A stretch of DNA of 64,000 nt from Apostichopus japonicus (Eukaryota; Echinodermata; Holothuroidea; Aspidochirotida; Stichopodidae): contig NC_092576.1 in NCBI RefSeq assembly GCF_037975245.1, positions 4,170,001 through 4,234,000 of the forward strand. Direction: 5' to 3'. The translations under genes were made by a program, and so were the position numbers. The notes below the pieces were generated by a model. It made no database searches, was not told the DNA's origin, and saw only the letters and a program-made list of their open reading frames with translations. Positions 1 to 64,000 of this stretch are shown piece by piece; positions within the stretch are counted from its first letter, which is position 1; every line of letters starts with the position of its first letter.

Positions 1-3000
1 TATTGTTATGACTGAAACTGCCCATGACACTACAAAAGGCATGTGAATACATAACTGGACAGAAAAGAAAAAAACGGTCGGAGATAAAATGAAAGTCTGC
101 TACTGTGTATACAATTCAAATTGTATTAAAAGGCTAAAATGAAAGTCACAACGTCTAAAACTTTAACATGTTAATATCTTCCCTCAAAAGTTGCGCATTG
201 TACTTAATGCAAATATTCTCATGTAGAAAGAGGCTCTTTTGTAGGTAACAAACCACCTCTGGGGTTTCGCGGAAAGAGAAAGAAAGATCTTCTACACATT
301 TCCAAATATAACATCCTACCAAGTAATCATTATATTAAACGAATAGCCTAACCACCTTTTACCTATAATTGGCCTGATATGTGATAAGAATAGTATCCAT
401 CTCAAAGAGTACGTCAGACAAACCATCCATCTTCAATCTTTACCAAAATGTAAATTTTAGTTACATATTTCTTACATTCCGACATTTAAATGTTGTGAAG
501 TTAAAAGTTCCTTATTCGTTACCTATTTCACTCCATTCGGGTTCAATAGACAATGTAATCTTACGTCAATCAAACTGAACAGCAAATTGCACCATCGTAA
601 CTAGTTTATTATTACCATAGAAGGTTACCAGATTGATGTAAAGAAATCATAACTAAAAACTACTCCAACATTGTTTTTCAACTTGACAAATTTGCATTTA
701 CTTGTGCATCATTGATTTGAGCAAAAATATAGACCGTATTCCGAGCCCTGTTTTCAATGTTGCAACCTAGTGTTAGATACAATGCGACCGCTATGGATTA
801 GAGGCATATCAGCATTTTTGCCGTAACTGTTTTGCGCGCAGCATATACATCGAAGGCAACACAGCAATAGCCGCTGAAGCCGCAGTGAATTTTCAGACCT
901 GCTGATGTACATCATGCCTGGCTAAGCATGCTCTTACTACAGGAAGTTAATTACAGTTGGAGTTCAAGTTATATATACTTACGAAGCTTTACGAAGGCTA
1001 TCATGATATTGTTAATGATTTATCCTTGACAGTTAATACATTTGTTAATGTTTTACTTGGTTGGAAATGTTTTCTGTATTTAGAATTAACCACATTACAA
1101 CTATTTGTAGAAGTATTATATCTCTGTGCTAGGATAAATGATTGAAATATTATAAAGCTAAACAAAGCCGATTTCACTTACTTTCCTCTGATGACAGTAA
1201 CCACTCTGCTGTTGCCAGTTGCATAATTGCAACAAGACGAAGAACAATTTCAGCAATTTTGATAAGGAAACAGCTTCAGCCCTCAGAATATTCCATTACA
1301 TAAGTGTGCGGTAAATCCCTAAATAAACTGCTTTACTAGATAAGAATTGTTAATGTTTTTTACATTTATTTTTCTACAGATTCTGGACACCAATAGGATT
1401 ACCGGAAGAGTGTATTGCATTATGGGATCAAAAGCAATGTCAGTATCAGATTGTACTTCGAAAAGATGAAACAAAGGAATGTCAGAAGGAGCCAATGGCT
1501 GGCGTCTTGTAAAATACTTCTGACACATATATACTTGTGGATGACGTGACTCCGTGCGCATACAGTAGAAACAAAAGGGAACTTAATTAAAGAACGAATG
1601 TTCTAGTTTGACGTGACTTTACCCAAGTACATATCAACCCTGGAGGTTGAAACCTTGAGTTGATCATATTTAATGCCATATATGGCATACTGCATCATGA
1701 AGAAACGACGTCATAGATTTGACTATTTCCAATAAATGTCAGGAGATTTAATTTATAATTCATATGTATTGAGGTGAGTTACGTTCACATATGGACGCCC
1801 ACAGTAATTGTTACATTAAGACAACTTAATGATTGAGGCTAAGATAAAAAGAAATACACTTTGAACTCTAAAACAAATATCAGATTGATTACGGTATTAA
1901 TATGAAATAGTTGAACTAATCAAAGTTGTTTTCTTAACGTTATATCAATTTCTCATAATTCGGAAGTTTAAGAAACTAGTGTATATTGGATTGATTAAAA
2001 ATCAGTTGTGCTGTTTTTAGTGTAAGCGGAGTGTGGAATAAGAAACAACTGGTATATGGTATTTAAGGTTTCCTTTAACATTTATCGAGCACCTCAGGAG
2101 AAATCTGTTTACAGTCGAACTGAGGAAATATCAAGAAAGAAATCGAGTAAATTTAGACTTCAATCGATAGCATTACATGCTGTACTTGTTTTCACATGCT
2201 GATAATCGAAGATACCTATAGCATGTCTGTGTTGCACTTTTCATATCTTGTCGGCACTTTTAAGCACTTTCAATCAATAACATTACAATCTTTTTTCCTT
2301 TACCTTAATGTTCTTTTCTTATCTATAATCAGCATAGCAAAAATAGATTGATTATAATTTTACGATTCATACACATAACTTGGATGACATTTTCTTCCAT
2401 TCACCAATAAGTAAATTCACTAATGACTTTTCTTCAAATATTTGTTTTTTTATTATTCAATCAGATCAAGTCAAGGCAATTATTGTGTGATACTGTGAAC
2501 ATCAAATATATTTGTTAACTGTCAGTATTATCCCTCTACTGAGCCTGTTATGCCAACATGGTACCTTCTTGTTTCATGGTTTCGTTGACTGTTACATACT
2601 TAACAACTCAAAATATCCATAGCTGAACTGGATGTCATCAAAATCTGGAAATATTGTTATGATTGTGTAGCAAATTCATTAACATTATTTCTAAATGTTC
2701 ACTGTATCTTCAGTTTTAAAGCATGGAACCCATGAAACCTAAGTTATGTGAATACAAATACGAGTTCAGAAGTTCAGAAGTTCAAACTATTTGAGGCGAT
2801 TGAATAATAAATTGCTTTTTGTAAATGTTCTTCCTACATTGATTATATCCCTTCAACATTTGAACACCCCTCTCTTTAGAATGGTAACAGCTGAACAGTT
2901 AAAACATATTCTTCTTTCTCTAGAAGAATTTTTTTTGCCCATTTTCTTGTCCTCGTTCTTGTACTTAAGTTGTCTTTACTGAATTGCTACCTAAAAAATG

Positions 3001-3312
3001 AATAAAATCTGTTCCTTTAAACTTTTGTCTGATTTGTGATGTATTCAATCATATAAAAATTCAGATGTGAATTCAAAAGTAGGTTCTGCAGAACAATATA
3101 AGAAATGTATGTAAATTAACAGTAGGCGTATTTAACAGTTTGGTTGAAAATCTCAAAGATATATATATAGGAGAAACTTCGTTGGCAAACATTCCGGGTG
3201 ATACTGATTAATTAATTGCCTTTCAAGTTTTTGTTGAACAGAACTGGATTTTTACACACTTTACTTGCATTTGGGATTTCTTGCTTAATTTGACTAAAGT
3301 AGTTATCTTTAA
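1..3312. other. No gene recognised
   Basis: AT-rich sequence with frequent stops in all frames. The longest open frames are about 60-80 codons and show no recognisable domain, no splice-bounded coding character and no repeat family that I could name. I see nothing functional here. Confidence 0.5.
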
Positions 3313-3600
3313 CCGGTGCTGTGGCCGAGAGGATAAAGGCTGTGGCATTTGAAGCTATGAGGCTTAGCAATCGGGAGGTTCCGGGTTCGATACCCGGCCG
3401 GGTCATAGTAGGGTGAGTTTTTCATCCAAGAGCTATCTACGGTTTTCCCAACTGAATGACTTTCTAATTTGAAAAGATTCCAAATTAGATTTAAGATCTT
3501 GAATTGGAAGCCACCCGACTTGTAAGTTGTAATCCATAAGCACTTACCGTCTTCTCCCGCATTTGCGGTCGCTAAAGCGTCGTAAAAATAACTGCTGATT
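3313..3600 (+). mobile_element. tRNA-Ser-derived SINE
   Basis: The first about 93 bases resemble a type II tRNA. There is an A-box-like stretch (GTGGCCGAGAGG at 3321-3332), an anticodon region close to the serine UGA type (ATTTGAA), a long variable arm, and a perfect T arm at 3381-3397 (CCGGG, loop TTCGATA, CCCGG) that holds the B box. About 195 bases of unrelated AT-rich body follow and end near GCGTCGTAAAAATAA. A tRNA head plus an anonymous body is SINE architecture; the D-stem and acceptor are not clean enough for a working tRNA. The right boundary is approximate, because I found no second copy in the window. Confidence 0.6.
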
Positions 3601-4398
3601 ATCGTAATTTTTATTGTAAATGTTAATTGCCATATTGGGGGCTACGTCTCGGGTCATCGAAAATAAATTCCACTTACGTGTACTTGTATCATAATTTATA
3701 TTGTTACACACTCTAATACAGCTGTATATAACAGTATGGAACCATTATACCACAAGCACATTACGTTTGAATATAACTGACTTGTAACAAATTCTATTTC
3801 CTGTATAGTAAATTAGTGGGAAGAGCCTATGGTTACCAAGAAGCAGATAATTAACCTTTGCATACTTTGAAGTGGTCTCAGGGTACTAAGTTTAGCTGTA
3901 GCAAAAGACTTCAATAGCATATGATATTTTATCATATATTAAAGGATAGCAAACTTGAATTCCCGTTTTATTTAGGAGGACATAATTAATGCGATAACAA
4001 AATACCAATGTACTTAACCAGAGAGTCACAAAGGTCATTCACACTGACAAGATAGGCTATCATCAATAATTAAACCTTAATATTTTATACTAGATGATTT
4101 TGTGTCACGTGTTATGGGCTTCAGATAACGGCCTTTCCCATATCCCTAAACGTACACTTTATTTGTTTTCTTATCTAATTAATATCAAGCAAGATTATTG
4201 ACGCAAATGACGTGACATTGATAAAGAATCCCTTCCAGCGCGGACCTTGGCCTTTTATTTCCTTTGAAATGCCAATAATACCCAACAACTTATCTTGTCA
4301 ACGGAATTCTCCCTTCTGAATTAGAAGCGTAAAGACGTAACATCTTACCGTGTTGCAACTTGTTAAAATATAATTCCATAGGCGCTCAACAATCTAAC

Positions 4399-4408
4399 AA
4401 GATGGCGG
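4399..4408 (+). promoter_or_regulatory. YY1-like motif over start codon
   Basis: AAGATGGCGG overlaps the initiator ATG and the first splice donor of the dispanin gene. It matches the known YY1 core (AAGATGGCG), a motif often found at the 5' end of metazoan genes with the ATG inside it. Whether it is bound here is inference. Confidence 0.3.
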
Positions 4409-5623
4409 GTAAGTATCATACAGTTTTGTCTTTGCAATTATCATCAATTTACTTATATTTAACAATATTTTGGTATACATATCTCATTTAGGAGTTAGAA
4501 GTATGATGTACATCAACGACAGATAAGGATAGAAATACAGGTTATGCACAATATATGGGAATAACGGCCCATATTCGTCTATGATTCATTCTTTTGTGAA
4601 ACTCGAAAGTTTGCGACGTTATTGTGTTCAGGAATTATCGGACACACATCAGCCACTAATGTTGCATAGTGACGAATCACAATTTTAAGGTTACAAACTC
4701 CTTATAACTGTAGTTCTGTATTGAGGTTTTGTCTTATGATGTTGAATTATCGCGTCCGACTGGTCATAAGGTTTTGCTAAAAAGTTTTATCACTTGCAAT
4801 ATCCCTAACAGTTCCACAGAACTAACTTTTGTTCAAGCTGTTATTTTAATATGAAACGGAAATACATATTTTGTAAATTGTTTGTAATATATTTCAAGTG
4901 ACGAGGTCGGGCATTAATTAATGTCACACACGTGGCATTAATTTCATATTATACGGGCCAGTGGTCCAAGTCCATGCATGAAACGACGAAGATCATGTAC
5001 ATAGATCGCATATATACGCAATGTATAATTCTGATGTAATATATGGGTCAGATGCCTATTAATTATAGATTTAAAACCCTTAAAATAGATATAATTATTT
5101 CGATATTGACATATAAGGCTTAAAGTACTAGCGATATAAACGTCAGGAATAAATTTTAGTTTATCAACTGGATAATACTTGTAGTTAATACACAGTCTTT
5201 TGGTAGCGTAATTACATAATTATATCAGTTTTCTCTGATGTTATTTTATAGGCTTTTGGAACAAAAAGTAACATTATCCATGATATATGAAGCTGTCTGA
5301 CTGATTGATTCATTATTAATATCTTGTTTGAATATCCAATTAACAAATTCTTACAAGAGGACACACATGTATATCCATTCTTAAATTTATGTATCTACCT
5401 ATAGATAAGAGGTCAAATCCACTGGTCTGATTTTGAGACATACATTTTCATTCCAACTTGATTTGATGTGCCCACCTAGATGATTGCTAGTTCTGTTTAA
5501 TTGCACGTCCATACATTTATCAGATTGGACGTGGTATGATGTACCTTCTGTCATATGTATAGTCCAGTGAAGTATATACATCATAATGTAGATGACCAAC
5601 CTGTTCATATAAGCCATATATGA

Positions 5624-5687
<64 letters not shown>

Positions 5688-7554
5688 CTATATATATATA
5701 TATAACTATATATAACCAAATCGGATTTCGGTCAGGAGAACCCGTCAAAAATGTAACCATTGATTTGAATGTTATTTATTTTTTCCAACATGATACCATT
5801 TTAAAGTATTTTCTATCATTATTAGATAACACAACATTTGAAAGCGACAAGCAGAATATTTTGCCTACACAACACTTTGCAAATACAAATGCTTATTACG
5901 TAAGTACCATTGTATTAAACGATAAATAATTTGTGAAGTATCCATAGAAACGTTTCAATGCTACAGAATGAAAAATATAACAGGTTCTTGGGATGATGTT
6001 ATATGTTATGATCTGATATCACAAACCGAAACACTATCCATTAAAAGTAATGTTCGTCTAGGAGACACTTATAACAATCGTCATATTTTATTAACTCACA
6101 AAAATATCGTAATAACTAAAATATTAAAAAAATATGGATTTATCTTGTTAATATCCATGATTTAAACAATAATTCATATAAAATATGTGTATGCTTTTGA
6201 AATATGTGTTTTGCGTTAAACCTAAAAATAACAGATATGTTATTGCATTTAGAATAGATCGACTATGTGGTGGTTGAGTAGTGGGCCAAATATTTTCTTT
6301 AATGTTTCCCATCCTTGATAGGATGGCGTATTTCGTACGCATGTTTAAGAAATAAACTTCCAAGAAATGCTTGAATGAAATAGAAACAACTGAATATTCA
6401 ACTGATAAGTTTGATTCGAATCAAGAGAAGGAATGACCTTTCTCAATTATTTTTTATGTGTCTCTCTTTCTTTTATTTTTTGCTCTCTTGTCGTTATGAA
6501 ATAATAATTACATTAATATCTGATTTTAGGAACAACAGCCCGCTCCGACTCAGACGATTGTCCATGTCAACAACACAGTACCGAGTCCTCCTGACTATTT
6601 CATTTTTTCCATTTTTGTAACCATCTGCTGTTGCCTGCCATTTGGAATTGTTGCCTTGGTGAAATCTAGCGAGGTCAGTTACTTAAAAATTGCAATCATG
6701 ACAGGACACTTTCCTTTCAGCCTGTAACACTATCTTCATGTTAAACTTAATGAATCGTTATGTTTAGAGACATACATCTTTATAGACCTTTCGGTTGTTT
6801 ATAAAACCATGTGAAACGTTTAATATCTAACTGTCTTAGTAAGTTTACTTAAATGGTTGTTTATTAACTTAAGTCAAATTATTTCCTTGAATATGTACGG
6901 TATACTGCATTGGGAAACTAATTAAATCAATTTCGAATAAATTCAATAGAACCATTACAAAATAATATCCATATCCAGGTTTCAAAGAAAGTTCTCTTAT
7001 GAAAGTATGTTACCAAATTTCATTCGTTAAAATAGGCTAACAACAGTTAAGCACCTCACAAAACAACGCTATCTTTCTTAAAAACTGTTAAATTAGCGAT
7101 CACGTTATACCGATGCGGCAATATTTATGTACAACTACATTACATTGCTCCATAACAAACACGTGATGTGTCCAGTGTATTTGCATTTGACTTTTGACCA
7201 TCACGTTATCTCTGTTTTAACAGCATTAATGGTATAGTGTCTGGTAACAAACAAAAAACATAGGGCATGGAAAATACTTCAAAGATCAAATTTCCTTGTG
7301 CTTGTCACAATTCCTTATCATGTTTTAAATGTCAAAATTGTGTTCGGTGTATAAGATTTTATTTATTCTGTTTTTATATTTGTTTTTGTAAGGTCCGCAC
7401 ACGAGCTCGAATAGGTGACATTGAAGGGGCTCAGCTTTCCTCGCGTCAGGCCAAGACGTGGAGTTTTGCCGGATTTTTCACTGGTATCGGCATAGTTGTG
7501 GCAGTAGTGGCCATTTACGTCATCATCATTATTGCAGCCGCGAACAGTTATTAA
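4402..7554 (+). CDS. CD225/dispanin (IFITM-like) membrane protein
   Basis: Small two-pass membrane protein of the CD225/dispanin family, which includes vertebrate IFITM and PRRT proteins. Exons seen: a likely initiator exon 4402-4408 (ATGGCGG, then gtaagt), 6530-6673 (48 codons) and 7393-7554 (53 codons plus TAA). Exon 6530-6673 encodes a Pro/Gln-rich start, then PPDYFIFSIFVTICCCLPFG, a first hydrophobic segment with a Cys cluster at the place where IFITM proteins are palmitoylated, and VALVKSSE. The last exon gives the intracellular loop with the family's GD...GAQ...S..AK pattern (GDIEGAQLSSRQAK) and a second membrane helix ending in AAANSY. The last two exons join in phase 0. The initiator exon ends in phase 1, so at least one coding exon of length 3n+2 must lie between 4411 and 6529, or the true first exon is elsewhere. 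Family membership is firm; the 5' end is not. AATAAA occurs at 8241, some 690 bases past the stop. Confidence 0.82.
5627..5708. repeat. (TA)n microsatellite
   Basis: About 80 bases of almost pure AT dinucleotide repeat with CTA interruptions near its right end, inside the first intron interval of the dispanin gene. It produces spurious Tyr-Ile reading frames on both strands. Confidence 0.95.
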
Positions 7555-10500
7555 TCAAGTAATCATGTGTCACAACATATTGTGTTGTACTTCACTTGGT
7601 GTAAAATAACACATTTACCAATTTTCTATGAACTAAACACAATACTTCCCATCAGAATTAAATATTGAGCTAACAAAGTGCTTCATCAAAAGTCCATTGT
7701 GTAATTGCATTGCTTATGATACTATTACAGGGGCGAACCCACATTAAGTCCTTGGGGTTGTTAGCCCCACACTAAATTCATGAGGGGTCACCCCCACTGT
7801 CAGTACAGTACCTAAATATAATACACTAACATGGATGTGCAGTACGACCTAATCAGTCAAAAAAAAAAAAATCGAAATTATATTATAAGTTGCTAACTTT
7901 ATCACCATTACACATACAAGCACGCTCCACTTTACCAAATTTCTCATTGGGAGTGTGGGGAGGGGGGGGGGTGCTGACACTCATCCTCTTAAAATGCTCC
8001 CAACCGACGATAAACATCTTAGACCATCCCAACCCCTCCCCCTCACCTTCCCCTTCCTCCCAAGCCTCAACTCATTGCAAAATATCGGTTGCCTGAACTG
8101 TTATAAACAGAAGTAAAACGAAGCAGTTGAATTTAAAGATAGATAATTTATATTGTAGTATATATGTTTATCTAACGTCAGTTCCCTTTTACACTGTCTT
8201 AAAGGAGCTGCTGGTCTCAACTTTTAACATGTTGTTAAGAAATAAATACAACTAATTTAACGGACTAAACAATGATTTCTTTCCGACACCTTCCCCAATC
8301 TACTCCACCACATTAAATGATTAAATGCGTTGTACAATAGGTTCGAAGATCTCGACCTATGGTTACTGTCGGTGACTCATCAATTCCATTAGAGAAAGCT
8401 TAGGTTTCTTGCCTAATGTAATCAGAAGACATATATACTCTGTAAAGTCAAACCAGCTGGGAAGATACTTCTGTTGTTTAACGTATTTATCACTCCCTAT
8501 ATAATAACTGCTGCGTAGCATTGATCATGGCGGGGTGGAGGGGGGAGGGGGCGGGGGTTGCATGGGCAGGGGTTACTCGGAATTTTGAAGAATGTCGGTC
8601 ATGTTTTTAAGGGGTAGACAGAATTCGCCGAAAAAGACTTTGTAAGATCTAAAAGAGATAGGAAGGAGTTGTTGAGGGGGTGCTTAAGCTATTAATCCTA
8701 ACCACATGGGAATGGATGAAACGCGTAGTACTGACTTTATGTTTCCGTTACTAGAAAATGCATTTATTTCAGAAAATGAAAATAAAGCGATCAAGCATCA
8801 TCATTTTGTATATGCATATTCATAGCTTATTTTAATAATCTAACATATTCAGCAGTATTTATTATTCGTAAGCCAAAGTCCACGCATTAGTTGACAGTAT
8901 TTGTTATTCGTAAGCCAAAGTCCACGTTCCTGGACAATAAGAGAGGGCGGCATCGCTAAATAATACATCTCTTCTGCGTTCATCTCTCAGAAAAGGGATT
9001 CAAGCAAATCACATGTGTATTAGCTTCTTTTTGTTACCAATATTGATCAATAAATGAATAATTCCCTTGTTTTCTTGTAACTGAAGTTCCTACTCATTTT
9101 AACTCTTTTGGGTCGTTGGTTGAGCTTGAACGGCGCCCTCTACTCATATAAGCTACATATCTTCCCAACTTCCAGGCACTTGTGCACTTTCATCAAGATC
9201 AGATCAGCCAGTATTTCATACAAGTCAAAGTATATCTATAAACTTCAAATGTTTGGTAATCATTTACTAATGGTTGGTTGTTTTCATAATATGCATATAC
9301 ATGAAATCGAATTGCTCATATCACCCAGTTTTCTCACTACAATTGAAAACAAATTAAACAGTAGTGAGTTAGCAAACGGGAGCCCTCTATACTATTTTTT
9401 TTTTCATAGGATGAATATTGCAAATCCAGACACATGTTCTTTAAGCGAAACATTTCGAAAATCATGGTAGTTCATAGATGATAAAATAATGCCTGGAAAT
9501 GGATTGATCCTCAGCTTCTCCTGAAATTAACTTGTTGTAATGGTCCTTCTTAGTGTTCCAAAATAAGGAGAAGGTATTTTTAGTTGAATTATTTTCTATC
9601 ACGTTTAGAGGCTGGTAACAGACTCTGTGATAGTATCACTATGTTAAAACCTTTGAAAACTGCAAATTTAATCAAATACCACCTAGTGTTAAGAACAATA
9701 CTTTGTCCAAAGATACAGTTTGGTGCTTTTGAATTATCTCAATCTTTGAGAGAACTTGGTACAATTACAATGCTGTGTCTATGGCTGGTCAAAAGACACA
9801 CTGCTATCGTGTTTTTTTTTTCACAAAATGAAACACTTGAATAAAGGGGAAAAATAACTGTTTGACTACGGCCCTTCAAACCGTCATCAATTATACGCCC
9901 GTTAATGGTAGCCTATAATAAAGGCGACAGAGAAGTTGCTGTGAGGTGCAAAGGTATACGTTTTCACAGTTGCGTGGTGAAGTAAGATCCATGAATGCAA
10001 ACAGAAATAATAACCTTCTGGTGCACTTTGAAGTTTTTCAAGCACTTTGTATTTACTACCAAAGTTATTTATCAGATAAAAAACATCATTGCGTTTGGTT
10101 GGCTTTTTCGTTTATTTGGTAAAAGAATAATTAACGATATCGACAGGAGAGTCATATCGAAGTACTTGTGAACTTTTGGACTGTGTTAGCATGAACAGAC
10201 GGACCTTATAAATATCCGATCACTACAATTGCCATACACAGATAGCTTTGAAATTTGGTCATATTCAAGTGAACCAGCAAAGTACGAAAGTCGAGGGAAA
10301 TGTTCGGGCCATGACGAAGTTTTCGGTAGAATTTGGGGATATTTCTTGGTAATGATTCACACATAATAGCTTCTAGCGGGCTTCGCGAAAACAAATATGA
10401 GCCTCAAGCCATAACATTCTTGATTAAGCAACACTCTTGCAACGCATATTAAATGACTCGTTTTGCTTGCGATAAGCTGTGCAATCTAGTAATATTTCAT

Positions 10501-11399
10501 TGTGGTATACCGTGGAGTTTGCTACTAAATTATATCTGCCGTATACAGTTGTTGTCACCATCTAGTGAGATAATCAAGTGACCTTTCGGCAACAACTTCG
10601 TCTTCAAAATATTTATCTCTTGCCAGCTACGGTATTGTTCACAGTATAAAGGAACTGCTCCTGAGAGGGAAAAAAACAGTCATACAGAAGTTTGAAATTG
10701 AAACTAATTATCCTTAAGTGTGGATGAATAAACGTAAGTTTCCAGATGAAACCGTTTTATATTCATCTCATTCACACTTATGTTCAAACGGCGTGTTGAG
10801 TTCGCTTATGTTGTATAGCTTATGTGTGACGAGAATACAAGGGGACACAGTCATGATAAAGGTCCACACAAGATGCTTCTAGAAGCTGTCTATCATCGGA
10901 AAGCACTGATACAACGGTTGCTGGAAAACACAGTTTACATCTTAGTTACGGTTAACGGGTAGCGCGGGTAAATAAAGGATATACCTCTGAATAGGTCCAT
11001 AAAGTATTAGTTGACAAATTTAATTATAAGCTGAGGAAACTTATGTTACTGTATAGCTACTCGTCGTTTGCGTAATTCTGGCAAATTGCATTTCAAATAA
11101 AATCACACCGCAATAATATGCTTACGGTATATGCATGTTATCATTAAAACTATTCAAATATTGCAACGGAAAAATTGTATATCTAATTATAGTAATTAAT
11201 CGGTAAGAGGGAGATGAGAGATGACCTAGCTAGTATTTCCTTCAAATAGACAGATAGACAGATATACAGACACTGCGCCCTTTCAATTGTATTTTCCATC
11301 CAAGAATTATTCTTTCGAATTAATTGACAAACAAAGCTGTCATCGCTTCGTTTTTTTCAGTCCATAGCCACACCTCCCCCCCCCCCTCCACCACCACCA
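7555..11399. other. No gene; G-runs and short duplication
   Basis: Downstream flank of the dispanin gene. Open frames up to 120 codons (for example 9108-9470) show no domain and no splice logic. G-rich runs occur near 7961-7970 and 8527-8575. I see no RNA gene. Confidence 0.5.
8853..8926. repeat. 42-bp tandem duplication
   Basis: Two adjacent copies of a unit starting CAGTATTT and containing TTATTCGTAAGCCAAAGTCC, at 8853 and 8895, so the period is 42 bases with very few differences. A recent local slippage event with no other copies nearby. Confidence 0.8.
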
Positions 11400-11448
11400 T
11401 GGTTGTTCATGTTCCACAACCGTGCACTAGTAATTACAACTGTTGTTA
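11400..11448. repeat. Fold-back family FB2, fragment
   Basis: Shares GTTCATGT.CCACAACCGTGCA..AGTAATTAC with the fuller copy at 11721-11844. Only the left inner arm is present. Confidence 0.55.
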
Positions 11449-11720
11449 CAGATGACACTGTATTAACTGCATAACTGTTAACGTGTTCCTCGTGTAAGAC
11501 AAAGAACTGGGCGACTGGACAAGGAGTCTATGTAGATGAGAATGCCTACCAGTTAAGGAGGTACGGTACCGCTTTATTCCAGTTCACACCTCACTTTAAA
11601 TTTCGCCAATTCGGCATGCCGAGAACGCAAAAAGGCCATGTTTGGGTATATCCATGCATAGGCCTAATCATAGCATGAAATAACTAGATTCGACTTCATT
11701 TTAGAATCGCGTATTAATGA

Positions 11721-11844
11721 ACTCGCTTAATGGTTGGTACAGCAACTACTGTTCATGTCCCACAACCGTGCATCAGTAATTACTACTTTGTGTTCGAAAA
11801 AAGACATGATCAGTAGTTACCGTACAAGCTATGAGCATCGGGTG
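11721..11844. mobile_element. Fold-back MITE, family FB2
   Basis: Short palindromic element. The left arm contains TTGGTACAGCAACTACTGTT and the right arm ends CAGTAGTTACCGTACAAGCT followed by ATGAGCATCGGGTG, so the ends are inverted repeats of one another. A second copy lies at 58174-58318. It has no coding capacity. The terminus resembles the end (CACCCGATAC) of the larger fold-back family FB1 in this window. Confidence 0.65.
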
Positions 11845-12088
11845 AGTTCTGACACCCATTGTACATGGCTTGGTCAGTTTGTACTGTGAATATGAAACAA
11901 CCGTTAGTCAGTATAGACTCAATTATTGTATTATAAGGCCGTAACACATCTTAGACGTGTTAGCAGATACTTCTGTGGAATAGAATACTAACTGACGAAC
12001 TAATTACTGAAACGCTGTTTCAACTAATGACTGGTTAGGGGTCTAAACAACTGTCCCTAGGATTGACTAGTTAGTATACCTTGTACCA

Positions 12089-12330
12089 GTAGCGTAGCCA
12101 GGATTTTTTCAGTGGAGGGGGGCCGCTGGGGGGGGGGGGCTTGACCCTTTCCTGGGAGGGCGTCTTGTTACTATCTAAGCGGAGCGCCACCATGAGTTGG
12201 CACGCAGCGTACAAACAATTTTTAGCTAAAAAGGCCTCCTAGATCGTTGGAAATGACACTTCCCAGGCCTTGTAAGCTGCTGTAAAGTTTTCTCAACATC
12301 CTTTATTTTGAGATCCCATGTCTTGATATG
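12089..12330. repeat. Diverged hAT-MITE-like copy
   Basis: Opens with GCGTAGCCAGGA and a long G-run, and from 12176 to about 12330 shares a block with the intact MITE at 12868-13171: GCGCCACCAT.AGTTGGC, later GAT CG.TGGAAATG.CACTTCCCAGGC. The right boundary is not visible and no target duplication was found. Confidence 0.55.
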
Positions 12331-12540
12331 GTCATCAAATAGTTTAGTGAAATAGAAAGAAAAAACAGGTTAGTTACTTTGAAATACCATGACATATCTT
12401 TTGTGAGTTTGACACCGGCATTGACATTTTTCCACAAATCTGAAAATTGCGCGTGGAAAATAAGGAAAGATTGACTGGGCTTTCAGGCAAGTAAAATACT
12501 GAAATGACCGAACTATATGTAAAACTGACATCAAAGATTG

Positions 12541-12703
12541 CGTCTGAAATATTATCAGGGCGGTAGTTCTCAGCGATAGTGTCGTCTTGCAAATTTGTTT
12601 TTTTAGCGGTTTTAAGAGCATCAGGGCAAGTCCCAGAAGTGAAAACCCGATTGAAAATGTAACAAAGTATCGATGCAATGACGCGAGCAATGATGTGAGA
12701 AAC
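12541..12703 (-). pseudogene. Non-LTR reverse transcriptase relic
   Basis: Minus-strand translation gives a short stretch typical of the N-terminal part of LINE reverse transcriptases (Jockey/CR1/RTE-like): VIASILCYIFNRVFTSGTCP, DALKTAKKTN and ENYRP, matching the family pattern 'I..I.N.S...G.FP...K.A.V.P..K......NYRPIS'. Upstream and downstream of it the frame loses similarity and no YADD-bearing catalytic domain is present. A decayed 5'-truncated insertion. The exact clade cannot be told. Confidence 0.6.
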
Positions 12704-12867
12704 CTGTATGATGTCAGCATATATTTTTACCTTTAACATCTTCTTTGGCATTCCAGTACCTGGAAACCACCTTTCTATAAGGGTATAGTATAGCTCACTA
12801 GCTTGTTTGATCAGTTAATGTGCACTGGTCACATGATCCTGGTTGGCTGTTTGTATTAGTATTTATT

Positions 12868-13171
12868 CAGGCGCGTATAGAGAGGGATTTTCGAAGGGAG
12901 GGGCGAACCTGTAGGCAAAGTATCAGAGCCGTAGATTCGGCATTGGAAACAATCTAAGCGTAGCGCCACCATAAGTTGGCGCGAAGCGCACCCGAAAATT
13001 TTGGCCGAAAATGTCTCCCAGATCGCTGGAAATGGCACTTCCCAGGCATTGCAAGTTGCATCTAAGCATTTTCTATTTTGAAATTATTAGCGATATCATA
13101 AAAACGTACGAAAAATATGCTCAAGGGGGGGGGGGCGGTCTCCCCCTTCGCCGCCCCTGGCTACGCGCCTG
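12868..13171. mobile_element. hAT-type MITE with 8-bp TSD
   Basis: A 304-bp element that begins CAGGCGCGTA and ends TACGCGCCTG, a perfect 10-bp terminal inverted repeat. It is flanked by an exact 8-bp direct repeat TATTTATT (12860-12867 and 13172-13179), the target duplication size of hAT transposases. It has no coding capacity. The interior has an 11-G run near the right end and shares a block with 12176-12330. Confidence 0.85.
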
Positions 13172-13179
13172 TATTTATT

Positions 13180-15275
13180 AGAGCAGTAATTATATAATTC
13201 GACGGTCGTTAACATGCGATTTCAGTACAGTGCGAGTACTGTAGATGTCTTCTCGGCCAATGCGCTATGTCACGTCAGGTTTTGTCAGCAACTATAGCCT
13301 ACTGCCGGTCCGCGGTCGAATGGTCGTTCATGAGTGGTCATCATGGAGATTCGAGACCACTCAGACCAATGATATATTTTTCGCACATGTAATTGCACAT
13401 GGGGGCGACAAGCTTTCATGGGGGTTTTCGCCCCCCCCCCCCCCACGCCCCCCTCCCCCCGTAGCTTGTACCTTGTAAAGATGGTTCAAACTGGAGATTT
13501 AATGCGTTTGCAGTAAAAAACATCCACGTTTTGTTAAAATATGGACGAAATTATTGGAGAAACCTTTAGAATAGTCTGGTTAGTTGAGTCAACCATTGTG
13601 TACATAGCATTGTGTGTTTAGTATATTCTGTTTTTCTCAGTCCTCTGTAGTAACTATCATAAATGTAACGCATGTTAAGAAATGATTTAACACATCAGTT
13701 TTAACTGATTAACGAGTACACACCTTTACTAGTTTCAACTGCTAAAGCCATGACAATCGGCTAGTTTTGCCCTCATTATGACACCACAAAATATTTTTAG
13801 ACATTTTTTTGAGTTGTAGAGGGTGTAATGTAGAAATACCAAACGTTCCTTCTTCAAATACATGCATTTTTTGCCTTTTAAGCGCAGAAATCTCTTTTAA
13901 ATAAAATCAATGCAGATTAAAATGCTTACAATCTCAAGTGGGGTCTTGTTAATTTCGTCATTTAGGATTCTGCTTGGCACGAGAAAAGTATGTTCATAAC
14001 TGTGCACAATTTAGGATGAAATATTACTGGAAAAATGAGACGTAACCATTACTATGCTGTATAAACATAGTCTTTACAGCTTCGTTATCTAGCACACATA
14101 CAATACAGCCTATGACTGAACACTTGTGATTGACATTAATGTTGTTGTTTAAACTAGTTTTAATGTTCACAAGAGATGTTATCTTTGTTGTGTCTGGTAT
14201 TTATCTTGTTATTATGATCAGATTCTTTGATATAACTATTATACATTACGCATTAACCAAGCCATGCACATAGTGGTACTAGGTTATGATCACGAAATAT
14301 ATATTTACACAGAACCTTGTGATTGTATATTTAACCTATAACAGGGAACATATGATGAGTACTGGTACAGGAAGGAACGCCGTCCTTAACGAGAGAGAAG
14401 ATTTGCTATTGCAACATTAATGAGAACTGCACATTGAATACGTAATGATTTAGTTACCCCTTTTACAGACATTCAAAGACGGGTCTGAACAATACCCCAA
14501 GTCAAAGTACAGATGAACTCTTTGTGATGCTAAATCTGTGGGCGTGGGACCAGGTGGGTGAGGTTGTATGTGCAATCGACTTATGTAATGACTTTGATGA
14601 TGTATTATTTCACAGAAGTTTTCACGTGTTAGAAAAGATTTCCTTATTACCTCATTATTATGATGGTCTCATACATTTTCTTACAAAATAACATAATTTG
14701 TGTACAATGGACATTTGTAATAATAATAATAGCGTAATGCATTCGTCAATAATACTAAATTGTCATGTTCATCTGATCTGAATCAAAGTAGAGTATACCT
14801 AAAAACAAACAACACGTTTTAATATACGTACGTGTTTTATTTTCTATGACACGTCAAATTGGGAATAGACAGACCCATATGTATTCGTTGATGCTATTTT
14901 TTTATTTTGCCTGAATCTAAATATTGAATTGAATGACGTTATTGGTAGGAATGAGAGTGCGACTTACAAGCACTATTACATGTCCTATGAATCTTTTAAT
15001 CCTTACTAGGAATTGGATTAAGAAATTTGTCGCTATAGTTAATGAAATAATTGTCATATCTGGCGAGACTAGACAATGAGTCGTAACATATTCTTTCTTA
15101 TGATATGTACGCTGATACTGTTTGTTTTGTTTTACAGCTATTGTATCTAACACAAATATACACTTTGATCTTTCAACAACATGTGCTGATGGCAGACAGA
15201 TATATAATGTGCACAATTCAGTATGGTTTTGTGACTTGTAGTTTTGTAGTCCGTTGGAACTAATTTTCATCTGCC
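13180..15275. other. No gene recognised; ACADL upstream region
   Basis: AT-rich flank ahead of the ACADL start codon. A C-run lies at 13431-13444. One splice-like 48-base open segment at 14469-14516 (after TTTTACAG, ending TGA) has no partner exon. No TATA or CpG-rich promoter stands out near 15200. Confidence 0.4.
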
Positions 15276-24165
<8,890 letters not shown>

Positions 24166-26232
24166 GAGAACCAGCTAATGAAACATTCTCCTCTTGCAAG
24201 CTGACTTTGATTACTAATGGAACATCAGGGTGTTAGTTTTTACCTATTTGAAATAATATGCGGGGATAACTAAAACTTGCCACCCCCGCAAGTTTAAAAT
24301 GTTAAACTATCTGTGGGCTGTGTTTCACGGGGGACAGCAATTTATATCGTTTCGATTCCTTGTAACCGGCATTCATTACTTCAATTGATAATAACGTAGT
24401 AAAAGGGGTTCTTCTAGCTTTCAATGTGTAGAATACTACTTTATGACGAATGCATGATGATGTCAGACTCTCATTTTAAGACTATAATTGTTCATTTTTT
24501 TTAATAACTAATGGACATGAAATTTCAAACTAAGGTACCGTAGTGACTTTCGATTACCTTATTTTATTGTTAGTAATATAATACCGAAGATGAGGGGAAC
24601 CAAAGAGGTTTCCATTTCATATTATTTGTAATTCATTCTAAGCGCGGCCCTTAGGAAACAGCTTTGGTGTACGATTAATGGCTGGAATGCTTCTTTAACG
24701 ACGATCTCATAATAACGTCACTCTCTTGGTTACAACCAACTGGTCATTGCTATGACATTGCTTTGTTATATCTTATAGGAAATGATGGTGAGAAAATAAT
24801 TTTAAAATGTTATGAATTCAGACCACTATCGGCTACATGATACATCAAAGACATGGGACCGAATATACTTCCTAGACAATTTTATAAAACCTCATAAGCA
24901 TGCTTACTTTGGCAAAAACGCAAATGTAAGCCAATGTACCATGCTTAACAGTTAAAATATCAACATTTGTCCCTCGGAGGTAACGAAACGACGATAACCA
25001 TTATCAAAATGTTTCTGTGACTTTCTTATGTAATAATGTTTATTCATGACCTTAATCATGATAATATCACATTGAGAGCTATAAAACGTATATCAGCCCA
25101 CAATAATAGGTTTTCCTTGTTTTTCAGTCCCTCATTGCTTTTACGGTTGCTCGCTGCAATACACATTTTGATTGGTTTCAATATTTGTAAGACTGAAGAT
25201 AAAAAAAATAACATTCAATTGTTTATGTTGGTCAGTATCATAAATAATATCCACAAAGTCACCAATACGCTAGGAAATCAAGACCATACTACTGTTCGAT
25301 ATCCAGCACCAATATACGGTGGAATTAAGATTGACCAGTGTGCGCTTCCAATCACTTTGAACCTAGTTTGTATTTGATTCCAGAATAAATTCATCGCATG
25401 CAAATAATAATAATTGCAATAACACGTTTCATTGTGTATTTTTATTATTATTTATGGTTTATTATTGTTACTATTATTATGGTCTTGTATGAGGTCACTC
25501 GCGTGATCGAAGGTTTAATGGTTGAGTAGATAATTCCACACCGACCAGACTGGTTTGTATCTTTAATTGTCATTTGACAAGAAACGATTTGAATCACAGG
25601 GACCAGTAATTGCATGTAACAACAATAAAATCCTTTGGTATTTCGCTTGTAAATGTACATAGTTGAATAACACCACAAATCATTAAGTCATAGCAAATTG
25701 TCTTATATACATTTCATTCCAATAACGTTTCAACATGTACAAGTATCAGCATTCCTTAGGGTATGTTACATGGATATGTATAATACAATTTAAAAACGAT
25801 TCATATTCATATTTTCATAATTATCTCTTAAATAAAAACGTTTTATTGTTATGCTTCTACCTTATATACTACCTGTTTTATTTAATTTTGCACAAGATTG
25901 AAATGGTCTTTAACAAGAAAATGATCAAAAAAGGTACCGTAATCGGTTCGTAATTATCTACCAGCTACTTTCAACAACGTGCATATGATAAAACTAGATG
26001 ACATAGTTCGGTTTATATTTATTGCGTTTTTATACTAACATGGAGTTGTGTTGTCTTGTTAATATCTTACGCTGCCTATTGTACTGCTTTAATGCTGTTG
26101 CATTAAAGCAGTTAGTTAGTTATAGTTAGTGTATGTAGGTACTACTTATTATAATCCGACTAAGTATATGCATACATTTCATTAGGGAGTTAAATATCAG
26201 CTGTGTACCAATACGAACAGGTTATTACAGTC
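24166..26232. other. ACADL 3' flank, no further gene
   Basis: Probable 3' untranslated region followed by intergenic sequence. AATAAA occurs at 25384-25389 (CCAGAATAAATTC), a candidate but distant poly(A) signal. The 113-codon frame at 25036-25377 has no domain. Confidence 0.4.
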
Positions 26233-26241
26233 GCGCTGATC

Positions 26242-26496
26242 GCGTATTTTTTTCCCAGGACGAACGTGGGTTTCAGGTTTTTCAGGAATTTACAAATTCC
26301 TTTGAAATCAGAGTTAGGGTTTAGAAAGTGGGTTAGGGATCATCTTCCTATGAATGTGAAGGATTGTCGTTCATAATCTGGGGTCAAAACTAGGAAAAAA
26401 GATTCAGAACATGTTTTTTTGAAAAAGCGTCACATGTTTGGAATCCAGGGAATTGATTGGCCGATGCCCACGTTCGTCCTGGGAAAAAAAATACGC
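26242..26496. mobile_element. MULE-type MITE with 9-bp TSD
   Basis: A 255-bp element opening GCGTATTTTTTTCCCAGGAC and continuing GAACGTGGG; the right end is the inverse complement with one extra A in the A-run. It is flanked by an exact 9-bp direct repeat GCGCTGATC (26233-26241 and 26497-26505). A 9-bp duplication with long inverted ends is the hallmark of Mutator-like transposases. The 255-bp interior is non-coding. Confidence 0.85.
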
Positions 26497-26879
26497 GCGC
26501 TGATCGCACAAACAGAATTGACACACAGATAAATAATAACCAGTCAGTATAGTAACCCCGACCGATCCTTTGTAGTCAATTCGCAACGCAGAGTCTCGAA
26601 AAATGGATTCACAGATATCTGTAAGATCCGAAAGAAACTTTGTCTAAAAAATAACCCCGGTTTCTCTTGTTCTACTGTTGAGGATGTATATCAATTAACC
26701 CTCCAACTAAAGAAATATGAAACACTTTAAAAATGAAGTAAAGGGTTCCAACCTTTGAGCAGAATACATATCTAAGTCATTTATAATAGTATTGAAAGAA
26801 ATAACAAATACAAGAAATACAAGTACAAACCAAAACCCGCAGCCTCTGTGAGTTCTGAAAATTTATCGAAATCTGCAAG

Positions 26880-27110
26880 CGAACCCTAAAAGTCGCAACT
26901 CGCGAGCTGGACTGTTTCTCGCAATCAAAGCTGTGCCGCTTCTCGTAAATCCTACGGGCTGGGCATTTTCTTGCAAACCCTGCGAGTTGGGCGCTTTCAC
27001 GCAAATCCGTGCAAATTGTGCTGTTTCTCGAAAATTCGTGCTGTATTTCTCAATTTCTGCGAGATGGGCTGTTTAGCAATTCCTGCGAGCTGGGTTGTTT
27101 CTCAATGTCG
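26880..27110. repeat. Degenerate minisatellite, about 35-40 bp unit
   Basis: Six or so diverged copies of a unit resembling CTGCGAGTTGGGC followed by GTTTCTCGCAAATC. Copies vary in length. Open frames on both strands through it are by-products. Confidence 0.7.
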
Positions 27111-30100
27111 TTGCGACTTAAACAGAAACCTTAAAATTCATGGGAAGAAGACTTATACACATTTTCACAAAATAGGGCGGAAATGATCAAAATTCAGACG
27201 CAGGTTACTTTTAAGTATTTTTACGTTAGTCCTTCCCAAAATATTGAATTGAATTCTGAGCTAAAATAACGTTTCAGCCTGGTAAATTTAAGGGTAACGC
27301 CATAAGTAATTCCGGCAAGTTTTAGAATTTTCTATAGTCTCGATAGACTAAAAAAACTGTTTAAATTTGCTAAGGTCACTTCCCTCACACGTTCAATAAA
27401 ACATTGGCAGATACTAAGGGCTTATTCGTAGCCTTTTCAGATTCCTAAATTATCTTGGCGTTTTACCAGTTAACACATAAAAGAAAGAAGCAAATAAAAG
27501 CATTATCAAGTAAAATTTCTGGAACCGTTACGTTCTTGAGTCACCGATACGTCTCTTCAGGCAGAACCAGGAAACACAACAACCGTTCCTCGAAGCACAA
27601 ATTCACGATTCCTCACACAAATATAAATTTTAATAAAAATCACACATATAAAGTACACATGGGCTGCATTGAAGTAAACGATTGTAAATCAGAGCTGACC
27701 AACTACTTTCCGAACCTTTCGTCTTCTCCCTAACACAGTAAATTACTTTTACAATGCAGCTTGCATTGCTAAGCGCGGTGACCCCCTTTTTAGAGTATTG
27801 ATGTCGCCCGACGCGCGTACACGCAGGAAGCCGGTTCTTTTTTTCGGGATAGCTGTCTGAACTAGGCGCTGGGAAACGCGGTGCGTTTCCTCTGATCTAA
27901 AAGAAGAGGTTAAGTGACAAACAAAACTACGACTCTATTTCTGAGAAACGACGCAAGGGCGCCAAAACAAATTTGGAGCTCTGGAGCCTGAGACGGGAAA
28001 ATCAAAGTAAGAAGAATGCATAGCCAGAGCTCAGTATAAAGCTCAGTCATAAATACTAACAACACGAAATCTGCTAGAATTTTAGGCTATAATACTAAGC
28101 ACATATATCACTTAAGATGTCTATATATTTCCATATAATTGTTATTATAAATAAATAATATATAACGCCACATTACAGTTGCATTTCCAAGCATGGAGGT
28201 AAAACAGCCTCCATGTTCCAAGTTATCATTGCCATTAACGTCCCTCAATATAGATCGCCAAGCAACATATTTTAGCAATATAAATGCCAGGAAAGGTGAT
28301 AATTGCAACTTTGCAGGTGGTCATTTGTAGATTTATATCTTACCTTGAGTTAAATTCAAATTCAAATTCAACAAAGAAGAAACTCTTGTCTTCACTAAAA
28401 GAGTCGAAAATAATCTGTCCTTGGTTCGTACTTCAATAAATCCAAAGAAAGATCACATTGAATACGAGAGAAATCCATCATTTGAACACATACAAGTTGT
28501 CAGTCTAACGCAAACATATATCTCACTACACTATAGCCCTATCACGTTTTTTTCACATGCTAGCTTTGTGGTTTCGGCTTCAAGATAAATTTAGCTAGCC
28601 CATCTTTTCAGCGGTGGGCCTGTGATTTGGATCTCCTCTCTTCCTTTTCGACGTTTACTTTTAAGTTAAAAGTCGATGAGAGGTTATTGTCCCTTTTTCG
28701 GCTATTTACGCTGCTACATTTCAATTGTTTACAGGTTCATACTGACTTTGTCGCAGTGCAGGCCAGTCAGTCAATGGAGTTCAGTGAATATTTCATCACA
28801 AAGAGTATCACGTGATCATCATAACGCCTTTCGCGACATGCTCAATTGTTTTATTTTTAAATAAAAAAATTAAGGAGGAGTTTTACAGCATTTCCCGATA
28901 TCGTGTTGACTTAATTTTTAATTTATGTAAAGAGGAACCACTAAGCAAACGTATGAAGTAAAAACGTATATTTTATTCAATGCTTGAATGCCATGATTGT
29001 TCTATGTTAAGCTTTACTATAGTTGATGCTGCTAATGTATAAAGGGACACCGTGAAAGCGTAAAACACTTTTTTTGTATGTACTGTTACGCTAAATGTTG
29101 TTCCTATCACTTTTAGAACAGGGCTAACGTTTCGCACATAGATGTTAGTCCAGAAGTTGTTATGCGGTTGTTGGAAAACTGTTACAGTCATAATTGAAAT
29201 GTACACATTGGTTATCCCATTCCCTATTAGTAAACCGTTACATATATTCTGACTTTTTCGCCGGTGTTGACTAAACAAATTGTCGCCTGCATTATTTTAA
29301 CATGAAATCCTATACACTTAGCGCTTTAATGTATACTCACATATTGAGTAAACTAGGCTAATCACTTTGAGTAAATCTAATTCGCGACAACCAAACATCT
29401 AACATGACGTATGCATAGACAATTTCTATGATCTTGTACTATTAACTATAGTGGTAGATTACGATTTATTCTGTATTGAAATCACTTATAGTTAGTCGTA
29501 TCAAGTATCGATGTTGTAACAAGAATTGCATATCACGTATCTTATATTAGTCGACTAAATTAAAAGCATTGGATTGATTAGGTAAATATTGAAATTACGT
29601 ATGCCATATTGTGATACCACTTCACGAGCCTACTTTTGTCACTGTTCATAAAAATATGGGCATAGAACTGTAAACTTGTATATTCTTTACAAAAATTCAT
29701 CTTAACCTTTCCCATTATGTGGGAAACTGAGCTACACACTACACAAAACAAAAAGTGCGCCACCACTATTACTGATTGGATTTAATATCTCACCAAATAC
29801 AGACAATTGAATAAAAAATAAATATAGGACACGGCGACAGAGACAGTTATTGAAATCTTTTCGATAACAAGATGTTTCATTACTAACAATCAGCTGAGCA
29901 AAACGAACTGTTACATCGATAGGCAACACCATAGTCTCCAATAGGCCTAAGCTGTTTTGCAAACTGCCATGCCGCGGACTCCATTGGCTAGAGACAATCA
30001 TTCCGACGAGACCATGGGTCACAGAGATTACGTAACAACAAAGTGTATCTCATTCAGAGAGATAATAATAATTAATAACAATAATCAGGCAGTTGTTTTT

Positions 30101-30739
30101 ACTACGCTTAAGCTACAAGGTATGTGGGAGATGCTTGCAAGGGCTTATGAATTACAACTTTCACTATTTTTTCAACTCAATTCAACATTTTTAACTCAAA
30201 TTGTGAATTTTGGTAATTCAGAAAGTCATTTCAGTTGGAAAAAAACATAGATTGTTCTTGGATGGAACACCCATCTGACTATGACACTGCCGAGGTTTGC
30301 CCCCCAACCTTTCGATTGCTAAGCTGACTCATAGTATTGTAATGTTTACTCAGTCTAAGATTCCGGGGGCGCCTAAATATTCCCTACTGAGAACTGGTGG
30401 TGGTATGGAAAAAAATGTGGCTTGGCCGTTTGCGTGTTAGTAGCGACGAGCCTCGACCCTCGCTATTACATGCAGAGAATATAACACATAGATAAACGAT
30501 TAAGGAACGAACGCTGAGATTTCGTCATCTATGAAAACAATCAGCCACAAAACCAAAACCTGAACGATTCAGAACGGGAGCAAAGACTTACTTGCAAGTC
30601 TCAAGATCTGATCCACCTGAACTGATTGACAGACGTCACGTGACCTGTAATACGTCACTGTCCACATGAAAGTACATGCGGCTAAACACGGTGACATGTA
30701 GTCTGAAAAAATAGAGGTCGACAGATACGATGACCAACC
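27111..30739. other. No gene recognised
   Basis: AT-rich sequence without recognisable coding exons. Frames at 27455-27733 (+), 28973-29278 (-) and 29732-30022 (-) are about 90-100 codons and match nothing I know. Short palindromes occur at 28190-28215 and 28660-28676. Confidence 0.4.
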
Positions 30740-30769
30740 AGAGCCGTATATAGAGAGAGTTTGGCCAAC
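30740..30769 (+). repeat. 30-bp inverted repeat, left member
   Basis: AGAGCCGTATATAGAGAGAG followed by TTTGGCCAAC. It is an exact inverse complement of 35273-35302, 4.5 kb away. The two face each other as the ends of a transposon would. It contains a TATATA core and has ACGTCAC motifs about 85-110 bases upstream. Confidence 0.9.
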
Positions 30770-31129
30770 CATGTAACCGATTTGGATTGGTCGAGAGGGA
30801 CAACGCCCACACAGGGGGGTAAAATAGGTCCACTTGAAAACTTTATAGCAGGCGACACGCATACTCACAGTGTATAGACTATCGTTTGTGTACACGAAAA
30901 AAGTACGAAATTATGAATAAAATGGTGCTGGGGATGCTGCAATCGGTCAGAACATGGATATTGTTGTTTGATTTTCCGACTGACCATGAAAGAAGAGGAT
31001 TTTTTTGGAAGTAGAAAGAACAAATGGAGATCTAATGATAAAAAGTCTGTGTAGCCTAGGCCCATAGCCATAGTGTAATACGAGTAATGTACAAGCAATG
31101 CGAGAATTTTACGTTCAGACTGGTTTCTG

Positions 31130-31930
31130 TAATTAGGCCTACATTCATGGCCATTCTCTCTCGTTTTACGATCCACAAATTTTCGATTTCATTATGCCAG
31201 CTCTCCTAATCATAGGCATGGCAGTTTCAGTCGCACATATAGCTATCCTAATTCCTAGTTATTGTATGCCTAGCCTAAAAAAGTATAACTTTTAGTTTAA
31301 TGTAAAAGGGTGGGCTAGGCATAACGTAAAGCCCTAATCCTAAGTTAAGCCCGAAGCATAAGTTAAGCCTGGGCTTAGTTAGACCTGGACCATTCTTGCT
31401 ATTACTACAACTGTTATAGCACATTACATAATATGGCACAGTATAAGGCCCAATTAAACTAGGCCTAAGGAAAACAAAGTAGCCTAGGCCTAAACTAGTT
31501 AGGCTAGGTCTATACTCATTGGCAACTTGTGTACACATACAGGCCTAATTATATAGACCCTTTAAGTATGCCATAAACAAGTGCCCAAATTGTTAAATGA
31601 TCTTGGTTTGTGTTAATTGTCAGCATTGGCCTAGCCTTTTTAGGCTAACATGAATTCAGCCTAACTTTTTCTTCTTCAAAAGTATAGCCTAGGCCTTGGT
31701 TTAATTTGGATGCAGTCAACTATCATTTATCAAAGTAGCAGGGGCCTAGGCTACATTTCAAAGACCACTAGGCCAAGGCTAATTATGGTACTGGTAGACT
31801 AGCCTTAGTCATGCTTATTGCAAAGACTACCCTACACTCTTGTCTTGGTCACTGAATTATCTTAAGAGCCCTGTCACCACATGTTGATAAAATATTGCGT
31901 AGGCCTAGCTTGGGCAATGCACGGTTTTGT
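31130..31930. repeat. TAGGCCTA / CCTAGGC word-rich block
   Basis: More than a dozen overlapping copies of TAGGCCTA, GCCTAGGC, AGCCTAGG and close variants occur on both strands within 800 bases, against a background where they are rare. Not a regular tandem array. Similar words recur at 34840-34920 and 51165-51230. Confidence 0.6.
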
Positions 31931-32649
31931 TTGACTGTTTTAAAGCAAGACTTGAATTGATTTGAAAATTTAGTGTTAACTGGTATTTCATTAAAAAGCA
32001 AAACTGTCTGTGCATTCCAACGGAGTGCAAATTAAGAGGGGGGGGATGCAGAATGATACACCTTTCAAGTTTTAACACATTATAAATGCACTTATGCCAG
32101 AAACTCATTGCATCAGTAACTCCTTATTCCCCTAATTGACACCCACATTGATGATTGAAGTTAAAAAAAATCTTTTAAAATTATCTTTAGACAGTAAATT
32201 ACAACTCCCTGAATTTCAGGACTTTTTTTACAAATCAAAGGTGACATGTGCTCTGAAGAAAAACTCCTAACATAAAAAGCCACAGTTAGCAGACTGTGAT
32301 AAAGACGAACCTGGTGAGTGACTATTAGACTGAAATCCAGTTCCTGCAACCACAGCAATAAAGTCTTTGTTTTAATCAATGCACTTGTGTGTTTGAAACT
32401 TTCAAATGGACACTCAATGGCAGTTGGTTAAGATATAAGGTTTTACCTTCATCATGGAGAGTTGAAGGGAATCTGCCTCATCATCTGAATAATGGACTCA
32501 AGGATAGCATCAAATCATGATTGGATAATAATTTTGAGCAAGTAAATATCTGGCAATTTGAAAGTTTGTATTATTTTTTTACATATTATTTAAGCTGTTT
32601 AGCTCACACACAAGCAAATGATCAAGTGACAACAACCGATGCAGTATAT

Positions 32650-33012
32650 TTAAAGGTATTGAAGACTCGCCCTAAACCGCATGCCGCACTCTGAAAAAGT
32701 TTACTTTCCGTTGCTTGCAAGTGAAGTTTTTTTTGTGTCGCTACAAAATGCAGACAGTAATGAAACCTGATACCTTGTTATCTTTTATCTAGACCTGAGA
32801 TGTCCACGCTGCTATGTGTACTGTGTTTTGGGTATTGACCGTGATGTTTGTATTGACTGTACACTAATATCTATTTACAGATGGTAGCAAGCTGTGTGTG
32901 TATTTTCTGGGATCAATGGTGGTGTCTAACACTTCTGTTACACCGCATTCGAAACTAGGTCAGATAACGGGCATGAGACGTTTCTTTGTGTGGGAGTCCT
33001 TACACCCTTTAA
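32650..33012. mobile_element. TTAA MITE, copy 1 (363 bp)
   Basis: Begins TTAAAGGTATTGAAGACT and ends AGTCCTTACACCCTTTAA, imperfect inverted ends that include TTAA. The internal sequence (for example GTGTCTAACACTTCTGTTAC and GAAACTAGGTCAGAT) is shared collinearly with copy 2 at 48956-49322. TTAA ends suggest a piggyBac-like mobiliser; this is inference. Confidence 0.85.
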
Positions 33013-33339
33013 GGAGAAGTATTTATATCCCATTAATAGAGAAAGAATTATGTTTCAATTGGTAGCATGCAACTTTAAATTTTGCAAACATTAGATACAA
33101 TCAAACAAATGACAAGGTTCATTTACAAGGTAATCTACTGCCCTATATTTCACATTAATCTGTCACATCAGAAGGTCACAGCTTTCAATAATTATACAAA
33201 CAAACTCCCTTGATGGGTGCTTGGTTAGATTCCTGCAATTTTCAAGTTTATCAATGTAATAAGTTCTGAATGTGGCAATGTGGAGAACTTTGGGATAATC
33301 CGTGGATAAGACTGCCAGACTATCAACAAGATTCCACAT

Positions 33340-33790
33340 CCATCATGCAACTCCAACTGCTTCCTTCACCTCCTTGCAGATGTACCACATGTCCAAAAAA
33401 AAGTCAGCATTGGTTAATGTAATTAAAATCTGGCTTCCTCCTGAGCCGGCAAATACACATGAATTGTCAAGTACAGAGGTCAGCATGAAACCACTGAAAG
33501 ATCTTCTCAGCTTTCAAGAAAACAAAGACTTGAAGCCAAATTGACAGAGGCCACACTTATACCATTCCACTCTCATAAGATGAAGGTATCACACACACTT
33601 CATTTTGCTTCTGCGATGCAGTGCCTGATAGACTGTGAGGGTCACCCAATGGATGTTTTAACAACTGCCTGGTATATAGAGCTCTGCAACAGATAATTCA
33701 TCCTGATGACGAGTCGTCATCCTGTCATGGCCTTGAGCAAATTGAACCCAGTTCAACACAAAGCAGCTATTGAATTCTTGTCTAGGTACT
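33340..33790 (+). pseudogene. P-element/THAP9-like transposase relic
   Basis: The plus-strand frame around 33540-33790 reads HSHKMKVSHTLHFASAMQCL, then TTAWYIELCNR, a stop, and MTSRHPVMALSKLN...AIEFL. This matches the P-type transposase pattern in which a 'KM.V..A.Q..S.SVA' block precedes 'F...N.WFD.lNSR'. About 170 bases upstream another frame gives LADVPHVQKK, like the family's 'D.pHL.K..RN'. Stops and frame changes show a dead copy. No THAP zinc finger is visible. It lies between the 30-bp inverted repeats at 30740 and 35273, which may or may not be its ends. Confidence 0.5.
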
Positions 33791-35272
33791 GTCAAATCCA
33801 CATCACCATCATTGCTGGTTCCAGCTAAGCAGACCATAATAAAAGAGTACAATGAGGGTTGTTTAATTCACCCAACAGAGCTTGCATTCCAGTACCTTTA
33901 GGCAGCTGAAAAGATATTCAGAAATTGTTATATGAGTGTGTTTGTATGCATGCATATGTGTGATTTTCTTGCTTTACAGAACAGCTCCATTTTGATAAGC
34001 TATGTAACGTGGAAACCTGCCAATCATATGTTTGAAATAGGACAGGCTGAAACGATTCTTAAATGAAAAGCTTAACGACTTCTTGCATTTTGATACATCA
34101 CTGTTCAGGTTAGGCCAGTAAGGGCAGTATGAAGAATAAGTAACAATTAATAATTATCATTATGGCCATTTGCTGTCTGCATAATAACAAACTGAATGAT
34201 GTCATCAGCCCTGTGCTCAGTTGACAGAACTGACAAGTAGGTGCACTATGTCAGTGTGATCCATGAAACCTTATTAAGGAAATGACCGTATAGTATATAT
34301 GTTAATGGAAAATACATAAGCTACAACATACACCAGTATTCAGTTGTTGCAGGGTTTTTTTTTCTCGACAGACCCATTCAATCTATTGCACCTACTATAG
34401 CCTAGTACTACATTCCTGAGAATTAACACCACAATATCAGTCTTAGGTTTGCCCACAGACTCCCAACTATTGCTAACTCTACACTCAAGTATATAGTTTA
34501 GTTAGTAGAAAAAAGGACCAGAAGAGACACTCAAGTCCCCATTAAGGACCCTACGGCTATATGAGAGGAATAAAACCGAGGACATCAAATGTCATACCCA
34601 ATTACAATGCTTAATGTACTCATCCAAAGCATTCTTAAACCCATTCACACTACTTGCAATTCAACCTCAGTCAAACCATTCCATCCATTCACAACCCTTG
34701 TATTAGACTTTAGAGAAAAAGTTATGCCGAATATTAATCCTACTTTGTAACTTCTGGAGTTTAAGACAATGACCTCTGGTACAACGACTTTTGGCAAACC
34801 TGAAAAGATCAGTGAAGCATATATTGTCATTTTATGTGTAGGCCTACTCTATTTAATTGAAGGATCTATTAATGTAGGCCTGATGCTATAGTTGTGCGTC
34901 TGTAATCTAGCCTAGCCAGGACTGTGATGTGTGCTTTTCGTTTGTATGACTAAAGTAGGACTAGTAGTATGAGGCGTAAAATAAACAAGTGTAATGACAG
35001 GTTTTCAGCTAGTTTTCTATGCATTTCAGGTGTGAAGATAAACGTAAATGTCATTAACTAACGCATACTCTAATTCATTACCTGATATCCATTTTGTTCC
35101 TCGTATGCCTGTCAAAATCTGACATTCTGAGTCGCTTCGTTTGTTCGCAACGAGCACAGTGTGCAAAGCTGCTATATATTGTGTGTGGTGTTTTTCGTGT
35201 TTCGCGCAACTGGTAACGACAACTGGACCTATTTTGATGCCCATGGTTTGCGTGTGACGTCACAAATCGCCA

Positions 35273-35302
35273 GTTGGCCAAACTCTCTCTATATACGGCT
35301 CT
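35273..35302 (-). repeat. 30-bp inverted repeat, right member
   Basis: Exact inverse complement of 30740-30769. A perfect CRE-like palindrome TGACGTCA lies about 15 bases further left (35255-35262), and a TATATA core is included. Similarity to the left member stops abruptly on both sides. Confidence 0.9.
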
Positions 35303-35417
35303 GTGACCAACGGCATGACAGTATACTGAACACCACGAGTTCACGACCGCAACTAGTCATAATACCAACTATCGGATAACGTTAACATTCACTTCCCTTT
35401 AAGGAAGGAAGTGAACG

Positions 35418-35420
<3 letters not shown>

Positions 35421-35459
<39 letters not shown>
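35421..35459. repeat. (TA)n microsatellite
   Basis: About 39 bases of AT repeat just after a short hairpin (CATTCACTTCCCTTT / AAGGAAGGAAGTGAACG). Confidence 0.95.
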
Positions 35460-35462
<3 letters not shown>

Positions 35463-35621
35463 GGACGTATCGGGGTAAATCCAACAGCAATCGATTGTAG
35501 CCAAGAGGAAATGATCTCAGTAATCCACTCCCGATTGCATTTGTGGTAGTTCAATTGACCAAACAATATTAAACTATATATAGCAGGGCAAGTTTTAATG
35601 ATTTGTTTCATAACTACTGCA

Positions 35622-35917
35622 ACCGATTCACACAGAGATAACAGTAACTGCTGTAAATCTTAAAGATTTGTACACAGTAAATACTGGATAGTGGTGATAA
35701 ATATGATCAATCGGTAGCATGAGATATTAGGTTTCTACGGAGAACTGAGGATATGTGTAATCCCAACAATGCATTAATTTACTGGATTTTTTGGGTTACA
35801 AATATCCTCAGTTCTTATTGCAAACCTGATAGCACATGCTACAGGTTTATAGTTTTAAGTTTGGTACAAAACTCTAAGATTTACAGTAGTAACTGTGCTC
35901 TATGTGTGTATCGGGTG
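35622..35917. mobile_element. Fold-back MITE, family FB1, copy A
   Basis: Palindromic non-coding element about 296 bases long. The left arm opens CCGATTCACACAGAGATAAC and continues AGTAACTGCTGTAAATCTT; the right arm is the inverse complement and ends TGTGTATCGGGTG. The two halves pair over more than 100 bases. Other copies: 53932-54066 (half), 58975-59284, 63066-63373. Confidence 0.85.
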
Positions 35918-37321
35918 ACTAATGAGATCTTTCAGTTATGCTTTCTGATGTCTGGGCAGAAAATGTCGTGTGAACGAGTGGTAAGAACCCAACGTTGTGA
36001 TGAAACTATTCAAATTCATAACTTTTAACTGGGTGGAGGGGTCGTGCAGGAAAGGTGGATTAATGTTGTAATATTTTGATTATGATGCTGCTTTTCGTAC
36101 ACTAGGGAGTGTTACCTTGTTAAGCCCATCAGGGTTTTTTAATGAACTTCCTTACACAGCATGTAATTCATTTGTATACATTCTTTGTTTTTCTCTGGTA
36201 CAGTTTTCAAGGAACAAATAAATTCATGAAGTAAATGAAATGACATCTTCAGATGAGTTATTTGTCACACGATTCAACCAGCAAGTGTACCTCTAAACAT
36301 CTTAGGCTGTATGAGAAAACTGTACGCAGTTTCAAACAAACAGTGAATACTAAGTTTTAAACGTTGTATTTCGTAATGTCATGTCAATTAATATAACACT
36401 TATCGATCACTTAAGGAGTTTCTCTTCAAAATGCAAGATTAACATGAGATAACGCTACATTATCAAGTCAACATACACTTCTTAGTCTTTCTTCATACAA
36501 AAAGTGATATGTCAGATAGGTTTCGCAATTGATATATGCTAGTGACACTGTTTTCACTGAATCTCATGGAAGACATAATTTAAAATGTAGGAACTTTGTA
36601 AAACAACGACCTCCTCCATTCCCTTTCGATTTCCGACTGCAGTGAAACGTATCATTACAGAAATATGTATTATAGATGAAATAGAGCGAAAAATAAATAC
36701 AACGCTGGCAAGGCAGTCGGGCGTCATGTATAATGGTTGATTTTCTTTTCAATCTCGAACATATCCAGTTCAATATCAGACTAGACAAAGGTCTTATTTT
36801 GAGTAAGATCTGTGAAAACGAAAGAGGATACAACTTGCAAGTAGTGGTTGGCTTAAAAATGGATGATATTACAACAAAGTTCTTGCAGGGACTTTCAGAC
36901 AATTTATCAATGTAATATTTGTATGTTCTTAGAAGTCAGGAAATTCCATGCTTTCGCATATTTCCGTCACTATGGGCAAGACATTGATCGAATATTTGGG
37001 TTGTTTATTTGAGATTTTGCTTCCTCTTTCGCATCCCTTATGTTACATTTACTTTATCGGCTGCGACTCAATTAAAAATATATTTATGGTTTGCATAAAT
37101 ATCGTTTGCTGAGAAAATTGCTTCCTCTTTCGCTTTTCAATAAAGGTATTTAGCTAACATTTACGTGACTGTGTTTAAGTCATGAGTAAAATCAAATATG
37201 CAATTCATTATAGACCAAGGAATCATTCACGCTGACCGCATTTGCTGTAATTGTCTTAGTCTTTTGGCTGATGGCGACTGTTCGATTGCGTTGTAACTAC
37301 AGTGTGACCAGACGTGGTACG
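35918..37321. other. No gene recognised; upstream of ML gene 1
   Basis: Contains one 60-codon frame (36733-36915) without recognised domain and no clear promoter element. An upstream in-frame ATG for the ML gene lies at 37271. Confidence 0.4.
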
Positions 37322-40300
37322 ATGGCTTCATGGTTATTAATTGTGATTGTTGGCTGTTGGGTAGGAACATCGGTGAGAAGTGAAACATATGACGAAAAGT
37401 GTTTATTTAGTTATTCAGGTAAGTGCAAACATTTTTTTTGTATTTTTGTTCCCATTACTCGCAAATCGCCTCTTTATGTTTAAGTTCAGCCATTCACGAT
37501 TACTTAAGATTCTTTGCGCTTTGGCACTTCCGAGTTACTTATCCGTAAGTACTATCGATGCAACAAAAGATATACAATAATCACTTTCAGTTTGTTATAC
37601 CCACTGGGTACTTAATTTTCGTCGACACAAAGGTATTGTCCATTATATTTAAAACGCGATATATTAAAGTTATGAATCAGGAGTTTTTGGTTCATCAACA
37701 AAATCATTCTGCCACGTTAAATATTAGGTTTTCGAAAAACACCCCACACGGTTCATGGAATGTTGGCAACAAATGCTCACTTTTAAAATAATTTAACTTG
37801 ATGAGTTTTCGGATTAGTTCTGTTTAAGTATTTATCTAACATATTTGCTGACTTATAACCTAATTGAAACCTAAATGTGATCTAATTCTGATGATACCGT
37901 GCAAGTATACAAGGATAGAGGGAGGAGACTTATCGATAGCTCGATAGCTCGATAACTCGATATTTCGGTAGGTCGGTAGGTCGGTAGGTTTAAATTAATC
38001 AGCACTACATATACTTGATAACATAATATGTACTTATTATATTTTTGTTTCTTCTTTTCTACCTTTGACTTACAGGAATGCTTACTAATATCACTTTGTG
38101 GCCAAACCCTCCTCGGTACAAATCAGTTGAACACGTACATGCCGATCTCCTGTTCAGTATGTTTGAAATTATATGTTACACTATTTCACTATTTTAGTTA
38201 AAGCATATATCAAGACAATGTATTTCACACCAGGTGGGTTTTGTTCGCCTATTTAGAGACAAAACTGGCCTACATTTCAGCTGAGCATCTTCTAACATTA
38301 ACATATCCTTAAATAAATGCAGAATATAAATTGTCCTCCTGGCATATAACAAAGAACAACTGCACAGCGCGACGGCAGTGCAATATACAAAATAGCGGAG
38401 CGTTCATTTAGATGGATAAAATTGTTATATACTGATTCGCTTTTATCTGACATTTGTAAAGTACAAGCAGTTCTTATCATGTATACTGTGCGCGCACTTT
38501 TACTGGGATGTACGCATATGTTTTGTTCATGTATAACTGGATATCAAACAGTTCCGTGCTAAACAAGGATACAATCACAATAATAATCTTAAGGTACGTA
38601 ATTGATCCAAGACAACAGTCTGACGTCATCATACAAAGTTTAATGTATTTTACGTTGCGGCAAGGAAGCACACTCTGTCTGCTGATGTCAATGACTAAAA
38701 GCAAAGCTGCATACCGTGTTCAAGAGATTTGTTGTTGTTTACATATGTGGTTTGTGTTACTGTGGTTTACATTATCATGTTATGTCTACAGGGGTTTGGT
38801 TACACTATGCCAATTACAAATGTTAACAACTTGATCAATGTCTGTACATCAAAACGTGAACCAACAATACTTACATTAACATTTAATATATGAAGGCGTT
38901 TCAGATATTTTATCATGCATAGTTGTCACTCAGGGTTTCAACATTGTAGAAAACTATATGAAATGCTGCCCATTTTTGAAATGGTACGTTCCAAAAGTGC
39001 CGACTCGTATAGAATGCCATGGTTCTGAGAAACTTTTATAGCTTCAGAAAATCGTAATATGACGATTCTCAACCTGTTTTTACTCTTTTTTTCTTTTCTT
39101 TTTTAAAATTAGCCAGATCCGTCGAGGTACTTACTGTAACAGGCTACGTGAAAAATGAAAAGACTGGGTTTATTCTCCCCTTTCTTGCGTCTGTTTGCGA
39201 TCTGTCTGTAAGTTTTTGTCCGATTTACAAAGGAGGTGAGTTAAGCTTTAATCGATATTACATCGTAACAATTTGTACTGTTCAATTTCATTTCCTGTTA
39301 ACGAGTCCCTTTACAAAGTCCTATAATTAATTTATTCAAGTGTCATTTAACATGAGTGAAATGAAAACTACAAAGTTTATCAGGCCTGTTACAAGTTCGA
39401 GTTATCAAGATTAATACGTTGGAAGACGTGAATTTGCAAGTCACTGCGACACAGACCTCTGTTAAGAAGATGAGACCTCAACAACAGTCGTAAATTTTTA
39501 ATTCGCCATGGATTTTCTTCGGCTGATAAACTTTAATATATCAAATGTGTTTCTATAGTTTTATATACTCCAGACAATAACGTCAGCCCCAGTACCCTGG
39601 TGGTCCATACTGCTTGGCCTTCATCTTTTTTTCCTTTTTAGAGGGGATGGTGATAGACATTTACTCATCATTATAATAACAAACTTTTTACCAGGGGGAA
39701 GGGGGGGGGGGGTGAGGTTACGGACACCTGCTGGCTATGACCCTACATCACCATTTATTTCCGAAGTCACATGGCCAAGTGGAAACAGTGCTAGGCGTAG
39801 GTCTATCCAGTTTTAGTGTGCCGCTGTTCATTTAGGGTAATGATCGGTTCACTGCATTTTGAAGTCTATATACTCACCTTGCTCCGGTAAATTAAACGCA
39901 GAGACATAAGTGAGTGGCTGTATCATTTATCGGTAACTTAACAGGTGTCACCATCATTTCTCAGTACACACTGCCCAATGAATCCATACCAGAAAAAATA
40001 AATACTTCTATCCTATAGGAAAACAAATCTGACAGTCGCCCACATCACCCCTCCCCCCCCCCCCGCCCCAATAAAACTATTCCACAAAGCTCTCCACCTC
40101 CAAAACGTAACTTTTTACCCCGAAAGCGAACCACAGGTCTGCCCGAGGGGAGGGGTGGATTGGGGCAAAAACCCTCGAACCCCCACCCGCTTCGGAAACG
40201 GGCCTGGAGTGAGCACACGACTACTTTAAACAAGAGTGAATGATAACAGAGCGAGGTACCTTAATAGTTATATTGAAAAAGATTATGGTTGCCTAGCAAC

Positions 40301-42117
40301 AAATTCATGTGCCCCATGATTGTGCAGACAATAGATATTAAATTGTAATTCAATTCAATTAGGCAATCTTCCGATTAACGTTCTGTGGTCTTATCAATTG
40401 GACCACAAAACGTAAAACATCTCAGATTCGTAAATTTGGTATATGTTACGTTTTCGTGTTATTTTTCGAAAACAAACTATTTCACCAATTGATTGATTGA
40501 TTGATTGCTTTTTTTTCGCTTGAAGTTTTCGATATGTGGTCCTACTACACTTCTCCAGTGAGTCACTAACACATGATGTTTCCTCGAGCGCTCTCCCTGT
40601 ATGTAAAGGAGACATATGAAAATTATTCAGGAGATATCCAACATATACACATTGCTCAGGATATCTAGTTGCAGTGTTGCACGAGAAGTTCAACAACATG
40701 GTTGTGACGTGATGCGCAAGCACTTTTATCATAGCCTCATGCAGTAGAACACAAAACAGGCGTTCCATGAAAAAAAAAAACTAGGCAGAAGAAATACTAG
40801 AGAAATCAAGTTATGTTAACAAAACTATTACTGCTGCGTGAAACATATACGTGTATCTTTAAACTGGTATTATCATCTTAACAACTACCAACGCCGGTTC
40901 CAAGCTACCTATCTTTCTATTACAAATTGCCAGGGTTCAAGTTTAATTTGAATATTCCATATTTATGACTGATATTGTTGGCGTACATTGTCGAATACCA
41001 GAACATAGTTAATTTGATAAATTCTTTTCCTTTTTACTTTACAGAAAAGAGATCGATTGATTTTCAACAATACGTCACTTCCGCATGGGAAGCAAATGTG
41101 AGTACACAGGGTTCCCTTATAGGAGATAAGTGTGAATGCACACGATTCCTGCGTGGGAAAGGAATGTGACTGAGTACACACGATTCCCTTATGGGAGATA
41201 AATATGAATACACACGATTCCTGCATGGGAAAGAAATGTGAGAACACAGGATTCCCTTATAGGAGATAAATGTGAATGCACACGATTCCTGAGTGGGAAA
41301 GGAAAGTGACTGAGTACACACGATTCCCTTATGGGAAATAAATGTGAATACACTCCTGCATGGGAAAGAAATGTGAGAACACAGGATTCCCTTATAGGAG
41401 ATTAAAGTGAATGCACACGATTCCTGCGTGGGTAAAAAATGTAAGTACACAGGATTCCTGTATGTGAAAGAAATGTGACTTCACGCTATTCCCTTATAGG
41501 AGATAAATGTGAATACACAGGATTCCTGCATGGGTAAAAAATGTAAGCACACAGGATTCTTATATGGGAAAGAAATGTGACTTCACGCTATTTCCTTATA
41601 GGAGATAAATGTGAATACACAGGATTCCTGAATGGGAAAAAATGTGAGTACACAGGATTCCCTTATATGAGATAAATGTGAATTCACACGATTCCTGCAT
41701 GGGTAAGAAATGTGACAAAGTACACACGATTCCCCTATGAATCATATCTTGTGCATTACATGAAAAATATATTTCATGTAACATGATCCTACTTGATTAG
41801 TATCGAACCACTTTGTCAAAGTGGATCAAATATCTACTGAAAGGTTTTGACAGCAGCGTGGAATGAAACCGCTACTTGGTTTTTCTAATGTTATTAAGTG
41901 GTATACCGTAGATTCAATTTTGCGCTTCAGGATCCATCAATCAATATAGGTTCATTCTTCCTATCAACAGGTGCCAAGTTCTGTAGTTGCAAAGTTACTG
42001 GACGAAAACGAAGGAATCATTGCAGAGGTTTCTGTTAAAAATTGTACACTTGTCAATCCAAAGGGGCAACTGAAGTCTAAACAGATGGTCACCAGGATCA
42101 TCTTGATTTACACATGA
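37322..42117 (+). CDS. Secreted ML-domain lipid-binding protein 1
   Basis: Five exons: 37322-37418, 38076-38156, 39113-39235, 41045-41097, 41971-42117, phases 1,1,1,0, encoding 166 residues. The start gives a classic signal peptide (MASWLLIVIVGCWVGTSVRS). I prefer it to an in-frame ATG at 37271, which would add 17 basic residues before the hydrophobic core. The mature part has the ML (MD-2-related lipid recognition) layout: an early Cys (EKCLFSYSG), beta strands, VCDLSVSFCPIYKGG with the Cys pair and CPI.KG signature seen in NPC2 and GM2A, then IIAEVSVKNC at the end. Length fits the family (about 140-190). Family members bind sterols, gangliosides or lipopolysaccharide outside cells or in lysosomes; the ligand here cannot be told. 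A paralogue with the same exon phases is at 53102-57545. Poly(A) signal AATAAA follows at 42199. Confidence 0.85.
39690..40210. repeat. G/C-run region in ML1 intron 3
   Basis: A G-run at 39697-39711 and a C-run at 40051-40063 frame sequence with transposon-like features (CCCGAGGGGAGGGG, AACGGGCCTGGAGTG). Probably a decayed MITE; boundaries not resolved. Confidence 0.3.
41082..41750. repeat. Minisatellite built from ML1 exon 4 donor
   Basis: About nine units of 68-72 bases running directly out of exon 4. The exon/intron junction (GCATGGGAAGCAAAT, then GTGAGTACACAGG) is itself the first half-unit: later units read TGCATGGGAAAGAAATGTGA and so on. One copy at 41641-41656 is identical to the real donor context (AATGTGAGTACACAGG). 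Each unit also carries ATTCCCTTATAGGAGATAAA. Confidence 0.9.
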
Positions 42118-42198
42118 CATGTTCTCACCGATCCATAGGATCTTTACACCATCCTCTTTGTCTTCATTCCTGATTCTATTTTCAAAGGAATTCGACGA

Positions 42199-42204
42199 AA
42201 TAAA
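42199..42204 (+). terminator. Poly(A) signal of ML gene 1
   Basis: AATAAA, 82 bases after the TGA stop, in a good position to end the transcript. Confidence 0.55.
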
Positions 42205-42555
42205 GTAATTCTGTCAGGAATGCATTGTTGTTAACAATTGAAAATGGTAAAATGTGTTGGTTTTCCACCATTAATGGAAGCAATTGTTTTGATGACCCTG
42301 GAAGTTGGCTTTTAGCCAGGAGAGTTTTGCATCTGAAATCTTGCAACGAGTGCTCCCTTCACGAAACAAAGTGAGGAAATATCTATTTTTTCAGTGTAAC
42401 GAACGTATTTCAAAAACATTTTACAGTAAACATACTTATTAATTCCAATATATAGGTTAAAAGTTATAGATATTGCATGTTTTATTATATGTATGTTCAC
42501 AAAATTTAACCATTTGGTTATGTCCGCGTATTATAAATCCCTTGCTACTTTTTTA

Positions 42556-42558
<3 letters not shown>

Positions 42559-42601
<43 letters not shown>
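42559..42601. repeat. (TA)n microsatellite
   Basis: About 42 bases of AT repeat, lying 50 bases beyond the 3' end of the minus-strand tRNA-like sequence; a shorter (TA)n follows at 42936-42957. Confidence 0.95.
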
Positions 42602-42604
<3 letters not shown>

Positions 42605-42651
42605 GAAAATCGTAATGAGTTGGAAAATCAAGAACAGTGAAAAAACTTTCA

Positions 42652-42723
42652 GCCTCCACCGGGATTCGAACCACGGGCCTCCCGCTCTGTACGCGGACAC
42701 CCTAACCACTAGGCTATGGACGC
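42652..42723 (-). tRNA. tRNA-like cloverleaf (anticodon ACA), likely pseudo/SINE
   Basis: Exactly 72 bases fold as a standard cloverleaf. The acceptor GCGTCCA pairs with TGGAGGC (one G-G mismatch). The D arm GCCT/GGGT encloses AGTGGTTA. The anticodon stem TCCGC/GCGGG carries loop GTACAGA with U33 and anticodon ACA. The T loop TTCGAAT is intact, but the T stem CGTGG/CCCGG has two mismatches. A T6 run that could stop RNA polymerase III begins six bases after the 3' end. Anticodon ACA (Cys codon UGU) is abnormal in animals, and the T-stem damage points to a pseudogene or the head of a SINE. No second copy was seen in the window. Confidence 0.4.
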
Positions 42724-43550
42724 TGATTGTATGTCCAGAGGTTCGAAACCGGTAAGGAAGATCGTAATTCCACTGTAGGCGTTTGTCACCTATATCGAAC
42801 AATACTAGTTCTGTTTTTGGTGACATATTTTGCCCTACTCTAGAGATCAAACATGATGCTATCCAACTCGAAAATCATTTGTGATTCCTAAAGCCGGATC
42901 TCGAAAGAGATACTTTGAACAGACTTTATACTTTATGTATATATATATATATATATACCTGAAATTAGCCGAAAACGGTATAATACTCTATAATCGACTT
43001 TTGACCTCAAACCAAAACTTCGAAGAGGAAGAGTGAACATTAACGTCACTGTGTGAGTTTTCTTAACCTCAAATATATTTGATGCATTCAAAGCGAAAAA
43101 TAAAATACAGACATGCGTAAATGGCGTTTGGAAAATCCACCGACCAATTGATAAAACATGACAGACCTGGCTATGTATATTTTAAGTCAATACGTGAAGT
43201 TAAGAAAGACTCACGAATCGATCTATACGACAACGCATGAAAAAATAACTCATTACATTGTTTTAAATTTGACATCGTCAAGGAATTAAAAAGAAAAAGG
43301 GTATTATAAATATCAACCAACAACACAATGGATTCGAATTTTACTTTTATCAAAATATATACCAATCAAAATTTCTACCTGCTTACTGCCAGAGTTAGTC
43401 TAAAATTCGGTTATAAAAGAAAACACATAAACAGTCATTCAAACAATGAGGTCACTACAGTAATTACTTCCTCTTAAGACACTTTTAACTGTTTAATCGT
43501 TTGTCATTTTACAACTTGAATTTTTTTCTTCTAAATTTGAATTCCCAGGA

Positions 43551-43633
43551 ATTTTGTGAAGCAATGAACTTTAGTTACCGGAATACCCTTGACTTGAAAC
43601 TTGAAATAAGTGAATCACTCAAGTTAGGTCAGT
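43551..43633 (+). other. Possible ML-like exon remnant
   Basis: After ATTCCCAG an open segment reads EFCEAMNFSYRNTLDLKLE and then ISESLKLGQCASLTFHSI. The pattern C..NFSY and, about 25 residues later, SL.F..I resembles exons 1-2 of the two flanking ML genes (NCNFSF..., ISLDFQFI). No signal-peptide exon, no CPI.KG exon and no downstream partner were found. It could be chance. Confidence 0.2.
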
Positions 43634-43749
43634 GCGCAAGTTTGACCTTTCACTCTATTGATCACGTGACCTTTGACATTTTCGATTTAGTTTATGCTAA
43701 TAATATATGTTGTGTATGTGTTATCCTTCTTGTGTGTGGAGTATAGGTA

Positions 43750-46010
43750 ACTGTCATTTTTCTGGGTTGCGCCATACCCAGATACATATCAACTTAATGG
43801 TCTAGCAGTCGTTTGCAAAAGAATTTGTCACACATATTGAACGATGTTGGACCTTGACCTCATTTGATCATGTGGTCATTGGAGTTTACATTCATTACTG
43901 CACTGTAATCTTGCATACTGATATCCTACACTAATTTGAAGGTTTTAAATATATTGTCGTTTATTGCCATTATGCAAAAATGCTGTTTTCTTGTTATTTG
44001 ACATTTGTCCTTTGACCCTATCATTACTTTGTGACCTTACGAAAAAAGGTTTGTCCACCCCATTTTATGCCGCCACCCTTTTGTAACCAACCCCGACCCA
44101 TGATGTCTAAGAACCGGCCAACTCTCAGTGCAATACCTCAAGGGGTGTGAGGTGGCCAGCAATTTTTGTACCAGTTTCGTTGCAGAAATATATGTCAGCC
44201 CAGTACACCACGTTTAGGGATGAGAGGAAAAAAACTCTTATCACAACCTGCTTTATCTGCTCAAAAAAAAAACATAAAACACAAACAATATGTATGAAAG
44301 TTTAATAACGTTAGAGATGCTGAGGCAGGGAATTTTGAAGTTGATTCAGTCTGAAAGATATGATTGTATGATCGAAATGTTAGACATTTTAATTCATTAT
44401 TCTACTTAATAAATTGCTTCAAGGTTAATAGGCAATAGGGATCGATGTTTTTTTGACCCATGGGGAATCTAAATTCTACTGCAAAACAGAAAATGAAGGT
44501 AAACAGCTAAAGCCTGACCAACTTTTCCATAACAATAATATGGTATGAAATTCCGCGCAAGCAATAATATAACATTACAAGATTGTGTATGTTGTGTCCT
44601 GTGCTGGCCATGCACGTTGAATCTGAGTGATACAATTTTAACACGATTCCCTTACTACATAGCAACGAATGAAAACGAACATCCAAAAAAAATCATTTCA
44701 GTTATCTTCCTCTTTCATTTTCACTATTGAACTATATATCACCAGAAAAAGTTCCTGTTTTAAAAATTATGGTTTCAAATTGCAGGATGAAATAAGCGAA
44801 AGATAATATAACGATAATATTAACATCCCAATAAATCATCCCGCCATCACTAACCCCTTCTTTATTTAAGTGGAAACTAGGATTGAGCAACTGGCAACAC
44901 CATTACATGTTTCAAAGGGTTGACCGCGATAGAGTTTGCAACATATACATTTAGCTGTGTATGTTTGGAAACATATCTGACCAGAGCTAGAGAAGCTATG
45001 GTGATATCAAGGCTATTATTCGTTGTTGTTGTTGTTGGAGGTCTGCTCAGAGATCATCCCATTTAAGACGTAGTATCATCTAACTATTTTATCATGTGCA
45101 TAGATATATGTTTAAATCATGTTAGGTTTTTTTTTCTTTCTTAGATGTGCATGATTTTACAGTTTATTTGGGATATTATTGCTTAAATCCCTCTGTCGAT
45201 GAAGAAACAATTTATGTTTATGTCTTCTTTACTTTTTCTTTCTTTCTTTTTTTTTCTTTTCTTAATAATGTTTACCTTAAACATTGTTAGAGTATAGCAA
45301 TCGGAATATCAACCATTAAATAAAGACAGACGATGTTGCGAGTTCAAATTAAACGTATAGGATATTCTCACCACAAGATGAGAGTAAGAACAAAACAAAT
45401 TTGACAGTTAAAAAGTCTTTGGTAAAGTAAGTAATAGCCTGAAGATAAAGAGTATAAGAGGATGTAGGAATAAAATGGTAAGAAATAGGACAGTTGTTCA
45501 TTGTTTTTGTCTAAATTATCGAGAAAAGTTATTTCTTAATGACTCAATGCATATAAGCTTGCGGTTGTTAAGGGATGTTTCACGAAGATATCTCAACATA
45601 ACAAATATGGTTTATAGTATTTATCTAATGCTACAGGTGACGTTCCCTTTGTTCATGTGTTTTTGGGTGTGTTACCACTGGGAAAGAACCGACTGTGACT
45701 AAGTGAACCATATATACAAACTATGTACAAAAATTAGACAGTAAGAATCTACAGCGATTTACATCCTCAATGCTACCCTTCTTAAAAGGCATTATGAGGT
45801 ATGGATATATTTTTCTATGGAAGTTGCTCTTCATATTTCCATGTAAATTATTTGGACATTATTTCAAACTTTAAGGCCAATAAACATGTATAACTTTGCG
45901 TTTGGCGTCTGTTTAAAGTGAGACGTGCAATAAAAAATCACTGGTGTGTACCGACCGAAACAAATCATTAGAAGATTACTCTTTTAGTTTCAGCGATCAT
46001 AAAAAAAGGA
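43750..46010. other. No gene recognised
   Basis: AT-rich, with pyrimidine-rich tracts near 45130 and 45235-45260. The frame at 45475-45702 has no partner exons. Confidence 0.4.
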
Positions 46011-46011
46011 G

Positions 46012-46282
46012 GAGGAAGTATTGATACTGTTGTATTCAAACACTTTCACGGTACGTTATTCAGCCTTTATCTAAATGACTTCCTTAACTACTCACTCAAT
46101 TATCTGCTACATCCATGCATTGCATAGCATACAAACAAACAAATTATACAAAAACATTCAATATGCAAATCATTTTCATGACAGCTGTAATAAGTTACAA
46201 CAGTCATTTACGAGGAGTAAGCGTTGATAGTGTTGTACCAAACCACTTTCACGATATGTTATTCAATCTTTATCTACATGTA
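46012..46282. repeat. Pair of diverged 65-bp direct repeats
   Basis: 46012-46076 and 46217-46282 share the order TTGATA.TGTTGTA.., ACACTTTCACG or CCACTTTCACG, ..GTTATTCA..CTTTATCTA.ATG. The copies lie about 205 bases apart, in the same orientation, roughly 80% alike by eye. Confidence 0.7.
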
Positions 46283-46764
46283 GGAACACATGTAGGATTA
46301 AATCGCAAAAAGCTGCTTTAAGCAAAGAAATACATTCCAGAGATTCTAGTTTCATTGGAATGTACCTCAAAGCTCATGTGGGAAACCAGGGGGCGTTAGC
46401 CTAATATTACCAAAATAAAGAAATTGGAGGTAAGGTTGATTCAATGTCCCCACCCTCCCTTTGGCGCCGTCACTGCCGGAATGTATTTTTACAGACAACG
46501 GTACATGTTTTTTTAAGATACATATAGTGGCACTATAAATTATCTCAGTGCTATTATTGCAACAAGTATATGCTTATACATGACACATATATGATAGTGT
46601 ACATTACCATATAGTAACACAATGGTAAACATTGTATTGATTTTAGATATCAATCTAAAAGTACATATAATGAAACTATGAAAAAATTATTGCATTATCT
46701 TAAGTTACAGTCATACTCCTTAATTCCATCGCATTGCATAACATTTAAGTACTCTCTTAAAATG

Positions 46765-47045
46765 AGAGACTGAAATTTCAGTCTAATCGACTGAAATTTC
46801 AGTCTAATGATGGATGGGATAAGGGATCAGACTACTTAGACTGAATTCCAGTCTGAAATGTAAAGACTGAAGGTCAGTCTTAATTAGACTAAATACTCTT
46901 CAGTCTAATAGACTGAAAATCAAACCACTTTAGACTGAACAGTCAGCAGTTTAGACTGATTTATTGCAGCACCAGTCTTAATTAGATTGAATACTTTCAG
47001 TCTATTAGACTGATATCAGACTGAACAGTTGGTCCTTTCGACTGA
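46765..47045. repeat. AGACTGA subterminal cluster, left
   Basis: More than a dozen forward or inverted AGACTGAA / CAGTCTAA words, many arranged as mini-palindromes such as GACTGAAATTTCAGTC. The matching cluster at the right end of the element is at 51660-51805. Such clusters are typical transposase-binding subterminal repeats. Confidence 0.85.
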
Positions 47046-48955
47046 ATTATTACACATCACAGCTATACTGTCAATTTTATAAACTGCAAATTCTGGATTG
47101 AACAAGCTTTTCTATAGATCCTCCGTGTTGGCTAAGTGCTGGAATTCTTCAATAAAGATGCAGTTAAGGTCATCAAGACAACATTCAATGATCTGTTAAT
47201 GCAAGGGAATTTACTGAAAGGTACTACTTCATGGAGTGACTTCGCCTTCACATCCAATCATGTTAGGCTATAAAGACCAGAAAATCATTGTGACAGTCAC
47301 ACACAAAGTACATTAAAAATGGTATTCCATCAAGAAATATAATTGTCAATATCCACCGAACAGTAATTTTATTCCCACTAACCCACTTATATATTCTTAT
47401 ATAACTTTTGTTATCATATTAAAAAAAGAACAGAAATCAAAACTACAATATTCTGAGGGATGTTCAACAAAACATGTTATCTTTGCAACAAACGTTCAAA
47501 TTATAAAGATACTTTACATAACAGTGACATATTTTCAGTTCAATATTAATCTTTCAAATTTCTGCTTGAATTGGGCCATCTAAAATGTTCTTTAATTTTT
47601 TTTGGAAAGGATTAGGTGAGCTGAGAACAGATCAGTGGTGTCGCCAATGGGTGGCCTGGGGAACCCCTCCCCCGAGAAGGAATTCACAAATAGACATATC
47701 ACCAACCAAGATTCAAATGTCTGGCAACACCACTGTAACAGAAAGCACTTTAAATTCTTTGTATGTCACCACCAGGTGGTAATACCCTGGAATTCATTGA
47801 CAACACAGCTGTAAATTGAGTCGTTATATACCCAGCTGATCCCATCTCCCGAACTCACTGAACTTTAAATTTTCCACGGTAAAGGATATAGTAACTATAC
47901 GATCCTGCCTTTACAAAAGGGATATGATGGAAACACGACGATAGTACAATGGATCTGGTACATTGCCTTTTTTCCAGTTGTGAATCATTAATGTATAGTA
48001 GCAACAATTTTCTTAGAATGATTTCAAAATGGGGAAAACATATGACAAATTTTCAGCAGGTTATTTATAAAATATTAGGAATGGTCAAACTATATATCAG
48101 TGCGGTGAACATTTAATACTTTGTGTTTCAATGATATAGATTGCTGAAAGTCATTATCCAGCACACACAAAACAAAATGTTACAAGCAAGCAGTTGACAG
48201 AATGGCACAAACTTCATAATGGCTATTAGATAAACATGAATTATTATATACTGCATTCACGATTTCATGATATGGCATTCATATAAAGCAAATTTGTATG
48301 CAAAAACAGTACATGTGACTATTATACCACCCTCAATTATTTCTTAACTTTCTGATAGTAATCATATATAGTGATTTTGATTGGGATTTCAATCAAATTT
48401 TAAAGTTTTATAAATTATCTCACGTGAATCCTTTAATGTCGGCCTCTAGCTGAAAAAGAAATGTCACCCGAGAGTCGACTAAAAAATTGAAAACAGTTTT
48501 GACTCATCACATCACTAAAATTTTAAAAAAATGGGGGGGGGGGGAATAATGAGGAAAGGATATTCTCAAATGGAATTTTCTACAGTTACTGACTTTATAA
48601 TAATCAGGTTACTTGCTTTTCATGGAACAAATTATGGAATATTGTGCACAATAACTAATATTAGCTTAATTAATTGCTTAATTAAATAAACCTTCAACAT
48701 AGTGAGTGCAGTGAAATGTAGGAACATTAAAGTAAACATTAAAATAACATGCTCGAAAAATCATACAACAAAGTTTTTTTGGCAACTAGGTGTTTGTTTA
48801 ATTACATTCATAATTAGATCAGTATCATTAAAAAACATTTTTAAAAACCAAAAATCAATTAAATATTTATTTCTGGAGCCCTCCCTATTCATATAAAACT
48901 GTTTGTAAACTCTGGGTAATCAATTTAACGTTTTAGGGTATGTGTTAGTTACTCC

Positions 48956-49322
48956 TTAAAGGCATTGAAGACTTGTCCCAAACAGCATGCAGCCATCTGA
49001 AAAAGTTAACTTTCTGTTGCTTGCTAGTGATGTTTGTTCGTGTCGCTAAAAAAGACAGACAGTAATGAAACGTGATACCTTGATATCTTTAGCTGGACCT
49101 GAGATGTTCATCGCTGTATCGTTTATACACTGTACTGTGGGTATTGACCGGAGCTGTATGAATTGACTGTACACTAGTGTCTAATTACCGACGGTAGCAA
49201 GCTGTGTTTGTATTTTCTGGGATCGATTGCAGTGTCTAACACTTCTGTTACACCTCATTCGAAACTAGGTCAGATTACCGGCATTAGACGTTCTTTTTGC
49301 GCAGGTCTTCACACCCTTTTAA
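48956..49322. mobile_element. TTAA MITE, copy 2 (367 bp)
   Basis: Collinear with copy 1 (32650-33012): starts TTAAAGGCATTGAAGACT, contains GTGTCTAACACTTCTGTTAC and GAAACTAGGTCAGAT, and ends CTTCACACCCTTTTAA. Inserted into the 5-kb transposon, so it is younger than that element. Confidence 0.85.
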
Positions 49323-49544
49323 ACCTACTCCATGCTGACACACGTGGTTCCGGACTACAGAGCAATAAAAAAGTAACATTCACTCCTTGAAGTAACTCCA
49401 TGCTGGCTGCCCTTATAGATGTGGCAAGGATACGGACGAGAGACTTCACTTCTGTTGGTTGCAAAATTCCATACACCATGGAAGCATGGAACTCACAAAA
49501 CTAGTGTTGTAAATGGGGAGCATAGTCTATGTTAAATGTATGTT

Positions 49545-51369
49545 CTACGCCTCTGTCCCTGTTGGAATGGCCAGTTTTTCTGCCACAATGAAGAATTGTT
49601 TGGGGTTCAATTCTGGTCCGAGAGAGAGGATGAAAGGCTGCCAATATTGTCCTTGTCTGCCCTGTGCTGCGCTCTCAATATCTGTGTCCTCCTGTTTGAT
49701 GAAGAAAAAAATAAATGTGATAAAGGACAAGCAATATGGTATAAATCAAAACATTCTTAAAAAAAAGATATGTTGAGAGGTAGAGAGACTAGACTAGAAT
49801 AATATTTAGGAGAGAATGGAGAAACAAGAACATGACTGGCATTGTACAAAGGAGATATATCAATTCACGATAGGCAGCAATATGTCATCCATGGCGAGTG
49901 AGATGTGTTATGTGAAGGTGGATTCAGATTCAACCTAACATTTATGGGTTATCATGTTGATTTTGGCAGGTACATGGTTACCAAGCAAGGTTTGTTGTTA
50001 GTTGTTTTCAGAAATTTCTCTTTTTAAGGATAAATTGTTCATGACATCTCCTGATTCCATTACATCAGCATAGAAAACCAGTGAACAAGGAATACGATTT
50101 ACATTTTAGCCTACTGATTTCACTAATATGTCTATCTGCTTGTAAAAGAAACTGATTTCATAAGATTAGTGAATGGTAGTATTATTGTAAAATCTTATAA
50201 TAAAGACTGATGGCCCACTATATGTTTAATAAAATAACAAAAGCATACCAATTCTTTTCCAGTTTCCACATGATTTAAATACAATGGTAATGGTTTAACA
50301 GAATCGTGTTAGCTTCATGCTGTAATGGCTGTAGCAGTCACTACATTTTTTCAAATAATTAAGGGTGCTTACAATCTATGCATAATAGTACAGTGTTTTG
50401 CAATTTCTTGAGCATTATTATGTTCAAGTATTTGTTATGAGGTTAACCAAGCCTAGATTCATTTGGGACGATCGAGTTCATATTGCAGTCCTGACAAGCG
50501 TGCTTATTCGCCCGACGATTGGGTTCATATGCAGGACAGGCGGGCTAATTTGCCCGACGATCTGGTACCGTGATAGCTTCATGCTGTAATGGCTGTAGCA
50601 GTCACTACATTTTTCAAATAATTAAGGGTGCTTACAATCTATGCATAATAGTACTTTGTTTTGCAATTTCTTGAGCTTTATTATGTCCAAGTATTTGTTA
50701 TGAGGTTAACCTAGCCTAGGCTAGATTCATTTTGGGACGATCGAGTACATATTGCAGGACAAGCGTGCTTATTCGCCCGACGATCGGGTACATATGCAGG
50801 ACAGGCGGGCTAATTTGCCCGACGATCTGGTACCGTGATAGCTTCATGCTGTAATGGCTGTAGCAGTCACTACATTTTTCAAATAATTAAGGGTGCTTAC
50901 AATCTATGCATAATAGTACTTTGTTTTGCAATTTCTTGAGCTTTATTATGTCCAAGTATTTGTTATGAGGTTAACCTAGCCTAGGCTAGATTCATTTTGG
51001 GACGATCGAGTACATATTGCAGGACAAGCGTGCTTATTCGCCCGACGATCGGGTACATATGCAGGACAGGCGGGCTGATTTGCCCGACGATCGGGTACAT
51101 ATGCAGGACCGGCGTGCTTATTCGCCAGACGATCGTGTTAATAGGCCCCACCAATTATAACAACAGCCTAGGCCCTATTTGCTATAGTACAGCCTAGCTA
51201 GGCCTACCTCGCGCACAAGCCTAGAATAACTAACGTTACGAACTGCCAAGCTTTTATTCTGTATTAATTGGAAAACAACGAAAAACATACATACCTTTCC
51301 CTCGAACACTGTTATCACTTCTTCGTGGAAACCTTTATTTGTAAGAAAAGTTCTTAAAGACTCAGCCAT
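49545..51369 (-). CDS. Transposon-borne spliced ORF, function unknown
   Basis: Two minus-strand exons join in phase 0: 51295-51369 (25 codons, ATG in ATTAGCAATGG context, donor AAG/gtatgt) and 49545-49691 (acceptor CATCAAACAG, 48 codons, TAG). The first exon reads MAESLRTFLTNKGFHEEVIT and then VFEGK, which could be the start of a SAM-like helical domain. The second contains YWQPFILSLGPELNPKQFFI and then VAEKLAIPTG, reminiscent of C-terminal parts of the large, repeat-associated 'SAMD3-like' proteins of fishes and invertebrates. The spliced product would be 73 residues, far shorter than those, so middle exons may be missing or lost. It sits inside the 5-kb transposon, starting about 450 bases from its right end, with the 264-bp tandem array in the intron. 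The splice model is plausible; the homology is tentative. Confidence 0.4.
50311..51080. repeat. 264-bp tandem unit, three copies
   Basis: Near-identical units start at AGCTTCATGC positions 50311, 50575 and 50840 (periods 264 and 265). Each holds a nested subrepeat of about 40 bases: CGATCGGGTACATATGCAGG, then ACAGGCGGGCTAATTTGCCC. The last subrepeats run on to about 51135. CGGGCTAATTTGCCCG forms a small hairpin. Confidence 0.93.
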
Positions 51370-52595
51370 TGCTAATTTATAACCTTTACTCTAGCTTAGA
51401 CATACGGACGTCTGTCTCGTTCATGCCTAGCTGTGTGTACGGCGTGCGTACGTACAGTACAGCGAGTACCTGGCTAAGCGAAGAATATAGTAGTATATAT
51501 GTACACAAGTTGTAGCGCTCGTTGTCACTTGTTTTTTGTGCGGCGTATTTGCAAGTTTTCGGATGACGTAGGCGCATTTCTGTTCTCTGATTGGATACAT
51601 TTTTCAGTGGAATACAGAGACTGAAAATGGTAAGATGCCATGCCACATGTGATTAGCTGATTGGTTAATACAGTCAGTCCAAAACAGCGACTGAACGGTG
51701 TAACTGATAATACAGTCTAAGTAGAGTGTTTCTCAGTCTAAACTCAGTGTATAACACTGAAAAAAATTTCAGTCTCAAAGAAGACTGAATTCTTCAGTCT
51801 ATCATTTTAAGAGAGTAAATAAGTATTTAAAAGTAAGAGTTGTTACAACCTGTGATAAAATAATAGTTAATCATTTCCAAGAGAGAACCACGTTATAGTT
51901 CCCCTACATAGCTGACGATGTAAGTATGTTCCTTTAACATGTCTGAATTATAAGAAAAACAAAAAATCAAAAGACGTCGGTAAATTTTAATGGCACAATT
52001 TATATGATTTCTACCAATTTGTTTTATTTTTTTAACTTGCCTTGATATGTATCAGCTATACTGTCTTGTATAGTGTGGTAGTTAAAGACACAATGAGATC
52101 CAAATATTGGTTATGTGATATGCTGGTATAACATTTCATTCATATAAGGACGTAATTTTATTGCACTACGCACTGCAGTTCATACATAGTGAAATGTCAG
52201 TATGAAACCCCTTAACGTATACTAATCTCTGTACTGATAACTGATTTCAGATCCTCACAATATACACGTTATACAACTAACAACTGGTGCAGCAGTTCCT
52301 TCTTCGACTACTTTCTTTTTACATATAAAATGCACACAACCATCAGACTCTGTATAGATTATATATTAAGCATACTAGCGATCTGTTTATATACCTTCAA
52401 CTTTACAATGAGGAATTTCCTCCATTAGCCGTGAACTGGATTTTGTCACGCACGAGTGTGAAGTCAATACAGCGGTAATAGCGGAAAATTGACACAATGG
52501 GGTAGTTCCCTACCATCTTAACAATTTTGCAAGCACGTTTACCTTGGACTTTCAATCGTGTGAACAGCGTTACAGGAGCTTTTATGGAACATCAC

Positions 52596-52668
52596 TATTA
52601 TTATTATTATTAGTAGTAGTATTATTAGTTTTGTTATGATTATGATTATTATGATTATGATTATTAAT
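52596..52668. repeat. Imperfect (ATT)n microsatellite
   Basis: About 70 bases of ATT/ATG/AGT triplets with interruptions. Confidence 0.85.
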
Positions 52669-53101
52669 ATAATTATTCCATCAAAGGTATTAAAGACATA
52701 AGTACGAATATTTCTATTCGTATAAATTTGTGATATTCTCAAACCTACGAGAACGTTGGTTTTCGTATTCTCTTTATTGATGTGAGTCAGGGTATTATGG
52801 AAACTACTCATTGCGTAATTTTAACAGAAAAAGTGGATTATGTCAACATTGTTGGACACCCCACCGACAGTTGTCAGTTCCTATTGGAAATCACAGTGCG
52901 TGCCAAAAGTCTGACGTATAACAAAAGAGGTCGTATGTGAATAAAGCGTCTTGTAAATAAACCCTCCCATGATTAGCAGAGCTGTCTTCATAACGATAGT
53001 AACAGCTATACCACAGTTTGTAGTACAGAATAATCAGAATTTAAACCAACAGACTTTACTTGTTGGAGAAGGAGAAGAAAAGAGCAGGCTAATCCAGCAC
53101 C

Positions 53102-57545
<4,444 letters not shown>

Positions 57546-57677
57546 TCGATACACACGACCCTCTCAAGTTTCTATTTGATTGAGAAACATGGCAAGTTAA
57601 GATGCTCTCGTTTGCTCACCATTAGGAATGTCCAAGACAGTGTTGTTATTTACCATGGAGTTTTAGCTCATGTAATT

Positions 57678-57683
57678 ATTAAA
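57678..57683 (+). terminator. Possible poly(A) signal of ML gene 2
   Basis: ATTAAA, 132 bases after the TAG stop; the commonest variant of AATAAA. Confidence 0.35.
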
Positions 57684-58173
57684 GACTCTATCATGAGACG
57701 TGACATTATTTCGCATGGAACAGCAAGTTATTAGTTTTTGATACCTAAAAAAATATCTGGCAACTTCTCAGCAAACTGACATCGTCATAAGAAAGACTAG
57801 TTTAGTTCCCAACCTTTCCCATCTAACAAGTAAAAGATGGCGAAGGGGCAACTGCAATCACATTAGAGAAAAACATTAACACCAGTTGTTAACTGCATTA
57901 CGGTTGTAACGTGTTCTTCTGGGGTCTACATTACGGAATGTATATCTATACGAGCAACAAATCTGGCAAAATATAATAGCGCCATCATTGACCTTAGTAG
58001 GTAAAACTGAGAAGGTACGGTCATGACAAAACAGAACGGGCGGTTAACATCGAACTAACATAACTTCCGTTATGGAGAAACAAGTTATACTTCAGTTTAA
58101 ATGAGGGAAGTCCTAATAGATTTGTAATAAAACGAATATATAGTACATGTTTACCCTCATATTATTTATTGTC

Positions 58174-58318
58174 CAGCCGATACTCATAGTTGGTACAGCC
58201 AGTACTGTTCATGTACCACAGCCGTGCATCAGAAAATACTACTCTGTGTTCTTCACATGTGTATCATGTGTTACAGGACATGAACAGTAGTTACTGTATC
58301 AGCCATGAGTATCGGGTG
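58174..58318. mobile_element. Fold-back MITE, family FB2, full copy
   Basis: A 145-bp palindrome. The left arm CCGATACTCATAGTTGGTAC and AGCCAGTACTGTTCATGT pairs with the right arm ACATGAACAGTAGTTACTGT and ATCAGCCATGAGTATCGGGTG. Terminal repeat about 45 bases. Second copy at 11721-11844. Confidence 0.8.
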
Positions 58319-58974
58319 TTTTGCCACAGAATCGATAAGAAAAGTTATTTTGGAGAGGTATTTCATATAACTATCAAACAATTTCGGCAAGCGCTTTTTT
58401 TTTTTAGTTTGTGTAGTATAGTTTCTCACAGTGGATATGTTATTAAACCATCATAGGTCACTGCTGGTACAATAACCCTATCGATTTAACATTTATATTC
58501 GTCATCGACGATATTACTTCACAAGAAGGCAGTAAAATAGAAACGAACAACATATTTATCGTCTTTTTTATTTCTTTAACACCTCTTCTCAATTCGAACC
58601 AACAATCTGTGTCAACTTGTACAAGTAACGTTTTATGTTACATCAGTATCGACCAACTCACGCTGGTGTTTCACACATAACAAATATGTTTACGAAATTG
58701 CTTTGTCTAAGTAAACAAAAAAAGGAATGATTTTATCTTTAGAACAATAAAGAACACACACCTACCCATAAACCACCAGACTACAACGATACCTATATAC
58801 AGAGTATAACTATATATGTCAAAATATAACAATACCATCAACCATCCTACTACATTATCTTATCCTGATCAAATTATGAATTCACATGATATAAGTCAAA
58901 GATGATGACATTCTGAGTACTATCTGGTGTATTTAGTGAGTTAAACATTTTAAAACACCTTTTCTCTTGACAAT

Positions 58975-59284
58975 CACCCGATGCCCACTGAGAAGATACC
59001 TACTGTAAATCTTTAAGTTTTGTACCAGAGTAAAACTGGGTCGGTCTATAAATCGGTAGAACCTGCTATTAGGTTTACAGTAAGAACTGAGGATACATGT
59101 AATCCCCAAAAATCCAACTGAATGAATTTGTTGGAATTAGACATATCCTCGGTTGTAACTCAAACCCTAATAGCACATGCTACCGATTAAACCGAATTAT
59201 CAGCAGGATCCAGTTTTTTTTTTCTCTGTGGAACAGAACTTTAAGAGTTACAGTAGGTACTGTTATATCTATATGAATCGGTTG
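58975..59284. mobile_element. Fold-back MITE, family FB1, copy C
   Basis: About 310 bases from CACCCGATGCCCACTGAGAA to the inverse end ATCTATATGAATCGGTTG. Internal arms GTTTACAGTAAGAACTGAGG and CCTCGGTTGTAACTC...GCACATGCTACCGATT pair across a centre near 59120. Confidence 0.85.
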
Positions 59285-59587
59285 AGTAAATACATAATAT
59301 GGATAGAATCAATTCCGCTAAAATGGATAAAAAATCTTTTAATTTGTATTCATAGAAACAAATCGTATTAACATTTGTGATTCACCTTGAATAAACGGAG
59401 TACACCTCTTTCAGTTACATTGCCAAATGTTCTGTGTCATGAGACACGTGACACATGTTTAATGTGCGTTATAAGTATATTCTAGATAACCTGTGACAAC
59501 GTTAGATGGCAATTAGTAATTCCATCAATCAAAGTATCATTCTTAAAGTATCGAATTACATGTATTTACATCAGCTCAAATACAGGC

Positions 59588-59593
59588 TTTATT
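59588..59593 (-). terminator. Possible poly(A) signal of GPCR gene
   Basis: TTTATT on the plus strand, i.e. AATAAA on the minus strand, about 345 bases after the GPCR stop. Another AATAAA overlaps the stop codon itself (59936-59941). Confidence 0.3.
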
Positions 59594-59936
59594 TTCTGCT
59601 AGCTGATATTGTTTGCTTAGCAAAAGTGCTGAACATTTTCTGAATCATCAAAGCATCTTGTATCGAAAATATGATAATTTTTGTTTTAAAATGTTTGTGG
59701 TATTTTGAAAACAAATCTGGCAACTGCAGCCTGGATGATGTCATCAGTACAATTCAGCTAACAAAATTTCTTTGTTTCTTTCTTAATAATTTAAACTATA
59801 TATGGGTCTTGTTAGAAGTTGAAATCACTTAAACTGACAATTGATTATTTTATGTTTGTTGTACTTAACATTTACCTTCACAGTGTAATGATTCATTAAT
59901 ACTCCGTATAGTTACGGTTATTACAAAGTATCAGTT

Positions 59937-62855
59937 TTATTTCTGGAAACCATTACTCTGGTTGCTTTCCGAAATAGATTTTTCAGTAGAATGACTTTTA
60001 AGTACAGTGGATCGACCTTTAAGAGAAGCTGTTCCAGTGCTGTTGCTTTGACTGATCTCGCTTCTTTTCAGCTTTAAAAACATTTTTCTGAATTCCGGAT
60101 TTGCTACACAAAGCAACAAAAACATCAAAACACCTTGCAAGGCAATGAATATGCAATACAGATAGTCAAATATTAGAGTTGATTGGTCGACAGCTGCAAG
60201 AAATCCAAAAGCCCACGAGAGGCCGAGAACAAACCAGAAGAGAACACCATGTCGAATTCTTGTAATGATTTCATCCCTCTTTGCATGTTCCTTTGCTTTA
60301 CTGACCATCAGTGGGCGACACAGGATTTTCCGGATGACCATCGCAAATATGATCAAATTGAATACAAACATCGCACCGACCTCTGCCAGGAATCCGAAAT
60401 AGAGGGAGTATCCAGGATGGATGAAACAACTTTGGGAACAAAGAATATGAAATCAATGCTGTGTCACATAAATACATAACCAAACATGAAAATGTCATGC
60501 GTTGTAAAACTGTCGCTTTTTTAATTATTTTCAACATTTTCATTCCGTAACGGAGGTAAGTACGTCTCTTTTTGTTTATGATCATTAATCGTATATTTTG
60601 TTAACCTAACATTACGTAGAAACAATAAATCGTTGTATTGTGAGATAGTCAAATGGCGTAAAGATAATTAATCAGTGGAAGTATAAAACAAGATGTTTGC
60701 TACTATAGCTTGCAACTCTTTTGCTCTGACTATTGTGTTATTTATAATCGACGTAAAATACTACGTTACTATTTCAGAGCATCCAAACGATAAGTTAAGG
60801 AATCCGTTAAGCGACAAAATTTGCATTAGTATTGTTTTTCAATCCTTGAACTATTGGTTGAATTATGTCAAGTTCTTCTACATGTTTTGTATTACATGTT
60901 TTGGCTGTGTTATTGAATCAGTATATTCGCATATGTTACGAAGTCTAACTAGGGCTCTATTAATGAACAAACTTGACATTCTGTGAAGTTCCACAATGAA
61001 AAGAAAAACCTTTATACCAGCTTTAATGAGCGATTAAATCAGCCTTCGACCCGAACAGATGTACCCAGTCAGATGTGTTCTGACAGGATTGCATAACTGA
61101 AACAAGTTATTTTATGCTGCTAATAAAAAATGCACATAAGTCTTTACAAAATATATATTACTTACTAGTTAGCCGTTTCATAATCGGTTGTTTTGTCAAG
61201 GAAAGCCACCAGGATAACGCATGTAAAGGATGAACCTGTCCAAAATAAGACACAAATAGCGGAGTGTGATATCGGGAGTTTATTGATCAAAATCCGATTC
61301 ACACAGATATGTATGTATAATTGAAATGTACTCGACAACACAACATACATAAACTCCCTGTAGCATAGGATATGTTGGTATAGCTATATATCCTAAGCTT
61401 ACATACTTCTCATAACTTATTGACGACAGTAATCATTCGTTTCGGAGTGCTTAACTCTGCATACTCTTCTGTCCAAACTCACTCCTGGCCATTTTATTTT
61501 ATTTTTCGCCCCCCACCCTAAAAAAAAATATTGTATCAACTTCTACAATACTTAAACAAACTATCTCTGTATGAGACCAATTTAAGAACGGTGTAGTATA
61601 GGTTCGTTAACTATCAAGGAAGTTTCTCACTAAAGAAACAAAACCCTAAAAGTACAACAAGGAAACTTGAAAGTTAGTCATGTTTTGGAGGCAGGGTTGC
61701 GTCTTTTAACGAGATCAAAAACAAACTAGAAAGGTGAGAGTTTATTATTCCCAGAACTTCTTTCAATTGATGTGGTGACTGTGACGACTTAACGGGAACT
61801 GCATTGCGCATTGTCAATATAAGGTTCGTTATGCTTGAACGCGCACAATGAATACTCGTCGTTAAAGCATTGTTACTTGTTAAACCGGAGTTCAAGTAAG
61901 GGTTAGAGTTATAAAGCTAGTGAAGAAAAAAAAAAGATATATTCAATCAAATTTTATTTCTAAACTTCCCAGAATAGCCATTGTGTGGTGAAGCACCTAT
62001 TCGCCATAGTGATAATTGATAATTGCACATATAAACACGTACCGATGATTCTCCGAAAATGTCATAGTTTTATACGTAACTGTAAAACAGACACTTACCA
62101 TATGCAACTATGCATGCAATTGGTGTGAAATAACGAATGCTCCCTTTCTTAGCTTTGAGAAACAAGAAATAAAGATTCAAAGCTTCTGCTGACATCCAAG
62201 CCAACGTAGCCAGACAGAAGAATTGAATGATTGCGGAGACCGCGGCACAACGTTGTTTCTTCCCTACAGCGAGAGGACCAACCAGGAAAGCAATGTAGAA
62301 ACCCAAAAGAGACAAACAAAGGTTGATATGGATTTGAGTCGGTTGTTTCGATCTAAATGCTCTGAAATAAGAATAAATATAGAGCACACAATATCATCAA
62401 CAAGTTTATTTCGATATTGCATTTTTTAATGACAATGTTTCTAGTCAATTAACTTAGATACAGGTCGCGGGACAGGAGCAGGATCTTCTTCAAAGTCAAA
62501 TTGCAACAATTTGAATTATCGCTGTAACCAATTTAACTCAAAACAAAGTGTCTGCACATATAAAATATTATTTCATAATACTTTCATGTATGAGACATCG
62601 CCATGTTATGATTAATAATTGCTTGCAAGCAACTCTTTATTTCTGTTATTTTTATTTAATTTTCGTTCAAGGATGTGCGGTTCATCTTTATTGTGTATAT
62701 TACTGATATGAATGCCTTGTTATATATTTAGATGTTGGTACTTACTTGATGGATAGAAAGGTTACGATGCAGAATATCAGGCACACTCCAGATATTATTG
62801 ATCCAATTAATGTTATGTAGTAGAGGGCAATCTGGTTTTCTATAGGACCAACCCT
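59937..62855 (-). CDS. Adhesion-type GPCR, seven-helix region (partial)
   Basis: Four minus-strand exons join in frame: 62746-62855 (phase 0 start), 62099-62361, 61166-61235 and 59937-60429, giving 311 residues and a TAA stop. All seven helices are present: TM1 IALYYITLIGSIISGVCLIF; TM2 after PTQIHINLCLSLLGFYIAFL; TM3 with a Cys just before it (KKQRC) and ATLAWMSAEALNLYFLF; TM4 SSFTCVILVAFL; ECL2 ETANYCFIHPG, whose Cys should pair with the TM3 Cys; TM5 FGFLAEVGAMFVFNLIIF; TM6 GLSWAFGFLAAV; TM7 FDYLYCIFIALQGVLMFLLL. These are signatures of adhesion (B2) receptors. The short tail is Ser-rich and ends SNGFQK. The upstream extracellular part, GAIN domain and GPS cleavage site are not in the recognisable sequence to 64000, so the gene probably continues past the window. 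Ligand and subfamily are not assignable. Confidence 0.9.
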
Positions 62856-64000
62856 CTGTAAAAGAAAAGGAAGTTACGTAATTTAATTATAATATAACTC
62901 AAAATATATCTATATCAGACGAGGCAAGCAAGTCATGTGCAGTTTGCTATAAATAACATTAACTTATCATAATTAAGCATTCTCCCAGCACCCTAACAAA
63001 CAAAGGATATACCCTTGTGATAATGTGGCTACGATTCCTTTTCAATGTACTCAGTAGATTGTGACCACCCGATACACATAGAGAACACAGTTACTACTAT
63101 AAATCTTTAAGTTTTGTACCACAGTAAAATCTGGATCGTGGTATAAATCGGTAGCATGTGCTATTAGGGTTACAGTAAGAACTGAGGATATGTGTAATTC
63201 CAAAAAAATCCAGTTGTTTGGGATTTGTTGGAATTACAAATATCCTCAGTTATTACTGTAAACTTAATAGCACATGCTACCGATTTATCAGATTTGTCAG
63301 CACAATCCAGTATTTACTGTGGTACAAAACTTTAAGATTTACAAGTTACTGTAATCTCTATGTGAATCGGCTGTTGTGAGATATACTGTGGTTGATACTG
63401 TTGGAGATATCTTCTCTTAAACACGGTTAGTCTCAGTGGTATTAATAATCAACAATATCTAGATGACGCAACTGTCACAAGTGTCTGTGTGGGTGGGTGT
63501 TTAAGTTTTAACGCTTGAACGAGAACTTGTTAACACCTCGTCACAGCTAACGTGGGAGGTCCGTACCATTAACTACATATCAATAGTTCTGAATATAGCG
63601 TGACAGTTTAGGCACTATGTCTATACGCGGCATGCAAGGTTCACAGACAAGTTATTGTTTCCAAAAGAAATCACTTCCAGTAAGGCAGTGTTTCCACTTC
63701 ACAGTTTATATGTCAATTGGCTGCGGTAGGATTCTCTTGAAAGAAACATCATAATGAAACTTTGATTCTTTTTTTTTGCGTGTAAATATCTTATTATGTC
63801 AAATAAGTATTAATATTTAAATAAATTAAAAAATATATAAATGTATTCAGTGTTGATGATGAATATCAGCGAAGATGTCATGACGAAAGAAACTTCACAA
63901 AACAATTATAATTTTACTAATATCAGTAGAATTATGTATTGATAGATTGCCATTCCTATTGACTGAAATATACTGACGGTTTGCTATGATTATTTACAAG
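62856..64000. other. GPCR intron or upstream flank
   Basis: No further exon of the receptor (GPS motif with Cys and HLT/S) was recognised on the minus strand. Apart from fold-back copy D the stretch is AT-rich and featureless. Confidence 0.4.
63066..63373. mobile_element. Fold-back MITE, family FB1, copy D
   Basis: About 308 bases, the most regular copy. It begins CACCCGATACACATAGAGAA and ends TCTCTATGTGAATCGGCTG. The arms TACAGTAAGAACTGAGGATA and TATCCTCAGTTATTACTGTA, and GGTAGCATGTGCTATTA and TAATAGCACATGCTACC, are inverse complements. No coding capacity. Confidence 0.9.

Follow-up and report, generated by a model that had tools for sequence, protein, structure and literature searches.

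Tandem arrays at exon-intron junctions are already known from lancelets and humans. In amphioxus they have been termed mirages, minisatellite-like tandem duplications of exon-intron boundaries described in the globin genes BflGb6 and BflGb9 and in Adh3, with units of 150-160 bp in the globins and 10-72 bp in Adh3 and with haplotypes that differ in length (PMC3087553). In the accessible text of that report RT-PCR suggests undisturbed splicing, and its authors allow that the copies may act as cryptic sites. The list has been extended by TnC and by the extending paper's own PGBD5 case, with splicing reported or suggested, in the passages available, to be normal (PMC3902484). The VNTR in intron 18 of human ABCA7 has a 25-bp unit, flanks exon 18 and includes its donor; the excerpts of the report give retention of one unit in 2 ± 1% of transcripts, independent of array length, and a length-dependent skipping of exon 19 (PMC5954066). 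The minisatellite of human IFI6 (6-16) gives multiple splice donors, according to the available parts of two reports (PMC4526556, PMC2572611).

In this work we have analyzed a stretch of 64,000 nt of Apostichopus japonicus DNA (the window) in which a minisatellite adjoins exon 4 of a gene, and this array is a new example of the kind. Our best reading, to which we assign a probability of about 0.72, is that the array originated from the exon junction and is a minisatellite of the mirage type, largely inert and perhaps with low leakage into splicing. The genes concerned, in window positions, are:

37322..42117, + strand: ML-domain gene 1, five coding exons, 166 amino acids, boundaries placed by eye
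37322-37418, 38076-38156, 39113-39235, 41045-41097 and 41971-42117, + strand: coding exons of gene 1
41045..41097, + strand: exon 4 of gene 1, 53 nt, entry phase 1, exit phase 0
56776..56828, + strand: exon 4 of ML gene 2, 53 nt, same phase as exon 4 of gene 1, donor AAG/GTGAGC

The coding sequence of gene 1 comprises 501 nt from ATG to TGA, and its frame is open when the true exon 4 donor is used in the spliced model; this 166-amino-acid open frame is consistent with regular splicing, and no more. Against PF02221 the spliced protein scored 22.7 bits (E 1.4e-4), exactly the Pfam gathering cut-off of 22.7, so the product is a probable lipid-binding ML-domain (MD-2-related lipid recognition) protein with a borderline pass. 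The acceptor tract of exon 4 is 94% pyrimidine. Exon 5 is probably the last exon, judging from an AATAAA at 42199, 82 bases beyond the stop codon, a motif that is frequent in the window (154 matches, 138 expected). Past the gene, near an AT repeat, a tRNA-like element lies on the minus strand at 42650-42724 (Rfam tRNA, 47.2 bits; tRNA-Cys with anticodon aca by ARAGORN), and its unusual anticodon suggests a tRNA-derived repeat rather than a working tRNA gene.

Gene 2 is a presumed paralog. Its fragment reached 16.3 bits against PF02221, under the cut-off of 22.7, and it shares with gene 1 the CPI-KG at the end of exon 3 and the EKR at the start of exon 4; the protein ends of the two exons 4 are barely alike. 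Tandem Repeats Finder (TRF) returned zero tandem repeats in the intron that follows exon 4 of gene 2. Its intron 3 holds a degenerate array of 41-48-bp units at 55979-56212, about 118 bases 3′ of exon 3 and excluding the exon boundary. When the gene 1 protein was used to search its own genome (one assembly, 671.6 Mb in 35 contigs), five of five matches were the locus itself, in a search insensitive enough to miss gene 2 as well. A phage collection gave 25-base matches only (E 9) and a plasmid collection gave none, as expected since the gene is eukaryotic.

The array runs from the end of exon 4 into intron 4. TRF reported periods of 34, 68 and 102, all within 41079-41739. Its main parts are:

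41079..41729, + strand: minisatellite made of 19 half-units, A and B types, each about 34 bp long (29 to 38)
41079..41097, + strand: exonic half of unit 1, the last 19 nt of exon 4 (registered test 0/3675, see below)
41079..41352, + strand: two clear copies of a 140-bp higher-order repeat, of which the first starts inside exon 4
41421..41624, + strand: 102-bp higher-order repeat, two copies

The half-units were cut chiefly at a TTCC anchor, and the count of 19 includes the exon unit. Those of the A type resemble TTCCTGCATGGGAAAGAAATGTGAGTACACAGGA and those of the B type TTCCCTTATAGGAGATAAATGTGAATGCACACGA. Unit 1 (41079-41111) consists of the exon 4 end with its donor and crosses the predicted boundary at 41097/41098; it is the first member of the 140-bp unit, which is built of four half-units in the order A, B, long A, B. 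The two 140-bp copies (41079-41217 and 41218-41352) are 89.3% identical over 140 columns, and the block after them (41353-41488) shares 84.3% with the second copy and 80.7% with the first. The 102-bp copies, 41421-41522 and 41523-41624, are 94.1% identical. Compared with its closest match, unit 1 shows 85% identity, 16 of the 18 other units 91-97%, unit 8 79% and the far-edge unit 19 87%; against the units scored as B, unit 1 is 65-74% identical. In the gene the exonic half counts 19 nt, as it does in the unit at 41644; the other nine of the ten A-type units compared have 20. On the minus strand a stop-free frame of 138 codons (41064-41480) runs antisense through the array and is probably a by-product of the repeat.

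The membership of the exon tail in the array was assessed with a registered test, in which contexts preceding a GT were aligned at the donor against the ten A-type units, the null being the 3675 other plus-strand contexts of the window. The exon tail (41079-41097) gave a best score of 13 and a mean of 9.5, and none of the 3675 contexts reached either value (null maxima 9 and 5). The reading in which a coding tail resembles an unrelated satellite by chance draws on the same 19 nt taken out of register, whose score of 23 was equalled by 1 of 1000 shuffles and by 7 of 4866 19-mers sampled from the window (best place 25). It fails against the registered result and against the whole 33-nt unit 1, which even with no fixed register was reached by 0 of 1000 shuffles and 0 of 4864 sampled window stretches, and we reject it as extremely improbable. 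The likeness ends near 41079: the head of exon 4 was matched to the array as well by 986 of 1000 shuffles when no register was fixed, and in register 1433 of 2000 shuffles reached its score and 647 of 2000 that of its last 12 nt. An array reaching into the exon head was rejected on these comparisons, although a local alignment extended by 10 nt gains a single point (24 against 23).

Outside the array the longest match in the window is a 14-mer, and a search of the genome, of a kind that skips very common words, returned the locus itself alone (one match). At that sensitivity, the array looks local rather than part of a dispersed family, and an unrelated repeat family as a better partner of the units than the exon found no support in these searches, limited in sensitivity as they are. 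The earlier note had proposed that the minisatellite amplified the gene's own exon-intron junction, with the exon 4 end plus donor as the first half-unit of an array continuous with the exon. Both statements are supported by the registered homology, by the 89.3% identical repeat that begins in the exon and by the array-free presumed paralog.

The direction of copying was likely from exon to array, to judge from gene 2, whose exon 4 has the same length, phase and donor position and no array; the comparison is with a single divergent gene of this window. A 20th base would shift the exon frame, so the 19-nt form found in the gene fits the ancestral length. The opposite order, in which the array arose first as an ordinary intronic minisatellite and the exon 4 end was overwritten or converged on it by gene conversion or a splice shift, could account for the 85% identity of unit 1 next to the 91-97% of 16 of the 18 others (units 8 and 19 excepted), and for the exon 4 protein ends of genes 1 and 2, which are so little alike that the tail in gene 1 could have been replaced. 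The lower identity of unit 1 is equally expected from coding constraint and edge effects, and the boundary units of the BflGb6 mirage likewise escape homogenisation in the accessible text of its description (PMC3087553), so that boundary units are the less homogenised ones in both systems. Since the 53-nt length, the phase and the donor position of exon 4 equal those of gene 2, and the exonic half lacking the extra base of nine of ten A-type units is the one in the gene, we hold the array-first order to be quite unlikely.

Origin from the exon junction probably proceeded as follows. A short segment that joins the final 19 nt of exon 4 to the first 14 nt or so of intron 4, donor included, would have undergone tandem duplication into that intron; the units would have split into A and B half-units, and later expansion would have taken place as 140-bp and 102-bp higher-order units, by unequal exchange or slippage. 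The copy inside the gene would have stayed the functional exon end, kept in frame by its coding role.

The strength of the true donor and of its copies was evaluated with a donor score matrix from the literature, with U1 pairing energies computed alongside. The sites that matter most are:

41098..41103, + strand: true 5′ splice site AAT/GTGAGT, predicted, T at -1, score 3.96, U1 -6.9 kcal/mol
41441..41446, + strand: candidate decoy AAT/GTAAGT, score 3.24, U1 -6.8
41644..41649, + strand: candidate decoy AAT/GTGAGT, score 3.96, identical to the true donor
41703..41708, + strand: candidate decoy TGG/GTAAGA, score 3.04, U1 -9.2 (the best in the array), in another register within the unit

The true donor is a weak one: the donors of exons 1 and 3 of gene 1 and of exons 3 and 4 of gene 2 score 7.56, 7.87, 8.28 and 8.61 as a set, all above it, and that of gene 1 exon 2 is also weak at -2.2, below the 3.96 of exon 4. 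Among the 33 GTs between 41099 and 41750, six score at least 2 and the rest at most 0.08; the highest value, reached once, is that of the true donor. The remaining moderate sites are 41543 (score 2.80), 41238 and 41373 (2.32 each). The identity of 41641-41656 with the true donor context 41095-41110, which the earlier note had pointed out, is confirmed by reading the letters. Its claim of many near-perfect decoy donors is not: six of 33 GTs are moderate, and at the donor register of the 18 later units the GT is kept in 17 and the G at +5 in five, so 13 have lost it (counts made by hand, with units 3, 7 and 19 read apart from the alignment's gap). The U1 counts were not taken as decoy counts, the energies at 41102, 41445 and 41648 probably deriving from an overlapping donor four bases away.

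Compared with the rest of the window, the enrichment is modest. Sites scoring at least 2 make up 6 of 33 GTs in the array and 132 of 3677 on the rest of the plus strand, and at the true donor's score the figures are 1 of 33 and 46 of 3677; Fisher values were set aside, since the copies in a tandem array do not count as independent. A total of six moderate donors within 652 bp is reached by 17 of 1240 other overlapping windows of that size (mean 1.37, maximum 8), which makes it unusual; a site of at least the true donor's strength is ordinary, 483 of the 1240 containing one or more. A second minisatellite, at 16977-17894 (36-bp unit, about 25 copies), contains eight GAG/GTTAGT donor-like sites (score 3.55) and nine sites scoring at least 3, so such strings are not special to the exon 4 array; it ends about 30 bases before an exon at approximately 17926-18110 and, as read, does not reach it. 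That exon is long-chain acyl-CoA dehydrogenase-like (phmmer E 1.1e-9; Pfam Acyl-CoA_dh_N 12.8 bits, under its cut-off). Concealment of the decoys by RNA structure was considered and dropped, the predicted probability of the 9-mer being unpaired amounting to 0.020 at the true site and 0.006 to 0.14 at the six decoys.

The consequences of downstream donor use were read from the frame. Past the true donor it stays open for 23 sense codons before it meets a stop:

41167..41169, + strand: TGA, first in-frame stop past the true donor

This upholds the expectation of a stop within about 24 codons, and the accompanying statement that decoy use truncates the protein holds for all 11 alternative donors tested out of the 33 array GTs: each leads to a premature stop, seven within the extension and four by a frame shift with the stop in exon 5. 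With the six best decoys, 68, 203, 271, 373, 474 and 533 nt separate the stop from the new junction downstream of it. Transcripts with premature stops are subject to decay by the 50-55-nt rule, and with these distances decay is predicted. Acceptor-like sites also occur in B units at 41500 and 41602, with 81% pyrimidine, the value of the exon 5 acceptor; paired with the donors 41543 and 41644 they could in principle frame poison exons, one of 43 nt and one of 42 nt, the latter with a stop in the exon 4 frame.

A rival reading gives the array a regulatory role, with decoy use regulated or length-dependent and the array acting as a brake in which premature-stop forms decay and array length sets protein dose. 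Competition between donors is possible: the true site is weak, has an exact equal in 41644 and is surpassed in U1 pairing by 41703; in addition the array holds more moderate donors than is usual (six, against 17 of 1240 windows), the predicted RNA structure does not hide them, and the stops of all 11 alternative donors come early, those of the six best ones 68 to 533 nt before the junction. Precedents fall on both sides. In the excerpts at hand, ABCA7 array length tracks lower expression and skipping of the next exon, with the donor one unit down used at about 2%, and this one-unit retention is independent of array size (PMC5954066); IFI6 employs two downstream repeat units as donors (PMC4526556); and the amphioxus mirages are reported, as far as the accessible texts go, without disturbance of splicing (PMC3087553, PMC3902484). 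Taking into account also that 13 of the 18 later units lack the +5 G, we regard a brake as unlikely. In a rheostat version of this reading, U1 bound along the array would compete for exon 4, given that the best copies match the true donor in weakness; some transcripts, in a proportion set by array length, would be spliced downstream and decay, and the dose of a lipid-recognition protein would vary between individuals or cells. We regard this version as decidedly improbable. The functional claim in general, to which the earlier note's suggestion that array length could tune splicing belongs, loses ground through the amphioxus and ABCA7 precedents and because most copies have decayed, and is kept alive by IFI6 and the weak true donor.

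A largely inert array of junction origin would instead mean that splicing takes place at 41097/41098 in nearly all transcripts, which we consider most likely. The true donor would be favoured by the strong acceptor of its exon, by being transcribed ahead of the copies and by the loss of the +5 G from most of them. The copies at 41238, 41373, 41441, 41543, 41644 and 41703 would probably yield at most a low level of a longer exon 4, and such leaked forms should decay.

The comparison with described systems places the locus closest to the mirages. As in amphioxus, where the available text describes many copies with AG/GT signals, copies of the exon-intron boundary stand beside the true one: the repeat unit spans the predicted boundary and copies the splice site (GT in 17 of 18 later units), and its length of 34 bp, with higher orders of 140 and 102 bp, falls among the 10-160 bp reported (PMC3087553). 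The locus differs in that most copied donors have decayed at +5 and that two successive higher-order patterns are present. Units of BflGb6 are given as 81-100% identical in the accessible part of the report, whereas the half-units here differ more (65-74% for unit 1 against B units). Length instability and normal splicing are both on record for amphioxus in the same passages, while the present array is known from sequence alone. With the splicing-related VNTRs of the ABCA7 and IFI6 type it shares an array that abuts an exon and holds the exon's true donor in its first unit. As far as its report is accessible, a decoy one unit downstream causes a frameshift and premature stop in ABCA7 too, but that array is described as starting with the GT of the donor, and the present unit also takes in 19 nt of coding exon; length variation and exon 19 skipping are proven in ABCA7. 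In IFI6, too, extra donors come from a minisatellite at the end of an exon, but there, in the available accounts, the downstream donors are used and make isoforms; at the present locus each of the 11 alternative donors tested leads to a truncated protein.

Exon 4 of gene 1 offers a clear case in which an exon-intron junction apparently gave rise to a minisatellite, and a presumed paralog nearby is free of the array. The accessible text on mirages puts forward arrays of such junctions as a way for new introns to arise (PMC3087553). For a human disease gene, altered splicing has been linked to a VNTR that contains the donor, in the parts of the report at hand (PMC5954066). If its decoys are silent, the locus would constitute a natural test of what picks the real donor among near-identical ones.
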